Shown: one piece after another, positions 1 to 64,000 of the stretch
Numbering within the stretch: the stretch's first letter is position 1
Layout: every line of letters begins with the position of its first letter
Source of the DNA: Hoylesella timonensis 4401737 = DSM 22865 = JCM 15640
GTDB lineage: Bacteria > Bacteroidota > Bacteroidia > Bacteroidales > Bacteroidaceae
DNA: 64,000 bases
Direction: 5' to 3'
Assembly (NCBI RefSeq): GCF_000455445.1
Contig: NZ_HG417091.1
Span: 90,396-154,395 of the forward strand
The notes under the pieces: model-generated
Database searches by the model: none
The model's input: the letters and a program-made list of their open reading frames with translations, nothing else
What the model was told of the DNA's origin: nothing
Translations under genes and position numbers: made by a program

Positions 1-446
1 ATTTTATCTATCTTCATTTCTTTCGCCTTATTTAAGGCTTGCATGATCAGTTCTTTGGCAATGCCCTTGCGGCGGTATTGCGGAAGAATAGCAATACTAT
101 CGATATATAGTTCGTCTGGTTGTGCCTCGTCTTTCATATCTCGATAGTCGATGTTAAATTTTTGAAGTGCTTTTTCTATGAATACCTTTCTCAGTTTCTT
201 CAGGTCGGCACCGTGGTAACTCACACAAATACCTGCTACCTCGCTGTTATCATTCAATGCTACGAAGGTGTTCTTATAACTGTATTGGCTTTCGTCCATG
301 CTCACCAATTCGGTCATCAAGTCTTCAAACTCGTTCAGTGTGTGATTGGGACCTGCTAAGTTTTGACAACACTCATAGTTCATGGCAAGCATAATGAGTT
401 TTGCAATTTCTCTTGCTTGTTCTTTGGTGGCTTGTGTTATTTTCAT
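1..446 (-). CDS. GNAT-family N-acetyltransferase (3' end outside window)
   Basis: About 148 residues are visible, starting at the ATG at 446-444 and running off the left edge. The visible C-terminal part has the acetyl-CoA-binding motif A of GNAT enzymes (DSIAILPQYRRKGIAKELI), in which the Q-x-x-x-G-x-A loop binds the pyrophosphate of acetyl-CoA. The acceptor substrate cannot be read from sequence. Its start overlaps the stop of the upstream histidine kinase by four bases (ATGA at 446-443), so it is probably translated by coupling as the third gene of the response regulator/kinase operon. The family call is firm; a link to the two-component system is inference. Confidence 0.85.
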   Translation of the reverse strand, partial: MKITQATKEQAREIAKLIMLAMNYECCQNLAGPNHTLNEFEDLMTELVSMDESQYSYKNTFVALNDNSEVAGICVSYHGADLKKLRKVFIEKALQKFNIDYRDMKDEAQPDELYIDSIAILPQYRRKGIAKELIMQALNKAKEMKIDK

Positions 447-1861
447 TCGTTATTCTTTTTTATGTTAAAATCAAATCGCAGACCTCCTGTGGGTAGGTTT
501 TTAGCTTGAATCGTTCCTCCATGAATCATCACCGCATTCTTTACTATAGCGAGTCCTAAACCTGTGCCGCCTAATTTTCGGCTTCTCCCTTTATCTACTC
601 GATAAAAGCGTTCAAAAATGCGAGACAAATGTTCATTTGCGACTCCAATGCCATTATCATAAAACGCAAAACTCCATTCTTTATTTTTTTCTACGGCATC
701 CAATGTAATCGTGGTGCCATAGCCTGCATAGGCGATAGCGTTATCTGTCAGATTTCTAAAGACACTATATAGCAGGCTTTTATTCCCCTGCACAATGATG
801 TTTTCAGGAAGATTGATGATAAAGCTCATGTGGTGCTTTTCTAATTGTAGCGCAGTCTCTTTACTTATATCTTCTACCATTTGAGAGATATTCACTTCTA
901 CATTTTCTTTTATTTCAGGGGCATCATCCATCCGATTTAACGTAGAGATATCTTGTAGGAGAGAGGTTAGTCGCTGACTCTGGGCATAACTGTGTTTCAA
1001 AAATTGCTTCTTCGTCTTCTCATCGATATGAGGATTGTCTAAGATAGTTTCCAAATAGCCTTGAATGCTTGCTACGGGAGTTTTCAATTCGTGCGCAATA
1101 TTTTGAGTAAGCTGTCGTTTTAGCTTATCTTGTTCTTGTCGTGTACTCTGAAGACGTTTATAGATTTTGATAATTCTTTCGGCAATCTCTCCCAATTCGT
1201 CGTCAGGAAAAGCAATCAAATCTTCTGTTTCCAAGCTTTCATTATGGTCGGCTCTACTGGCAAAAAGCTTGAGTTTTGTAATGTTGGCACCTAATCTACT
1301 CAAGAAACGCCATAATACCAGTGTCAATATAATAATAGTTGTCAACGCAAACCAAATGAAATGCTGATCTGTTTGGAGCGATTTTGCCAAATCATTATTA
1401 TACGGTAAGGCACTGCGAATCGTGATTTTGCTATCGTTGAAGTAAGTTGCCGAATAAAAAAACTCCTGCTTTAACGTCTTACTATTTCTTTCTACACTTG
1501 AGCCTGACCCTTTCTTTTTGGCTTCTATGACCTCTGGACGATTGGCGTGACTTGTAAAACGGTTGTAATTCTTTTCTAAGTTATCAAACGTAACATGCCC
1601 TTCGTTGTCTATAATAGTTACTCGGAGGTTAGGTAAACTGTGTGTCTTCACATAGGAGTCCAATGTCGTCTCGTCGGTCTTGCCCATATACTTCATGGCA
1701 TCAGCTAACTGCTTATTATAGTTTTGCAGTTTCTCGTTCAGCAGTTCTATTTTATATTGTTTTTCACGGACTTGTTGAAAAACAATAAATGCAATGGCAA
1801 ACAGCAAAAAAATCGCCATAACACTGGCGTATAGGCGTGTCCCTACGGATATTTTTCTCAT
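443..1861 (-). CDS. Membrane sensor histidine kinase (PhoR-like)
   Basis: A 472-residue membrane kinase that autophosphorylates on histidine and hands phosphate to a partner regulator. A first membrane segment spans about residues 11-29 and a second about 168-187, enclosing a periplasmic sensor of about 135 residues. A HAMP-like linker follows, then the dimerisation/phosphoacceptor motif with His257 (NIAHELKTPV). The ATPase domain shows the N box (RNLTDNAIAYA, about 369-379), G1 (DNGIG, 402-406), an F box (IFERFYRV) and G2 (GGTGLGLAIV, 431-440). All catalytic motifs look intact. It starts inside the stop of the response regulator gene (ATGA overlap at 1861-1858), so the two almost certainly form a cognate pair. 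The sensed signal is unknown. Confidence 0.93.
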   Translation of the reverse strand: MRKISVGTRLYASVMAIFLLFAIAFIVFQQVREKQYKIELLNEKLQNYNKQLADAMKYMGKTDETTLDSYVKTHSLPNLRVTIIDNEGHVTFDNLEKNYNRFTSHANRPEVIEAKKKGSGSSVERNSKTLKQEFFYSATYFNDSKITIRSALPYNNDLAKSLQTDQHFIWFALTTIIILTLVLWRFLSRLGANITKLKLFASRADHNESLETEDLIAFPDDELGEIAERIIKIYKRLQSTRQEQDKLKRQLTQNIAHELKTPVASIQGYLETILDNPHIDEKTKKQFLKHSYAQSQRLTSLLQDISTLNRMDDAPEIKENVEVNISQMVEDISKETALQLEKHHMSFIINLPENIIVQGNKSLLYSVFRNLTDNAIAYAGYGTTITLDAVEKNKEWSFAFYDNGIGVANEHLSRIFERFYRVDKGRSRKLGGTGLGLAIVKNAVMIHGGTIQAKNLPTGGLRFDFNIKKNNE

Positions 1862-2553
1862 AGTGCGTCAAAATAATAGCCAAATCCTAAACGTGTGACG
1901 ATACATTTTGAAAACCGCCCAATCTTTTTTCTTAAGCGTGTGATATTAACATCTACAGTTCGGTCGAGTACCAACACATCCTTCGGCCAGATGCGATCAA
2001 TAAGTTCTTGACGTGAAAAGACGTGTCCTTTTTCTGAGAGTAAGAGATGCAATAACTCAAACTCTGTTTTAGTAAAAGGAACATCCTTGTCATCAATAGA
2101 AACCGTTTTTTTGTCCAAATTCATCTCCAAACCTTGATATTTGAGCACCTTTGGTTGTTCATGGTCCTCCGTTTCGGCAGTTCTTCTGATGACCGCACGA
2201 ATCCGTACCAAGACTTCCCGAATAGAGAAAGGCTTGCTGATATAGTCATCTGCTCCTAAATTAAATCCAGTCACCGTATCATTCTCTGTGTCTCTGGCTG
2301 TCAAGAAAATAATTGGAATATGGGCTGTTGCTGACTCCTCTTTAAGTTTCTTTGCCATGGCAAAGCCAGACATCGTTCCCATCATGACATCCAACAACAG
2401 CAAATTGTACGATGTTAGCTCCATATTCATGGCTTCCTCTGCCGAATTGGCAGTGTCAACAGCATAACCTTCAGTTTCGAGATTGAACTTCAGAATCTCA
2501 CATAAGTCTTGTTCATCGTCTACGACGAGAATGCGATAATTATTTTCTTCCAT
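1858..2553 (-). CDS. OmpR/PhoB-family response regulator
   Basis: A 231-residue DNA-binding response regulator. The receiver domain (about 5-120) has the acidic pair Asp12/Asp13, phosphoacceptor Asp55 (LLLLDVMMG) and the conserved Lys107 (SKPFS). The C-terminal part (about 130-230) is a winged helix of the OmpR type, with a recognition-helix region near VLDRTVDVNITRLRKKIG. I chose the ATG at 2553. The frame stays open to a TTG at 2565, but the ATG gives the usual N-terminus, four residues before RILVVDDE. A TAACTTTG promoter box lies 30 bases upstream. It is the first gene of a three-gene coupled operon with the kinase and the acetyltransferase. It resembles PhoB/PhoP-type regulators of Bacteroidales; the regulon is not deducible here. 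Confidence 0.93.
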   Translation of the reverse strand: MEENNYRILVVDDEQDLCEILKFNLETEGYAVDTANSAEEAMNMELTSYNLLLLDVMMGTMSGFAMAKKLKEESATAHIPIIFLTARDTENDTVTGFNLGADDYISKPFSIREVLVRIRAVIRRTAETEDHEQPKVLKYQGLEMNLDKKTVSIDDKDVPFTKTEFELLHLLLSEKGHVFSRQELIDRIWPKDVLVLDRTVDVNITRLRKKIGRFSKCIVTRLGFGYYFDAL

Positions 2554-2582
2554 ATTTGATAACAATAAATGTATTCAGTTGA

Positions 2583-2590
2583 CAAAGTTA
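2583..2590 (-). promoter_or_regulatory. Bacteroidetes -7 box for the regulator/kinase operon
   Basis: The minus strand reads TAACTTTG, a full match to the TAnnTTTG box of Bacteroidetes primary-sigma promoters. It would start transcription near 2576, about 23 bases before the ATG at 2553. No clear -33 TTTG was seen. Confidence 0.6.
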
Positions 2591-2841
2591 GCACATCAAC
2601 TCTTCATAGATGTTTCAGAAATATTACAATTCTGTTACCTTGAACAAGATGTGTTAGCTTTTTATTCAAATCACATTCTTCTGAAGCTATTACTTTTCCC
2701 ATGCGGTAGTAACCTGCCTTGTCGAACGCTAAGCAATGAGGAACTCACTCTTTATTTCGTTTCATTGTATGCTTCACACAAAATTAAGAAAAAGCTATGA
2801 GAAAATCAAATATATAGATGATGTTATTTTGATTATACTCA

Positions 2842-2870
2842 GCTCTTTCATCAAAAGAGCGGCTTTTTTA
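2842..2870 (+). terminator. Orphan intrinsic terminator-like hairpin
   Basis: GCTCTTT and AAAGAGC form a 7-bp stem around a 5-base loop, followed by a T run at 2864-2869. No plus-strand gene lies upstream, so it may serve a lost gene or an antisense transcript. The region 2566-2939 otherwise shows no coding signal. Confidence 0.4.
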
Positions 2871-2939
2871 CAACAAAAAAGCATCTAAAATACAGCAAAT
2901 GTAAAATTCTTGGTACGCTGTTTTGGAGGATAATAAATA

Positions 2940-3326
2940 CTGAATTTTCTTTACAAAGAGCCTCTCATAACTCGCGTATAAATCACCAACACCAAAGTTG
3001 GTCGCAAATACGCAAGTTATGAGAAAGTTTTATAATTCGTTGTTATTTAATGTATTACGATTAATGCGCTTCTTTTCTTTCCTATTTTTACCATTTAATG
3101 GCGACTAAAGCATTGAGATAATGCTGCAATTTGCATGCTTTAATGCCGCTGAAGCATGTGAATAACACCTCTAATGTATGTTTCCAAGACCGTTAATTCA
3201 ATATTTCAACTTGAAAAGGCGTCTATTTTGTTAAAATCAGCCCATTTTTGCATGTCGCTTGCCTATTAATTTTTTCTATTTCGCAGATTTTAGATGACCG
3301 TTTTTTGGTAAAATTATAGGACAAAG
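2940..3326 (+). repeat. Intergenic repeat family, copy A (about 387 bp)
   Basis: First of three closely related copies. The others are on the opposite strand at 36622-37014 and 48912-49304, and a diverged relative lies near 25297-25680. It begins with an imperfect 27-bp hairpin (CTCATAACT...AGTTATGAG, about 2966-3025) with a short loop. Further in it holds a smaller hairpin (CATGCTT...GAAGCATG). It ends in a strongly conserved AT-rich tail (CCGTTTTTTGGTAAAAT). It carries no open reading frame. It lies between divergent genes, upstream of the AAA ATPase. I see no terminal inverted repeats or target duplication, so whether it is a MITE, a structured RNA or another repeat class is open. Confidence 0.85.
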
Positions 3327-3529
3327 ATAGCGAATGTCTTTGCCATAGATAATAATGATAAAAAGCCACAGCTCTTTCATTAAAAGGTCACTCAGGGACA
3401 ACCATTTTTTTTCAAATAAAAGAGCGTGTTCATTCTATTCTATTTTTTTCAACAGTTCCTTTCATGTATTTTTTTTCAATCAGTATTCATCCTTGGATGT
3501 TTTATTTTTATTTTTAATTTAGATAGCGC

Positions 3530-3560
3530 TTGGCACATTACCGATAATTCTGTATATTTG
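3530..3560 (+). promoter_or_regulatory. Promoter of the AAA ATPase/DUF4435 pair
   Basis: TTG at 3530-3532 and TATATTTG at 3553-3560, separated by 20 bases, fit the Bacteroidetes -33/-7 promoter closely. Transcription would begin near 3567, giving a leader of about 70 bases before the ATG at 3640. Confidence 0.7.
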
Positions 3561-3639
3561 TCCAATCAACAGGTAGCATGGGTGGTAGCCTTGGCATTGC
3601 GCGAGTGTTGCCATGCTTGACAGATAAAACATTGGATAG

Positions 3640-4461
3640 ATGAAATACGCAGATTATATTAAACGAATTGAGATAGACTCTCTGTGGAGTGGTAGACGGC
3701 ATATCGTGTGGAATCTTGATAGGCAGGTGAATGTGCTTAGTGGTATCAATGGGGTGGGTAAGAGTACCATTCTCAATAAAGTGATCAAAGGACTGTTGGA
3801 AGGTAATAACGTGATTTCAGAATTGCCACCAAGTGTCAAAATTACGGTGTCTCCTAACGATGCAGATCGAGTGCGATATGATATTATACGCTCTTTCGAT
3901 AGACCTTTGATGAGCTCCGATACCGTTGCCAAAGTAGATAAGCGATTGGCAACAGAATTGGATTGGCAATTGTTTCAGTTGCAGCGTAAGTATCTCGATT
4001 ATCAAGTCAATGTAGGAAATAGGATGATAGATGTGTTGCAGAAAGGTGGACCTGACGCTGCTGCTACTGCCCAACAACTCTCTTCAGCCAAGGTGTTGTT
4101 TCAAGATATGATGGATAAATTATTTGCCGATACGGGTAAAACTATCATTCGAACACAAAATGAAATTCGCTTTTCCCAACTTGGTGAAACGCTGGTGCCT
4201 TACCAACTCTCCAGTGGAGAGAAGCAAATTCTTGCCATCTTGCTCACGGTCTTAATTCAAGACCATCAACCTTACGTACTCTTTATGGATGAGCCAGAGG
4301 TAAGTTTGCACATTGACTGGCAAGAGCAGCTCATCGATTTGATATTACAATTAAATCCAAATGTACAACTCATTCTGACGACTCATTCGCCAGCGGTGAT
4401 TATGAATGGCTGGATGGAGCATGTTACTGAGGTAAGTGACATTACAGATGTGAACCGATAG
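3640..4461 (+). CDS. AAA/ABC-class ATPase, AriA/OLD-like
   Basis: A 273-residue soluble ATPase of the ABC/SMC-like AAA class found in OLD nucleases, retron effectors and PARIS. Visible motifs are Walker A (GINGVGKST, residues 35-43), an ABC signature (LSSGEKQ, about 190-196), Walker B (YVLFMDEPEVSLH, with Asp217 and Glu218) and a switch histidine (LTTHSP, His249). The middle (about 95-170) is short, so it lacks the long coiled coil of Rad50-type enzymes and is smaller than typical AriA proteins as I remember them. It is followed 31 bases later by a DUF4435 gene, the partner domain in PARIS (AriA + AriB). ATPase class is certain; a defence role is inference from the pairing. Confidence 0.85.
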   Translation: MKYADYIKRIEIDSLWSGRRHIVWNLDRQVNVLSGINGVGKSTILNKVIKGLLEGNNVISELPPSVKITVSPNDADRVRYDIIRSFDRPLMSSDTVAKVDKRLATELDWQLFQLQRKYLDYQVNVGNRMIDVLQKGGPDAAATAQQLSSAKVLFQDMMDKLFADTGKTIIRTQNEIRFSQLGETLVPYQLSSGEKQILAILLTVLIQDHQPYVLFMDEPEVSLHIDWQEQLIDLILQLNPNVQLILTTHSPAVIMNGWMEHVTEVSDITDVNR

Positions 4462-4492
4462 CACTTGAAATCACCTTGAATCTAGGTTTGAA

Positions 4493-5488
4493 ATGGGAAA
4501 ACGACTAAAAGATAATATTTCATCTGCCTATATTGGGGCTGCCAATCAACTCAGATCATTGAATGCTAAACGGCGCATAGTGGCGTATGTGGAGAGTTAC
4601 GATGATATTTATTTTTGGCGCACGGTATTGAGAGAGTTTGAAGATGACAAATGTTATTTTCAAATCATGTTACCTTCTCGTCTTCAACACTTAGAACGTG
4701 GAAAGAAGGCTGTGTTGATGAATCTGCTTACAGATAAAGTAGGTCGTGATATGATTGCATGTGTGGATGCCGATTATGATTATCTGATACAGGGAGCCAC
4801 CCAAACTTCAAAGGAAATACTTTCCAATCCATACATTTTCCACACCTATACTTACGCTATTGAGAACCTGCAATGTTATGCGCCATCGCTCTTTGATACA
4901 TGTGTAATGGTAACACTGAACGACCATCATATTTTTGATATGCAGCGATATTTAGAAGATTATTCGCGTGCTATTTATCCTCTTTTTATATGGAGTATTT
5001 GGTTTTATCGCACTCCCGATTACAACAAATTTACCATTACCGACTTTCTTCGCATCATCATGCCAGGGCATTTTACGATAGCGAATGCTGAGCATAATAT
5101 TTCCAATGTTCGTCAGAAGGTGGGAAAACGCATCGCCAGATTTCATAAAGAATATCCTGATGCCAAGGAAAGCTATCTCAAAGTGAAAGCCGATTTGCGC
5201 CGGTTGGGGGTCACTCCAGAAACTACTTATCTGTATATACAAGGACATCATTTGTTCGACAAGGTCGTGGTGCCCATGTTAAATAAAGTGTGCGTGCAAT
5301 TAACACAAGAGCGTGAGCGAGAGATTGTGCAACAGAGCAAACACGGAACTCAACAACGCAATGAGCTGACAAGTTATCGTAACTCTGTGGAGAACATTTC
5401 TTCCATGTTGAAGAAGAATACGGCTTACAGTGAGTCTGAACCTTTTCAGCGCATCTGCCAAGATATACAAAAATATATCAAATCATGA
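4493..5488 (+). CDS. DUF4435 (TOPRIM-like) protein, AriB-like partner
   Basis: A 331-residue protein with an N-terminal DUF4435 core. The TOPRIM-like signature is visible as Glu34 in AYVESYDDIYFW and an acidic triplet at Asp92/Asp94/Asp96 (CVDADYDYL), the expected metal-binding residues of OLD and AriB nucleases. A conserved ENLQCY stretch follows. The C-terminal third is charged and helical, with no recognisable domain. It is co-transcribed with the preceding AAA ATPase (31-base gap). In PARIS the AriB subunit is a toxin released when AriA senses an anti-restriction protein; whether this pair works the same way is unknown. Family assignment is good, function is inferred. Confidence 0.8.
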   Translation: MGKRLKDNISSAYIGAANQLRSLNAKRRIVAYVESYDDIYFWRTVLREFEDDKCYFQIMLPSRLQHLERGKKAVLMNLLTDKVGRDMIACVDADYDYLIQGATQTSKEILSNPYIFHTYTYAIENLQCYAPSLFDTCVMVTLNDHHIFDMQRYLEDYSRAIYPLFIWSIWFYRTPDYNKFTITDFLRIIMPGHFTIANAEHNISNVRQKVGKRIARFHKEYPDAKESYLKVKADLRRLGVTPETTYLYIQGHHLFDKVVVPMLNKVCVQLTQEREREIVQQSKHGTQQRNELTSYRNSVENISSMLKKNTAYSESEPFQRICQDIQKYIKS

Positions 5489-5757
5489 CTTGATACGAGG
5501 GGGGTACCTTTCTTTCCGCCTTGTGTCTTGACACTGAGGTGAGGAAGTTTATCTTGTTATTTTCTTCGTCTAAGAGTCTTTATTTGTTCGTCGCATGCTT
5601 TCGTTTCCTTTATTATAATCCCTATTCTGATTAAAGCATGTAGATAAGCGGATTAATCCTGTGTTATATTTTTAACAGAGCATTGCTCTACATAAAGAAG
5701 CTCGTAAAAAAGAGTTAAAAACTAAATTACATACGTGTGTATCTACGTAAATCTATA
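5489..5757. other. Intergenic stretch without recognisable content
   Basis: AT-rich spacer between the DUF4435 gene and ddh. No open frame, RNA or convincing terminator was seen. Confidence 0.5.
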
Positions 5758-5765
5758 TACTTTTG
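5758..5765 (+). promoter_or_regulatory. Candidate -7 box upstream of ddh
   Basis: TACTTTTG matches TAnnTTTG. It would give a leader of about 100 bases before the ddh ATG at 5873. No matching -33 element is evident, so this is tentative. Confidence 0.45.
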
Positions 5766-5872
5766 TATCCAGATTAAGGAATTAAATAGGGATAGGATTC
5801 ATGGCGCAAAATAAAATTGTTGTATCCATTGTAAACGATTCCTGTTTTCAAACCAAACAATAAATAAACAAA

Positions 5873-6772
5873 ATGAAGAAGATTAGAGCAGCCATAGTTG
5901 GTTATGGCAATATTGGAAAATTTACGGTTGAAGCCGTTGAAGCCGCTGAAGACTTTGAGTTAATAGGAATTGTACGCAGACAAGGCGCAGAAAACAAGCC
6001 AGCCGAATTGGCACCTTACAAAGTTGTACAGGATATTAAAGAACTCGAAGGTGTAGATGTTGCCATTTTGGCAACGCCTTCACGCAGTTGTAAAGAATAT
6101 GCAGAAAAGATATTGCCCTTGGGCATCAATACCGTTGACAGCTTTGATATTCATACAGATATTGTAGACTATCGCAGCGCACTAATGCCTCTCTGTAAAG
6201 AACATCACGCTGTAAGCATCATTAGTGCAGGCTGGGATCCGGGTTCTGACTCGGTTGTTCGCACGTTGATGCAAAGCCTTGCACCCAAAGGGTTGAGCTA
6301 TACTAACTTTGGACCAGGCATGTCAATGGGACACAGCGTGTGTGCAAGAAGCAAGAAAGGTGTGAAGAACGCCCTCTCCATGACAATTCCTTTGGGCGAA
6401 GGTATTCACAGACGTATGGTGTACGTAGAGTTGGAAGAAGGTGCTACACTCGATGAGGTAACCAAAGAGATAAAAGCCGACCCTTATTTTGCACACGATG
6501 AAACGCATGTAATGGCAGTTGACTCGGTAGATGCCGTAAAAGATATGGGACACGGTGTACACTTAGTGCGCAAGGGAGTGAGTGGCAAGACACAAAACCA
6601 ACGCATGGAGTTTACCATGAGCATTAACAATCCAGCCTTGACCGCACAAGTTTTGGTTAATGTGGCACGTGCCAGCATGCACCAACAACCCGGTTGTTAT
6701 ACCATGGTAGAGATACCTGTAATAGATTTGTTGGCAGGTGAACGAGAAGATTTAATAAAGGCACTGGTCTAA
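5873..6772 (+). CDS. ddh: meso-Diaminopimelate D-dehydrogenase
   Basis: A 299-residue cytosolic NADPH-dependent enzyme that reversibly makes meso-2,6-diaminopimelate from tetrahydrodipicolinate and ammonia. This is the one-step branch of the lysine/peptidoglycan DAP pathway. The N-terminal Rossmann motif GYGNIG (residues 10-15) is intact. The family stretches RSCKEYAEKILPLGINTVDSFD and ISAGWDPGSDSVVR follow, and the latter contains substrate-binding residues in known Ddh structures. Length matches the family (about 300-330). It is transcribed alone and faces the convergent S9 peptidase across a perfect 15-bp inverted repeat. Confidence 0.93.
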   Translation: MKKIRAAIVGYGNIGKFTVEAVEAAEDFELIGIVRRQGAENKPAELAPYKVVQDIKELEGVDVAILATPSRSCKEYAEKILPLGINTVDSFDIHTDIVDYRSALMPLCKEHHAVSIISAGWDPGSDSVVRTLMQSLAPKGLSYTNFGPGMSMGHSVCARSKKGVKNALSMTIPLGEGIHRRMVYVELEEGATLDEVTKEIKADPYFAHDETHVMAVDSVDAVKDMGHGVHLVRKGVSGKTQNQRMEFTMSINNPALTAQVLVNVARASMHQQPGCYTMVEIPVIDLLAGEREDLIKALV

Positions 6773-6828
6773 GTACTATTTAGGCAATCCAATTTTGGAC
6801 AACTTTGTGAACGAAAAGTTCACTCATC

Positions 6829-6884
6829 AACAAGGTCATGGTAGAAGGGCAATGCTGTTGACAGCCCGATACCATGACCTTGTT
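6829..6884. terminator. Long inverted repeat between convergent genes
   Basis: Perfect 15-bp arms (AACAAGGTCATGGTA at 6829-6843 and its complement at 6870-6884) enclose a 26-base loop that can itself pair through GGGC/GCCC. It sits between the convergent ends of ddh (6772) and the S9 peptidase (6923). That position suits a bidirectional terminator, although the T tracts are weak. Confidence 0.6.
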
Positions 6885-6922
6885 TCTATGCAAAACAATT
6901 TTTACTTGTTTCCCTTTGTCGC

Positions 6923-9385
6923 TTAAAGTGCTTTCTTAGGATACAGTGCATCCCACCATGTACTGTCGTTTTTAAGCCACTTGGCAAACCAAGCAAAAAT
7001 AGTGTTTTGCCATTTTTGTCGCTTATGATAGTCGAGTATATGGTGGTTCTCACCGTCAACTACCACAAAAGCTGTTGGTCTACCCAAGAGTTTCAAGGCT
7101 GTAAACATCTGTATGCTTTCGCCAATGGGTACGTTGGTGTCGGCACTGCCATGCAAAAACAATAATGGTGTGTGGATTTTATCCGCATGGAATAGCGGGC
7201 TTTGGTTCACGTACAATTCGGGATTGCTCCATGGATAGCTGTTGGCCATGGACACTTCGCTATAACTATATCCCCAATATCCTTCACCCCAATAGCTGGT
7301 ATGGTCGCTAATGCCAGCATGTGAAATGGCAGCAGCAAAAATATCGGTTTGAGTTTGCAGGTATTGAGTCATGAATCCTCCATACGAAGCACCAATGCAT
7401 CCTATTTTCTTTGCATTGATAAAAGCATGTTCTGCTACAAATTTCTTCGTTCCTTCGATAATATCTTCTGCCACACCTTTGCCAGCTGTATTGACATGTC
7501 GTGACGAGAACTCCTGCCCAAACCCTACTGCACCACTGGGCTGCAATACATATACCACATAGCCCAGTGCGGCATAGGCATGTTGTGGGTAGCGTGTTTC
7601 AAAGTTACGACTGGTGGGCGAGCACCCTCCATAGTAGTTGACGATGAGCGGATATTGCTGAGTAGCATCAAAATTTGGCGGCAAATAATACCTTCCACAA
7701 ATTGTATCTCCACGCGAATTAACAAAATTCCAAGTCTTGCAAGCACCTAATTGAACGTTTGCCAATGTTTCTTTATTGGTGTCTTCCACAAGTTTTGGTT
7801 GAATGCGACGTAGATTTATCGTATAAACTCGGTCGGCATTCGAGGCACTCTCACCGCTATAAACCATGGTTGGCGCTTGACTTGCAAAAGCAATTTGTTT
7901 GACAACCTCTTCGGGTTGAGCCATCTTTTGAATTTTATGGGTACGCATATCGCACCGAAACAAGTGAACATAGTCACGATCCATGGCAGTAAAATATAAC
8001 TGACCATCGTATTTATTCCATCTAAACTTACTTACACCAGGCTTAAAATCCTTGGTTAATGGCGTCACTTTTCTATTTGCAATATTCAAAAGATATAGTT
8101 GATAATCGTACATACTGGGTATTTTCCCTTGAGGAACATTCGCCCCAATACCGTGAAATGCTTCGGGCGATGCCATTACTACGATTTCTTTTCCAGACGG
8201 AGCGTAAGCAGCATCCGCTACGAAGCCGTCATCCTTCACCAATTGCTCTACACTCAAAGTACGCAAGTCCATACTGTAAATGTTGTACAAGGTTGTGGGT
8301 CGCTGGGTGAGACGAGTACGGTTGGTCATGAACAGCAAGTGAGTTCCTTCGGCAGAGATGTCCAACAAGCTAACGTTGCGATATCCAAAAGTGAGCGGTT
8401 GGCAAAGACCTGTTGCAAAATCATATTTCAACAAGCTTACCCTGTCACGCCAACCTGGCTGTCGATCCTCGGGTTCAAGAATCTCATAAATAGCTTTATC
8501 TTCCTTTGGTCCTTTGTTTTGTTTCAGCAATATAAGATAATCTTCTGTGGGGGACATGACAAAATTGCCCGTTGGAAGATTTGTTGCTAAGACATTTTCT
8601 TGACCTCCATTGACATCGGTAACGACCAATTCGCGACCTTGGCTGCCTTCACGTGTCCAATAATACTGCATAGAACGCGGCATCCAGTGGATAGCATGAT
8701 GGGTAGATGCAACAACTGCACCTGACTTGAGATTTGTAACTTTCCAAGTATAAGTTGTTTTTCCGCCTTTCACGACATCACGATAAGCAGTAATTAAATA
8801 TTCTCCCGTAGCCGAAAGTTCTACGCCAGTGACAAACTTGCGGTCGGTAAGATGACTTAACGTGAAGAGTTGATGAGTTGGATCAATGTGCAGTAATTCG
8901 CTCTGCGGTGAATCTATTTGAAGTTGAAGCGTGTCCAATTGTCCCTTGGTTGAGAGGTATTTAATAACAACATCGTGAGTTTTGGGTTCAAGTGTCAGTT
9001 TGCCATCCTTGTTCAATTGCCCGTCTACATATAATTGATAATGTGTAAGTCCACCTACATGGAGCGTCGCATGCGCAAATCCGTCGGATTGAATTTGAAA
9101 GCCCAATAGATGAAGAGCACAAGCAGCGTCGGTTTTTGGCAAGAGAGGAGACGATAAGAACCGCCCTCGAAACACTTGATGGAGATTAACTGGGGTTTCT
9201 AAAATTGATAACGTATCGTAAGGGTGCTGGCAAACATCGACACTGTCCAATCTATAAGGTGCTTGAACAACAAATGGACCAGCATACCGAACTTTTTGGA
9301 TGGGCACATCAGCACCGAAAGAAAAATCAGCTGTCCATAAGACAGCTGATAAGAAGAGGAAAAATTTGATACCTATATTTTTCAT
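6923..9385 (-). CDS. S9-family prolyl oligopeptidase/DPP IV-like peptidase, exported
   Basis: An 820-residue peptidase that likely removes dipeptides or cleaves short peptides in the periplasm. It has an N-terminal signal peptide (about 1-24, ending in FSFGA), a beta-propeller region (about 170-540) and a C-terminal alpha/beta hydrolase domain. The nucleophile is Ser667 in GASYGG. The acid is Asp749 in HGSADTNVP, and the base is one of the His781/His782 pair in GENHH. Length is typical for the family (700-850). Its start lies 12 bases after the stop of the C1 peptidase gene, so the two are probably co-transcribed as a peptide-degradation unit. Exact cleavage preference is not predictable. Confidence 0.9.
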   Translation of the reverse strand: MKNIGIKFFLFLSAVLWTADFSFGADVPIQKVRYAGPFVVQAPYRLDSVDVCQHPYDTLSILETPVNLHQVFRGRFLSSPLLPKTDAACALHLLGFQIQSDGFAHATLHVGGLTHYQLYVDGQLNKDGKLTLEPKTHDVVIKYLSTKGQLDTLQLQIDSPQSELLHIDPTHQLFTLSHLTDRKFVTGVELSATGEYLITAYRDVVKGGKTTYTWKVTNLKSGAVVASTHHAIHWMPRSMQYYWTREGSQGRELVVTDVNGGQENVLATNLPTGNFVMSPTEDYLILLKQNKGPKEDKAIYEILEPEDRQPGWRDRVSLLKYDFATGLCQPLTFGYRNVSLLDISAEGTHLLFMTNRTRLTQRPTTLYNIYSMDLRTLSVEQLVKDDGFVADAAYAPSGKEIVVMASPEAFHGIGANVPQGKIPSMYDYQLYLLNIANRKVTPLTKDFKPGVSKFRWNKYDGQLYFTAMDRDYVHLFRCDMRTHKIQKMAQPEEVVKQIAFASQAPTMVYSGESASNADRVYTINLRRIQPKLVEDTNKETLANVQLGACKTWNFVNSRGDTICGRYYLPPNFDATQQYPLIVNYYGGCSPTSRNFETRYPQHAYAALGYVVYVLQPSGAVGFGQEFSSRHVNTAGKGVAEDIIEGTKKFVAEHAFINAKKIGCIGASYGGFMTQYLQTQTDIFAAAISHAGISDHTSYWGEGYWGYSYSEVSMANSYPWSNPELYVNQSPLFHADKIHTPLLFLHGSADTNVPIGESIQMFTALKLLGRPTAFVVVDGENHHILDYHKRQKWQNTIFAWFAKWLKNDSTWWDALYPKKAL

Positions 9386-9397
9386 TTTTCGTGTAAT

Positions 9398-10816
9398 TTA
9401 TTGATCAACTTCAAACAAAGGATCTTCTGGCATCACCATGATGGGCTTTTGCTCATATTCCTTTAACAGTTTAGCAGGTACATATTTTTTGTGTACTACC
9501 AATCTAAACATGTATTCGTTGAACCATTTGTTCGTCATAATTAGACAACCTTGGTGTCCTGCACTGGCACCCCAGCTATTCTCTACTTTCCACTTTAGGG
9601 GCATACCCTTTGCGTCAAGGTCTACTGCCGTTAGTGTCATGGCGTGGGTAGAGCCACTTTCAAAGGTGGCAATGCGGTCAGCCTTTGACATGTTAAACGT
9701 GGTTCCAAACAAACTGCTATAGTCATAATTGTCTACGTCAAGATAACCTCGCTTGCGATCGAACTGTTTCCCAACGTCGTAAGAGCTATACATTTTATGT
9801 CCATCTTTTAAGCTGGCGATTGCCAACTCTGCAATCTCGTTCATGGGGAGATTTAGATATTTCCAGTTATGTCCATCGTAGGTGTGTCGATCATACTCTA
9901 CTTCGTAGGTTTGATGATAAGGTCTACGAGGATCGTTCATCAGCATGATGAAGGTTCCATTCAGTGGATGACCTACCGTAGCGTTATAAAATTCACGAGG
10001 AGTATAAGTTTTTAGTGGAGTTACAGTCTTCCCTTCTTTGTTCTTAAAGGCATAAGTAAACTGCTCAACAGGTTTGCCTATCGTCATTGACAAAATGTTA
10101 TAAATGGTGGAAAGCATTTCTGTTTTACGAGCTTCTATCGTGCGTTTGTTCTTTCCAGCATGCACCATGCTTCGCAACTCCAATCCATATTCACGCAATT
10201 TCGATGCTACCATACGTGCCATGAGTCGAGTGTTGTTGCTCGAATATGTCTCAGGCATCACGCTCATTGGCACCAGTCCATACTTTTCGGCTAAGTCAGC
10301 CACTCCACAAAAGGTGCCTCCGTCATTGATAGGATTCTTGAAAAAGAACTGCATCCGAGTGTCCTCCAAGGGCTTAGAGGCATTGTCAATCACTCCTTGG
10401 AGCATAAGATTTGCCTTTTCCAACTGGTCATAGAAGAATAAATAAGCGTGAGAAAATTCTACAGTTATTGTATCATTGTGCTGTTTGGCAAAGTTAGCTC
10501 GCAACACATTAAAGCCAGAAAACATCCAACAGCGTCCGCTACTCTTTTGATCATGAATGCTTTGCTTTGGCGTTTCTATACTAAAATAGTCGTCTATAGC
10601 TCCACTATTGGCATAATTCTGTGCCAGATTATCGATGTTGTTAGACGCCAAAGCATTGAAGATGCCTTTGGAAGACTGCGTTGAAGGCTGCATACGCTCT
10701 ATTTTTTGTAACATATCAGCCGAGATACCACCTGCCCTTTGGGCATACATAGCTATGCTCGAACACAAAAGAGCAGTAGCCAATAAGATTTTTTTTTGAT
10801 TCATAACAGGTTTCAT
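9398..10816 (-). CDS. pepC: C1-family aminopeptidase (bleomycin hydrolase/PepC type), exported
   Basis: A papain-like cysteine aminopeptidase of about 472 residues from the chosen start. The catalytic Cys sits in SSGRCWMFSGFNVLR, the His in GSTHAMTLTAVD and the Asn in VENSWG, all intact. A signal peptide (MNQKKILLATALLCSSIAMYAQ region) suggests secretion to the periplasm, common for Bacteroidales members. The frame is open to an ATG at 10873, but that start would lie upstream of a TATCTTTG promoter at 10842-10835. The ATG at 10816 (or the one at 10804, directly before the signal peptide) is therefore preferred. It precedes the S9 peptidase gene in one operon. Confidence 0.88.
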   Translation of the reverse strand: MKPVMNQKKILLATALLCSSIAMYAQRAGGISADMLQKIERMQPSTQSSKGIFNALASNNIDNLAQNYANSGAIDDYFSIETPKQSIHDQKSSGRCWMFSGFNVLRANFAKQHNDTITVEFSHAYLFFYDQLEKANLMLQGVIDNASKPLEDTRMQFFFKNPINDGGTFCGVADLAEKYGLVPMSVMPETYSSNNTRLMARMVASKLREYGLELRSMVHAGKNKRTIEARKTEMLSTIYNILSMTIGKPVEQFTYAFKNKEGKTVTPLKTYTPREFYNATVGHPLNGTFIMLMNDPRRPYHQTYEVEYDRHTYDGHNWKYLNLPMNEIAELAIASLKDGHKMYSSYDVGKQFDRKRGYLDVDNYDYSSLFGTTFNMSKADRIATFESGSTHAMTLTAVDLDAKGMPLKWKVENSWGASAGHQGCLIMTNKWFNEYMFRLVVHKKYVPAKLLKEYEQKPIMVMPEDPLFEVDQ

Positions 10817-10834
10817 GTTTTCGGTTTCGGGATT

Positions 10835-10842
10835 CAAAGATA
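10835..10842 (-). promoter_or_regulatory. Promoter -7 box for the pepC/S9 peptidase operon
   Basis: The minus strand reads TATCTTTG, a full TAnnTTTG match. Transcription would start near 10828, which excludes the ATG at 10873 as the translation start of the C1 peptidase. Confidence 0.6.
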
Positions 10843-10883
10843 CAAAAAACAAATGAAAGTCCACGTGGTTCATAGAAATTTAT

Positions 10884-10891
10884 TATCTTTG
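10884..10891 (+). promoter_or_regulatory. Promoter -7 box for dxs
   Basis: TATCTTTG on the plus strand, 41 bases from the divergent pepC box. Transcription would begin near 10898. That places the first in-frame ATG (10893) outside the transcript and supports the ATG at 10917 as the dxs start. Confidence 0.6.
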
Positions 10892-10916
10892 CATGGATAT
10901 TGTTGAGAACTTATTG

Positions 10917-12830
10917 ATGAACAAAGATAAATTTGGACTTCTAAATCAGATTGATTATCCAGAAGACTTACGCAAACTTAGTATTGACCAGCTTCCCCAA
11001 ATCTGTGACGAACTACGTCAAGACATCATTCAAGAGGTATCTGTCAACCCTGGACATTTTGCTTCTTCTTTAGGAGCAGTGGAGCTAACGGTAGCTTTGC
11101 ATTATGTCTTTGACACTCCAAAGGATAAACTTGTTTGGGACGTAGGTCACCAAGCCTATGGCCATAAGATATTAACAGGCCGAAGAAAGGCTTTCAACAC
11201 CAATCGGAAGTTGCGTGGTTTGCGGCCTTTTCCTACGCCCCTTGAAAGCGAATATGACACCTTTACCTGTGGTCATGCATCCAACTCCATATCTGCTGCC
11301 TTAGGAATGGCTGTGGCAGCCAAACAAAACCATGAGGACAATAAAAAGATTGTAGCCATTATTGGCGATGGTGCAATGAGTGGAGGACTCGCATTTGAAG
11401 GACTTAACAATGTTTCGTCCACCCCCAATGATTTACTGATTGTGCTCAATGACAACGATATGAGCATTGATCACGCAGTGGGTGGCATGGAAAAATACTT
11501 GCTCACACTCGACACAAATGCAACCTATAACAAGCTTAGGTTTAAGGCTTCGCAATGGTTACACCAACGAGGATACCTTGATGACAAACGTAAAAAAGGA
11601 ATCTTAAGGCTCAACAATGCTATTAAATCTGCCATCAGCCACCAACAGAACGTGTTTGAAGGCATGAACATACGCTACTTTGGTCCTTTTGACGGACACA
11701 ACATCAAAGAGATTGTACGTATCCTTCAACAGTTAAAAGAAATGAAGGGTCCTAAATTATTACACCTTCATACCACAAAAGGGAAAGGATATAAGCCTGC
11801 AGAGCTGTCGCAAATAGAATTTCATGCGCCCGGAAAGTTCAACATTGAAACAGGGCAAAGGATACAACAAGATAACGATAACCAAGCTCCTAAATATCAA
11901 GACGTCTTTGGAGACACGTTAGTAGAATTGGCAAAGCTGAACCCAAAGATTGTTGGTATTACGCCAGCGATGCCCACAGGATGTTCTATGAACAAACTGA
12001 TTGACGTGATGCCCGACCGTGCCTTCGATGTTGGAATAGCCGAAGGTCATGCCGTAACCTTTTCGGGAGGATTAGCTAAAGAGGGGATGATGCCATTTTG
12101 CAATATCTACAGTTCGTTTTCACAGCGTGCCTACGATAACATCATACACGATTTGGCAATCTTAAACTTACCTGTTGTGCTATGTTTAGATCGCGCAGGA
12201 CTTGTAGGTGAAGATGGTGCAACGCATCATGGCGTGTTTGATATGGCGGCATTGCGACCCATTCCTCACCTAACGATTGCTGCACCTATGGATGAGAGAG
12301 AGCTGAGACGGCTGATGTATACTGCCCAACTGCCCAACAAAGGAACGTTTGTGATACGCTATCCTCGTGGAAGAGGTGTACATACCGATTGGAAATGTCC
12401 ATTAGAAGAAATCAAAGTAGGTACTGGCAGAAGATTGAGGAGCGGAAAAGATTTGGCGATTCTATCGATAGGGCCGGTGGGAAACGATGTGGAAAAAGTA
12501 CTCGAGTCTCTTGGTTCGCTTTATTCTATCGCCCACTATGACATGCGGTTTGTAAAACCTTTAGACGAAACTTTATTAGAGGAGGTGGGCAAACACTTCC
12601 AAAAAATCATCACGATAGAAGACGGAATCCGCATGGGTGGCTTCGGTTCAGCGGTATTGGAATGGTTCAATGACCACGGATATGATATTCAGGTAAAGCG
12701 AATGGGCATCCCTGACCAGTTTGTTGAACATGGAAGCGTAGATGAACTCAAAACACTGACGGGCATTGATACAGCGCATATCCAACACACCATTCAAGAT
12801 CTACTATCGGCAGAGACAATGCCTTCTTAG
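10917..12830 (+). CDS. dxs: 1-deoxy-D-xylulose-5-phosphate synthase
   Basis: A thiamine-diphosphate enzyme of 637 residues that condenses pyruvate and glyceraldehyde 3-phosphate in the first step of the MEP isoprenoid pathway. It also supplies thiamine and pyridoxal precursors. Visible are the GHQAYGHK substrate/cofactor region, the thiamine-binding [13 protein letters not shown] motif with its downstream NDNDMSID, the pyrimidine-domain stretch [18 protein letters not shown] and the C-terminal transketolase domain. Length matches the family. The frame opens at 10893, but promoter position and the family N-terminus (MNKDKFGLL) favour 10917. trkA follows 35 bases after the stop, with its own Shine-Dalgarno-like AAGGAG. 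Confidence 0.95.
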
Positions 12831-12865
12831 GCTTTTATAATTTATTTCTTAAGGAGTTTATCAAT

Positions 12866-14209
12866 ATGAAAATCATTATCAGTGGTGCATACGCTATCGG
12901 CACCCATCTTGCAAAAATGCTATCTCGCAATCATGAGGATATTACCTTGCTTGATGAGGCTGAAGATAGGTTGGCGCAAATAGGGTCCGACTTTGACTTG
13001 CTCGCCATGCAAGCATCGCCCAGCAGTATTAAAGCTTTGCGTGCGGCTGGAGCAGATCACGCTGATTTATTTATTTCTGTGACTCCCGATCAGAGTCTCA
13101 ATATCACCTCTTGTGTCTTAGCCAAGGCGTTAGGTGCGAAAAAGACAGTAGCGATGATCAATAATAGTGAGTATACGGATCCAGAGCTACAAGCTTTTTT
13201 TGCAGATTTGGGAGTAAGTTCCCTTATTTATCCAGAGAAATTGGCAGCCATTGACATCATCAATGGGCTTAAGATGTCATGGGTACGTCAGCGATGGGAT
13301 GTACATCATGGTGCGTTGGTGATGCTTGCCATTAAATTAAGAGAGACCTGCGAGATATTAAACAACCCTCTCAAGAATCTCTGCGGACCTGATGATCCCT
13401 ACCACGTGGTAGCCATTAAACGGTTAAATGATACTATCATTCCTGGAGGTAATGACGAGCTGAAGCTTTACGACCTTGTATATTTCATGACCACACCACA
13501 ATATATTCCTTATATTCGTAAGATTGTAGGGAAAGAACTATATGCAGATGTGAAAAACGTCATGATGATGGGAGGAGGTTCGACAGCCGTTCGTGCAGTG
13601 AATACGATGCCAGAATATATGGATACCAAGGTATTGGAAATCAGTGAAGAACGTTGTGAACAACTCAATAACCTCATGGATAATGATAAAGCGCTAATCA
13701 TTAACGGTGACGGAAGAGACATTCAGCTATTACAAGAAGAGGGGATTACGAACACACAAGCTTTTGTGGCGTTGACAGACAATGCCGAAACCAACATCTT
13801 GGCTTGTCTTACAGCTAAGCGACTGGGTGTGAGAAAAACGGTTGCTATGGTGGAAAACGTAGACTATGTCAACATGGCAGAGAGCTTAGATATTGGTACG
13901 ATCATTAACAAAAAGGCAATTGCGGCAAGTCACATCTATCAAATTATGCTCGATGACAATGTGATGAATATGAGATTTCTGACCACTGCGAACGCCGATG
14001 TAGCCGAGTTTGTGGCTAAAGAGAAGTCAAGAGTGACTAAAAAGCCAGTCAAAGATTTAGGATTACCCAAGGGTACAACGATTGGAGGTTTGGTGAGAAA
14101 CGATGAAGGTATGCTGGTTTCGGGTCACACCCAAATTTTAGCAGGTGATATTGTCGTAATGTTTTGTCACAATGTAAATATGAAAACCATTGAAAAGTTT
14201 TTTATATAG
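12866..14209 (+). CDS. trkA: Trk system potassium uptake regulator TrkA
   Basis: A 447-residue peripheral protein that binds NAD(H) and nucleotides and gates the TrkH channel. Two RCK units are visible. The first (about 1-220) opens with a Rossmann strand in which the usual GxGxxG reads GAYAIG. The second (from about 228) opens with MMMGGGSTAVRA and continues with an acidic ribose-binding strand and the nucleotide-contact stretch LTDNAETNILACLTAKRLG. A TrkA_C domain ends the protein. An unusually good Shine-Dalgarno sequence (AAGGAG at 12851-12856) precedes the ATG, rare in Bacteroidota. trkH follows 19 bases later, forming a two-gene K+ uptake unit. Confidence 0.93.
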   Translation: MKIIISGAYAIGTHLAKMLSRNHEDITLLDEAEDRLAQIGSDFDLLAMQASPSSIKALRAAGADHADLFISVTPDQSLNITSCVLAKALGAKKTVAMINNSEYTDPELQAFFADLGVSSLIYPEKLAAIDIINGLKMSWVRQRWDVHHGALVMLAIKLRETCEILNNPLKNLCGPDDPYHVVAIKRLNDTIIPGGNDELKLYDLVYFMTTPQYIPYIRKIVGKELYADVKNVMMMGGGSTAVRAVNTMPEYMDTKVLEISEERCEQLNNLMDNDKALIINGDGRDIQLLQEEGITNTQAFVALTDNAETNILACLTAKRLGVRKTVAMVENVDYVNMAESLDIGTIINKKAIAASHIYQIMLDDNVMNMRFLTTANADVAEFVAKEKSRVTKKPVKDLGLPKGTTIGGLVRNDEGMLVSGHTQILAGDIVVMFCHNVNMKTIEKFFI

Positions 14210-14228
14210 CATTTCAAAGTCATAGAAA

Positions 14229-15686
14229 ATGATCAATCTTCGTTCTGTTTACAAGGTCATAGGCTCGCTTCTTTTCATAGAAGCCTTTATCCTATTTGTC
14301 TGTTTCGTTATGGCATTTAGTTATGGAGAAGATGATGCTATGGCTTTTATCATCTCTGTCATTATTACGCTTTTCGTTGCCTTCATACTGAAATACTTAG
14401 GTCGTGCATCCAACAACTCATTGTCTCGGCGTGACGCCTATCTTGTGGTAACCTTGTCATGGATTGTTTTTAGCCTCTTCGGTACACTTCCATTTACCTT
14501 CAGTGGCTATATACCGAATTTTACAGATGCGTATTTTGAAAATATGTCTGGTTTCACTACAACGGGTGCAACCATTCTTGATAATGTAGAGGCTCTACCA
14601 CATGCCCTCCTTTTTTGGCGTTCTATCACTCAATGGATTGGTGGATTGGGCATTGTATTCTTTACTGTAGCCTTGTTACCATCCATGGTGGGAGGCTCTG
14701 TCAAGGTGTTTGCTGCCGAAGCAACGGGACCAATAAAGTCAAAGTTAGCCCCAAAACTCTCCACCAGTGCCAAGTGGATATTGTCCGTCTACCTTGTCTT
14801 AACAGTAGCCTGTATGGGCAGTTACATGTTTTTTGGCATGAACTGGTTCGATGCCCTTAATTACTCTATGACCTCGACAGCGACAGGTGGTTTTTCAACT
14901 CACAACAGTAGTACCGAGTTCTTTCACTCGCCAGCAATAGAATATATGTGTACACTCTTTTGTTTCTTGTCGGGTGTCAACTTCACACTCTTATATGTAT
15001 CTGTTGCTAAATTAAGGATAAGAGATCTGTTTAGAAACTCAGAATTCAAGTTTTACATTTCTCTGATTAGTATCTTTAGCCTTTTCATCATGCTTGAGCT
15101 CATCTTTAGGCGTGGTTACGACGTTGAGCCTGCATTCCGATCGGGCATCTTTCAAGTCATTTCTTTTATCACTACCACAGGATTATTCAATGACGATGCG
15201 GGGCAATGGCCACATGTTACTTGGGTTATCCTTGCAATCTGCATGTTTATGGGTGCTTGCTCGGGGTCTACCAGTGGAGGTGTTAAATGTATTAGGGGTG
15301 TGATGTTGATGAAAACTATTCGCAACGAATTTAGACAAATACTTCATCCCAATGCGGTTTTACCACTCAAGATTGACAAAACAAATATTCCCTATCAAAA
15401 ACGGGGAACACTCTTAGCTTTCGTTACGATGTACCTCATACTTTGCGTATTGGCATCATTCGCACTGATGGTAGCCCATATCGACAGTACCAATTCTATC
15501 ACTATCATCCTGAGTTGCTTAGGTAACGTAGGTCCTACCTTGGGACTGGAAATAGGACCAACCATGAGTTGGAACATTCTTCCAAATTATATCAAATGGA
15601 TTTGTGCCCTCATGATGCTCGTCGGACGTTTGGAAATTTTTAGTGTGTTAGTGATTTTAACACCTGCATTTTGGAAAAAGAATTAA
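14229..15686 (+). CDS. trkH: Trk system potassium channel subunit TrkH
   Basis: A 485-residue inner-membrane K+ translocation subunit. Four pore-loop signatures are visible in order: GFTTTGATIL, SMTSTATGGFSTH, SFITTTGLFND and CLGNVGPTLG. These are the four selectivity-filter glycines of the Trk/Ktr/HKT superfamily. About ten hydrophobic segments are present, consistent with the fold. Length matches TrkH (about 480-490). It works with TrkA, encoded immediately upstream. Confidence 0.95.
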   Translation: MINLRSVYKVIGSLLFIEAFILFVCFVMAFSYGEDDAMAFIISVIITLFVAFILKYLGRASNNSLSRRDAYLVVTLSWIVFSLFGTLPFTFSGYIPNFTDAYFENMSGFTTTGATILDNVEALPHALLFWRSITQWIGGLGIVFFTVALLPSMVGGSVKVFAAEATGPIKSKLAPKLSTSAKWILSVYLVLTVACMGSYMFFGMNWFDALNYSMTSTATGGFSTHNSSTEFFHSPAIEYMCTLFCFLSGVNFTLLYVSVAKLRIRDLFRNSEFKFYISLISIFSLFIMLELIFRRGYDVEPAFRSGIFQVISFITTTGLFNDDAGQWPHVTWVILAICMFMGACSGSTSGGVKCIRGVMLMKTIRNEFRQILHPNAVLPLKIDKTNIPYQKRGTLLAFVTMYLILCVLASFALMVAHIDSTNSITIILSCLGNVGPTLGLEIGPTMSWNILPNYIKWICALMMLVGRLEIFSVLVILTPAFWKKN

Positions 15687-15723
15687 CATATCATTACAAT
15701 AGATTTAGTAAAACATCTAACTT

Positions 15724-16686
15724 ATGAAACCATTAAAATTCAATGCGTTCCTTAAACAAACAATATGGGGCGGTAACAAGATTATTCCGTTTAAGCATTT
15801 AGATAGTCAATTAGAAAATGTGGGTGAGAGTTGGGAAATTTCTGGCGTTAAAGATCACCAAACCATCGTTAGTGAAGGAGAATATGCAGGGCGTGCCTTA
15901 AATGAAGTTGTAGAAGAATTGAAAGGCAAACTCATAGGAGAATCTAACTATGAGCAATTTGGCAATGAATTTCCACTCCTCATTAAGTTTATTGATGCTC
16001 GTCAGGATTTGTCCATACAAGTTCACCCTACTGATGAAATTGCAAAGAAACAAGGTAAATCACGTGGTAAGACAGAAATGTGGTATATCATGGATTCAGA
16101 CAAATATGCACATTTGCGCAGTGGCTTAAAAAAGAAGATAACACCTGCCGAGTATAAAGAAATGGTAGAAAATGATACCATCCTTGATGCAATAGCCGAC
16201 TACTCGGTAAAAGAAGGCGATTGCTTCTTTTTGCCAGCAGGACGGATTCACAGCATTGGCAAGGGATGCTTCTTGGCAGAGATTCAGCAAACCTCAGATG
16301 TAACCTATCGTATTTACGACTTTAAGCGCAAAGACAAGAACGGGAACTATCGAGAGTTGCACACAGACTTGGCTGCTGAATGCATAAATTACGAGGTGTT
16401 AAACGACTATCGAACAGTCTATACATCACAAAAAAATCAAGGTGTGAGCCTTGTCCACTGTCCTTACTTTCATACCGCAGTGTACGACTTAGACGAGCCC
16501 ATGACACTGGATTATAGCGAATTGGATAGTTTTGTAATCCTTATAGGCGTAAAAGGAGAAGGCACCATTGTCGACAATGAAGGTAATGAAACATCATTAC
16601 GGGCTGGTGAAACGATTCTGATTCCAGCTACTACCAATGAATTAAAAGTAAATGGAACGGTGAAATTTTTGGAAACTTACGTATAA
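15724..16686 (+). CDS. manA: Mannose-6-phosphate isomerase, class I
   Basis: A 320-residue zinc-dependent cytosolic isomerase that interconverts mannose 6-phosphate and fructose 6-phosphate, feeding GDP-mannose and sugar-nucleotide synthesis. The cupin zinc-site stretches IQVHPTDE, GKTEMWYIMD and LPAGRIHSIGKGC are intact. The length fits the short class I form of Firmicutes and Bacteroidota. It lies 37 bases after trkH, so read-through from the Trk genes is possible, and a strong terminator follows it at 16717-16759. Confidence 0.92.
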   Translation: MKPLKFNAFLKQTIWGGNKIIPFKHLDSQLENVGESWEISGVKDHQTIVSEGEYAGRALNEVVEELKGKLIGESNYEQFGNEFPLLIKFIDARQDLSIQVHPTDEIAKKQGKSRGKTEMWYIMDSDKYAHLRSGLKKKITPAEYKEMVENDTILDAIADYSVKEGDCFFLPAGRIHSIGKGCFLAEIQQTSDVTYRIYDFKRKDKNGNYRELHTDLAAECINYEVLNDYRTVYTSQKNQGVSLVHCPYFHTAVYDLDEPMTLDYSELDSFVILIGVKGEGTIVDNEGNETSLRAGETILIPATTNELKVNGTVKFLETYV

Positions 16687-16716
16687 TTTTCAGACATTCT
16701 TATAACGATAATGTAC

Positions 16717-16759
16717 AAGACCTACATCCTATATTTACCAAGGATATAGGTCTTTTTTT
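16717..16759 (+). terminator. Intrinsic terminator after manA
   Basis: Fourteen-base arms AAGACCTACATCCT and AGGATATAGGTCTT (one mismatch) enclose a 10-base loop and are followed directly by a T run. A standard rho-independent terminator. Confidence 0.85.
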
Positions 16760-17045
16760 GGGTTGGAGGCGTAACTGCCTTTCTTTATGTACCTACTGTG
16801 GATGATTGGAGTATAGAATAGATGCTTAAAACATAGATTATGAGCTTTAAGTTTGTCGACTGTTTTTGAGGGTAGCTGTTAATATATTGTATGATAAGAT
16901 GTTGCGATACTAATAAAAAACGCTGAAATCATTGAATTTTTGCGCAACGTATTTTCACCTTTTCCTTTTGTACTTTCTGCCCATAGGAGCAATATCTTGC
17001 CATGGATAGCGTTATCTTTCATGTATATACACAAATAAATAAGGT
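16760..17045. other. Spacer before ruvA without clear content
   Basis: AT-rich, with no open frame or RNA recognised. A TATCTTTC sequence near 17013 is one base off the -7 consensus and close to ruvA, but has no properly spaced -33 element. Confidence 0.4.
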
Positions 17046-17660
17046 ATGATAGAATATATTCGGGGTGAATTAACAGAATTAACTCCTGCCCAAGCTGTAC
17101 TCGAGGCGGCTGGCATTGGTTATAGCTTAAATATTTCATTGAACACTTACAGTGCCATTCAAGGCAAGAAAGAAGTGAAGTTGTATGTCCATGAATCACT
17201 CGTAACAGGTGGAAGAGATGACAATTTTACATTCTATGGCTTTTATTCCAAGCAAGAACGTGATTTGTATCGCATGTTGATAACCGTTTCGGGTGTAGGG
17301 GCTAACACGGCTCGGATGATACTCTCCGCCATTTCTCCTGCCGAATTGTGCAACGTGATAGCCAATGGAGATGAGCGAATGTTGAAGTCTGTCAAGGGTA
17401 TAGGATTAAAGACAGCACAACGCATCATTGTAGATTTGAAGGATAAGATTGTAAGTAGTGGCATCGCTACCGAGCTACACGTGAGCGATCAGCCGCAGAA
17501 TATGGTGCATAGTGGTATTCGTGATGAGGCTGTAAGTGCGCTCACAATGTTAGGCTTCTCGCCCGCACCGAGTGCGAAGGTAGTAGAATCTATTCTAAAG
17601 GAGAGTGATTCGATGCCTGTAGAACAAGTTGTAAAATTGGCACTGAGTCGCATTAAATAA
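17046..17660 (+). CDS. ruvA: Holliday junction branch migration protein RuvA
   Basis: A 204-residue DNA-binding protein that forms the tetramer holding Holliday junctions while RuvB drives branch migration. Domain I (OB fold, about 1-65) begins [12 protein letters not shown]. Domain II has two helix-hairpin-helix motifs ([13 protein letters not shown] and [16 protein letters not shown]). A flexible linker leads to the C-terminal RuvB-binding helices (about 155-204). sprA starts 42 bases downstream; the pairing of ruvA with sprA is, from memory, common in Bacteroidota. Confidence 0.96.
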
Positions 17661-17702
17661 AACAAGTTCGGCAAATCGTCAAGCTGAGGACGCAGCGGAA
17701 GC

Positions 17703-20700
17703 ATGGAGTTGAGAAGACGTATTTATAGTTTGCTGCTGGTGTTACTCGTCATGAGTATGGCGGGATATGCCTTTACTTTACCTTATTGGCAAGGTAGAGG
17801 TGTACAGCGTATGCAACAACAGTCTCCTCAAAAGCCCCAAAAACGTAACAAGAAGGATACCGTTCAGGTAAAGGTGCAGCCCGAAATCGAGGATGAAACC
17901 CATATACCCGACTCTCTTTTACATCCAAGATGGAAAATACAGCGCACCACTCCTGTCATATTCGACGACTTAGAGGAAAGTCCTTTAGACTTAAAGCGTC
18001 CCAGAAATCTGAACGAAGATGTGGTTTATAATGACACGCTGAATAGGTATATCTTTGGATCTAAGATAGGTAACTCTTGGGTGAATGCTCCTATTATGAT
18101 GACACCTCAAGAATATCGCAAGTGGAGTGAGCAACAACTCTTTAAGCAGTACTTTAGGACAAAGAACGCAGAAGTTTTCGAGAAAAAAGGAAAAGAGAAG
18201 TTCGACTTCACCGATATGCACTTTGATTTAGGACCAGCCGAGAAGATTTTTGGACCTGGAGGAGTGCGTATCAAGACACAAGGTACGGCAGAGCTAAAGT
18301 TTGGTGGAACGATAAAAAAGATTGACAACCCCTCTTTGCCTATCCGAAACCGAAAGATGACCACGATGAACTTTGATGAAAAAATCAATCTGAACGTCAA
18401 CGGTAGGGTTGGAGATAAGGTGAATATGAACTTGAACTACAACACTGACGCTACATTCGACTTTGATGCGCAGAACATGAAGTTGAAGTACGACGGCAAG
18501 GAGGATGAAATCATCAAACTGGTAGAAGCAGGTAACGTGTCGTTTCCCTCTAACTCGTCGCTCATTAAGGGTGCCAGTTCATTGTTCGGACTTCGTACCG
18601 ATATGCAATTTGGTAAGCTAAAGTTGCAGATGGTGGCATCACAAAAGAAATCATCTGACAAGACTGTATCTTCAAAAGGCGGCAAACAGTTTACGCCTTT
18701 CGAAATCAATGTGGCGAATTATGAAGAGAACAGGCATTTCTTTTTGTCACAATATTTCCGCAAGCAGTATGATGAAAATATGAAATCGTTACCCAACATC
18801 ACCTCTGGGGTAAAGATTAACCGCATGGAGATATGGGTAACCAACAACTCGGGGGTGACGACGAACACTCGTAATATTATAGCCTTCACTGATTTGGGTG
18901 AGAATGAAAAGGTGTCAAATCCTTTATGGAATACCACCATGCAGAAGGTTCCATCTAATCAGGCAAACAGCGTATATTCTACCATTGTAAACACTTATGG
19001 CATTGTGCGTAACATCGACCAAGCTAACTCGGTATTAACATCTGCTGGATTGGTAGGAGGCGTGGACTATGAAAAGCTGGAACGGGCTCGTTTACTCAAT
19101 CCTTCGGAATACAAAGTGAATACAGCCTTGGGCTATGTGTCGTTGAAAACTGGTCTGCAAACCGATCAGGTATTAGCAGTGGCGTACGAATATACGTATG
19201 GAGGAACAACGTTTCAGGTGGGCGAATTTGCCAGTGATGTGACCGATGTCAATGCCGCATTGTTCGTAAAGTCATTAAAAAATACCAGCAATAACCCACA
19301 GCAGGGCAACTGGGACTTGATGATGAAAAACGTCTATGAATTAGGTAATTCTATCGAACGTGAGAAATTTAGATTAGACGTGAAGTATCAAAGCGATACG
19401 GCAGGCGTTTATCTTACATACATCCCAGAAGCACAAGTGAAAAATCAGCCTATCATAAGACTGTTAGGTGCTGACCGTTTGGACAATAACAACAAGGTGC
19501 ACAGCAACGGTTATTTTGACTATGTAGAAGGATATACCGTGAGTGATGGGCGTGTGTTCTTTCCAAAGGTGGAACCTTTTGGGAGTTTTATCCTCAATTA
19601 TCTTAGAGACAAGGGCGTTCAGCATCCAGAGAAATATGCTTTTACCGAACTGTATGATTCGACAAAGACAGTAGCCAAACAAATTGCCGAGAAGAATAAA
19701 TACGTACTCATGGGGCAGTATCGAGGTTCAGCCGCTAATGTTATCTCTTTAGGGGCATACAATGTTCCTCAAGGTTCGGTCGTGGTAACGGCAGGAGGAG
19801 TGCGACTTACAGAGAATGCTGACTATTCTGTAGACTACGCAGCAGGTGAGGTCACCATCTTGAACAAAAGTATTTTGGATGCGGGGACAAATGTCAATGT
19901 TTCTTTAGAGAGTAATACAGACTTTGCACAGGAACGCAAAACGATGTTCGGACTTAACTGGGAATACGATTTTAGCAAAGACTTTCAGTTGAGTGGTACT
20001 GTACAACATTTGTCTGAACAAGCACTGACGAACAAGGTAAATATGGGAGCAGAACCGCTCAACAATACTCTTTGGGGGGTTAACCTCAATTGGAAAAAAG
20101 AAAGTCAGTGGCTCACAAGTCTGTTAGATAAAATACCCTTCTTGCATCTTACGCAACCTTCGCACATTTCATTCAATGCCGAATTTGCACAACTCATCGC
20201 AGGGCAGAGCCATGGTACACAAGACAATGCCTCATACTCGGACGATTTTGAGAATACAACTACAAAGATAGATGTTTCTACACCAACCTCGTGGGTCATG
20301 TCGAGCGTGCCTTCCATGTTCCCAGAGCATAGCGACAAGACCACTTTGCGTAGCGGATTCAACCGTTCGTTGCTGGCATGGTACACCATAGACCCTCTGT
20401 TTACGCGTCGTAGCAGTTCACTGACGCCCAGTCATATCAAAAGTGATTTGGAACAGTTGTCAAACCATTATGTGCGCGAGGTGTATGTGCGTGAGTTGTA
20501 TCCCAATCGAGATCAAAGCAGTTATAGTGGCGCTACCGCAACAATCCCTATCCTGAACTTGGCGTATTATCCTGCCGAACGAGGACCCTATAATTTCAAT
20601 CCAGATCTTACTGCCGATGGCTTCTTGAACCATCCGCAAGAGAAATGGGGAGGAATGATGCGTAAATTAGATTATAGCGACTTCGAAGCGTCCAACATTG

Positions 20701-23700
20701 AGTACATAGAATTTTGGATGCTCGACCCCTTTATCTATACCAGAAGAGACGGAACGGCTCATCAGTATGGTGGAGACTTTTATATCAATCTCGGAGAGGT
20801 GAGCGAAGATATATTGCACGATGGCAAGAAGTTTTATGAGAGCGGACTCCCCGTCGACGGAAGTCAAGCCTTTACGACAACGCAATGGGGTAAAGTACCC
20901 ACACAACCCAGCGTTACTTATGCCTTTGCAACGAGCAAAGGAGCAAGGGCTTTGCAGGATTTAGGTTTCAATGGACTGACCAATGAGGAAGAGAAAAACT
21001 TTGCCGCTTATCAAGATTTCTTACGTCAAATACAAGGAAAAGTAAACCCTGCTGTGTTTGAAGCCATTTTGAAAGATGTGGCAAATGATGATTATCATTA
21101 TTTCCGTGGGCGTGATTATGATGAGATGCAAGCCTCTATTCTGCGTCGTTACAAATATATCAACAATCCGCAAGGCAATTCGCCCGATACAGAAAATCGC
21201 AGTGAGCGTTACGACACCTCTTATAAAAGTATGCCTGATGTGGAAGACATCAACCAAGATTATACTTTGAACGAATATGAGAAGTACTTTCAGTACCACA
21301 TTTCTATTCGTCCAGAGGACTTGGTGGTGGGACAAAATCACATAGTAGACAAACGAGAAGCAGCAGCGCCTTTGCGTAACAAGAAGAATGAAAAGGTGAC
21401 TTGGTATCAATTTCGCATTCCCATTCGTGACTTTGAACGCCGATTTGGCTCCATCTCCGACTTTACCAGCATCCGCTTCATGCGTATGTTCTTAACAGGA
21501 TTTGAAAAGCCCATCGTACTTCGCTTTGGTAGTCTTGACCTTGTGCGTGGCGATTGGCGTATCTATCAGCAGCAACTCGACCCCTCTTCTGCCCAAACGG
21601 GTACGATGTCGGTGAGCTCGGTCAACATAGAGGAGAACAATGACAAATCACCTGTCAACTACGTGTTGCCTCCAGGCATCGTTCGCGCACAAGATCCAAC
21701 CCAGCGGCAGTTAGTAGAAGCGAACGAGCAGGCATTAGACTTGGTCGTTCATCACTTGGCAACTGGCGAGTCGAAGGCGGTCTATAAAAACACGTCTGTC
21801 GATTTGCGGCAGTACAAGCGTATGCAAATGTTTGTGCATGCCAATGCCATGGAGCAAAACACCACCAATCTGCAAGACAATCAGTTGGCTGTCTTCGTGC
21901 GATTGGGGAACGATTACAAAAGCAATTACTATGAGTATGAAATCCCGTTGCGATTAACAGAACCTGGTGTGTACGACCGTTATTCGCTTGCTTCGGTGCG
22001 AAAAGTTTGGCCCGAGGAAAATATGTTAGATATTCCACTTACGGTATTTACGGAAGTAAAGAAAGAAAGAAACAAGGCGAAGTCGCAAGGACAAGCATCA
22101 TACAATCGAGTATTTACCTCTTATGATGCAGAGCGTCCGAATAACAAGGTTAGCGTAATGGGTAATCCAACACTTGGTGAAGTAAAGACGATGATGATTG
22201 GTGTACGCAACAAGTCGGGCGAGGTAAAGTCGGGTGAGGTATGGGTGAACGAACTCCGCCTATTGGAATACAACAACGAAGGAGGCTGGGCGGCGCAAGG
22301 AAACTTAAATGTGCAGTTGTCTGACTTTGGTACTTTCAATGTGCAGGGACGTTATATGAGTGAAGGATTTGGCGGTTTGGAAGAGGGAGTTGACCAACGT
22401 TCTAAGGACGATTACCAAAACTACAGCGTCACAGCCAACCTTGAATTGGGCAAGTTCTTTCCTGACAAGGCAAAGGTGAGTGCGCCTTTGTATTATAGTA
22501 GACAGGAAGAACAGGTAAGTCCAAAGTATAATCCACTCGATACGGACATGCGCTTGCAAGACGCTTTAGATGCCATGGGAAGTCAGCAGGAACGCGATTC
22601 TATACAAAGCATTGCTGTGACGAAAACCACCAACACCAACTTTTCACTGTCAAATGTGCGAGTTGGCATCCAAACCAAGCGTCACCCGATGCCCTATGAC
22701 CCTGCCAATTTCTCGTTCTCGTATAGTCATGCTCACCGATATAGTACGGGGAAGACTACCGTTTACGAGAAAGAAGACAACTGGATGGGTAGCCTTTCTT
22801 ATAATTGGTCTCCTGTGTACAAACCTTTAGAGCCATTCAAATTTATTAAAAGTCGTAGCAAATGGTACGATATCTTGAAGCGTTTCGGATTGAATTGGCT
22901 ACCACAAAGTGTAGCATTCAACACAGATATGTCTCGTAACTATTATGAATTGCAAGAACGTGACATGCAAGATTTGGGCGGTTCACAACTCCCATTGACC
23001 TTTAATCAGCAGTTTATGTGGAACAGAGACTTTACGCTACGTTGGGATCTTACGAAGAATATACACATGAACTTTCAGAGTGCAACGCATGCAGAGATAG
23101 AAGAGCCCTATACTCCTGTGAACAAAGACCTCTTTCCAGATAGATATTCGGCATGGAAAGATTCGGTTCGCACCAGCATTCGCAATCTTGGGACTCCCTT
23201 AGACTATCAGCAACGATTCTCTTTGTCTTATCAGTTGCCACTCAATCTCATCCCTATTTTCGATTGGGTGCGAGCAGATGCCAACTATGCCGCTAACTAT
23301 ACATGGGTGCGAGGCACAATGTTGGAAGATGGCACATCGTTAGGAAACACGGTGACCACCAATCGGAACATGAACCTGAATGGTAATTTCGACCTTCAGC
23401 GGTTGTATAATCATATTCCATTCCTTAAGAAAACGAATGATAGATTTAATAAAGAGCCGCAGCGTCGTCAGACAAGAGGAAGGAACTCGCGAATGGTGAA
23501 GCAAGATAAAAAACAATCTACCACACAGAAAGCTACTGTACAAGATGCCCAAGCTGAAGCCCAGAAGCGTGCCTTGCCAAAGAACCAAAAAGGCTTTCAA
23601 CAAGAAATCGTGCTGTTGCCCGATACCTTTATTACCGTGAAACATGGTAAGCAAACCAAACGCCTGATAGTGTCGGCAAAGGCGGAAAATGGAAAATCTT

Positions 23701-25289
23701 ACCCTCTTCGTTATCAAAAAATCGACAATAATACAATTCGTATCAAGAATAAGGTAGACTCTGCACTTCATCTAAAGATAACTGTGGCAGCAAAAGAGCC
23801 ACTTGAAAATAAAGGTTGGTATAAGGCGGCTCAATCGGTGGCACGCCTGATGATGATGGTGCGTAGCGTGGGGTTGAGTTATCGCAACGACTATGCGTTG
23901 GCGTTACCTGGCTTTATGCCCATTGTTGGCGATGCCTTTGGACAAAACCGTACCCCCGGTGCGCTTTCACCCGGTCTTGATTTTGCCTTTGGTTTCGTAG
24001 ACGATGGGTATATAGAGCGAGCTCGAGACTACCATTGGCTGCTGATGTCCGACTCGATAGCGACACCCGCCACTTCTAATCGTACTGAAGATTTGCAATT
24101 ACGAATGACGTTAGAGCCAGTGCGCAACTTCAAAATAGACCTTCATGCCAGCAGAACCAAGACCATGGGAAAGAGTGTACAATACATGTACGAAGGAAAT
24201 CCTACCGTTCTCAGTGGCAACTTTACCATGACCACCATCTCACTTCGCAGCGCATTCGAAGGAATGGGCAACGCAAATAACGGTTTCTTTAGCCAATCGT
24301 TTGTTGATTTCTGCCAGTCGTTAGAGGGCTTCCGTCATCGTGTGGAGGCACAATATCAGGGCGCTACCTATCCTCGTGGAACTTCCTTGGCTGGAGAAAC
24401 ATACAATGCTGCTAATGGTGGGGTGAACAAGTATGGCTCTGATGTGATGGTTCCTGCTTTCTTAAATACCTACACCAGTATGGGTGGACATTCTTTAGAC
24501 CTTTTCCCAGCGATTACACGGTTGCTCCCTAACTGGACCATCCGCTATAGTGGACTGGGCAAGTTGCCATGGTTTCAAGATGTGTTCAAAAGTGTTACGT
24601 TGAATCATGCTTATAAAAGCGTCTTCGCCATTGGCTCTTTTAGTAGTTTTAGTACCTTCCAAGAATACATGAATGGATTGGGATTTATCACTGACCCCAC
24701 AACAGCAGTTCCTATTCCCAGCAGCATATACAACATTTCGATGGTGAGTATCAACGAAGCTTTCTCTCCATTACTCGGTGTGGACGTAACACTTCACAAT
24801 AACCTTACCGCCAAGTTGGAATATCGTTCTACGAGAGTGTTAAGTCTGAGTACAACCAGTGTGCAAATTAACGAAGCCATCAGTCGTGACTGGGTCTTGG
24901 GATTGGCTTATCGAATCAATGACCTTCATCTTTTTGATAGTGGCAGAAATCGCAGGATGAGCCGCAACCGAAACAAGCAACAGCAGGCACAAACCACTAC
25001 GTCTACAAGTAACAACACAACTTCGAACCGAGGACTGAACCTTCGATTGGATTGTAGTTATCGCCGACAGGCAAGTATTAGTCGTGATATTGCCACCATG
25101 ACAAGTATGGCAACGGGCGGAAATACAGCTTTTAAGTTCCAGTTCTCTGCCGATTATAATTTGTCTAAGCTCATGACGATGACGATGTATTATGATCAGC
25201 AAGTCAACAATCCGCTGCTTTCGAGCAATAGTTATCCCACCACGACGCACGATTTTGGCATCAGTTTGAAGTTCAGCCTGACCCGATAA
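17703..25289 (+). CDS. sprA: SprA/Sov, type IX secretion outer-membrane translocon
   Basis: A 2528-residue protein with an N-terminal membrane/signal segment (about 8-27), matching SprA of Flavobacterium and Sov of Porphyromonas in size. SprA forms the very large outer-membrane barrel through which T9SS cargo is exported. Recognisable family stretches include the N-terminal FGPGGVRIKTQGTAELKFGG and NRKMTTMNFDEKINLNVNGR, many aromatic beta-strand repeats, and an outer-membrane-type end (FGISLKFSLTR). No frameshift is visible. It is the only T9SS core gene in the window, so the other components (PorV, GldK-N, SprE, SprT) must lie elsewhere. It lies directly downstream of ruvA and is followed by a diverged copy of the intergenic repeat. 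Confidence 0.96.
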   Translation: MELRRRIYSLLLVLLVMSMAGYAFTLPYWQGRGVQRMQQQSPQKPQKRNKKDTVQVKVQPEIEDETHIPDSLLHPRWKIQRTTPVIFDDLEESPLDLKRPRNLNEDVVYNDTLNRYIFGSKIGNSWVNAPIMMTPQEYRKWSEQQLFKQYFRTKNAEVFEKKGKEKFDFTDMHFDLGPAEKIFGPGGVRIKTQGTAELKFGGTIKKIDNPSLPIRNRKMTTMNFDEKINLNVNGRVGDKVNMNLNYNTDATFDFDAQNMKLKYDGKEDEIIKLVEAGNVSFPSNSSLIKGASSLFGLRTDMQFGKLKLQMVASQKKSSDKTVSSKGGKQFTPFEINVANYEENRHFFLSQYFRKQYDENMKSLPNITSGVKINRMEIWVTNNSGVTTNTRNIIAFTDLGENEKVSNPLWNTTMQKVPSNQANSVYSTIVNTYGIVRNIDQANSVLTSAGLVGGVDYEKLERARLLNPSEYKVNTALGYVSLKTGLQTDQVLAVAYEYTYGGTTFQVGEFASDVTDVNAALFVKSLKNTSNNPQQGNWDLMMKNVYELGNSIEREKFRLDVKYQSDTAGVYLTYIPEAQVKNQPIIRLLGADRLDNNNKVHSNGYFDYVEGYTVSDGRVFFPKVEPFGSFILNYLRDKGVQHPEKYAFTELYDSTKTVAKQIAEKNKYVLMGQYRGSAANVISLGAYNVPQGSVVVTAGGVRLTENADYSVDYAAGEVTILNKSILDAGTNVNVSLESNTDFAQERKTMFGLNWEYDFSKDFQLSGTVQHLSEQALTNKVNMGAEPLNNTLWGVNLNWKKESQWLTSLLDKIPFLHLTQPSHISFNAEFAQLIAGQSHGTQDNASYSDDFENTTTKIDVSTPTSWVMSSVPSMFPEHSDKTTLRSGFNRSLLAWYTIDPLFTRRSSSLTPSHIKSDLEQLSNHYVREVYVRELYPNRDQSSYSGATATIPILNLAYYPAERGPYNFNPDLTADGFLNHPQEKWGGMMRKLDYSDFEASNIEYIEFWMLDPFIYTRRDGTAHQYGGDFYINLGEVSEDILHDGKKFYESGLPVDGSQAFTTTQWGKVPTQPSVTYAFATSKGARALQDLGFNGLTNEEEKNFAAYQDFLRQIQGKVNPAVFEAILKDVANDDYHYFRGRDYDEMQASILRRYKYINNPQGNSPDTENRSERYDTSYKSMPDVEDINQDYTLNEYEKYFQYHISIRPEDLVVGQNHIVDKREAAAPLRNKKNEKVTWYQFRIPIRDFERRFGSISDFTSIRFMRMFLTGFEKPIVLRFGSLDLVRGDWRIYQQQLDPSSAQTGTMSVSSVNIEENNDKSPVNYVLPPGIVRAQDPTQRQLVEANEQALDLVVHHLATGESKAVYKNTSVDLRQYKRMQMFVHANAMEQNTTNLQDNQLAVFVRLGNDYKSNYYEYEIPLRLTEPGVYDRYSLASVRKVWPEENMLDIPLTVFTEVKKERNKAKSQGQASYNRVFTSYDAERPNNKVSVMGNPTLGEVKTMMIGVRNKSGEVKSGEVWVNELRLLEYNNEGGWAAQGNLNVQLSDFGTFNVQGRYMSEGFGGLEEGVDQRSKDDYQNYSVTANLELGKFFPDKAKVSAPLYYSRQEEQVSPKYNPLDTDMRLQDALDAMGSQQERDSIQSIAVTKTTNTNFSLSNVRVGIQTKRHPMPYDPANFSFSYSHAHRYSTGKTTVYEKEDNWMGSLSYNWSPVYKPLEPFKFIKSRSKWYDILKRFGLNWLPQSVAFNTDMSRNYYELQERDMQDLGGSQLPLTFNQQFMWNRDFTLRWDLTKNIHMNFQSATHAEIEEPYTPVNKDLFPDRYSAWKDSVRTSIRNLGTPLDYQQRFSLSYQLPLNLIPIFDWVRADANYAANYTWVRGTMLEDGTSLGNTVTTNRNMNLNGNFDLQRLYNHIPFLKKTNDRFNKEPQRRQTRGRNSRMVKQDKKQSTTQKATVQDAQAEAQKRALPKNQKGFQQEIVLLPDTFITVKHGKQTKRLIVSAKAENGKSYPLRYQKIDNNTIRIKNKVDSALHLKITVAAKEPLENKGWYKAAQSVARLMMMVRSVGLSYRNDYALALPGFMPIVGDAFGQNRTPGALSPGLDFAFGFVDDGYIERARDYHWLLMSDSIATPATSNRTEDLQLRMTLEPVRNFKIDLHASRTKTMGKSVQYMYEGNPTVLSGNFTMTTISLRSAFEGMGNANNGFFSQSFVDFCQSLEGFRHRVEAQYQGATYPRGTSLAGETYNAANGGVNKYGSDVMVPAFLNTYTSMGGHSLDLFPAITRLLPNWTIRYSGLGKLPWFQDVFKSVTLNHAYKSVFAIGSFSSFSTFQEYMNGLGFITDPTTAVPIPSSIYNISMVSINEAFSPLLGVDVTLHNNLTAKLEYRSTRVLSLSTTSVQINEAISRDWVLGLAYRINDLHLFDSGRNRRMSRNRNKQQQAQTTTSTSNNTTSNRGLNLRLDCSYRRQASISRDIATMTSMATGGNTAFKFQFSADYNLSKLMTMTMYYDQQVNNPLLSSNSYPTTTHDFGISLKFSLTR

Positions 25290-25296
25290 AAAATGT

Positions 25297-25680
25297 GAAT
25301 TTTCTTGACAAACACTCTTCCATAGCTCGCTTATTTACGAGGACAAGTGTGTTCGTGCGTAAATACGCGAGAAATGACGAATGTTGGTAATTTTCTGTAA
25401 ATCAGTTTGTTTTGTGAATTTCCCCTCGTTTTAATGCCCTTCTTTCGCATTATTTTGGCTGTTAACCCATGGAGATTGCACCCTTAAAGCGTGCAAATAA
25501 GCCGCTTATTCGTTGTAGATAGCGGGCTTAACCCATTGAGTTTTCACTAAAACCCATGTTTCACACACCAATTATCGTTGTTTTTCGAGTTTACAAACGT
25601 CTATTTTTTGCTGGAATGAGGAATTCAGAAGTGTTAAAAAACAGCCATTTTTTTTGACAATTATCGTTGTCGTTCAATGG
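25297..25680 (+). repeat. Diverged member (copy D) of the intergenic repeat family
   Basis: Starts GTGAATTTTCTTGACAAAC, similar to the CTGAATTTTCTTTACAAAG start of copy A, followed by a related hairpin (CTCGCTTATTTACG paired with CGTAAATACGCGAG). Later segments (AACCCAT-GAGA, CGTCTATTTTTTG) align loosely with copies A-C. No open frame. Homology is convincing at the hairpin end and weak elsewhere. Confidence 0.55.
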
Positions 25681-25787
25681 CGTTTTTCTTCATGATTTGA
25701 TTAAAAATCCGTACCATGAATAAAAATCTATGTTTGTGAAAGTATCATAAAGTACCGGCAAGAAGCACTCAACCATAAATAATTTTG

Positions 25788-25795
25788 TAAATTTG
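25788..25795 (+). promoter_or_regulatory. Promoter -7 box upstream of the PH-like/dacB unit
   Basis: TAAATTTG is a full TAnnTTTG match, 113 bases before the ATG at 25908. No clear -33 motif at the optimal distance. Confidence 0.5.
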
Positions 25796-25907
25796 CAACA
25801 AATAACTCTCCATTTATTCTGCTTGGCTTCGTTGATTCAACCTTGTATCATAGCTATTGAGCACAGCAGGTAGTAGCAAGATGAGAATTATAAAACTGTA
25901 ACAAGAT

Positions 25908-26351
25908 ATGTCGCAACGCACATTTCATCATCGATTAACTTTGGGTTCCCTGTGTGGATTAGTGCTGTTTTCCCTGTTGGTCATTTATTTGTTTTGGATA
26001 AAGCAGGCCTTATTGGGACTCTTTGTCGTCATTGTTATTGTTGGAATGATAGAGCGTATATTACATACCACCTACACCTTTATACGTATCAAACCCTTTG
26101 ATAGGGATGAAGAAATGGAATTTTTGCTCATCAATAGAGGCCGCTTTTCGACAAAACAACAAATTGCTTTATGCGATGTTGTGAAATGTGTACCTATGCG
26201 AAACAATTTCGGACTTTCGCATTACCTGCTCATTAAGTATGGTGCAGATAGGTTGATTGCCGTTCAGCCACAACAAGAGCAGGCTTTTATGGAAGAATTG
26301 ATGAAGCGACAGCAAGCAGAAGATGCGTCTTTTGCACATAAACATTCATGA
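25908..26351 (+). CDS. Small membrane protein with a PH-like cytosolic domain
   Basis: A 147-residue protein with two adjacent membrane segments (about 12-29 and 33-52) and a C-terminal cytosolic domain (about 60-135) that resembles bacterial PH/YdbT-like domains in strand pattern (FLLINRGRFSTKQQIALCDVVKCV). I cannot assign a function. Its stop overlaps the start of dacB by four bases (ATGA at 26348-26351), so the two are translationally coupled. This hints at a cell-envelope role, by context only. Confidence 0.75.
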   Translation: MSQRTFHHRLTLGSLCGLVLFSLLVIYLFWIKQALLGLFVVIVIVGMIERILHTTYTFIRIKPFDRDEEMEFLLINRGRFSTKQQIALCDVVKCVPMRNNFGLSHYLLIKYGADRLIAVQPQQEQAFMEELMKRQQAEDASFAHKHS

Positions 26352-27610
26352 AGATAATTAAGAATTTACTGTGTTTGGCAGTCTTGGGCTTATGGCAGCC
26401 TGCTCCAGCACAAACAGAAATAACACATCAGATATCAGCCCCAGATTCGTTGACACTAATGTCAGTGCCAGCGGATACGGCATCTATTGTTGCGCCAACC
26501 ATTGCTTGGCAGCAGAAAGTGCAGACAAGGTTGGAGCAATTGCTGCAGAGCAAGTTGCTTGAGACCTCGCAATTAGGTTTAGCGGTATATGACCTAACAG
26601 CCGACAGTGTGCTTTACAAGTACCACGAGCGGCAACATTTGCGACCTGCCAGTACCATGAAACTGATAACAGCCATTGCAGCGTTGGACCAGTTGGGGGG
26701 TGATTATGAGCTTAAAACCGAGCTTTATTATACAGGAAACATTGAAAATCGAACGCTGAAAGGTGATATCTATTGTGTTGGAGGCTTTGACCCTTTGTTC
26801 GATAAAGAGGATATGCAAGCCTTTGCAACCTGCGTGCAGGAACTTGGTATTGACACTATTCGGGGTACACTGTATGCAGACAAGGGCATGAAGGACCTTA
26901 ACTTGTTGGGCGAGGGATGGTGTTGGGATGATGACAACCCCGTGTTGTCGCCCCTACTGTATCGCCGTAAAGACCATTTCATGGCAGAGCTTGAACGTAG
27001 GTTGCGAGAGTCAGGCATACAAGTGGAAGCTTTTAGTACTACAGGCGCATGTCCTGCGAATGCGCAACGTCTTTGCTTGCGAACACATACCATCGATCAG
27101 GTGTTACTGCCTATGGTGAAAAAGAGCGACAACCTATGTGCGGAGGCTTTGTTCTATCAGTTGCCAGGGGGAGAACGCCAACAAAGAAGGACAGCGAAAG
27201 ATGCAAGCAATGTCGTCAAACGGTTGATAAAAAAGGTGGGCTTAAATCCTTCGACTTACAAAATTGCCGATGGTAGCGGACTTTCGTTATACAATTACCT
27301 GAGCGCAGAATTGTTAATAGAGTTCTTGAAATATGCGCATCGCCAGCCTCGTATTTATAATCACTTACTACCAACACTTCCTGTGGCAGGAGTAGATGGG
27401 ACGTTGAGCGACCGAATGAGGGATGCGGATACCCGTGGCAAGGTGTGGGCAAAGACAGGAACGGTGACAGGAGTGAGTAGTTTGGCAGGTTATTGTCAGG
27501 CTCCGAATGGGCATTTGTTGTGCTTTGCCATTATCAATCAGGGGGTGATGCACGGAAAGAATGCCCGTAGGTTTCAGGACAAAGTGTGTCAAGCCTTGTG
27601 TTTGCCTTAA
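26348..27610 (+). CDS. dacB: D-alanyl-D-alanine carboxypeptidase/endopeptidase (PBP4)
   Basis: A 420-residue periplasmic penicillin-binding protein (peptidase family S13) that trims or opens D-Ala cross-links in peptidoglycan. A signal peptide is visible (about 1-22, ending QPAPAQ). The three active-site motifs are present: SxxK in PASTMKLITAI, SxN in KKSDNLCAEAL and KTG in WAKTGTVTGVS. Length is a little under E. coli PBP4, as is usual in Bacteroidota. It is coupled to the upstream PH-like protein, and the mechanosensitive channel gene follows 42 bases later, suggesting one envelope operon. Confidence 0.92.
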   Translation: MKIIKNLLCLAVLGLWQPAPAQTEITHQISAPDSLTLMSVPADTASIVAPTIAWQQKVQTRLEQLLQSKLLETSQLGLAVYDLTADSVLYKYHERQHLRPASTMKLITAIAALDQLGGDYELKTELYYTGNIENRTLKGDIYCVGGFDPLFDKEDMQAFATCVQELGIDTIRGTLYADKGMKDLNLLGEGWCWDDDNPVLSPLLYRRKDHFMAELERRLRESGIQVEAFSTTGACPANAQRLCLRTHTIDQVLLPMVKKSDNLCAEALFYQLPGGERQQRRTAKDASNVVKRLIKKVGLNPSTYKIADGSGLSLYNYLSAELLIEFLKYAHRQPRIYNHLLPTLPVAGVDGTLSDRMRDADTRGKVWAKTGTVTGVSSLAGYCQAPNGHLLCFAIINQGVMHGKNARRFQDKVCQALCLP

Positions 27611-27652
27611 GAGAGAACTAACAATAATTATTAATGAATAAACAATAAAATC

Positions 27653-28864
27653 ATGTGGGATATAACAGAAACAATGGAGCAAGTACGCATTGTCGTTGAG
27701 AAATTGATTCAGATGTGTGGAATTACAGGTGTGGCAGTGCCCGTAGTGCGGTATGTATCGATGTCGTTGGCAGCCATTTTCTTTTCTTGGCTCAGTTATA
27801 TTGTTGCCAAGAAACTGTTGATTCCAATCATCAACAGGCTTACGGCTCGGACTAAAGCCACATGGGATGACGTGCTGCTCAACCGCGATGTGCTGCTCAA
27901 GGTTTGCGCTATCGTTCCTGCGATAGTCATTTACAAACTCTTGCCGTTGGTGTTCTATGAGGCACCGTTTGTTCAAGAGATGCTCAACCGGCTTACCAGC
28001 ATCTATATCACTGTAGCTTCGGTGCAATTGGCGATTGCCATTATCAATTCTTTTCGTCATCTTGAGACAGCCGAAAGTTCGAGTAGACAGCAATATTTGC
28101 AGTCGTTTTGTGGCGTACTGAAGATTGTTGCTATCTTCATCGGCGTCATCGTGGTGGTTGCCTTGGTGATAGACAAGAGTCCTATGAAGCTGTTTGCCGG
28201 ACTGGGAGCTACCTCTGCCGTGCTGATGTTGGTGTTCAAGGACACCATCGAGGGGTTGGTGGCAGGCATCCGTCTTACCAGTAACGACATGATTCGGCGT
28301 GGAGACTGGATTACAGTGCCGTCGACAACCGTGGATGGTGAGGTGATGGAGATGACGCTCACCACAGTAAAGGTGCAGAATTTTGATAATACCATTGTGA
28401 CGGTGTCGCCAAAGACGTTGGTTGATGGGTCGTTCCAAAACTGGAAAGGTATGCAGGAAAGTGGTGGAAGACGTGTGAAGCGACTGGTTTATTTCGACTT
28501 CCTGTCCATCAAACCAGCATCGCAGGAGCTGAAGGATATGTGTCAGGAGAAGGGATTTCTGACGACGCAGGAAATGAAAGGTGACCTTACAAACTTGGGC
28601 TTGTATCGCAAATACATGGATAATTGGCTCAGAAAGTCGCCCGAAGTGAACAAGGAACTCACTTGCATGGTACGCCAATTAGAGGCTACGAACACAGGTT
28701 TGCCCATCGAGTTTTATTTCTTCCTCAGCAACAAGGAATGGATTGTCTATGAACATAACTTGGCAGAGATCATGGAATGGGCGTACACCATGGCATCAGA
28801 GTTTGGCTTGCACATCTACGAACGTTCTTCTGTAATGCCTCAAGTCAAGCAGCTGTTGGGATAA
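27653..28864 (+). CDS. MscS-family mechanosensitive channel (YbdG/MscM-like)
   Basis: A 403-residue inner-membrane channel that opens under membrane tension to release solutes on osmotic downshock. Four to five hydrophobic segments lie in the first about 190 residues. The pore-lining TM3 (GLGATSAVLMLVFKDTIEGLVAGI) is followed by the beta domain (IRRGDWITVPSTTVDGEVMEMTLTTVKVQNFDNTIVTV). The C-terminal extension fits the larger YbdG-type branch rather than minimal MscS. It probably belongs to the dacB transcription unit. Confidence 0.9.
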   Translation: MWDITETMEQVRIVVEKLIQMCGITGVAVPVVRYVSMSLAAIFFSWLSYIVAKKLLIPIINRLTARTKATWDDVLLNRDVLLKVCAIVPAIVIYKLLPLVFYEAPFVQEMLNRLTSIYITVASVQLAIAIINSFRHLETAESSSRQQYLQSFCGVLKIVAIFIGVIVVVALVIDKSPMKLFAGLGATSAVLMLVFKDTIEGLVAGIRLTSNDMIRRGDWITVPSTTVDGEVMEMTLTTVKVQNFDNTIVTVSPKTLVDGSFQNWKGMQESGGRRVKRLVYFDFLSIKPASQELKDMCQEKGFLTTQEMKGDLTNLGLYRKYMDNWLRKSPEVNKELTCMVRQLEATNTGLPIEFYFFLSNKEWIVYEHNLAEIMEWAYTMASEFGLHIYERSSVMPQVKQLLG

Positions 28865-28946
28865 AAAAATAAAAATAAATGGCAAATCGGTGCAAGATTT
28901 CAATGTTTTCGACATTCTATCAGTAGATAACTAAAACAAAATAGAT

Positions 28947-30188
28947 ATGATGAAACATTTTTTTCCTTTAATCGGTGTATGTTGTTTGTCAATTGGCATG
29001 CTGACATCGTGTAGTGAAGATGAACCTGTTGCACCAAACATTAAGTATAATCCGGGAACGGTGAAACTAACAGCAGCGCAGCAAGCGCAAGTAGAAAACA
29101 GCAATGAGTTTGCTTGGAAGTTTTTTAAAGAGGTGTCGAAAGGCGAGCAGGAAGACGTGTTTGTCTCGCCGCTGAGCGTGACCTATGCGCTCGGCATGCT
29201 GGCTAATGGAGCGGTAGGAGATACGCAGAAAGAAATCTTGGAGGGTCTTGAGTTCCGTTCAGGCAAGGTGGATGACATCAATTCTCTTTGCCATCAGCTC
29301 ATGATAGAATCGCCAAAATTGGACAAGTCTACCAAGGTTTCGATGGCTAATGCAGTGGTTGCGAATAAAAACAAGCCGCTGCAGCCAGACTTCAAAAATG
29401 TGGTTGAAAAACAATATCAAGCGCTTGTAACCAATCAAGATTTCAGTTCGCCTGCCACATTATCGTTTATTAACCAGTGGGCGAGTGATCATACGCAGGG
29501 TATGGTGCCTAAGATACTCGAACGGATAAATCCAGATGGAGTCTCTTATCTGCTCAACGCTCTTTACTTCAAAGGTATTTGGTATAGGCAGTTTGATAAA
29601 AAACGTACACAGCAAGAATCGTTTACGCAGGCGGATGGTAAAAAGTTGTCGGTGAAGATGATGCATCAGAAGGAGCGATTCTTGGCTGCTGAGAACGACA
29701 ACTATCAGACCGTGGTGCTTCCTTACGGCAATGGATCGTACGAAATGGTGGTGCTTTTACCTCGTGAGGGAAAGGATTTGTCGAGCTTGTTGCAGACCAT
29801 GGATGCCAAAAAGTGGAAGGATAATTTGAAAAACACGTATAGCAGTGAGGTTGATTTGAAGCTTCCACGCTTTACATCTGCATACACACGTGAACTGAAT
29901 GATGTGTTGAAGCTGTTAGGGATGAACGCAATGTTTGACCCATCAAAAGCCAATCTCACCAAGATGTCAGCCGTAAGTTCTTTTGTTTCCATGGTTTTGC
30001 AGAAGGCAAAGATTGAGGTTGATGAGGAAGGCTCAAAGGCAGCAGCCGTCACGGTGATAGAGACAGCGCCTACAGCTGTAGCACCTTCTAAACCCATTCT
30101 ATTCCATGCCAACCGTCCTTTCATGTATGCCATTGTTGAACATAGTACGGGTACCATCTTCTTTATGGGTACTTATCAAGGCAAGTAA
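28947..30188 (+). CDS. Serpin-family protease inhibitor, surface/periplasmic lipoprotein
   Basis: A 413-residue serpin. A lipoprotein signal with lipobox LTSC places the lipidated Cys near residue 22, so the protein is anchored to the outer or inner membrane. Core serpin features are visible: VSPLSVTYALGMLANGA, LLNALYFKGIW, LPRFTSAYTRELNDVLKLLGM and the C-terminal FHANRPFMYAIVEHSTGTIFFMG. The reactive-centre hinge reads EVDEEGSKAAAVT, with small residues typical of inhibitory serpins, and the loop continues to KPILFHANRPF. By family it would trap serine or cysteine proteases by an irreversible conformational change. Comparable oral Bacteroidota serpins (miropin of Tannerella) protect against host and own proteases. 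Confidence 0.93.
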   Translation: MMKHFFPLIGVCCLSIGMLTSCSEDEPVAPNIKYNPGTVKLTAAQQAQVENSNEFAWKFFKEVSKGEQEDVFVSPLSVTYALGMLANGAVGDTQKEILEGLEFRSGKVDDINSLCHQLMIESPKLDKSTKVSMANAVVANKNKPLQPDFKNVVEKQYQALVTNQDFSSPATLSFINQWASDHTQGMVPKILERINPDGVSYLLNALYFKGIWYRQFDKKRTQQESFTQADGKKLSVKMMHQKERFLAAENDNYQTVVLPYGNGSYEMVVLLPREGKDLSSLLQTMDAKKWKDNLKNTYSSEVDLKLPRFTSAYTRELNDVLKLLGMNAMFDPSKANLTKMSAVSSFVSMVLQKAKIEVDEEGSKAAAVTVIETAPTAVAPSKPILFHANRPFMYAIVEHSTGTIFFMGTYQGK

Positions 30189-30232
30189 ACGGTTTTGGAC
30201 AGTTGGTAGATTGCTTTTTTAGTGAAAGAAAT

Positions 30233-30266
30233 AAAAAGGGGCGACGTTACATTGGTAGCGTCGCCC
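30233..30266 (-). terminator. Terminator hairpin between serpin and fabI
   Basis: GGGCGACGTTAC pairs with GTAGCGTCGCCC across a four-base loop. On the minus strand it is followed by a T-rich tract (TTTTTATTT), so it fits an intrinsic terminator for fabI and may also stop the convergent serpin transcript. Confidence 0.75.
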
Positions 30267-30290
30267 TTGCTGTTGATGGTTATCATGTGT

Positions 30291-31148
30291 TTATCCGTAG
30301 ATAATTTTTCCATGTTCGTCTTTATATTCATCCAATCCTTTCTCGTAAGTGGCCATGGCGCGCAGACTCATACCCACGTTAGAGAAACCACCATCGTGAT
30401 AAAGGTTCTGCATGGTGACCTTCTTAGTGAGGTCAGAGAACATCACGATGCAATAGTTGGCGCATTCATCGGCAGAGGCATTGCCCAGCGGAGACATGCG
30501 GTTAGCAAAGTCGAAGAGCTTATCCATGCCTTTTATGCCCTGTCCAGCAGTGGTGAGGGTAGGCGATTGTGAGATGGTGTTGATGCGTACATGTTTCTCT
30601 CGTCCGTAGATATAGCCAAAGCTACGTGCGATACTTTCCAACAAAGCCTTGGCATCTGCCATGTCATTGTAGCCATAGAAAGTACGTTGTGCGGCTACAT
30701 AACTGAGCGCAACAATAGACCCATATTCATTAATGGCATCAAGTTTCTTGGCGCACTGTATCATTTTATGGAATGAAACGGCTGATACATCTAATGTCGT
30801 ATCCAGCATCTTATAATCCAAATCATCATAAGTACGATGCTTACGAACGTTGGGTGACATACCAATAGAGTGCAATACAAAATCTATTTTACCTCCTAAA
30901 ATCTCCACGGACTGCTTGAACACATTCTCCAAGTCTTCTACATTGGTGGCATCTGCGGGTATCACTTCGCAATGAAGTTTTTCAGATAACGCACTTACCG
31001 TACCCATTCTAACTGCCACAGGCGTGTTTGAAAGCGTAATCTTCGCACCTTCTTCCACGGCTCTCTCAGCCACTTTCCACGCAATTGACTGTTCGTTGAG
31101 GGCACCAAATACGATACCTCTCTTTCCTGATAATAAGTTGTTGCTCAT
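30291..31148 (-). CDS. fabI: Enoyl-[acyl-carrier-protein] reductase (NADH) FabI
   Basis: A 285-residue short-chain-dehydrogenase-like enzyme that reduces enoyl-ACP in the last step of each fatty-acid elongation cycle. The N-terminal nucleotide fold begins LLSGKRGIVFGALNEQSIAWKVAE. The catalytic Y-x6-K reads YNDMADAK. The substrate-loop region NTISQSPTLTTAGQGIKGMDKL follows. It is slightly longer than E. coli FabI because of its C-terminal tail, as in other Bacteroidales. Monocistronic, with a TACCTTTG promoter box at 31179-31172. Confidence 0.95.
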   Translation of the reverse strand: MSNNLLSGKRGIVFGALNEQSIAWKVAERAVEEGAKITLSNTPVAVRMGTVSALSEKLHCEVIPADATNVEDLENVFKQSVEILGGKIDFVLHSIGMSPNVRKHRTYDDLDYKMLDTTLDVSAVSFHKMIQCAKKLDAINEYGSIVALSYVAAQRTFYGYNDMADAKALLESIARSFGYIYGREKHVRINTISQSPTLTTAGQGIKGMDKLFDFANRMSPLGNASADECANYCIVMFSDLTKKVTMQNLYHDGGFSNVGMSLRAMATYEKGLDEYKDEHGKIIYG

Positions 31149-31171
31149 ATTTTCTAATTAAAAGAATGCGA

Positions 31172-31179
31172 CAAAGGTA
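31172..31179 (-). promoter_or_regulatory. Promoter -7 box for fabI
   Basis: The minus strand reads TACCTTTG, a full TAnnTTTG match, 23 bases before the fabI ATG. Confidence 0.55.
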
Positions 31180-31225
31180 CAGAAAATAATTGAAAAAGAT
31201 GTTCTATTGCCGTGAAAGCTGGTCA

Positions 31226-31810
31226 TTATTTCTTTTTTGTCTTCGTGTTAGACGGTTGCTTCTGCTTCTTTTTGTCTTCTATGGCAGATTGCTTTCGCTG
31301 TTTTGTCAGCTGTAATTTTGTTTTACTTGCATTGATAGACTGTTGTCGGGTCCATGCATCAATAAAGCTATCCTTATCACTGGAGATGCCAAACTCCAAT
31401 TCTGGGAGTTCTCTTGTATCTTTGGAACGGTAAGGAACTCTGATGATATCTGCTGAATCTATACGTTGTACAGTAACCATCGCAACACCTTGTCCTATAA
31501 TATCAAGTTCTTTTGCTGCTCCGTACGATAAATCAATGATTCTTCCTCTTACGAACGGACCACGATCCGTTACTTTGACGATGACGTCTTTCTTGTTACG
31601 TGGATTTGTAACTCTTAATAATGTTCCAAACGGATAGGTGCGATGGGCGCACGTCATGCTATCATGGTGAACTCTTTCCCCGCTGGCTGTACGTGCTCCT
31701 GTGGATCGCTTAGAATAAAAAGTAGCTTTACCTTTCTGGGTTTGAGCCATCAGAAAGGTAAAGCTTACCATTATGTTTAACAATAAAATACTTTTTTTGT
31801 GAAATATCAC
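31226..31810 (-). CDS. RlpA-like double-psi beta-barrel septal protein
   Basis: A 194-residue exported protein with a signal peptide (about 1-22) and one DPBB domain (about 26-115) in the RlpA arrangement: [38 protein letters not shown] and [20 protein letters not shown]. The His, Asp and Arg residues conserved in RlpA are present. RlpA of Pseudomonas is a lytic transglycosylase acting on denuded glycan at the septum. This copy has no SPOR domain; its C-terminus is instead a Lys/Gln-rich basic tail. It starts 16 bases after the gdhA stop, so it may be transcribed from the gdhA promoter. Confidence 0.85.
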
Positions 31811-31826
31811 TATGATGTATTTTAGT

Positions 31827-33164
31827 TTATACTACGCCTTGTTCCAACATTGCTTGTGCCACTTTCATGAATCCAGCAACGTTAGCTCCCTTGACATAAT
31901 TGATATATCCATTAGACTCTGTGCCATACTTCACGCACTGTTCGTGGATAGAGTGCATGATGTAGTGCAACTTCTCGTCTACTTCTGCCTCGCTCCAAGT
32001 GAGTCGGATAGAGTTTTGAGTCATCTCCAAACCAGAGGTAGCAACACCACCAGCATTGACAGCTTTACCCGGAGCAAAGAGTTGTTGTGCTGCAACGAAC
32101 TTGTCAACAGCCTCAGCGGTACATCCCATGTTACTTACTTCTGCTACACAGAGAGGTTTGTGAGCTAAGATCTTATCTGCATCTTCACCGTTCAGTTCGT
32201 TTTGAGTAGCACAGGTCAAGTAAATATCGGCTTTCTGCTCCCAAGGTTTCTTGCCTTCATGGAATTCAGAGCCTTTGAATTTATCTGCATAAGGTTTGCA
32301 AATGTCATTGCCGCTGGCACGTAATTCGAGCATATAGGCAATCTTTTCGCCACTGATACCATTTGGATCGTAGATATAACCGTCAGGACCACTAATGGTA
32401 ATCACCTTTCCGCCCAATTCTGTAGCTTTGAGAGCAGCACCCCATGCAACATTTCCGAAGCCACTGATAGCTACTGTCTTGCCCTTGATGTCAATATTGC
32501 GTGTCTGCAACATTTGGTTCACAAAGTACAATGCGCCAAATCCTGTTGCCTCTGGACGAATGCGTGAACCACCATATTGTAAGCCTTTACCTGTAAGAAC
32601 GCCTTCCCAGCGACCTACTAACTTCTTGTACTGGCCAAACAAATAACCAATTTCACGTCCGCCAACACCAATATCACCAGCAGGAACGTCAGTGCTCGGG
32701 CCGATATATTTGTAAAGTTCAGACATGAAAGATTGGCAGAATCTCATTACTTCTGCATCGCTTCTTCCACGAATAGAGAAGTCGGAACCACCTTTGGCAC
32801 CACCCATAGGCAATGTAGTCAATGCGTTTTTGAAGGTTTGTTCAAAGCCCAAGAACTTCATAATAGATAAGTTCACAGATGGGTGGAAACGCAATCCGCC
32901 TTTGTACGGGCCAATGGCGCCGTTGAATTGTACGCGGTAACCAATGTTAACATGTACTTCTCCTTGGTCGTCTACCCATGGCACACGGAACATAATGATG
33001 CGCTCTGGCTCAACAATGCGCTCTATAATTTTTGCTTTTTCAAATTCAGGATGCTCGTTGTACACGTCCTTTACGGATATAAGCACCTCTTTGACAGCTT
33101 GTAAATACTCGGATTCGCCTGGATGTTTTTTCTCCAGGTCTTGCATGATTTTGTCAATTTCCAT
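31827..33164 (-). CDS. gdhA: NADP-specific glutamate dehydrogenase
   Basis: A 445-residue hexameric dehydrogenase making glutamate from 2-oxoglutarate and ammonium, the main ammonium-assimilation route in Bacteroidales. The catalytic region [22 protein letters not shown] and [14 protein letters not shown], and the dinucleotide fold [14 protein letters not shown], are intact. Length matches class I GDH. It has a well-formed promoter at 33222-33253 on the minus strand and is followed closely by the RlpA-like gene. Confidence 0.96.
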
Positions 33165-33221
33165 AGTAGAATTTATTTAATTAGTTGGTTATACTTGTCA
33201 CGGATATTATCCAAGACGTGG

Positions 33222-33253
33222 CAAATATAGTTTTTTTATAAATAACCACCAAA
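33222..33253 (-). promoter_or_regulatory. Promoter of gdhA
   Basis: On the minus strand TTTG (33253-33250) and TATATTTG (33229-33222) are separated by 20 bases, an excellent Bacteroidetes -33/-7 promoter. It implies a leader of about 50 bases. Confidence 0.75.
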
Positions 33254-33357
33254 TATAAAAGGATAAATTCTAATTTCAATGTTTATAAATGTGAAAACTC
33301 ATGAACTTACACCTTATTATATATCATTATGAGGGAAAGATGAAAGTTCGTTGGATA

Positions 33358-33389
33358 TTTGTGAATATACTTTGTTTTTTCTACATTTG
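33358..33389 (+). promoter_or_regulatory. Promoter of the receiver/PEP-binding fusion gene
   Basis: TTTG at 33358-33361 and TACATTTG at 33382-33389, separated by 20 bases, about 90 bases before the ATG at 33477. Confidence 0.7.
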
Positions 33390-33476
33390 TCGTGTCGATA
33401 TCCACCAATCAAAGACGGACCTTTATTTTGGAAACCTCTTTTATTTGGTTAGTTCTTACTTCTTGAAAAAACATTT

Positions 33477-36443
33477 ATGAACGATTCTGTGCCTTCTCAA
33501 TGGCGTAATTTTTTATTGAAGGATGTGACTTTTGTCAACCTCATGATGAGACGTATTTATAATGTCTTAATCGTTGCCAACCCCTATGATGCTTTCATGT
33601 TGGAAGATGACGGCAGAGTAGAGGAGAAAATTTTCAACGAGTATATGGAGTTGGGTTTACGCTATCCGCCCACCTTTACACAGGTAAGCACCACGGAAGA
33701 GGCTACCCGCATACTTCAGTCCACACCGATAGACTTGGTGATATGTATGCCAGGAACCGCTGACAATGACGCTTTTACCGTGGCGCACAACATTAAAGAC
33801 GCCTTTCCTGATATTCATTGCATTGTTCTCACGCCTTTTTCGCACGGCATTACCCGTAGGATGGAGAACGAAGACCTGAGCATTTTCGATTATGTCTTTT
33901 GTTGGTTGGGCAACACAAATCTCATTATGTCCATCATCAAGCTGATGGAAGACAAGATGAACTTGGAACACGATATCACCGAAGGGGGCGTGCAAATGAT
34001 ATTGTTGGTGGAGGACAGCATTCGTTTTTACAGTTCTATATTGCCGAATCTGTACAGTTACATATTGGTGCAGAACAAGCATTTGTCCTTTGAGGCATTG
34101 AATCGACATGCTGCTACGTTGCGCATGCGTGGTCGTCCAAAGGTAGTTTTGGCGCGAACTTATGAAGAGGCGATGGATTATTACAATCGTTTTGCGGACA
34201 ATATATTAGGCGTTATTAGCGATGCCCGTTATCCTAAAGGCGGAGTGAAAGACCCTGAAGCGGGCTTAAAACTGTTGCGTGAGATTCGCAAGCGCAACCC
34301 TTATCTGCCTTTAGTGGTGGAAAGTTCGGAGTCAAGCAATCGGGAAAAGACCGAAAGAGAGGGCTTCCGCTTTGTCGACAAGAACTCGAAGATGATGGGA
34401 ATAGACCTCCGTCATATCTTCGAAGAGCACATGGGCTTTGGCGATTTCATCTTTAGAGACCCTCATACCCGTCAAGAAATCATGCGTGTGCATTCGCTCA
34501 AGGAGCTGCAAGACAATATTTTCAAGATACCAGATGATTCGTTTCGCTTCCATGTCTCGCGCAATCACATGAGTCGTTGGCTTAGCGCACGCTCAATATT
34601 TCCCATCTCCGAGTTTCTTAAAAACATCACTTGGGACAAGTTGCAAGACTTGCAAGCGCATCGGCAAATTATCTTCGATGCCATTGTGCAATATCGCAAG
34701 ATGAAAAACATAGGCGTGGTAGCGGTGTTCGACCGATTGAAATTCGACCAATATGCCCACTTTGCGCGTATTGGCGAAGGTTCGTTAGGCGGAAAAGGGC
34801 GCGGACTTGCTTTCTTAGACCATATCATCAAGATGCACCCCGACTTTAATCAGTACGAGGGAGTGAAGGTACAAATCCCGAAAACGCTGGTGCTTTGTAC
34901 GGATTTGTTCGACCAATTCATGGACGAGAACAATCTTTATGACGTTGCCTTGAGCGATGCCACAGACGAAGAGATACTGCACAGCTTCTTGAAAGCCAAG
35001 TTGCCAGAGCGTCTGCGCGACGACTTTATCACGTTTTTCGATGCCACCAAGAGTCCGATAGCCATTCGTTCCAGCTCGTTGTTAGAAGACTCGCATTATC
35101 AACCCTTTGCCGGAATCTATTCTACTTACATGATTCCCTCGATTGATGACAAGCAAGTGATGCTCCAAATGTTGGCCTGTGCCATCAAGGGCGTGTATGC
35201 ATCGGTGTTCTATCATGATTCCAAGGCTTACATGACGGCTACCCGCAACCTTATCGATCAAGAAAAAATGGCGGTTATCTTGCAAGAAGTGGTGGGTAAG
35301 CAGTATGGTACGCACAATTATCCCAAGATTAGTGGGGTGCTGCGCTCGCTGAATTATTATCCCATTGGCAACGAAAAGGCGGAAGAAGGCATTGCCTCGT
35401 TGGCATTGGGGTTGGGTAAATACATCGTAGATGGCGGTCAAACTTTGCGTGTGTCCCCTTATCATCCTCGTCATGTCTTGCAGACCAGTGAACTGGACAA
35501 GGCGTTGCGCGAGACACAAACGCAATTCTATGCCCTCGATACGGCTCACGTGGGACAGGATTTCCAGGTAGACGACGGTTTCAACATCCTCAAGTTGGGT
35601 GTCAAGTCTGCCGAGACAGATGGCTCACTGCAATACATCGCGTCTACTTACGACCCACACAATCAGATAATGAGAGATGGACTGTACGACGGAGGGCGCA
35701 AAGTGATATCTTTCTGCAATGTGCTGCAACACGATGTGTTCCCTTTGGCACCCATCATGCAAATGGCGATGAACTATGGTGCGGAAAGCATGCGGTGCCC
35801 CGTAGAGATAGAGTTCGCCTGTGATATCAATGCCGATAGGACAGGGGAGTTTTACTTATTGCAAATTCGTCCCATTGTCGATTCCAAGCAAATGCTCGAT
35901 GAGGATATTGTCGCTATCGCCGATGAACGGTGTCTGTTGCGTTCGCACAACTCGTTAGGGCATGGCATCATGGACGATGTTTGTGATGTTGTTTATGTAA
36001 AAACCAACGCTTCTTTCACAGCGAAGAATAATCCTGCGATTGTAGGGGAGATAGAAAAGCTCAATGAGCAGTTCTTGTCTCGTGGTCAAGGTTATGTGTT
36101 GATAGGTCCGGGACGCTGGGGTTCGAGCGATCCTTGGTTGGGCATTCCAGTAAAGTGGCCACAAATTAGCGGTGCAAAGGTCATTGTTGAGACGACATTA
36201 AACAACTACCGTATCGACCCGAGTCAAGGGACGCACTTCTTTCAAAACCTCACCAGTTTCGGTGTGGGCTATTTTACGATTGATGAGGTGGGTGGCAGTG
36301 GCTTGTTCAGGCAAGATGTTTTGGATGCCATGCCAGCTGTCGAAGAAACTACTTATGTTCGCCATGTTCGGTTTGATGCCCCATTGCGCATTTTGATGGA
36401 CGGTCAGAAGCAAGAGGGATTGGTACTGCTTTCTGAAACATAG
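33477..36443 (+). CDS. Receiver-like/PEP-pyruvate-binding (PPDK_N) fusion protein
   Basis: A 988-residue cytosolic protein. The N-terminal about 340 residues look like two receiver-type folds in tandem. The second has ILLVEDSIRFYSSIL, an Asp in GVISDARYP at the phosphoacceptor position and VVESSESSN, ending at FRFVDKNS. From about residue 415 comes the ATP-grasp nucleotide/pyruvate-binding domain of PEP synthase and pyruvate phosphate dikinase (GEGSLGGKGRGLAFLD, SPIAIRSSSLLEDSHYQPFAGIYSTYM, FYLLQIRPIV). I do not see the phosphohistidine swivelling domain or the C-terminal PEP-binding barrel, so it is not a complete PEP synthase. Bacteroidales annotations usually read 'PEP/pyruvate-binding domain protein'. 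The reaction is unknown. Confidence 0.85.
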   Translation: MNDSVPSQWRNFLLKDVTFVNLMMRRIYNVLIVANPYDAFMLEDDGRVEEKIFNEYMELGLRYPPTFTQVSTTEEATRILQSTPIDLVICMPGTADNDAFTVAHNIKDAFPDIHCIVLTPFSHGITRRMENEDLSIFDYVFCWLGNTNLIMSIIKLMEDKMNLEHDITEGGVQMILLVEDSIRFYSSILPNLYSYILVQNKHLSFEALNRHAATLRMRGRPKVVLARTYEEAMDYYNRFADNILGVISDARYPKGGVKDPEAGLKLLREIRKRNPYLPLVVESSESSNREKTEREGFRFVDKNSKMMGIDLRHIFEEHMGFGDFIFRDPHTRQEIMRVHSLKELQDNIFKIPDDSFRFHVSRNHMSRWLSARSIFPISEFLKNITWDKLQDLQAHRQIIFDAIVQYRKMKNIGVVAVFDRLKFDQYAHFARIGEGSLGGKGRGLAFLDHIIKMHPDFNQYEGVKVQIPKTLVLCTDLFDQFMDENNLYDVALSDATDEEILHSFLKAKLPERLRDDFITFFDATKSPIAIRSSSLLEDSHYQPFAGIYSTYMIPSIDDKQVMLQMLACAIKGVYASVFYHDSKAYMTATRNLIDQEKMAVILQEVVGKQYGTHNYPKISGVLRSLNYYPIGNEKAEEGIASLALGLGKYIVDGGQTLRVSPYHPRHVLQTSELDKALRETQTQFYALDTAHVGQDFQVDDGFNILKLGVKSAETDGSLQYIASTYDPHNQIMRDGLYDGGRKVISFCNVLQHDVFPLAPIMQMAMNYGAESMRCPVEIEFACDINADRTGEFYLLQIRPIVDSKQMLDEDIVAIADERCLLRSHNSLGHGIMDDVCDVVYVKTNASFTAKNNPAIVGEIEKLNEQFLSRGQGYVLIGPGRWGSSDPWLGIPVKWPQISGAKVIVETTLNNYRIDPSQGTHFFQNLTSFGVGYFTIDEVGGSGLFRQDVLDAMPAVEETTYVRHVRFDAPLRILMDGQKQEGLVLLSET

Positions 36444-36621
36444 AGAACAGCTTGGCGGCTTGTGGGGAATGAATCCCTATGTTCATCACAGCTCTTTCAT
36501 TGAAGAAAGGTGTTTTGTTGCAAAAATAATTTTTGATCTTTTGCATCATTTATTGTACAACAATCCCTCTTCAATGACAGAGCTACGTCTTTTAAGCCAT
36601 GTCATTTTTGGTCACGGTATA

Positions 36622-37014
36622 CGTTGCTTTTGTCTTGTTATTTTACCAAAAAACGGTCATCTAAAATCTTCAAAATAGAAAAAATCAATAGGCAAACGAA
36701 CTGCAAAAATGGGCTGATTTTAACAAAATAAATGCCTTTTCAAGCTAAAACATTGATTTAACGGTCTTGTAAACATGTATTAGAGGTGTTATTCACATGC
36801 TTCAGCAGCATTAAAGCATGCAAATTGCAGGCTTATCTCAATGGGTTAGTCGCCAAATATTGGTAAAAATAGAAGTATAAAGAGTTGTCTCGAACGTAAC
36901 ATCTTTAACACCAATAAATTACAAACATTGCTCATTTCTCGCATATTTGCAACCAACTTTGACGTTGGTGATTTACATGCGAGTTTTGAGAGGCACTTTG
37001 TAAAGAAAATTCAG
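36622..37014 (-). repeat. Intergenic repeat family, copy B (393 bp)
   Basis: Reverse-oriented copy of the repeat at 2940-3326 and in the same orientation and length as copy C (48912-49304). The hairpin CTCATTTCTCGCATATTTG...GTTTTGAG lies at its right end, and the conserved TTTTACCAAAAAACGG block at its left end. It fills the space between the convergent fusion gene (ends 36443) and the histidine kinase (ends 37126), at the left border of the GC-rich efflux block. No coding content is seen in 36444-37125. Confidence 0.88.
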
Positions 37015-37125
37015 TGCGGAATCTGAAGATTTGGTCATACGGATGAATGAGACCGGTAAAAGGTTGGCAGCATTTGGAACCTACGACATGACTGCCTAAT
37101 ATCTAAATACGAGACTTGAGTTGGG

Positions 37126-38265
37126 TTAATAAAATGTCAGTCGGAAGGTAGTCAGCCCGTCGGTCTTGTCGGTGATGAGGTCGATGGAGCCATTGCAGGC
37201 CTGCATGACCTGTCGGGAAATGGACAGGCCAATGCCGCTTCCCTGCGGCTTGGTGGTGAAGAAGGGTACGAAGATGTGGCTTGCCACGTCATCGGGAATC
37301 ATCGCTCCGTTGTCGGTGATGTCGATGATGACGGATTCCTGCGCGTTGGCGTATGCGCGCAGTGTGATTTGCCCCTCTTCTCCAATTGCCTCGGAAGCGT
37401 TTTTCAGTAGGTTATTGACCACCCTGCTGACGAGGCTCTCGTCAGCATACACCAGCAAGTCGCCGGGTTCTACCTCGTAGCTAACGTTCACGCCAGACTT
37501 TAACATCGGGCGAATGAGGTTCACCATGCGTTCGAGGAACGGTCTTACATAGAACAGGGTGGGCGTGGGCGTAGGCACATGCGTGAACTTGCGGTAATTC
37601 TCTACAAAGCGCATAAGTTCCTTGCTGGTTCTGCTGATGACCTCTAACCCTTGCCGTTGCTCGCCCTGTGAGTTTTGGAGTAGGGTGTCGCTCAGGGATA
37701 TGATTGGTGTGACGGTGTTCATGATTTCATGGGTAAGCACGCGGATGAGTTTCACCCAGCTGTCTATCTCCTGGTTGGCCAGCTCGCCTTTGATGTCGCT
37801 GAAGCCGATGATGCGCACCCGACGACTCTTGAGAGTAGTGTGGGTCTCGCGCAGAGAGAATCCCGCCATCTTCTCCTTGATCTGATTGATGTGGGTGATG
37901 GTCTCCACCTGCAGCAGGTTGAGTGCGGCCCGGTTGCTGCGGAGTACGATGCCCCGCTCCACGTCGACTACCAAGATGCCCGTATCCACCGAATCGAGTA
38001 TGAGCTCGAAGTATTTTTCCCGTTCTATCTGTTCATCCCGGGCGTGTTGTAGGATTTCCTTCACGCGGTTGAGCGACTCGTTGAGCAAAAGCTCGCTGCC
38101 GTATTTCTTGTTGATAGGAAACTGGAAAGTATAGTCGCCGATGTCTATGGCGTTGAACATGAATGTCACCTTGCCAAGGTCGCGTCGATACCTCCGCCAC
38201 AGTTGCAGATAGGCAACGACAGCGGCAAGCAGTGCCAGGCAGAGTATGATGACAATCACGTTCAT
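37126..38265 (-). CDS. NtrB/NtrY-like sensor histidine kinase
   Basis: A 379-residue kinase with one N-terminal membrane segment (about 3-23) and almost no periplasmic part, so it probably senses at or inside the membrane. A PAS-like domain (about 85-150) precedes the phosphoacceptor His179 (LTHEIMNTVTPI), of the NtrB/NtrY type. The ATPase domain has an N box (NNLLKNASEAIGEEG), a G1-like DNGAMIP where the usual DNGxGI is altered, an F box (FVPFFTTKPQ) and an intact GSGIGLSIS. It starts three bases after the stop of the sigma-54 activator gene, and is presumably the partner kinase. Confidence 0.92.
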   Translation of the reverse strand: MNVIVIILCLALLAAVVAYLQLWRRYRRDLGKVTFMFNAIDIGDYTFQFPINKKYGSELLLNESLNRVKEILQHARDEQIEREKYFELILDSVDTGILVVDVERGIVLRSNRAALNLLQVETITHINQIKEKMAGFSLRETHTTLKSRRVRIIGFSDIKGELANQEIDSWVKLIRVLTHEIMNTVTPIISLSDTLLQNSQGEQRQGLEVISRTSKELMRFVENYRKFTHVPTPTPTLFYVRPFLERMVNLIRPMLKSGVNVSYEVEPGDLLVYADESLVSRVVNNLLKNASEAIGEEGQITLRAYANAQESVIIDITDNGAMIPDDVASHIFVPFFTTKPQGSGIGLSISRQVMQACNGSIDLITDKTDGLTTFRLTFY

Positions 38266-38268
38266 AGC

Positions 38269-39597
38269 CTATAGTCCGTAACGTTTGATTTTGTTGTATA
38301 AAGTCTGTCGGGAGATGCCTAGCCTGAACGCCACCTGTGAGAGGTTGCCGTCGCATTCGCAGATGGTTTTCTCGATGAGTCTTCGTTCCATCTCGTCGAG
38401 CGTGCGCACGTCCTCAATGGGTTTCTCCTGTCGGGCGGGACCGCTCTCTATGTCGTCCTCGGCAATAGTAGTGCCGCTGCACAGGATAACCGCTTTCTCC
38501 ATGGCATGTTGCAGTTCGCGAATGTTACCGTACCAAGGTTGCTCTTCGAGTTTGGTCATGGCGCCAGCCGAGAATTTTGTCTCCGGCTTGTTGTACATCG
38601 CCGCATAGCGTTTGAGGAAGATGCCGGCCAAGGCCGTGATGTCTTCCCTGCGCTCGCGCAAAGGCGGCAGATGCAGGTGAATGGTGTTGACGCGGTAGAG
38701 CAGGTCTTCACGAAACTCGCCGTTGGCCACCATTGCAGACAGGTCTCGGTTGGTGGCGCAAATCAGTCGCACGTCGATGGGAATTTGCTCGCTGCCTCCC
38801 ACACGCACGATGCTCCTGCGCTGCAAAGCCGTGAGCAGCTTTGCCTGCAACGCATAACTCAGGTTGCCTATCTCATCGAGAAACAACGTGCCTCCCTCCG
38901 CCAGTTCAAACTTTCCTGGCTTGTCTGTTTTGGCATCCGTGAAAGCACCTTTCGTGTGTCCGAAGAGTTCGCTTTCAAAAAGCGTCTCCGTGATAGCTCC
39001 CATGTCGATGGGCATCATCCGGTGTCCGTGTCGTTTCGACAGGCGGTGAATCTCTTTGGCAAGCACTTCCTTGCCAGTTCCGTTCTCGCCTGTGATGAGG
39101 ATGTTGGCATCGGTGGCTGCTACTTTCTCTACCATCAGGCGCAGATCTTGCATCGCAGGCGACATGCCCCAGTACATTTCTCCCTCATGGATGGTGGCGT
39201 TGCGGATGTTTTTCTTGGTTTTCCGGTAGGCATTGGTGAGCGTGTCGATGAGTTTGGCATTGTCGAAAGGTTTTACCACAAAGTCGGTAGCACCCTCCTT
39301 GATGCCCGTCACCGCCAATTCAATGTCGGCGTATGCCGTGAACAGCACCACCTGCGTGCGTGGACTCAGTTTCTTTATCTCGCGCAGCCAGAAGAGGCCC
39401 TCGTTGCCATTGTTGATGCCGCTGCGGAAATTCATGTCGAGCAGCACCACGTCGGGTCTGTCCTCGCGTAGGCGGGTAGGGATATTCTCTGGTTTGGCTA
39501 TTGCCGCGACATGCTCGAATACATTTTCTATCAGCATCTTCACTGTGGTGAGGATGTTGCGGTTGTCATCAACTATCAGTATGCTACCTTGTTTCAT
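38269..39597 (-). CDS. Sigma-54-dependent response regulator (NtrC family)
   Basis: A 442-residue activator. The receiver domain has Asp10/Asp11 and phosphoacceptor Asp54 (VVLLDMNF). The AAA+ domain has Walker A GENGTGKE (170-177), the sigma-54 contact loop GAFTDA (217-222), Walker B GGTLFLDE (235-242) and an intact R-finger region. A Fis-type helix-turn-helix closes the protein ([24 protein letters not shown]). Once phosphorylated it should drive sigma-54 promoters; the likely target is the divergent efflux operon, which has a -24/-12 promoter and paired palindromes. A vegetative promoter (TATCTTTG, 39674-39667) precedes it. Confidence 0.95.
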
Positions 39598-39666
39598 CTA
39601 TTGTCTAATGTCTGTCTGCCAGTTGCACATCCTTTCACGGAGGTGGCGAAAAGGTTGTTGTTTTTG

Positions 39667-39697
39667 CAAAGATATTCTTTTTTCTCCTTAGTATCAA
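39667..39697 (-). promoter_or_regulatory. Vegetative promoter of the regulator/kinase pair
   Basis: On the minus strand TTG (39697-39695) and TATCTTTG (39674-39667) are 20 bases apart, a good Bacteroidetes promoter. It gives a leader of about 60 bases before the activator ATG at 39597. Confidence 0.7.
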
Positions 39698-39770
39698 GCC
39701 ATTGTCAAAAAAACATATCATAAAAACCGATGCGCCGCATGAGAGGACATCGAGTGGATTGTGGGTCTCA

Positions 39771-39810
39771 CTGTCAAATAATTGGGCAGCAGTGTCTAAT
39801 TGTTGGACAG
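39771..39810. promoter_or_regulatory. Paired palindromic sites, likely activator binding (UAS)
   Basis: Two 19-bp imperfect palindromes, 39771-39789 (CTGTC...GGCAG) and 39792-39810 (GTGTC...GACAG), share a YTGTC-N9-GRCAG layout and start exactly 21 bp apart, two helical turns. They lie about 55-95 bases upstream of the -24 element, the usual place for enhancer sites of NtrC-type activators. Binding by the adjacent regulator is inferred. Confidence 0.65.
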
Positions 39811-39863
39811 GCTTGTAAACGTGCTTTTTGCGCAACGTGCAGATAGATAGGAGGTTATATTTC

Positions 39864-39879
39864 TGGCACGGCATTGGCA
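39864..39879 (+). promoter_or_regulatory. Sigma-54 (-24/-12) promoter of the efflux operon
   Basis: TGGCACG-N4-TGGCA gives the invariant GG (39865-39866) and GC (39877-39878) separated by exactly 10 bases. Only one base differs from the consensus TGGCACR-N4-TTGCW. Transcription would start near 39890, only three bases before the ATG at 39893, so the tolC-type gene would be nearly leaderless unless its true start is further in. Confidence 0.75.
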
Positions 39880-39892
39880 ACTGTTTAAGCGT

Positions 39893-41218
39893 ATGAGAAC
39901 AGCAATTACGATAATATTATTAGATCTGGCCGCTCTTCCGCTATTGGCGCAAGAGTCATGGACCATGAACCGCTGCATTCAGTATGCGGTGGAGCACAAC
40001 AACGGAGTGCGCAAACAGCGATTGGAGGTGCGACAGAGCAAGGTTGACGAGCGCACGGCGAGACTCGACCTTCTGCCCACAGTGTCGGCACAGACCACGG
40101 CGCAGTATGCCTGGGGCCGTAACATCAACCCAGAGACCAACACCTACAACACCATCACCACCTTCAACAATTATTACAGCATTGGGGCGGAGGTGCCATT
40201 GTTTGACGGTGGCCGTACCTGGAATGCCTTTCAGCAAGCTCGACTGGCGCGTGCCAAAAGTATGACGGCCCTGCAAAAGACAGCCGACGACAAGGCCATA
40301 GCCGTGATGGCGAAATTCGTGGAGGCGGTGTACAGCCAGCAGAGCATTGGCTTGGCACGGCGCAAATTGGCCGACAGTCAGGCTTTGCTTCGCAAGACCC
40401 GCGCGATGTTCGACCTTGGGGAGAAGTCGCGACCCGACGTGGCGCAGATGGAAAGCCAAGTGGCAGAGGACGATTACAACCTGCTGCACCAGCAGAATGC
40501 GGCCAGTTTGGCGTTGATGGCCTTGAAAGCGGAGATGAATTTCCCCGTAGGCGATTCGCTTGCCCTCGACACTCTGTTGACCGCGAGCCTGTCTGCTGCC
40601 GACGATGCTGGAAGCCTTTATGCCGCTTTCCAAGCTGAATCACCGGAAGTGAAGACGGCAGCGTTCAATGTCAAGAACGCCCGCTACCATTATCTTATAC
40701 AACGCGGACAGCTGCTGCCCGTCCTAGCATTGGGCGGAGGAATCAACACCAACTATTACCGCAATCTCTCGCAGGGCAGCAGTAAGACCGACAACTTCGG
40801 CAAACAGTTCAACAACAACATGGGCGAATATGTCTATCTTTCCCTCTCCATCCCCCTTTTCATGCCTTCGCGCTGGTGTGCCGCACGCAGGGCGAGAGCC
40901 GATTGGGAGGCAAGCAAGCTCGATTTGGAAGACGCGCGCCGCAAACTGCACGATGACATTGCGCAGGCAGTGCTCGATCGTGACGGCTATTCGCGCGAGC
41001 TCATGAAGATGGAACGGAAGACAGCGGCCGACTCCATAGCCTGGCATCTGGCGTCGCGCAAGTACGAGGAGGGCATGCTCTCGACTTTCGACCTGCATAC
41101 AGCGGCGCAAACCTTGCTCGACAGCCGCATCAAACTGCTGCAAATGCGGTTGATGCTTGAGATGAAACAACGATTGGTCAACTATTATAAAGGAATACGA
41201 ACATGGACATTGAAATAA
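39893..41218 (+). CDS. TolC-family outer-membrane efflux protein
   Basis: A 441-residue outer-membrane channel with a signal peptide (about 1-19, ending LPLLAQ). Two OEP repeats are visible: the N-terminal strand/helix block (SWTMNRCIQYAVEHNNGVRKQRLEV) and a second repeat from about residue 245. Long amphipathic helices rich in Ala, Gln and Arg form the periplasmic tunnel. It is the first gene of the efflux operon, and its last 16 bases overlap the start of the HlyD gene. With the adaptor and ABC permeases it makes a MacAB-TolC-like tripartite exporter; the substrate is unknown. Confidence 0.93.
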   Translation: MRTAITIILLDLAALPLLAQESWTMNRCIQYAVEHNNGVRKQRLEVRQSKVDERTARLDLLPTVSAQTTAQYAWGRNINPETNTYNTITTFNNYYSIGAEVPLFDGGRTWNAFQQARLARAKSMTALQKTADDKAIAVMAKFVEAVYSQQSIGLARRKLADSQALLRKTRAMFDLGEKSRPDVAQMESQVAEDDYNLLHQQNAASLALMALKAEMNFPVGDSLALDTLLTASLSAADDAGSLYAAFQAESPEVKTAAFNVKNARYHYLIQRGQLLPVLALGGGINTNYYRNLSQGSSKTDNFGKQFNNNMGEYVYLSLSIPLFMPSRWCAARRARADWEASKLDLEDARRKLHDDIAQAVLDRDGYSRELMKMERKTAADSIAWHLASRKYEEGMLSTFDLHTAAQTLLDSRIKLLQMRLMLEMKQRLVNYYKGIRTWTLK

Positions 41219-42456
41219 AACAAAAGAAGTTTTGGATACCCCGAAAGTATTGGACTTGGATAGGGGGAGGCGTTATTGTGGTGGCTGCGCTGCTGTGGTT
41301 GGCTCTGGGAAATTTCTCATCGACACTGAAAGTCGACAGTCGGGGGCTGAGCATTGGCGATGTGAAGCAAGCGCAGTTTGACGACTATGTGAGCGTAGAC
41401 GGCAATGTGGTGCCCATCCATGTGGTGCAGATCTCGCCGGAAGAAGGCGGCGTAGTCATGGAGAGAGTGGCGGAGGAAGGCTCCCATGTCAGGAAGGGCG
41501 ATGTCATTGTGAAGCTGAACAACAGCAATCTCGACCTTGAAATCCTCAATGCCGAGAGTGAACTGGCGGAGAAGCAGAACATGCTTCGCAACACGCAGAT
41601 TACGATGGAACAGGACCGACTCAACAATCAGAACGAAGCGGCGCAACTGTCAATGGACGTACAGGCCAAGAAGCGAACCTACAACCATCAGACAGCATTG
41701 CAGCAGGAACAGCTTAATAGCCGCGAGGAATATCTCAAAGCAAAGGAAGACTACGAGCTGGCCGTGAAAAAAAATGAGCTGATTGCGCAACGACTCAAGA
41801 AAGACGCGCAGCTCCGTCGCGCGCAGATGAACCAGATGAACGACAATCTCTCGTCGATGAGGCGCAATGTGGAATTGGTACGACAGCGCAAGGAGCATCT
41901 CAACGTGCGTTCGCAAATCGACGGCGAGGTGGGACAGCTCAACATCGAATTAGGGCAGAGCATCTCTCCGGGACAGAAGATTGGTGTCATCAACGACCTC
42001 AGCGATTATAAAGTGGAGGCGCAGGTTGACGAACATTACATCGATCGGGTGCACCAAGGGCTCACGGCAACCTTCGAACAGAACGGCAAGCATTATTCTC
42101 TCACCGTGCGCAAGGTGTACCCCGAGGTGAAAGATGGCAGGTTCAAGATAGATTTCGTGTTCAGCGGCAAGCGTCCGACCAACATCCGAACGGGTCAGAC
42201 CTATTATGTCGACCTGCAGTTGGGCGAGTCGAAGCGGGCGGTGCTCATCCCCAAGGGAACTTTCTACAGCGTGACGGGCGGGCAATGGATCTTCGTACTC
42301 GACAAGGATGGCAAGAAAGCCTATCGTCGAAACATCCGCATCGGACGACAGAATCCGCAGTATTACGAGGTGCTGGAAGGTCTTCAGCCCGGCGAGCGAG
42401 TCATCGTAAGCGGCTACGAAAGCTACAAAGACAACGAAATTTTGGTTTTGGAATAA
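41203..42456 (+). CDS. HlyD/MacA-family periplasmic adaptor
   Basis: A 417-residue membrane-fusion protein with a short cytosolic N-terminus, one membrane anchor (about 20-38) and a periplasmic body. The lipoyl half-motif VVPIHVVQISPEEGGVVMERVAEEGSHVRKGDVI is followed by a long coiled coil (about 100-240) with Gln/Glu/Arg heptads, the returning lipoyl half and a beta-barrel (QVDEHYIDRVHQGLTATF). It ends with a membrane-proximal domain (VIVSGYESYKDNEILVLE). It bridges the permease and TolC. It overlaps the tolC-like gene by 16 bases, and the first permease follows after 70 bases. Confidence 0.93.
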   Translation: MDIEIKQKKFWIPRKYWTWIGGGVIVVAALLWLALGNFSSTLKVDSRGLSIGDVKQAQFDDYVSVDGNVVPIHVVQISPEEGGVVMERVAEEGSHVRKGDVIVKLNNSNLDLEILNAESELAEKQNMLRNTQITMEQDRLNNQNEAAQLSMDVQAKKRTYNHQTALQQEQLNSREEYLKAKEDYELAVKKNELIAQRLKKDAQLRRAQMNQMNDNLSSMRRNVELVRQRKEHLNVRSQIDGEVGQLNIELGQSISPGQKIGVINDLSDYKVEAQVDEHYIDRVHQGLTATFEQNGKHYSLTVRKVYPEVKDGRFKIDFVFSGKRPTNIRTGQTYYVDLQLGESKRAVLIPKGTFYSVTGGQWIFVLDKDGKKAYRRNIRIGRQNPQYYEVLEGLQPGERVIVSGYESYKDNEILVLE

Positions 42457-42526
42457 CAAGTAAAATGAATTGGTGCAGGAGCAATAAGCAACTCATATTG
42501 GCATCGAAATAACAAGCAAATAAGTC

Positions 42527-44914
42527 ATGAAGCAACTATTCAATCTCAAATCCTATTTCACCTTCCTCTCGAGGAACAAGGTGTACGCTGCCATCAACGT
42601 GTTCGGACTGAGCATCTCGCTCATGTTCGTGCTGCTCATCGGGGTTTATACATGGCAGGAGAAGAGTGTCGACCGTCAGCACAGCAAGGGCGACCGCATC
42701 TACGCGATGGGGATCGACTTCTATGAAGACCATGATAAGGGACTTGGATTCCACCATGCCATACTGAGTCGTTTTCGCAAGAATTATCCGGAAATAGAAA
42801 ACACCTGCGGCTTTGTCGTCTCAGACATGCGGCTGCAAAAGGGAGATGAGTTCTACAAGGCAACGGTGTTGGAGACCGATTCTACCTTCTTCTCCATGTT
42901 CGATTTCAAGCTGCTGCAGGGCGACAGGCAGACCTGTCTGAACGACCGGAACAACGTGGTCGTTACCAAGCGGTTTGCCAACAAATGGTTTGGCACGGAG
43001 GAAGTGCTCGGTCGCGAGATTACATGGAACGACAGCATTCGGTACCATGTCACCGGCGTGGTGGAGGATTTCGACAATACGCTCATCAACAAGAACGTGG
43101 AAATGATCATCGACTTCTCCTGGGAACGGTATCACAACACGGCGAATATGGACGAGTCTTTCCCCAAGGCAGTGAATTTTTCGGGTGCAAGCATCTTCCT
43201 GCAAGTGAGAAAGGGTGCAAAGATGATGGGGCGAGAGAAAGAGTTCGGCAAATTCATTCACTCGTTCTGGCCTGATTTCGACAAGGTGCCCTTCTATTGC
43301 AGACCGTTCTTGGTGCCGCTGAACAAAATATATTTCTCTGGTTACGACAACTACAACGACAACTTGCGCACCGGAAACAGCCGACTGGTCAACCTGCTTT
43401 TCATTGTAGGCTTGGTGGTGCTGCTCTTTGCCATCATGAACTACATCAACCTCACGGTGGCGCAATCGGGCTATCGTGCTCGGGAGATGGCGGCACGACG
43501 TCTCTTCGGCGCAAAACGCAAGCACATCATCCTGCGGCTGATGATAGAAAGCTCAACGCTCTGTTTCATCTCCCTGCTGGTAGCAGTGTCGCTTGCGCTG
43601 GCGTTCGCCCCAATGACTGGTCGCTTGCTCAGCACCACCATGGACATGCGCGTGCTCGCAACGCCTGCCGTCATCGGCCTGTTGCTTGCCTTCACGCTGC
43701 TCGTCGGCTTCATCTCGGGCATCATCCCCGCCTATGTCTTGTCGAAAGCCAAGCCTATCGAGGTGGTGAGGGGAACCTTCCGGCACCGCACGAAGATGGT
43801 GCTGGGCAGGGTGTTCATCGTGGTTCAGAACATCATCACCATCGTGATGCTCGCCTGTGCCACCATCATGTCGCTGCAAATGCTGCACCTTGTGAATGCG
43901 CCATTGGGTTTCAACACGAAGAACCTGATTTGCCTCTATCAAGGAGATGCTTTCAGCAGCACCGACTTCCCAGTGTTCCTCAACAAGGTAAAGCAGGTTT
44001 CGGGAGTGAAATTAGTGTCCTGTTCTGATGGTACCCCGCAGGACGGCGGCAACAACAACACGGTGACGGGAAAGGACAAGGTCTATTCTTTCCAAATGCT
44101 CATCGGCGACCCCAACTATCTGAAGGTGTATGGGCTGTCGCTAAAACATGCCAACCATGTGGGACATCGGCCTGTAATTTATCTCAATGACCAGGCAGTG
44201 GGTGATTTGAAGATGAAGCCCACGGACAGTCACATGAGTGATTTTTACAAACAAACAAAATTCTTTCTTTTCCCAGATGATGCGGCGTTTGGCGGCATTC
44301 TCAACGATTTCCGACTGCGTAACATCACGGAGACCAAAGTAAATCCGCTGTTGCTCTGCATCAAGGACAAGGTGGAGAATCCATGGAACGTTACGATTCT
44401 GTTTGAGGGAAATCCCGCTAAAACCTACAAGGAGATACAGCGCATATATAAAGAGGTGTTCCATGAGGAGCTAAACCAGGCACATCCGTTCGTTGACAAG
44501 AGCATTGAATCGGTGTTTGAGTCGGAGTTGAGACTTTCAAAGATCATCGCCCTCTTTGCTTTCATCGCCGTCGTCATCTCGCTGTTGGGACTTGTCGCCA
44601 TGTCCACCTACTTCATTCAGCAGCGCAGCAAGGAGATTGCCATCCGCAAGGTGTTCGGCTCCACGAGCAACCGAATCCGCCGTGACCTCATCCGTACCTT
44701 CCTACAATACGTGGGCGTCGCTTTCATTATCAGCGTGCCCGTCATCTGGTATACTATCAGCGAATGGATTAGCCAATACAGTTACCGTATCGTGTGGTGG
44801 CCGTGGATCATCGTTGCTGGCATCCTCGTGCTGCTTATCTCGTTCTGTGCAGTGGCCATTCAGAGCTACATGGCCAGCAACGAAAACCCCGTAAATAACA
44901 TTAAACAAGAATAA
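42527..44914 (+). CDS. ABC transporter permease, FtsX/MacB type (first)
   Basis: A 795-residue permease without a fused ATPase. A first membrane helix (about 20-42) is followed by a MacB-type periplasmic domain (about 45-285). Three helices follow with an FtsX core (FAIMNYINLTVAQSGYRAREMAARRLFGAKRKHI). Another helix and a second periplasmic domain come next. A second FtsX core closes the protein (LVAMSTYFIQQRSKEIAIRKVFGSTSNRI), ending ASNENPVNNIKQE. This duplicated layout is standard for Bacteroidota ABC3 permeases. It must pair with the separate ATPase at 48130-48792. The DUF2807 gene begins two bases after its stop. Confidence 0.93.
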   Translation: MKQLFNLKSYFTFLSRNKVYAAINVFGLSISLMFVLLIGVYTWQEKSVDRQHSKGDRIYAMGIDFYEDHDKGLGFHHAILSRFRKNYPEIENTCGFVVSDMRLQKGDEFYKATVLETDSTFFSMFDFKLLQGDRQTCLNDRNNVVVTKRFANKWFGTEEVLGREITWNDSIRYHVTGVVEDFDNTLINKNVEMIIDFSWERYHNTANMDESFPKAVNFSGASIFLQVRKGAKMMGREKEFGKFIHSFWPDFDKVPFYCRPFLVPLNKIYFSGYDNYNDNLRTGNSRLVNLLFIVGLVVLLFAIMNYINLTVAQSGYRAREMAARRLFGAKRKHIILRLMIESSTLCFISLLVAVSLALAFAPMTGRLLSTTMDMRVLATPAVIGLLLAFTLLVGFISGIIPAYVLSKAKPIEVVRGTFRHRTKMVLGRVFIVVQNIITIVMLACATIMSLQMLHLVNAPLGFNTKNLICLYQGDAFSSTDFPVFLNKVKQVSGVKLVSCSDGTPQDGGNNNTVTGKDKVYSFQMLIGDPNYLKVYGLSLKHANHVGHRPVIYLNDQAVGDLKMKPTDSHMSDFYKQTKFFLFPDDAAFGGILNDFRLRNITETKVNPLLLCIKDKVENPWNVTILFEGNPAKTYKEIQRIYKEVFHEELNQAHPFVDKSIESVFESELRLSKIIALFAFIAVVISLLGLVAMSTYFIQQRSKEIAIRKVFGSTSNRIRRDLIRTFLQYVGVAFIISVPVIWYTISEWISQYSYRIVWWPWIIVAGILVLLISFCAVAIQSYMASNENPVNNIKQE

Positions 44915-44916
44915 AT

Positions 44917-45648
44917 ATGAAAAAGAAAATCTTTTTTTGCATGACAGCTGTCCTTGTCTTGCTGTCATCATGTATCGTTGTACAAGCCAACTCATACGAA
45001 GTAGCCAATGACGAAAGCAGAACTTACCCGCTGAGAGGTTTCTCGGCAATCGAAGTCTCCGGAGCCATCGATGTAGAGTTTGTGCAGAGTAGCAATCAAA
45101 GCTACCGTGTAAAGGCGGTAGGCTCACCCCGCATGTTGCCGAAGTTGCAGATGGAAGTGCGCAGTCAAGTGCTAACCATCAAGCAAAAACCTAACCCCGG
45201 CATTCATTCAGGCAATTATCACCTCACGGTTTATGTGCAGTCACCCAACTTGCAGTCGGTCAAAGTTTCTGGCGCATGTGATGTGCTCATTCGGTCGCTC
45301 AATACCACGGCAGTGCGGTTGGAGGCACGCGGTTCGAGTGATATCAAGGTCGATCGGCTGGCGGCCAACAGCTTGGAAGTCCGCTTGCAGGGTTCTTCTG
45401 ATGCTCGTCTGGCTGGCAAAGTGTCGAAAGCCGTATATACCTGTTCCGGTTCTTCCGATGTGAGAGCCTACGATCTCAAGGCGAAAGACGTGTCGGCCAC
45501 ATGCTCCGGCTCGTCGGATGTCTATTGCTTCGCCACCCGTTCCGTCAGTGCCAAAGCCTCTGGCTCAAGCGACATCCGCATCAAGGGCAACCCCATCCAG
45601 CGACAATTGGATAAATCAGGGTCTTCGGATATTCGCATATTACATTAA
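44917..45648 (+). CDS. DUF2807 (head GIN domain) exported protein
   Basis: A 243-residue exported protein with a signal sequence (about 1-25). It has a serine- and glycine-rich body in which GSSD recurs six times (ARGSSDIKV, LQGSSDARL, CSGSSDVRA, CSGSSDVYC, ASGSSDIRI, KSGSSDIRI). The regular spacing suggests rungs of a beta-helix, the fold known for DUF2807. The opening RGFSAIEVSGAIDVEFVQ is the family signature. A Cys at position 19 (SSCIVV) could be a lipobox. Function is unknown; its position between two permease genes, with gaps of 2 and 11 bases, suggests it serves the exporter or the same stress response. Confidence 0.85.
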   Translation: MKKKIFFCMTAVLVLLSSCIVVQANSYEVANDESRTYPLRGFSAIEVSGAIDVEFVQSSNQSYRVKAVGSPRMLPKLQMEVRSQVLTIKQKPNPGIHSGNYHLTVYVQSPNLQSVKVSGACDVLIRSLNTTAVRLEARGSSDIKVDRLAANSLEVRLQGSSDARLAGKVSKAVYTCSGSSDVRAYDLKAKDVSATCSGSSDVYCFATRSVSAKASGSSDIRIKGNPIQRQLDKSGSSDIRILH

Positions 45649-45659
45649 TCATCTATATT

Positions 45660-48062
45660 ATGTTACATCTTATCCAACAGTCTTGCCGCATGGCTTGGCG
45701 CAATCTCTTCCGCCCCAGGCAGCACAATGTGGCCAAGATTCTCTGTTTGGCACTCGGATTGAGTGTCAGTGCGGTCATCATTGCCGAGATTTATTATGAA
45801 CAGACTTTCGACCAGAGTTATCCCGATTACGACCGTATCTGCCGTGTGACCGAGGGCTTCAAGATGAAAGCACAGGAGTTCACGGAGGGCTTTAATACGT
45901 CGGGCGGCGTGGCACCGATGATGAAACGAACCATTCCACAGGTGGAACTGGCTACGCGCACCAATCCAATCGTGACCGATGGAGAGGTGGAAACTGATGA
46001 CAAAGTACGTGTCCGCGCCGATGTCTACTTTGCCGACAGCTGCTTCTTCCGCATGTTTCCGGCCCGCATCCTTGAGGGTGATGCCGATCGGGCACTCACG
46101 GAACCGTTCTGTTGCGTAGTGAATCGCTCGACGGCAAAACGCTTGGGCGGCAACGTTGTGGGTCGGCACATCGAGTCGAAGGAAATGCCGGGCCTGAAGC
46201 TAACCATCGTGGGCGTCTACGAGGATTATCCTCACAATTCAACGTTCCACACCTATGATGTGATCGGTTCAATGAAGACGCAGAAGAATTTTAGCTTCGA
46301 CGGTCAGGATAACCTGGTCGGTAACGACCGTTACATCAGTTTCGTACGTCTCAGGAAAGGTGTCTCTCCCGATTCGTTGACGCCCCTTATACACCGCATG
46401 ATACAGACGCATTATCCCGTCCAGGAGCTGCAACAGTCGGGCACGTGGCTCACTTACAAGGTCACCCCCATATCTTGCTATTACACGGAGGCGGACAATA
46501 TACGCCAAATGTTCTGGATTCTGTCGCTCTTAGCCATCATTCTGCTTTCGGCCTCGATACTCAACTACGTGCTAATTGTGGTGGGCAATTTGGTCAGCCG
46601 TGCCCGTGAGATGGCGGTAAGAAAATGCTATGGTGCCGGACGTGGAGCCGTCTACAGCATCACCTTCAGCGAAGTGTGCCTGCATCTCGTACTTGCCCTC
46701 ATGTTAGGAGCAGCTCTGTTGTGGGCTTGCCATGGCACAATCGAACAGTTGTTGTCGGCTCCGCTCTCTGTGTTGGTATTCAATCGTGGTGCGTGGATTT
46801 TGCTTTTAATTGCGTTGATGGTGCTCTTCGTGGGTGGTATCGTACCCGGATGGCTTTACAACCGCATGCCCGTGACCATTGCATTTCATGGCTATGTCGA
46901 GGCCCGACGTCGCTGGAAGGTGGCGCTTTTAGGGCTTGAGTTTGCCATGGTGAGTTTCCTTTTAGGTCTGCTTTTCATTGTCAGCATGCAGTATAGGCAT
47001 ACGGTTGACTTTGACTTAGGCTATCAGTGTGCCGGTCTCGCGACTGTTGACATCACCGCGCTGCAGCCCGATGAACGGCAGACGGCATACGACGAGGTAG
47101 GCCGTATGAGCGGCGTGCGTCAGGTGTCGGCCTGCAATACGTTTCCTTTCTATGGTATGAGTGGTAACAACGTAACTGTTCCTGGGGAAGAATCACAGCT
47201 ATTCAATATCGCCGATCTCTACACCGTCGCCGACCATTACTTTGATATGCTGCAGATTCCTGTTGTCGCAGGTCGTGTCTTCGCATCGGGCAGCGACAGC
47301 CTCAAGCAAGTAATGGTGAGTCAAGACTTCGCCTCTATGATGAAGAAACTGCGCGGATGGGACGACGTGGTGGGTCGGAAGGTGATTATCAGTGAGCATA
47401 GCGGCAACGAAAACAAAGATTTACTGACCATCGTTGGCGTTTATCGTGACATTCATCTCGGCAGTGCCGAGAACAATGGGAGGGACAGACCCTCTGTGAT
47501 TTTCTACGGACGTGCGGCCAACTGGATGAACAATTACCTGTTGATTCAGCTTGACGATTTCAGCGCAGAGAAGCTGACCGACATCCAGACGCGGCTTCAG
47601 CGGTTCTTCCCGGGCAAAACAGTCATGGTCGAGAGCGTGGAGAACCTCAAGAACATGCAGTATGTTGCAACCCGCAACTTCCGCAACGGTGTGATGACGG
47701 TTGGCATCGTGGTGCTTTTCATCGCGCTGATGGGACTCATTGGTTATGTCAGCGACGAGGTGAACCGTCGTCATAAGGAAATCGCCATCCGCAAGGTGAA
47801 CGGGGCGTGCGTGGGCGATGTGATGCGCATTTTCCAATTGAACATCCTTCGTACCGCCATTCCTGCCGTGCTGATTGGGGCTGTCGGTGCCTACTGGGTA
47901 GCCGCACAGTGGCTGCAGCTCTATGACAACCGCATCGCGTTGACGGTGTGGCCGTTCCTCGTGACAAGCGTCCTCGTGCTGCTCATCATTGTTGCCGTTG
48001 TGGCAATCAACTGCTGGCGCGTGGCCAACAGCAACCCGGTGGAGTATCTGAAACAAGAGTAA
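45660..48062 (+). CDS. ABC transporter permease, FtsX/MacB type (second)
   Basis: An 800-residue paralogue of the permease at 42527-44914, with the same layout: an N-terminal helix (about 28-46), a MacB periplasmic domain, an FtsX core (ILNYVLIVVGNLVSRAREMAVRKCYGAGRGAV), a second periplasmic domain and a second FtsX core (LIGYVSDEVNRRHKEIAIRKVNGACVGDV). It ends NSNPVEYLKQE. Together the two permeases could form a heterodimer energised by the downstream ATPase, or two exporters sharing it. Confidence 0.93.
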   Translation: MLHLIQQSCRMAWRNLFRPRQHNVAKILCLALGLSVSAVIIAEIYYEQTFDQSYPDYDRICRVTEGFKMKAQEFTEGFNTSGGVAPMMKRTIPQVELATRTNPIVTDGEVETDDKVRVRADVYFADSCFFRMFPARILEGDADRALTEPFCCVVNRSTAKRLGGNVVGRHIESKEMPGLKLTIVGVYEDYPHNSTFHTYDVIGSMKTQKNFSFDGQDNLVGNDRYISFVRLRKGVSPDSLTPLIHRMIQTHYPVQELQQSGTWLTYKVTPISCYYTEADNIRQMFWILSLLAIILLSASILNYVLIVVGNLVSRAREMAVRKCYGAGRGAVYSITFSEVCLHLVLALMLGAALLWACHGTIEQLLSAPLSVLVFNRGAWILLLIALMVLFVGGIVPGWLYNRMPVTIAFHGYVEARRRWKVALLGLEFAMVSFLLGLLFIVSMQYRHTVDFDLGYQCAGLATVDITALQPDERQTAYDEVGRMSGVRQVSACNTFPFYGMSGNNVTVPGEESQLFNIADLYTVADHYFDMLQIPVVAGRVFASGSDSLKQVMVSQDFASMMKKLRGWDDVVGRKVIISEHSGNENKDLLTIVGVYRDIHLGSAENNGRDRPSVIFYGRAANWMNNYLLIQLDDFSAEKLTDIQTRLQRFFPGKTVMVESVENLKNMQYVATRNFRNGVMTVGIVVLFIALMGLIGYVSDEVNRRHKEIAIRKVNGACVGDVMRIFQLNILRTAIPAVLIGAVGAYWVAAQWLQLYDNRIALTVWPFLVTSVLVLLIIVAVVAINCWRVANSNPVEYLKQE

Positions 48063-48129
48063 GAAAGGAACATCCGATTGACCGGATTACAAACCATAAA
48101 ACATATAAAAACCATAATATTTTAAGAAA

Positions 48130-48792
48130 ATGATCAAAGTAGAAAATTTAAGCAAATCGTTCCGTACGGAAGAAGTGGAGACCATTGCGCTCAACAATGT
48201 GTCGTTCCAAGTAGAAGACAAGGAGTTTGTTGCCATCATGGGGCCTTCGGGCTGCGGCAAGTCAACCTTGCTCAACATCCTCGGGCTGCTCGACAATCCC
48301 ACGGGCGGCAAGTACTGGTTAGGCGACAAGGAAGTGTCGGCGCTGAAAGAGAAAGATCGCACCGACGTGCGCAAGGGAGAGATAGGGTTCGTGTTCCAGA
48401 GCTTCAACCTTATCGACGAGCTCAACGTGGAAGAGAACATCGAGCTGCCCCTGACATACCTTGGGATGTCGAAGGCCGAGCGCAAGCAGAAAGTGAAGGA
48501 CATCATGAAACGCATGGGCATCAGTCATCGCGCCAAGCACTTCCCCCACCAGCTCTCGGGTGGTCAGCAGCAGCGTGTGGCCATCGCCAGGGCCGTGGTG
48601 TTTGGGCCGAAACTGATTCTCGCCGATGAGCCGACAGGTAATCTCGACTCGAAAAACGGTGCCGAGGTGATGGGCCTACTCACCGAACTCAATCGCGAGG
48701 GAACCACCATCGTCATGGTTACTCACAACGAGCATGACGCCTCCATTGCCCATCGCATCGTGCGACTGTTCGACGGACAGATCGTTGGTTGA
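48130..48792 (+). CDS. ABC transporter ATP-binding protein (MacB/LolD type)
   Basis: A 220-residue ATPase with Walker [10 protein letters not shown] (38-46), Q-loop VFQSFNLI, signature LSGGQQQR (from about 142), Walker [13 protein letters not shown] (Asp166/Glu167) and switch region VTHNEHDA. Short, soluble MacB/LolD-like subunits of this kind power FtsX-type permeases for lipoprotein, peptide or drug export. It is the last gene of the sigma-54-linked operon and is followed by a 14-bp inverted repeat. Confidence 0.95.
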
Positions 48793-48799
48793 TTCAGGA

Positions 48800-48862
48800 G
48801 CAAAGCGTAAGCAAGTCAGGTGGCTCGGCGGGCTGCTTTGGCTGAACGTGCTTACGCTTTGC
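48800..48862 (+). terminator. Inverted repeat closing the efflux operon
   Basis: GCAAAGCGTAAGCA at 48800-48813 and its exact complement at 48849-48862 form a 14-bp stem with a 35-base loop, followed by CCCC and a later T run. Position supports a terminator; the distant T tract is atypical. Confidence 0.5.
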
Positions 48863-48911
48863 CCCTATGACTTTTTCGGCAAGCATCCATATCATCCGTG
48901 GTCAATGAAAC

Positions 48912-49304
48912 CGTTGTTTTTGTCTTATTATTTTACCAAAAAACGACCATTGAAAATCTTCAAAATAGAAAAAATCAATAGGCAAACGACATGCAAAAAT
49001 GCGCTGATTTTCACAAAATAAACGTCTTTTCAAGCTGAAACATTGACTTTACGCACTTGGAAACATGTATTAGGGGCGTTATTCACATGCTTCAGCAGCA
49101 TTGAAGCATGCAAATAGCAGGCTCATCTCAATGGGTTAATCGCAAAAAAATGGTAAAGATAGGAAAGAAAAGAGTTGTTTAAGGCGTAACATCTTCAATG
49201 CCAATAAATTACAAACATCGCTCATTTCTCGCGTATTTGCGACCAACTTTGAGGTTGGTGATTTACACGCGAGTTATGAGAGGCACTTTGTAAAGAAAAT
49301 TCAG
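48912..49304 (-). repeat. Intergenic repeat family, copy C (393 bp)
   Basis: Same orientation and same length as copy B, in direct repeat across the efflux block, and reverse to copy A. The hairpin CTCATTTCTCGCGTATTTG...GAGTTATGAG keeps its pairing although bases differ from copy B, and the small CATGCTT/AAGCATG hairpin is also kept. It lies 120 bases after the ABC ATPase gene. The stretch 49305-49534 shows nothing recognisable. Confidence 0.88.
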
Positions 49305-49534
49305 CATTTATGACCGTTCCATGCAGCGTACCAACAATTTGACAAATGTTGCTTTTTGGTTGCTTTTGGTTGTATGAATATCTTTCTTTAAGGGGAAAGC
49401 TGTGTATTTTTATGAGCCATGAGGGCAGGCAAATTGCTTCTTGCTATCTGCAACGATGTGCAATAAATCTTGGGTATGTACTTTGATATACATCAAGAAA
49501 AGCATGCTGTTTTTTACCAAACGACCTTAGTTGC

Positions 49535-49565
49535 TTGCAATATAAGGAGATAACCTCTATCTTTG
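49535..49565 (+). promoter_or_regulatory. Promoter of the small RNA unit
   Basis: TTG at 49535-49537 and TATCTTTG at 49558-49565, separated by 20 bases, close to consensus. Confidence 0.65.
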
Positions 49566-49571
49566 CATCGT

Positions 49572-49633
49572 GTTTTTCATGGTATTAGATTTAAGGTTAA
49601 CAAAGATTGGACTACAGCGGTAGTCCTTTTTTT
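49572..49633 (+). ncRNA. Candidate small RNA of about 62 bases
   Basis: A compact unit: a near-consensus promoter, a start near 49572, then about 37 bases (TTTTTCATGGTATTAGATTT core), then a terminator made of GGACTAC-AGCG-GTAGTCC and seven T residues (49609-49633). No frame of useful length fits inside. I recall very similar core sequences at many places in Bacteroidales genomes, but could not search. The 5' end of a group II intron begins two bases after the T run. Confidence 0.5.
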
Positions 49634-49635
49634 AT

Positions 49636-49671
49636 GTACGCTCGGCATGAGCATTATCTAACGGGTGGAAG
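49636..49671 (+). mobile_element. 36-base 5' stub of a group II intron
   Basis: Identical over 36 bases to the 5' end of the intron at 52431 (begins GTACGCTCGGCATGAGC), then breaks off into unrelated sequence. It starts directly after a terminator T run, as the full copy does. It is the remnant of an independent insertion or of a rearrangement involving the same intron. Confidence 0.7.
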
Positions 49672-49765
49672 ATTATTGCAGTCTACTAAAAATCGCTAAG
49701 TGTACTTTGAATAATTGACATATAGTTGGTCACAGAGATTTTCAGGGCGCGACGAATTGATTTTA

Positions 49766-49773
49766 TATCTTTG
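49766..49773 (+). promoter_or_regulatory. -7 box upstream of the transposase remnant
   Basis: TATCTTTG, a full TAnnTTTG match, 22 bases before the GTG of the transposase fragment. No -33 element at the normal distance. Confidence 0.4.
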
Positions 49774-49795
49774 CAATCAAAATGGATGACTGCAT

Positions 49796-49927
49796 GTGAA
49801 CAAGCTCAAATACGTTTTCTCCCAATTAGTCGCTTTTATGGATTCAGATAAGTTCCGTCACATCGTTGACAAAATAAACGCAATTGGTCATGTAGCCCAA
49901 CGGTTGACACCTCATGCCGCCTGGTAG
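49796..49927 (+). pseudogene. IS4-like transposase N-terminal remnant (DUF4372)
   Basis: From the GTG at 49796 the frame reads NKLKYVFSQLVAFMDSDK and continues through FRHIVDK, closely resembling the DUF4372 N-terminus of Bacteroidota IS4-family transposases. After about 27 residues the similarity is lost and the frame ends at TAG 49925. The catalytic DDE domain is absent, so this is a dead fragment. Confidence 0.6.
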
Positions 49928-50276
49928 CGGTGCGGCAAAGGTCAATATCTATAACGAGGACAACCTGGTGGGCATCCCTCTGGAAATGGGCGGAAACGTG
50001 ATGGACGGATGCATCAACCCGCTGAAATAGGCACACGTCAAGAACTCGGCCCGCGAGTTCTATAGGCTGCTGAGCCAATCGAGCGCCATCCTGAAATATT
50101 CATCGCTGGCCAAGCTGGTGTAGGCAGCACCCCTCAACGATATTTTCTTTAGGGGCTGGCTGGTGACTGGTCATCAGGAGAACACCACAACGGCATCTGC
50201 CACACCCTACACCTCAAAAGATATCGTATGGAATAGCCACTGCGGCTCTGTACAGCTGGCTATAGAGCCTTGCTGA
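49914..50276 (+). pseudogene. Unidentified coding remnant with two in-frame TAG codons
   Basis: One frame from ATG 49914 to TGA 50274-50276 reads as plausible protein (MPPGSGAAKVNIYNEDNL and on through SAREFYRLLSQSSAIL) apart from TAG at codons 39 and 70. Codon use is GC-rich and gene-like, unlike the AT-rich spacer around it. I do not recognise the family. It is most simply a decayed fragment; both TAGs could be CAG glutamine codons after a C-to-T change. Confidence 0.4.
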
Positions 50277-50547
50277 CCTGCTTGTTCTCGACCACGATAA
50301 GACCTTTGGTTCGAGCCACTCCATACATATAGAGCGCCTGCTTGTGCGTGCAGCCAAGAATCTGTTTCAGGCGCAAGAGGAAATCGGACCGCTTCATAGT
50401 AGACTCGCCAGACTCGCTGAAAACACGACTGATGGCATCCTTCAGACGCGTCTCATCAAATGCCATATTGTGGTTTTTACGATAGGTCAGATAGGCAATT
50501 GCCAAGCTGACCACCACTGCGATGATAATAATATACACCATTTTCAT
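50260..50547 (-). CDS. Small membrane-anchored protein of unknown function
   Basis: A 95-residue protein with an N-terminal membrane helix (about 4-21) and a cytosolic domain of about 70 residues (DETRLKDAISRVFSESGEST, then MKRSDFLLRLKQILGCTHKQ). The helical pattern resembles a small winged or helix-turn-helix-like fold, but I cannot assign a family. It is divergent from the anion transporter gene at 50810, and its 3' end overlaps the decayed frame at 49914-50276 on the other strand. Codon use looks real; expression is unproven. Confidence 0.6.
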   Translation of the reverse strand: MKMVYIIIIAVVVSLAIAYLTYRKNHNMAFDETRLKDAISRVFSESGESTMKRSDFLLRLKQILGCTHKQALYMYGVARTKGLIVVENKQVSKAL

Positions 50548-50760
50548 AAAATATAAGGTTTTAAGATGGATAATCCTCGAAAAGCACTACCTACAAACTT
50601 TACATCCCACATCGGGAGAACAGTATCTTAAACTCTTCTTGACAGAAAAGTCACAACGCAAATATAAGCATTTTAAAGATATATCAACGATTTTTTGATA
50701 AAAAAAACGATAAATTAAAAGAAAAATCACCAATTTGACGATTGATTAGAATATATTTCT

Positions 50761-50768
50761 TATTTTTG
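50761..50768 (+). promoter_or_regulatory. Promoter -7 box for the first anion transporter copy
   Basis: TATTTTTG is a TAnnTTTG match 42 bases before the ATG at 50810, with TTG at 50741-50743 (17-base spacing). The second transporter copy lacks this region. Confidence 0.5.
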
Positions 50769-50809
50769 GAACTATTAATACCAATAACTTAAACACTTAA
50801 TTTACTGAT

Positions 50810-52366
50810 ATGAACGACACGAACAAGAAAACAGAGCCTCTGGAACAAGAAAAGTCAAACCAGGACTCATCATTCGATCGCAAACGTAGGATCATCGGTG
50901 CCATCTTCGGCCCGATATGCGCCATCCTCGTGTGGATTACCCCCATCTCTGGCCTCACGCCCGAGGGTCACAAGCTATTGGCCATCATGACGCTGGTGGC
51001 ACTGTGGTGGATTACCGAGCCGGTACCCATCCCTGTGACTTCCCTTATAGGCCCCACCCTCTGCGTGGTGTTCGATGTGGTGAAGATGAAAGAGGCCTTC
51101 GCCGCCTTTGCCAACCCAATGATCTTCCTCTTTATGGGAGGCTTCATGATAGCCAAGGCCATGATGGTGAACGGTGTGGACAAGCGTATCGCCTATGGCA
51201 TTATGTCGATGAAATGGGTGGGCGACAACCCGCGGCGCATCTTTCTGGCCATCGGACTGGCGTGCATGCTCTGCTCGGGCTGGATCAGCAACACGGCAAC
51301 AGCTGCCATGATGTTCCCCATTGCGCTGGGACTGCTCGAGGCTATCCGCGAAATGATGGCCGCGCAAGGCAAGATTATCAATCTCAGCTCGTACAAATAC
51401 GCCACAGGGCTCATGCTCATGACGGCCTACGCCTGCTCCATTGGTGGCGTGCTCACGCCAATTGGAACGCCGCCGAACATCATCATGCTGGGATTTCTCA
51501 ACGAGATGTGCAACCTGCATGTATCGTTCTTCCAGTGGATGGTATGGGGATTCGTGGCTATGGTGGCCTATTTTGCGATTGCCTACATCGTGCTTTCCCG
51601 CATGTTCCCAAGTGACGTGAAGCACATCGCGGGTGCCACCGAGTTCATCAACGGCAAGGTAAAGGCACTGGGAAAATGGACCCGTGCGCAGAAGAACACG
51701 ATGATTGCTTTCGGCGTGGCCGTCATCCTCTGGATAACACCAGGCGTGCTGAGCATCGTTCTCGGCACCCAGAGCGACATGCTGAACAAATACAACAGGC
51801 TCTTCCCGGAGGCCATTGCGGCAATGGTGGGTGCGCTGCTGCTGTTCTTCCTGCCCGTAGACTTGAAGAAGAACAAGATGACGCTCGACTGGAAGGATGC
51901 TGTGGCAGGCGTGGAATGGGGCACGTTGCTGCTCTTCGGCGGCGGACTGGCCATGGGAGGCATGATGTATTCCACTGGACTGTCGGGCTGGATTGGCGAC
52001 CAGATTATCGCCATGATGGGCGGTAAACCTTCTGAACTGCTGTTCGTGGCCGTATTCTGCGTGATGTCACTGCTTCTGTCAGAGCTAACCTCGCACACCG
52101 CCGCGACCAACATGATTGGCCCGCTTGCCATCGGAACAGCCCTCTCGGCGGGGTTCAGCCCAGTGCCGGTGGCAGTAGGCGTGGCCCTCTCTGCTTCGTT
52201 GGGCTTCATGCTCCCCGTCTCGACGCCACCCAATGCCATCGTTTATGCCAGCGGCTACATCCCCATCACAAAGATGATTAAGTCGGGTGTGTATATCGAC
52301 TTCATCGGCATCGCCATCGTTACCATCCCCGTCGCGCTATACTTAGTGAGTATGGTTGTGGGATAA
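50810..52366 (+). CDS. DASS/SLC13-family sodium:anion symporter, copy 1
   Basis: A 518-residue inner-membrane carrier of the divalent anion:Na+ symporter family (SLC13, related to CitT and VcINDY), likely importing dicarboxylates, citrate or sulfate. After a charged cytosolic N-terminus (about 1-28) come about 11-12 hydrophobic segments. Family motifs include the first SNT in WISNTATAAMMFPIALG, the second sodium-site motif in SELTSHTAATNM, and the SLC13 C-terminal signature (ASLGFMLPVSTPPNAIVY). Complete, with its own promoter and terminator. Its 3' four-fifths are duplicated at 56395-57862. Noticeably more GC-rich than the surrounding spacers. Confidence 0.92.
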   Translation: MNDTNKKTEPLEQEKSNQDSSFDRKRRIIGAIFGPICAILVWITPISGLTPEGHKLLAIMTLVALWWITEPVPIPVTSLIGPTLCVVFDVVKMKEAFAAFANPMIFLFMGGFMIAKAMMVNGVDKRIAYGIMSMKWVGDNPRRIFLAIGLACMLCSGWISNTATAAMMFPIALGLLEAIREMMAAQGKIINLSSYKYATGLMLMTAYACSIGGVLTPIGTPPNIIMLGFLNEMCNLHVSFFQWMVWGFVAMVAYFAIAYIVLSRMFPSDVKHIAGATEFINGKVKALGKWTRAQKNTMIAFGVAVILWITPGVLSIVLGTQSDMLNKYNRLFPEAIAAMVGALLLFFLPVDLKKNKMTLDWKDAVAGVEWGTLLLFGGGLAMGGMMYSTGLSGWIGDQIIAMMGGKPSELLFVAVFCVMSLLLSELTSHTAATNMIGPLAIGTALSAGFSPVPVAVGVALSASLGFMLPVSTPPNAIVYASGYIPITKMIKSGVYIDFIGIAIVTIPVALYLVSMVVG

Positions 52367-52388
52367 GTGGGCTACAGGCACCTAAAAC

Positions 52389-52430
52389 AAAGACCGTATC
52401 CCAGTCACACGACAGGATACGGTCTTTTTG
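52389..52430 (+). terminator. Terminator of transporter copy 1 (group II intron target)
   Basis: AAAGACCGTATCC pairs perfectly with GGATACGGTCTTT across a 13-base loop, followed by T residues. A group II intron begins at the next base. Confidence 0.88.
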
Positions 52431-53114
52431 GTACGCTCGGCATGAGCATTATCTAACGGGTGGAAGTCCCGAGTAAGCCCTAATAGCGGGAATTACATAG
52501 CCAAAGGCAAGGGTGTTCATCGTGAGGTGAAATCTGAAGGAAGCCGGCGGCAAACATCTGGCCTAACGAACAGAAACTTCATATAAGGCATATGACCATG
52601 GATAAGATTGCCAGACAAATCAAAGTCCCATAGCTATTCGGAATGGTTGGTGGAGTTTCCTTGAGCTTTGCGAAAAAATGAAGTAGGTATAAGATGGAAA
52701 GATAATGTTCTTATCCGAGGAGGTCTCACTGACGTTTCAAATAGTTGTTTTTACGAAAGAAGCGGAGTAAAGCTTGCCGTGAGAAGTCAGCAGAGTTCAT
52801 AGTACCCAAGGCACGTGTGCCTACAGGGAAGGACCGAATCGTACAGTGCAATAGTAAATGAATGCTACCCTGCGAACCTTTTCGTCAGATGTCCGAAAGG
52901 AGCTCTCTATCCAAGACGATAGGACGGAATCCGACAATAGGATAGAAGTGACGTTACTCAAAGGGATAGCTGAAAACAACTTGCCACACACCGTGAGGTG
53001 TAAAAGTACGAAACCGCCGTATGCCGAACGGCACGTACGGTGGTGTGGGAGGTCGGTAAATGTGAAAGTAGGAGGTAAATGCCTTTTATGAATAACATTT
53101 ACCTCCTACCCGAT
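52431..53114 (+). mobile_element. Group II intron without a reverse-transcriptase gene
   Basis: A 684-base intron. Its 5' end is GTACGCTCGGCATGAGC; typical domain I-III stretches follow (AATCTGAAGGAAGCCGGCGG at 52531, CTAACGAACAGAAACTTCAT near 52563). Domain V is clear at 53013-53044: CCGCCGTA pairs with TACGGTGG, TGCC-GAAC-GGCA caps it and a CG bulge lies between. The catalytic triad reads CGC, as in class C introns. Domain VI is a 14-bp hairpin (about 53068-53109) with no obvious bulged adenosine, ending CCCGAT at 53114. Domain IV holds only a 77-codon frame (52858-53091) with no RT motifs. Insertion just after a terminator is class C behaviour. Splicing would need RT/maturase in trans. Confidence 0.85.
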
Positions 53115-53160
53115 TTATATAAACTACATTTAATTGCGTTATCCACATTAAACTTATTTG

Positions 53161-54615
53161 TCATTTAATTGGTTCCGCATGCACATAGTATTCACTGTTT
53201 ATAGGGTCTTCTTCGTCAGTTTTAAGTATCAGTACCATGCGTGAATGTTTTGTACGCCAATATGCCTTAATATCAGCATCTTCGGGTAGTGCCTTAAACG
53301 TTTTACACAGCGAAGCCTTTTCTGTTTCTTTTATAGTACTGTGTGCTTCATAGTACTGGTCCATAATCTTCAACAGACCTTCTCTTTCACGTTCAAGCAC
53401 GCCTAACATATATTCCTTGTCGTTTTTGTCTTTTGCTCCTTTCAGTACAATACGTAACTCTGCATACGGATTTGCAATGTCTTCTTTGTAGGCTGTAGGT
53501 GGAGTGATGATGAACTCACGGTTCTTGTCAAGCAAGCAATATTCTGTTAGCTCGGGGTTCTTTGGATTATACCTTACAATATCCCAATCGTAACCAAAGA
53601 ATCCATCATTTACTAAATAGAGCCTCTTATGAGCTTGATAGACAATATGACCATCTTTATAGCCATTGGCATATACGGTAGTATTGTCATGAGGTGTGAA
53701 GAAGTATGTACTCCACCAATAGGAGGTCTTCAAACTGTTTGTCTTGCGTTCCATGATGCCAAAGCTATCTGGCATATCACGACAATCACTCGTCCAAGTA
53801 ATTGAATCGTAGTAATTGTAAAAGGCGTTATCCGAAGAGTTGAAACCATATTCATCGGTAAGTTCAAATGTTATAAGGCGGAAAGTCTGAAACACAGGGT
53901 CTGTGTTGTCTTTATTGTCTTCTGTATAGTATGCCTTAATCTTGAACTTGCAGTTTTCAGGTACAGAACGGTCTATATCCAAATCATATGTGTAACTTTT
54001 CTTCATCATTTCCAAATCTGTTTCTGTCATGCGCTTATATACAATCATGCCATAAACAGACTTGGAACCATTGCTGCCTTCACTTCTCGTTCCTATTTTT
54101 TGCATGGTATACATTAAAGTCTTGCCATTCGACTCGTCAAGTTTAAGAATCTGCATGTATCTGTTTTCTGTTGTCAGATTGTTGTTGCCAAACAGTATGA
54201 AGCCATTACTCACGTCATAACTCCATGATACACGACTGAAACAAAAGGCAGGCAAGTCATCACTATAAAAATAACTAAAAGCTTGCTGTGATGTCTCAAA
54301 CCAAAAGTGTGTAGGGCTGCCACCAACTCTGTCTTTCCAAAATTCCTCCTTGCTCAACTTTCCGTTTTCCTGTACCTCATAAGTGGCAATACTCTCCCAA
54401 CCATAGCCCTTGACCTTACTCTGTATTTCTTCTGCTGCTATTGGCTTTCTCCCTTTTAGCACACAGCACCCCTCATCATTGACAGTATAGGTTTGGTTGA
54501 ATAGATTCATATCCAACTTACGTTGCTCAACACTCAATTCCTCAGACTTATCGCAACTGCCAAATACAACAGTGCAAGCTACGATGAGTGCTATTAACCA
54601 AAACTTCTTATTCAT
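53161..54615 (-). CDS. Hypothetical lipoprotein
   Basis: A 484-residue protein with a lipoprotein signal (about 1-20, lipobox FGSC). The rest is a mixed, aromatic-rich soluble sequence with many Tyr and Trp (SYFYSDDLPAFCFSRVSWSY, YWWSTYFFTPHDNTTVYA). No domain that I recognise. It is likely exposed on the outer membrane or in the periplasm, in the manner of many Bacteroidota orphan lipoproteins. Single gene, AT-rich compared with the adjacent transporter copies. A TATTTTTG box lies upstream at 54707-54700 on the minus strand. Confidence 0.75.
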   Translation of the reverse strand: MNKKFWLIALIVACTVVFGSCDKSEELSVEQRKLDMNLFNQTYTVNDEGCCVLKGRKPIAAEEIQSKVKGYGWESIATYEVQENGKLSKEEFWKDRVGGSPTHFWFETSQQAFSYFYSDDLPAFCFSRVSWSYDVSNGFILFGNNNLTTENRYMQILKLDESNGKTLMYTMQKIGTRSEGSNGSKSVYGMIVYKRMTETDLEMMKKSYTYDLDIDRSVPENCKFKIKAYYTEDNKDNTDPVFQTFRLITFELTDEYGFNSSDNAFYNYYDSITWTSDCRDMPDSFGIMERKTNSLKTSYWWSTYFFTPHDNTTVYANGYKDGHIVYQAHKRLYLVNDGFFGYDWDIVRYNPKNPELTEYCLLDKNREFIITPPTAYKEDIANPYAELRIVLKGAKDKNDKEYMLGVLEREREGLLKIMDQYYEAHSTIKETEKASLCKTFKALPEDADIKAYWRTKHSRMVLILKTDEEDPINSEYYVHAEPIK

Positions 54616-54829
54616 AATAATCCAAATTTAAAGATTTTACATATAGACAGATTATGGATTTTCAGTGTTTCAAATTCTGCTGTTCAAGATAACTGAGTGC
54701 AAAAATACAAAAGTATCAACGTAATAGTGCTTTTTTTATTTTTTATAACACTCAAAACATACTTTTGTAATCGGTAACTTTGAATCGTCAAAAATCGGAT
54801 CGAGTGATACGACAGTCATGCAGTGCATA

Positions 54830-54916
54830 CACTTCCCTCTTCCCTCTTCATTCTTCTCTCTTCACTCTTCCCTCTTCATCCTTCATTCTTCATTCTTCAT
54901 TCTTCATTCTTCACTT
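54830..54916. repeat. Simple repeat, CATTCTT/CTTCCCT type
   Basis: A pyrimidine-rich run of near-identical 7-8-base units (CTTCCCT, CATTCTT), including five consecutive CATTCTT-like units near 54885-54912. Open frames across it are repeat artefacts. Such tracts are common in Bacteroidales spacers. Confidence 0.75.
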
Positions 54917-55541
54917 TATAAAATATTATTACCATTTCCTGTCATTTCCTTTCGTCGCATCTGGGCAGAAATGCGCCATGTTTTTTCGGATAATTACAAG
55001 ACCGAAGAATATCAAAAACACAAGGCCGATGCGGTTACAGCCTTGTGGCACCGCGATTTGAGCTTATCGATTGCGCGACCGAACCTTTGTCGCATCGTGA
55101 TTAGAGTTTAATCGCAGTGGCGTTTGATATCTAATCGTAGACAACAAAAAACGTATAGTAAAATCATGTTTGTTAAAACCCTGAACGTCAACCCACTACG
55201 AATTATCTCAAATTTCTCGAATTTCAAACCGAAGGATTCTTATTTTTAAATACGCGAAATATAGAGAGATGATTGTAAGAAAAAATATCAGTATTTGTTG
55301 TCTCAGGATTCATCCAGGACATCTGTTGATGAGAACAAAACTGCATGGATGAACAATGATCCATTTTAATTGATGCAATAGGACAGAGGAGGTGACCTCG
55401 TCAGGAATAATCTTGCTTCTCGTGTTAAATAAGGATTATCACTCCAAATGTCGGATGAATCTTTTTAAATCCCGTAATGTCTTATTACATTTAGTTCCTC
55501 TAAATGCGCCATCAGCTAACAAGTGGCTTGTGTATAAATGG
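54917..55541. other. Spacer without recognised gene
   Basis: No convincing gene. The strip 54950-55110 reads as a short gene-like frame (AEMRHVFSDNYKTEEYQKHK) and may be a decayed coding fragment, but I cannot identify it. The rest is AT-rich with stops in all frames. Confidence 0.35.
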
Positions 55542-55575
55542 AAAAGAGGACTTCATAGTCGAAATCCTCTTTTTT
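55542..55575 (+). terminator. Intrinsic terminator in the scarred region
   Basis: AAAAGAGGA and TCCTCTTTT form perfect 9-bp arms around a 14-base loop, extended by further T residues. No intact gene precedes it. Confidence 0.6.
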
Positions 55576-55583
55576 AGTACTCT

Positions 55584-55620
55584 GTGATCCGCATGGGGGC
55601 GAAAGTGATCCGTTTGGGGT
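55584..55620 (+). repeat. 21-bp-period direct repeat, possible IS21-type end
   Basis: GTGATCCGCATGGGGGCGAAA is followed by GTGATCCGTTTGGGGTCGC, the shared GTGATCCG blocks starting 21 bases apart (55584, 55605). Tandem sites of this kind occur at termini of IS21-family elements. No transposase gene is present, so at most this is a solo end. Confidence 0.35.
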
Positions 55621-55737
55621 CGCGATTTGCATGGAGTTAAGCCTTATATGCCACCACCAAAAACGCTACAACAAGTTCGTTTTCAGTGATATACGAAACT
55701 TTTATAAAAAGTATGGTCAATTTGTGAAATATCAAGT

Positions 55738-55777
55738 GGTAACACATTGGTAACACAAACGCATCGTTGGTAACACA
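55738..55777 (+). repeat. Three GGTAACACA repeats
   Basis: GGTAACACA occurs at 55738, 55749 and 55769, spaced 11 and 20 bases, close to whole helical turns. This looks like a protein-binding array. I recall similar GGTAACAC repeats beside tyrosine-integrase genes of Bacteroidetes, which would make this the scar of an integrated element; no integrase gene remains. The stretch 55778-56107 holds nothing recognised except a minus-strand TATCTTTG at 55935-55928. Confidence 0.45.
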
Positions 55778-56107
55778 TTTTTGCCCCGTAGCGCTATTTA
55801 GCTTTATAGCACATGAAGAAGAAATCTGCCGTTAATTAAATCAAAGATCATTGTAGGAGAATAGTCTGGATGAAGATCTTTTGAAAGAGACTCAATCGGC
55901 ACAACTAAAATCCTCTAAATAACAATACAAAGATAACTAATATCCATGAAAGTTCCAAATTTCATTTTAGTTTCTTTAACAGACAACTATCGAGTATTCC
56001 CAACACCTCTTATAAGATATTGTACACAATATTTTATGAAACTCACATCTCTATTTTGTGGCGAATAGTTTTTCCATAACTTGCAAAAAGTTACCGACTA
56101 AAGAATG

Positions 56108-56393
56108 TTAATATGAGACTTTGTCTTTGGAGGCATCCTCTTGAAGCATAGACGCTATGATGTCTTTGGGATAATAGCATGGAACATCAGCCTTGGTTTT
56201 TGTTTTGAGGAACAATATCGGGTGTACTTTTTGCCCCTTCTTGACGAATGGTAAGCGGCTGGCACGGCTTGTTAATTGCTCATATATGCTCTGTGCCTCG
56301 TCGCGTTCTCGCCATTTACATTCTGCCACGAGGATGTGCTTCTTGTCGAGCGATTCAGCTACAAGGTCGAGCTCTATCTGTTCGTAATCATTG
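56108..56393 (-). pseudogene. C-terminal fragment of a DUF234 AAA ATPase gene
   Basis: The last about 95 codons of an ATPase gene. The stretch NDYEQIELDLVAESLDKKHI is followed by LVAECKWR, the DUF234 signature (a PD-(D/E)xK-like nuclease-fold domain with E-x-K), and it runs to a TAA at 56110-56108. Everything upstream (Walker motifs, winged helix, most of the protein) is missing because the second transporter copy replaces it at about 56393. Full-length relatives have roughly 400-470 residues. Confidence 0.7.
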
Positions 56394-57862
56394 CTGCCAT
56401 CTTCGGTCCGATATGCGCCATTCTCGTGTGGATTACCCCCATCTCTGGCCTCACACCCGAGGGCCACAAGCTATTGGCCATCATGACGCTGGTGGCACTG
56501 TGGTGGATTACCGAGCCGGTACCCATCCCTGTGACTTCCCTTATAGGCCCCACCCTCTGCGTGGTGTTCGATGTGGTGAAGATGAAAGAGGCCTTCGCCG
56601 CCTTTGCCAACCCAATGATCTTCCTCTTTATGGGAGGCTTCATGATAGCCAAGGCCATGATGGTGAACGGCGTGGACAAGCGTATCGCCTATGGCATCAT
56701 GTCGATGAAATGGGTGGGCGACAACCCGCGGCGCATCTTTCTGGCCATCGGACTGGCGTGCATGCTCTGCTCGGGCTGGATCAGCAACACGGCAACAGCT
56801 GCCATGATGTTCCCCATTGCGCTGGGACTGCTCGAGGCTATCCGCGAAATGATGGCCGCACGAGGCAAGATTATCAATCTCAGCTCGTACAAATACGCCA
56901 CAGGGCTCATGCTCATGACGGCCTATGCCTGCTCCATTGGTGGCGTGCTCACGCCAATTGGAACGCCGCCGAACATCATCATGCTGGGATTTCTCAACGA
57001 GATGTGCGACCTGCATGTATCGTTCTTCCAGTGGATGGTATGGGGATTCGTGGCCATGGTGGCCTATTTTGCGATTGCCTACATCGTGCTTTCCCGCATG
57101 TTCCCAAGTGACGTGAAGCACATCGCGGGTGCCACCGAGTTCATCAACGGCAAGGTAAAGGCACTGGGAAAATGGACCCGTGCGCAGAAGAACACGATGA
57201 TTGCCTTCGGCGTGGCCGTCATTCTCTGGATAACGCCAGGCGTGCTGAGCATCGTTCTCGGCACCCAGAGTGACGTGCTGAACAGATACAACAGGCTCTT
57301 CCCAGAGGCCATTGCGGCAATGGTGGGTGCGCTGCTGCTGTTCTTCCTGCCCGTGGACCTGAAGAAGAACAAGATGACGCTCGACTGGAAGGATGCTGTG
57401 GCGGGCGTGGAATGGGGCACATTGCTGCTCTTCGGTGGCGGACTGGCCATGGGAGGCATGATGTATTCAACCGGACTGTCGAGCTGGATTGGCGACCAGA
57501 TTATCGCCATGATGGGTGGCAAGCCGTCTGAACTGCTGTTCGTGGCCGTATTCTGCGTGATGTCACTGCTTCTGTCAGAGCTAACCTCGCACACCGCCGC
57601 GACCAACATGATTGGCCCGCTTGCCATCGGAACAGCCCTCTCGGCAGGGTTCAGCCCAGTGCCGGTGGCAGTAGGTGTGGCCCTCTCTGCCTCGTTGGGC
57701 TTCATGCTCCCCGTCTCTACGCCACCCAACGCCATCGTTTATGCCAGCGGCTACATCCCCATCACAAAGATGATAAAGTCGGGTGTGTATATCGACTTCA
57801 TCGGCATCGCCATCGTCACCATCCCCGTCGCGCTGTACTTAGTGAGTATGGTTGTGGGATAA
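56276..57862 (+). CDS. DASS/SLC13-family sodium:anion symporter, copy 2 (5' truncated and fused)
   Basis: From 56395 this matches copy 1 (50899 onward) without indels and with only five amino-acid differences in about 489 residues (Q/R, N/D, M/V, K/R, G/S). Some 40 base changes are nearly all silent. The first 30 residues and the promoter of copy 1 are absent; the open frame instead begins at 56276 inside the antisense strand of the broken DUF234 gene, giving an unrelated hydrophobic N-terminus (MLIYALCLVAFSPFTF). All transport helices and sodium-site motifs remain. It may be functional if an upstream start is used, or a silent copy kept similar by gene conversion. Confidence 0.7.
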   Translation: MLIYALCLVAFSPFTFCHEDVLLVERFSYKVELYLFVIIAAIFGPICAILVWITPISGLTPEGHKLLAIMTLVALWWITEPVPIPVTSLIGPTLCVVFDVVKMKEAFAAFANPMIFLFMGGFMIAKAMMVNGVDKRIAYGIMSMKWVGDNPRRIFLAIGLACMLCSGWISNTATAAMMFPIALGLLEAIREMMAARGKIINLSSYKYATGLMLMTAYACSIGGVLTPIGTPPNIIMLGFLNEMCDLHVSFFQWMVWGFVAMVAYFAIAYIVLSRMFPSDVKHIAGATEFINGKVKALGKWTRAQKNTMIAFGVAVILWITPGVLSIVLGTQSDVLNRYNRLFPEAIAAMVGALLLFFLPVDLKKNKMTLDWKDAVAGVEWGTLLLFGGGLAMGGMMYSTGLSSWIGDQIIAMMGGKPSELLFVAVFCVMSLLLSELTSHTAATNMIGPLAIGTALSAGFSPVPVAVGVALSASLGFMLPVSTPPNAIVYASGYIPITKMIKSGVYIDFIGIAIVTIPVALYLVSMVVG

Positions 57863-57883
57863 GTGGGCTATAGCCACCGAAAA

Positions 57884-57924
57884 AAAGACCGTATTCTGGC
57901 ATGTGACAGGGATACGGTCTTTTT
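57884..57924 (+). terminator. Terminator of transporter copy 2 (group II intron target)
   Basis: AAAGACCGTAT pairs with ATACGGTCTTT, followed by T residues. It corresponds to the terminator of copy 1 but the loop differs strongly. A different group II intron 5' end begins immediately after it. Confidence 0.8.
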
Positions 57925-58200
57925 GTGTATGACGGGCATGTCATACATCTGTGGTGAAAGTCCACTCGGGGCGTAGTTGCCAACGAACCCGATAGCGACT
58001 TGCAAGTTTCAAGGGGCAACCCTTGGGAGAGAAGAAGCAATAGCGAACTTGTGGCCTAACGAACAGAAACCTAATACTAAGTCGTATCAAGCGGACAAGC
58101 TGGCCAAAGGCAGTGACATTCCTAAAGGCAACCGTAACCTTGATGCGAAAATTAGGCAGGTAAACGATGAAAGATGTATGTCTTATATCCATAAGCAGTA
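57925..58200 (+). mobile_element. 5' part of a second, different group II intron
   Basis: Begins GTGTATGACGGGCATGTC directly after a terminator, followed by intron-like stretches GGTGAAAGTCC and GGCCTAACGAACAGAAAC. The latter is shared with the intron at 52431; the remaining sequence differs, so it is another intron type. No domain V or VI is found before the yitT-like gene, and there is no RT gene, so only about 275 bases of the ribozyme remain. The right border is approximate. Confidence 0.65.
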
Positions 58201-58297
58201 TTAGGTGTACTCTTCAAAGTTTTGTTCCATTTTTCTATTTTGAAGGTACAAGACTGTGCTAACTTTTCGCATTCAAGTAAAAAAATTATCTAAAAAC

Positions 58298-58327
58298 TTG
58301 TGTATTCATAAAAATCAATTAAATTTG
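58298..58327 (+). promoter_or_regulatory. Promoter of the YitT-family gene
   Basis: TTG at 58298-58300 and TAAATTTG at 58320-58327, 19 bases apart. The leader to the ATG at 58449 is about 115 bases, with no recognised riboswitch. Confidence 0.7.
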
Positions 58328-58448
58328 CAAAGCTTTAATAATTGTTGCTACCTATAACACGAAGAGGTGGCAGCTGAGAAACACAGAAAGAAGCGTGAAC
58401 ACCATGAGTTCTCGATAGTTAACTTGATAACCTTAAAATTTAGATAAT

Positions 58449-59423
58449 ATGAATAACAAGCAGGAAAGCGAAATGACTTTCGTTGAAAAGTTACAAAACG
58501 CGCCGAATCAAATCAAACAGATTATCTGTACCCGTCAATTTTGGGTGGAATTAGTCATTATGACGGTGGGAATGTTTGTGGCAGCCATGGGTGTGTACTT
58601 TTTCTTGATACCCAGTAAACTCATTATAGGTTCTATTACTGGCTTGTCCTTGGTGCTCGCTAAATTGCTGCCTTTTGTGTCTGTGGGAACGATGATATTT
58701 GTTATCAATGCAATATTGCTTGTCCTCTCGTTCTTGCTCATCGGCAATGAGTTTGGTGCCAAGACCGTCTATACAGCGTTGATATTGGGACCGATGATAG
58801 ATTTCCTCGCTTCTATCGTTCCTATGCACGAATCACTCTTCACCACTTACGTTGCTGGACAAGCCATTGCGAATCCTTGGTTTGACCTTCTCTGCTTCGT
58901 TCTCATCCTGAGTGCTTCACAAAGTATCTTGTTCAGTATCAATGCTTCTACAGGTGGGTTGGATATTCTTGCGAAGATTTTCAATAAGTATCTCCATGTT
59001 AAGCTTGGTACTGCCGTAATGTTAGCAGGTGGTGCAATCTGTTGTACTGCTTTTGCAATTAATCCTGTTAGTTTAGTGATTATTGGTTTGATTGGAACAT
59101 GGCTCAATGGTTTGATACTTAATCATTTTATGTCGGATATCAATTCTAAGACTCGTGTGTATATCATCTCCAAAGATTACCAGAAGATTCTGGATTTTGT
59201 TGTTCATACCATTCGTCGTGGTGTGACCATACATGAGGTGATAGGTGGCTATTCTAATGAGAAACAGATACAGTTGGAAATCGTTTTGACAAAAGAAGAA
59301 TTCTCTACTTTGATTGATTTCATGAGTAAGGAAAGACTCAAAACATTTATTACCTCTGATACCGTGAGTGAAGTATATGGTCTTTGGAATAAGAAAGGAC
59401 TGCTACGTACGGGAAATTATTGA
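58449..59423 (+). CDS. YitT-family (DUF161/DUF2179) membrane protein
   Basis: A 324-residue membrane protein with five to six hydrophobic segments between about residues 35 and 225 (VELVIMTVGMFVAAMGVYFF and NASTGGLDILAKIFNKYL are family stretches), then a cytosolic DUF2179 domain (about 230-320: RVYIISKDYQKILDFVVHTI, then RRGVTIHEVIGGYS). The biochemical role of the family is not established. Length is slightly above the common 280-300 because of a charged N-terminal extension. Transcribed alone or with the downstream porin (71-base gap). Confidence 0.9.
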   Translation: MNNKQESEMTFVEKLQNAPNQIKQIICTRQFWVELVIMTVGMFVAAMGVYFFLIPSKLIIGSITGLSLVLAKLLPFVSVGTMIFVINAILLVLSFLLIGNEFGAKTVYTALILGPMIDFLASIVPMHESLFTTYVAGQAIANPWFDLLCFVLILSASQSILFSINASTGGLDILAKIFNKYLHVKLGTAVMLAGGAICCTAFAINPVSLVIIGLIGTWLNGLILNHFMSDINSKTRVYIISKDYQKILDFVVHTIRRGVTIHEVIGGYSNEKQIQLEIVLTKEEFSTLIDFMSKERLKTFITSDTVSEVYGLWNKKGLLRTGNY

Positions 59424-59494
59424 TACTGTCATGCCTTTTCAGAAACGGAGCACGATGGTTGCACTGTAAACATGAAGTCTAATTTGTACTTACT

Positions 59495-60592
59495 ATGAAA
59501 TTAAAGATATATCTGCTTTTGCTGACATTCTATGGCATGGGGCTCTATGCACAAGAGTCCCAGCCTGTAAATCTGTCTGTTGAAGCACGAGCAGACTACC
59601 AACGTGAATCGATTGACGGTGTGAAAGTCAATGATAAAACAGGCTTTAAGGGGAACATTTTCAACCTTATTATCAATGGAAATATCTCACCGAAGTTTTC
59701 TTTTAAGTATCGACAACGCCTGAATGGCATTAACAAAGATTATACATTCTTTGACGCTACCGACTGGCTCTTCCTTACTTATCACGCTAACCAAAATTGG
59801 ACACTCTCTGGTGGTAAGTGGGCTGTGCTATGTGGACCGTGGGAGTTCGACCCTGCTCCTATTGATTGTTTTCAACTCTTTGAATTCTGTTACAACTTTC
59901 CATGCTACGAGTGGGGACTGTGGTTGGGCTATCAAACCACGAATAAAAAAGACCAATTCTTCTTGCAAATGGTGGAAAGCCCGTTCCGGAAAGTATATAA
60001 GCGAAATAGTGGCATATCTTCAGAGATGTATGCCTACAACCTGATATGGTATGGAAGCCATGGTATCTTGCACACCGATTGGTCTGTCAACTTGATGGAG
60101 TATGTGCCAGGAAAATTTATTAACTACCTTTCTTTTGGTAATCGTTTCGATGTGGCTGACAATCTGCAAATAGGAGTGGATTACATGAACCGTGCCACCA
60201 AGGGGCAGACGTTCCTTTTCAAGGATTGCTCCATGACCGCTCGTGTCGATTACCAGCCTACACCACAGGTTAACCTCTGGGCTAAGGCAAGTTATGACGT
60301 GAATCATGCAGGCGTAGACACTAATCCCGAGGCATCAACTCCCTTGACAGAACCCAATCAAAAGACAGTCGAGCAATCCAAACCTCGCGCAGATCTGGTG
60401 TTATATGAAGGAACCGAAATCACACGTGTAGGTGCAGGATTGGAGTACTATCCACTAAAAAATAAGAATGTGCGTCTACATGCCAACTATAGTTACTGCT
60501 TTGGTAAGAATACCAATCCTGCTGGTTACCTCCAAGACAAACATTCCATTCTTGACCTTGGTATTACTTGGCGAGTGAATGTGATTAAGTAA
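59495..60592 (+). CDS. Outer-membrane porin, OprO/OprP-like
   Basis: A 365-residue outer-membrane beta-barrel. A signal peptide (about 1-20, ending GLYAQ) is followed by alternating aromatic strands (SFKYRQRLNGINKDY, WTLSGGKWAVLCGPWEFD, NVRLHANYSYCFGKN). The overall pattern matches phosphate-selective-porin-like proteins of Bacteroidota; the substrate is not predictable. It follows the YitT-family gene at 71 bases. The barrel closes with the usual C-terminal strand (DLGITWRVNVIK). Confidence 0.8.
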   Translation: MKLKIYLLLLTFYGMGLYAQESQPVNLSVEARADYQRESIDGVKVNDKTGFKGNIFNLIINGNISPKFSFKYRQRLNGINKDYTFFDATDWLFLTYHANQNWTLSGGKWAVLCGPWEFDPAPIDCFQLFEFCYNFPCYEWGLWLGYQTTNKKDQFFLQMVESPFRKVYKRNSGISSEMYAYNLIWYGSHGILHTDWSVNLMEYVPGKFINYLSFGNRFDVADNLQIGVDYMNRATKGQTFLFKDCSMTARVDYQPTPQVNLWAKASYDVNHAGVDTNPEASTPLTEPNQKTVEQSKPRADLVLYEGTEITRVGAGLEYYPLKNKNVRLHANYSYCFGKNTNPAGYLQDKHSILDLGITWRVNVIK

Positions 60593-60646
60593 CTGTAAAT
60601 CTTTCACAAGAGAAATAAGGAAAATAGCTCTTTATATGTTAAAATC

Positions 60647-60677
60647 TTGGCATTTTAGAAGAAAAAGTTTAATTTTG
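60647..60677 (+). promoter_or_regulatory. Promoter of the zinc metalloprotease gene
   Basis: TTG at 60647-60649 and TAATTTTG at 60670-60677, 20 bases apart, about 100 bases before the ATG at 60777. Confidence 0.7.
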
Positions 60678-60776
60678 CAAACAGGATGTATGAGATAAAT
60701 CGAAAAACTGTAAATATGCAGTTTGCAGATAGGATAACTGTTTCTCAACTCATTTTGTTCAAAAATAATCAGATCA

Positions 60777-63374
60777 ATGCTAAAGAGATGTTTTCGTCAT
60801 AAAGGTAAATCCTTATTCATAATAATATGTGCAGGTTTCATGTTTTCATCCACTTCCATGGAAATGCGTGCAGCCTGTCAAATTTGGCCATTCTCCAAAA
60901 AGAAGAAAAAAACAGAGAAGCCCATCTCTGCCTACAAGCGTCTCACGGGACGTGACTCGGTAGAGATGCACGGTGTGTTCAATGTTATCAAGAAAGGGGA
61001 TACGATTTATTACGAAATTCCTACCAAATTGATGGGTCGTGAGTTCCTTGTAGTGAACCGTTTGCAAAGAGTTCCATCCGAACTCAACGAGTCGGGTGTG
61101 AACAAGGGTATCAATTATGAAAATCAGACGGTGCGTTTTGAATGGGACAAACGACAGAAAAAGCTCATTGTTCGGCAACAACGCATCACGCCCGAAGTGC
61201 CTTCATCTGCGGCAATGGCTGGTTCGGTGAAGGATAATTACATCGATCCCATACTTGCTAACTTGAAGATAGAAGGCATGGCGAGCGACTCTTCTACCGT
61301 AATAGTGAAGGTCAATGACCTGTACAACGGCAAGGAGAATTTCCTAAATGATGTGTTCAACAACATTAACTTAGGCACAAGTCCTATTGCAAACTTGTCG
61401 CGAATTATTGATATCAAGGCGTTTAAGAACAATGTCACAGCCACTTCTGAGCTAACAACGACCGTTCATGAGGGGAATAGCAAGGTAAACGTGACGGTAG
61501 TGGTGAGTTCCTCGCTCTCTCTCTTGCCAAAATATCCTATGCAAGGTCGCGAGGAGGATGCCCGTGTGGGATATTTCACCTCCTCAAACATCCAATACAA
61601 CGACTATCAAAACAAGGTAGAACCCAAAAACTATATCACTCGTTGGCGTCTCGTTCCATCGGATACTGCCGCCTATCTGCGTGGCGAATTGGTAGAACCA
61701 GTTCAACCTATCGTGTTTTATATCGATCAAGCCGTCCCCAAACATTTGCGTCCATATATTAAAAAAGGTATGACAGATTGGAATAAGGCATTTGAGCGGG
61801 CTGGTTTTAAGAATGCCATTCAGGTATTCGATTATACCGATAGTTTGGCGCAAGTGGGTGATGACATGGGCTACTCGGTGTTGACTTATGCCGCATCTAC
61901 CAAAGCCAATGCCATGGGTCCATCGGTCATTGACCCTCGTACAGGCGAGATATTGGAAGCAGATATCGTTTGGTGGCATAACGTACAATCACTCATCAGT
62001 GAGTGGATCAAGGTACAAACGGGGGCACAGAACCCCCAAGCGCGCCGTATGCAATTGCCCGAAGAGTTGATAGGCGATGCCGTACGCTTCGTAGCCTGTC
62101 ATGAAGTGGGGCATTCTTTGGGTTTACGACACAACATGATAGCCTCGAATGCCTATCCCACCGATTCGCTTCGGTCTGTAAGTTTCACTCAGCGAATGGG
62201 AGGCACCTCATCGTCAATTATGGATTATGCGCGTTTCAATTATGTTGCCCAACCGGGTGACGGGGTGAAAGTGATGTCGCCCAACATCGGACCTTACGAC
62301 CTCATGGCAATAGAGTGGGGCTATCGCTGGTATCCACAAGGCACAGACGAACAGCAGAAGTTGAACGATTTTTTAGGAAAACATCGTGGACGTTTGTATA
62401 AATATAGTGAGGCGCAGCCGCAGCGTACTGCCATTGACCCACGTGCTTTGAGCGAAGATTTGGGCGACGATGCTGTAAAGTCGGCACGATATGGCATTGC
62501 CAACCTCAAGCGAATTGTGCCTAATATCATCAACTGGACCACTACAGGCAAGCCAGGACAAGACTACGATGAGGCTTCCAACCTTTATTCGGCGGTGATC
62601 TATCAGTGGAGTTTGTACCTATATCATGTCATGGCAAATGTGGGAGGCATGTACTTGGAGAACCTTACCGTTGGCGACGGACAGACATCGTTCCACTTTG
62701 TAGAGAAAAGCAAGCAGCGCCAGGCGTTGCAATTCTTGTTGGATGAGGTGTTGAGTGAACCAAAATGGCTGTTCGACACACCGCTCTCGAAGTTGACTTA
62801 CTTACAACGTAAGACTCCGTTGGGTGTAGAGGAGCAGCAACCTTTCTATATGTTGAAGAACCAGCAGAATTACATTTTGTGGGATTTGCTCAATAACGAC
62901 CGCTTGATGCGAATGTATGAAAACGAATATGAGAATGGTAAAAAGGCGTTCACACCTGTAGAATTTATGGATATGTTGCATCGACATATCTTTAAGACAA
63001 CCTTGGCAGCAAAGTCGCCCAATCTCTTGGAGCGCAATTTGCAAAAGAGTTTTATCGATGCTCTCATTACTGCAGCAGCCGAAGGAGAGGGTGTGAAAAT
63101 TAATAAGAAGTTATACGAAAACAGTTTTCTTGACCAATCCGACAAGCGATTGGGCTGTCAGGAAGAAACTTATTTAAGCAGTAAGTCAAGAAACATACAA
63201 ATGACGAATACGCAGGTAACACGTAACAGCGATGCATTGAGTTTGAAACGAGGCGAGATGATTCGTGTCATGAAACTATTGAAGAGCAGGTTACACCGTT
63301 CAGACACTACTACTCGTCTTCATTATGAGGACGTGATATTACGAATACAAACAGCTTTGGGATTAACGAAATAA
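60777..63374 (+). CDS. Exported zinc-dependent metalloprotease (DUF5117/DUF5118 type)
   Basis: An 865-residue protein with a signal peptide (about 12-33). N-terminal DUF5118/DUF5117-like domains (VEMHGVFNVIKKGDTIYYEIP, REFLVVNRLQRVPSE) precede the catalytic domain, whose zinc site reads HEVGHSLGLRH with His442, Glu443, His446 and His452. This HExxHxxGxxH motif is of the metzincin type. A downstream SSIMDYARFNYV supplies the Met-turn-like element. Bacteroidota carry many such proteases, often next to SusC/SusD genes, as here: a SusC-type receptor starts 11 bases after its stop. Substrate unknown; a role in handling surface or dietary protein is inference. Confidence 0.9.
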   Translation: MLKRCFRHKGKSLFIIICAGFMFSSTSMEMRAACQIWPFSKKKKKTEKPISAYKRLTGRDSVEMHGVFNVIKKGDTIYYEIPTKLMGREFLVVNRLQRVPSELNESGVNKGINYENQTVRFEWDKRQKKLIVRQQRITPEVPSSAAMAGSVKDNYIDPILANLKIEGMASDSSTVIVKVNDLYNGKENFLNDVFNNINLGTSPIANLSRIIDIKAFKNNVTATSELTTTVHEGNSKVNVTVVVSSSLSLLPKYPMQGREEDARVGYFTSSNIQYNDYQNKVEPKNYITRWRLVPSDTAAYLRGELVEPVQPIVFYIDQAVPKHLRPYIKKGMTDWNKAFERAGFKNAIQVFDYTDSLAQVGDDMGYSVLTYAASTKANAMGPSVIDPRTGEILEADIVWWHNVQSLISEWIKVQTGAQNPQARRMQLPEELIGDAVRFVACHEVGHSLGLRHNMIASNAYPTDSLRSVSFTQRMGGTSSSIMDYARFNYVAQPGDGVKVMSPNIGPYDLMAIEWGYRWYPQGTDEQQKLNDFLGKHRGRLYKYSEAQPQRTAIDPRALSEDLGDDAVKSARYGIANLKRIVPNIINWTTTGKPGQDYDEASNLYSAVIYQWSLYLYHVMANVGGMYLENLTVGDGQTSFHFVEKSKQRQALQFLLDEVLSEPKWLFDTPLSKLTYLQRKTPLGVEEQQPFYMLKNQQNYILWDLLNNDRLMRMYENEYENGKKAFTPVEFMDMLHRHIFKTTLAAKSPNLLERNLQKSFIDALITAAAEGEGVKINKKLYENSFLDQSDKRLGCQEETYLSSKSRNIQMTNTQVTRNSDALSLKRGEMIRVMKLLKSRLHRSDTTTRLHYEDVILRIQTALGLTK

Positions 63375-63385
63375 GAAGAATAACA

Positions 63386-64000
63386 ATGAAAAAGAAAACG
63401 ATATACATGCTCATCGCCTTGTTGGCATGTGTCTTGCAGACGCAGGCACAGGAGCGAGTGATTACTGGTGTGGTGCTTGATGGCGACCTCAAGGACGAAC
63501 CACTCATCGGTGCAACGGTGGGAAAGGGCGTAGGTAAGGTGTCAACGGGTACGGTAACCGACTACGAAGGAAAGTTCAAACTGTCTGTTGGAAAGGATAC
63601 AAAAACCATATCCGTTAGCTATGTGGGTTATACTACGCAAACTATTAGTCTGAAGCCAGGCGTTAATCATTACAAAATCTTGCTGATGCCCGATGCACAT
63701 TCTATCAATGAAGTAGTTGTTACTGGTTACCAGCGCATAGATAGACGCAAGCTGACAGCCTCAGTAACGACGGTCGATATTTCCGATAAGGCAGTGGGAG
63801 CGGTGAAGAACATTGACCAAGCCTTGGCAGGACAGATAGCCGGACTGTCTACCGTAAGCAGTTCGGGTGCTCCAGGCGCACCAGTGAAGATACGTATTCG
63901 TGGTACCGCGTCTATCAATGGTACGCAGGAACCACTGTGGGTATTGGATGGTATTCCTTTGGAGGGTACGGATATTCCGTCTATGGAGAACCTCAACGAC
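63386..64000 (+). CDS. SusC/RagA-family TonB-dependent receptor (5' part)
   Basis: The first about 205 residues of a SusC-type outer-membrane receptor running off the window. A signal peptide (about 1-22, ending QTQAQ) is followed by a carboxypeptidase-regulatory-like domain (ITGVVLDGDLKDEPLIGATV through VSYVGYTTQTISLKPG), a TonB box region (INEVVVTGYQ) and the start of the plug (LAGQIAGLSTVSSSGAPGAP, KIRIRGTASINGTQEPLWVL). It starts 11 bases after the metalloprotease stop, so they share an operon. A susD partner is expected downstream. The ligand is unknown. Confidence 0.93.
   Translation, partial: MKKKTIYMLIALLACVLQTQAQERVITGVVLDGDLKDEPLIGATVGKGVGKVSTGTVTDYEGKFKLSVGKDTKTISVSYVGYTTQTISLKPGVNHYKILLMPDAHSINEVVVTGYQRIDRRKLTASVTTVDISDKAVGAVKNIDQALAGQIAGLSTVSSSGAPGAPVKIRIRGTASINGTQEPLWVLDGIPLEGTDIPSMENLND

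Follow-up and report, generated by a model that had tools for sequence, protein, structure and literature searches.

The efflux operon and its divergent two-component system

The window, that is, the whole 64,000-nucleotide stretch of the Hoylesella timonensis genome analysed here, holds an operon of transport genes and, oriented divergently from it, the genes of a response regulator and a histidine kinase:

37126-38265, minus strand: histidine kinase with one N-terminal hydrophobic segment (domain match and hydropathy)
38269-39597, minus strand: NtrC-type response regulator, the presumed activator (receiver, Sigma54_activat and Fis HTH domains)
39893-41218, plus strand: TolC-type outer membrane efflux protein (PF02321)
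41203-42456, plus strand: HlyD-type adaptor (PF13437, PF16576)
42527-44914, plus strand: MacB_PCD/FtsX permease 1 (domain match)
44917-45648, plus strand: DUF2807 head-GIN domain protein (PF10988)
45660-48062, plus strand: MacB_PCD/FtsX permease 2 (domain match)
48130-48792, plus strand: ABC transporter ATPase (PF00005)

The gene order TolC-HlyD-FtsX-GIN-FtsX-ABC, established by domain matches, agrees with the original prediction of an efflux operon. As had also been proposed, the divergent gene encodes a sigma-54 activator, with receiver, Sigma54_activat and Fis-type HTH domains and an intact GAFTDA motif, and its partner histidine kinase is encoded next to it. The rpoN gene is present in the genome (one match, E 4.6e-46), together with four activators that hold a full Sigma54_activat domain.

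According to hydropathy, the kinases of the clade to which the window belongs mostly have one hydrophobic segment, at the N-terminus, and no periplasmic-looking part (the start of the one in L174 is doubtful), and those of other families exhibit zero, one or two hydrophobic segments near the N-terminus. Two further loci contain, adjoining a kinase gene, a frame that matches solely residues 1-129 and 397-439 of the regulator (L230:6501-7016, plus strand; L229, about 6679-7194, minus strand), in which the AAA+ domain is missing and the receiver is followed immediately by the Fis-type HTH. This truncated regulator is possibly a competitor at the same sites.

A putative sigma-54 promoter preceded by paired palindromes

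An intergenic region of 295 bp separates the start of the regulator gene (39597, on the minus strand) from that of TolC (39893, on the plus strand). It shows, in this order, a TAnnTTTG box, two palindromes, an IHF-like site, the -24/-12 promoter element and the ATG of TolC:

39667-39674, minus strand: candidate promoter of the regulator gene, TATCTTTG, matching the TAnnTTTG box (Bacteroidetes consensus as printed in the available text of PMC7366714)
39772-39788, plus strand: distal putative activator palindrome, TGTCAAATAATTGGGCA, with a second copy 21-23 bp away in 94 of 94 operon-linked modules listed
39793-39809, plus strand: proximal putative activator palindrome, TGTCTAATTGTTGGACA, kept in the genus and beyond
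39833-39845, minus strand: IHF-like site, CAACGTGCAGATA, matching 8/9 positions of a relaxed consensus (YAANNNNYTGATW) and 7/9 of the printed one (YAANNNNTTGATW)
39864-39879, plus strand: sigma-54 -24/-12 promoter, TGGCACGGCATTGGCA, read from the sequence and kept in the genus loci
39890-39891, plus strand: predicted transcription start, 2-3 nt ahead of the ATG by the -24/-12 numbering

In the promoter, GG occupies 39865-39866 and GC 39877-39878, so that the GG-N10-GC spacing is exact, and a single mismatch separates the element from TGGCAC-N5-TTGC. Direct reading thus bears out the promoter at 39865-39878, one base off the sigma-54 consensus, and likewise the two palindromes, whose starts are 21 bp apart and which lie about 55-95 bp upstream of the promoter GG. 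The presence of promoter and paired palindromes upstream of the efflux operon is therefore a confirmed observation. In their 19-bp extents the palindromes are CTGTCAAATAATTGGGCAG (39771-39789) and GTGTCTAATTGTTGGACAG (39792-39810). The motif first given for them, YTGTC-N9-GRCAG, stands as regards the pair itself and fails in its flanks: the second palindrome starts with G, leaving TGTC-N9-GRCA (17 bp) as the common core. The distal palindrome is imperfect, with GGCA instead of GACA.

Taken one at a time, these elements say little. The pattern TGGCAY-N5-TKGC appeared in 15 of 20,000 mononucleotide shuffles of the 295-bp intergenic region, and TGGCAY-type -24/-12 matches number 29 genome-wide vs 15 for the reversed pattern, the majority being intragenic; a lone match is weak evidence, its signal being poorly separated from noise by the genome scan. 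A single palindrome match is also weak evidence: the window contains 11 copies of TGTC-N9-GRCA for 4.6 expected, and 2 of 100 shuffles have as many. The pair at 21-23 bp, by comparison, was found in 0 of 20,000 mononucleotide shuffles of the same region. The scan of the whole genome that the original prediction had suggested recovered, with a looser pair pattern, the pair of the window and one further site, which lacks the AT-rich core and has a different spacing; this site was rejected as a second operator pair. The pattern of one palindrome plus promoter matched solely the module of the window, and because neither scan gave a credible extra module, no second target is claimed in this genome.

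Some further matches have been recorded. A TGTC-N9-GACA palindrome within the second FtsX permease gene (46022-46038) is probably due to chance. Other intergenic -24/-12 matches of the genome (L054, L064, L072, L076) lie 37-110 nt ahead of genes, of which the one at L072, judged by its N-terminus, presumably encodes a protein resembling a small heat-shock protein. The upstream ends of the regulator gene in L021, L023, L028 and L030 also carry, by eye, a TAnnTTTG box, which in several relatives is located a few bases from the regulator ATG, so that the regulator message may also be nearly leaderless. A plasmid similarity search with the intergenic region gave no match, and an Rfam search of 37000-49000 found nothing.

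Conservation within the genus

A search for the regulator covered 120 genomes of the genus, of which 80 were used for comparison: all 18 with an ortholog, 11 with intermediate relatives and 51 others, for the most part of higher completeness. When the window is aligned with the eight genus loci that have TolC nearby, the positions of palindromes, promoter and ATG are fixed, and the intervening DNA has diverged. The pattern of the module was found in 14 of the 18 genomes with a regulator ortholog (at least 60% identity) vs 3 of the 62 others, and the three matches in ortholog-less genomes all lack the AA...TT palindromic core. Fisher's test for the co-occurrence gives p of about 1e-9, or 2e-12 with the three core-less matches set aside, values that overstate the independence of modules related by descent. 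The reversed pattern matched once in the same 80 genomes (G075).

Two genomes with a rearranged locus are informative. In G075 (L225) a distance of 4.3 kb separates operon and regulator, and both palindromes and the promoter are retained with the operon. In G058 (L226) the operon is inverted, the palindromes keep 7/8 half-site bases, the gap is 55 bp and the promoter is retained; this module was found by hand and raises the count to 15 of 18 ortholog genomes. The module thus travels with the operon and is not tied to the neighbourhood of the regulator. Loss of the palindromes in relatives that keep the operon, which would have spoken against their role, was not seen, even in these two loci. 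In G079 and G080 the module is located about 20-24 kb from the regulator. Three ortholog genomes depart from the general picture: G042 and G045 (99% complete) encode a regulator with 70-73% identity and the same recognition helix, and the module is absent from them by both the strict and the relaxed pattern; in G015 (79% complete) an ortholog was found and no module. The nearest named relative among the loci listed is Hoylesella buccalis ATCC 35310 (L120), with 97% identity for the regulator and 98% each for kinase and TolC.

The recognition helix of the regulator follows the module. Each of the 38 distinct regulator C-termini with at least 55% identity has the sequence RQTLY[NS]K, which is found in none of 21 more distant regulator tails (below 46% identity), a set that includes two of the three paralogs of the window's genome as well as regulators of about 43-46% identity from module-less genomes of the genus. 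This tracking is a correlation, which is compatible with recognition of the palindromes by the helix.

Conservation beyond the genus

One palindrome plus promoter was found in 46 of 399 genomes of the family vs 1 for the reversed pattern, some of the 46 matches falling in coding or unrelated sequence. A tighter scan of this kind yielded at least 120 modules in at least 118 loci, with about 0.6 chance matches expected. The second palindrome formed no part of the scan pattern, and the operon-linkage counts were made on the pattern-fetched set only. Among the matches listed, 94 of the 120 modules are followed by relatives of genes of the window (operon genes in 93 cases, the regulator in 1), a number that does not represent independent trials, the modules being related by descent. 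A second palindrome is present in each of the 94, at 21 bp (53 modules), 22 bp (39) or 23 bp (2), and the gap between palindrome and promoter in them is 52 (1), 53 (9), 54 (24), 55 (45) or 56 bp (15). The other 26 modules listed have gaps of 50-60 bp, and 19 of them are without a second copy. The regulator is encoded divergently upstream in 25 of 80 tabulated loci. Cultured carriers among the 80 of 118 loci listed by name include Phocaeicola vulgatus ATCC 8482 and Hoylesella buccalis. From these data, the same switch looks like a control system shared by many related gut and oral bacteria.

A strict two-palindrome pattern was matched in 4 of 392 genomes of the order, all of family f95 (one of them, G609, holds four strict modules), in 1 of 392 genomes of a phylum sample (again G609), and in 0 of 386 sampled genomes outside the order. 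Its absence means little, because the pattern is too strict and misses the window itself.

Several modules lie ahead of other kinds of genes. Most named modules without a second copy belong to Bdellovibrionota, and these one-palindrome loci were rejected as members of the same regulon; the RQTLY helix is found in 0 of 7 Bdellovibrionota-type regulator tails from six genomes, a small share of their many regulators. In loci of this type (L111, L119, L126, L162, L200, L207, L213), TGTCTAA-N3-TTNGACA stands 57-60 bp ahead of a sigma-54 promoter and precedes similar short, secreted-looking proteins (MNWNNKNKAFAF..., MSKKNWTIWG...), perhaps as a different regulon with the same half-sites. Five more modules (L132, L147, L167, L100, L250) are located ahead of secreted or outer-membrane-type proteins that do not match the transport genes of the window, and so the regulon may extend past efflux.

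An IHF-like element at a fixed place in the spacer

At sigma-54 promoters, a site for IHF is usually present between enhancer and promoter. When 122 two-palindrome modules, a set that mixes loci obtained by regulator similarity with pattern-fetched ones, are aligned on the promoter, the spacer is strongly conserved and contains YAA-N4-YTGATW and WATCAR-N4-TTR about one dyad. This motif appears to be a slightly relaxed form, in both orientations, of the IHF consensus, which the available text of PMC5963220, on Vibrio hcp promoters, prints as YAANNNNTTGATW / WATCAANNNNTTR. At least 8/9 relaxed positions are matched in at least one orientation, in the expected columns, by 76 of 122 modules (shuffles: mean about 1, maximum 5); the corresponding figures are 52 modules on the printed consensus (shuffled maximum 4) and 119 for a 7/9 relaxed match (shuffled maximum 15), all read with columns and relaxed letters picked post hoc from the alignment and with mononucleotide shuffles. 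In the window, the left half is the CAACGTGCAGATA site listed above and the right half scores 6/9; in the close relative L020 both halves reach 8/9 of the relaxed consensus. The original prediction had missed this element, which holds a fixed place between enhancer and promoter. Seven IHF/HU-family matches exist in the genome of the window, and IHF may bind at 39833-39845.

The dyad has a second possible meaning, namely that the element is the operator of another, dimeric regulator (TGAT-N-ATCA) and not an IHF site. Both orientations of the motif do overlap about one dyad (in 53 of 122 modules each orientation matches at least 7/9 positions, and the offsets agree in every case). This reading is considered unlikely, with some weight left to it, since the letters of the element and its outer TTR/YAA parts match the printed IHF consensus, and its position is that in which sigma-54 promoters usually carry IHF. 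A site for IHF is accordingly the assignment kept below.

A predicted nearly leaderless TolC message

Transcripts made by sigma-54 polymerase start about 12 nt past the promoter GC, which in the window predicts a leader of 2-3 nt (GU or CGU) ahead of the AUG. Among 70 TolC modules (regulator-similarity and pattern-fetched loci mixed, restricted to modules ending in G[AG]CA), 18 precede a TolC at least 51% identical to that of the window, and in 17 of these the ATG is found 14-15 bases past the GC, the exception being L212, with the ATG at 30. Among the remaining 52, all with a TolC below 46% identity, an in-frame ATG is never found at 14-15; in 45 of them one lies at 25-37. The loci L026/L233, L246 (ATG at 14) and L226 (ATG at 13, with a further in-frame ATG at 4) are outside the 18.

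Base composition points the same way. In most close TolC modules GYGT precedes the ATG. Position 10 past the promoter is a G in 18 of 19 modules with the ATG at 14/15 (a count that includes L093 by coincidence, its TolC ATG being at 31) and in 68 of 102 others; past this G, the former continue with GT-ATG and the latter with an A-rich run. A shared G with differing sequence downstream fits a single start point and a start codon that has moved. The operon message of the window's clade should therefore be nearly leaderless, with a predicted 2-3 nt.

It could also be that this start is merely apparent and that the true start codon or the transcript start differs in the clade, given that the position has been predicted from sequence and that L120, L174 and L226 have an additional in-frame ATG upstream of the predicted start. 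This is held to be the less probable of the two cases, with perhaps one chance in a few, because the ATG is kept 14-15 bases past the GC in 17 of the 18 close modules, mostly with GYGT before it, and because no other in-frame ATG occurs past the promoter in the window, where the TolC ORF opens with a signal-peptide-like stretch that would be dropped if translation began at the next downstream Met. A nearly leaderless message is thus the preferred reading. Short leaders make up a small fraction elsewhere in the phylum: leaders below 10 nt are about 3.7% in Bacteroides thetaiotaomicron and leaderless mRNAs 5.5% in Flavobacterium psychrophilum, according to the available text of PMC7366714 and PMC9723704, respectively.

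Proposed mechanism of activation

The most probable interpretation, in which we place high confidence, is that the locus carries a switch which depends on sigma-54, is controlled by the two-component system and serves a tripartite efflux operon of the ABC type. Activation of sigma-54 polymerase by NtrC-type regulators is a textbook mechanism. Following it, the kinase (37126-38265) would phosphorylate the regulator (38269-39597), dimers of which would bind both palindromes, on the same face of the DNA at a distance of two helical turns, and form the AAA+ oligomer. A protein of the IHF/HU family at 39833-39845 would bend the 54-bp spacer, bringing the GAFTDA loops to the closed sigma-54 polymerase at 39864-39879, and ATP hydrolysis would open the complex, so that the operon would be transcribed and control would be positive. 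In the clade of the window, the message would start 2-3 nt ahead of the TolC AUG. The parts, their conservation, their rigid spacing and the co-occurrence of regulator and sites are direct observations, and the interpretation put forward originally, of promoter, paired enhancer, activator and operon acting together, appears supported across many genomes.

The pairing of regulator and palindromes relies on their co-occurrence (14/18 vs 3/62 genomes) and on the tracking of the helix, and G042 and G045 do not fit it. These two genomes, the distant modules of G079 and G080 and the three further full-domain activators of the genome would suit a different arrangement, in which another protein, e.g., a paralogous NtrC-type regulator, activates the operon and the neighbouring regulator acts elsewhere. 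Such an arrangement is very improbable in view of the co-occurrence, of the divergent position of the regulator beside the module in the 25 loci mentioned above, and of the different recognition helices in the two paralog tails recovered (of three). The neighbouring regulator therefore remains the presumed activator.

A second TAnnTTTG-like box, TATATTTC at 39856, with one mismatch, could be an additional promoter that is constitutively active and gives an ordinary leader. That the housekeeping Bacteroidetes sigma drives the operon from this box, the -24/-12 element being secondary or inactive and the palindromes binding a repressor or a non-sigma-54 activator, is least credible of all: the implied leader of about 25 nt is near the 23-nt mode of B. 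thetaiotaomicron (available text of PMC7366714), but the box is not conserved, by eye, in the other genus loci aligned, the -24/-12 element and its distance from the palindromes are conserved across families, and the adjoining regulator has GAFTDA and belongs to the sigma-54 activators.

Regarding the signal, a kinase without an evident periplasmic part beside FtsX-type permeases invites the idea of Bce-like sensing by way of the pump or the membrane, to which a low probability is given. A broader picture, quite speculative and rather improbable as a whole, would be that of a sigma-54 regulon for efflux throughout the Bacteroidales, where one clade (the window, H. buccalis and relatives) fused the activator-dependent promoter to the start codon, leaving TolC almost leaderless, and in which the kinase reads the pump or the membrane, with Bce-like logic placed on sigma-54.

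Relation to known systems

The view that sigma-54 is little studied in this phylum holds in part, given that the regulon and the -24/-12 motif have been mapped in F. psychrophilum (PMC9723704) and that sigma-54 control of FtsX-like permeases in Bacteroidia has been predicted earlier (PMC12316311), as far as the available text of both goes. In that text, neither source names, for FtsX-permease operons, an activator, an enhancer motif, an IHF-like element or a leader geometry, and the accessible parts of PMC10434189 and PMC3616915 contain nothing specific to the motif or module. In the open-access literature, no description was found of the enhancer motif and its geometry, of the IHF-like element, of the pairing with the regulator or of the near-leaderless start. 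What was known is thus the sigma-54 mechanism and the predicted control of FtsX permeases; motif, geometry and near-leaderless start appear to be undescribed in that literature.

For a sigma-54 regulon of gut and oral Bacteroidales, the results supply an activator motif, a geometry and a recognition helix in concrete form, and pump operons with the switch can be listed in any Bacteroidales genome and tested in tractable strains. The near-leaderless start, if true, is a natural test of how Bacteroidetes ribosomes initiate with almost no leader.

The transport genes resemble MacAB-TolC in that they encode TolC, an adaptor of the HlyD type and permeases that contain the MacB periplasmic core and FtsX domains. 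In E. coli MacB, the ATPase is fused to the permease, whereas the ATPase of the window is a separate gene (48130-48792), a head-GIN protein lies between the permeases, and there are two of these, both large and with two FtsX stretches each. In the BceRS-BceAB systems of Firmicutes, a kinase without an evident extracytoplasmic domain is associated with adjoining FtsX-type ABC permeases, and the regulators are of the OmpR type. The window shares such a kinase beside FtsX-type permeases, but its regulator is of the NtrC type and would work with sigma-54.

As for the regulatory sites, the response regulator GlrR/QseF of Enterobacteriaceae also has TGTC...GACA half-sites, with consensus TGTCN10GACA and the small RNA gene glmY as target (available text of PMC8745638), unlike the window, in which the spacer is 9 bp. 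The Vibrio hcp systems have a sigma-54 promoter that depends on an activator and is closely preceded by an IHF consensus, at a distance of 16 bp in Vibrio (available text of PMC5963220) and of 18 bp in the window. In contrast to them, the target in the window is an efflux operon and the palindrome is TGTCYAA-N3-TTRGACA, the spacings of the window type are rigid over several families, and in one clade the promoter abuts the start codon.
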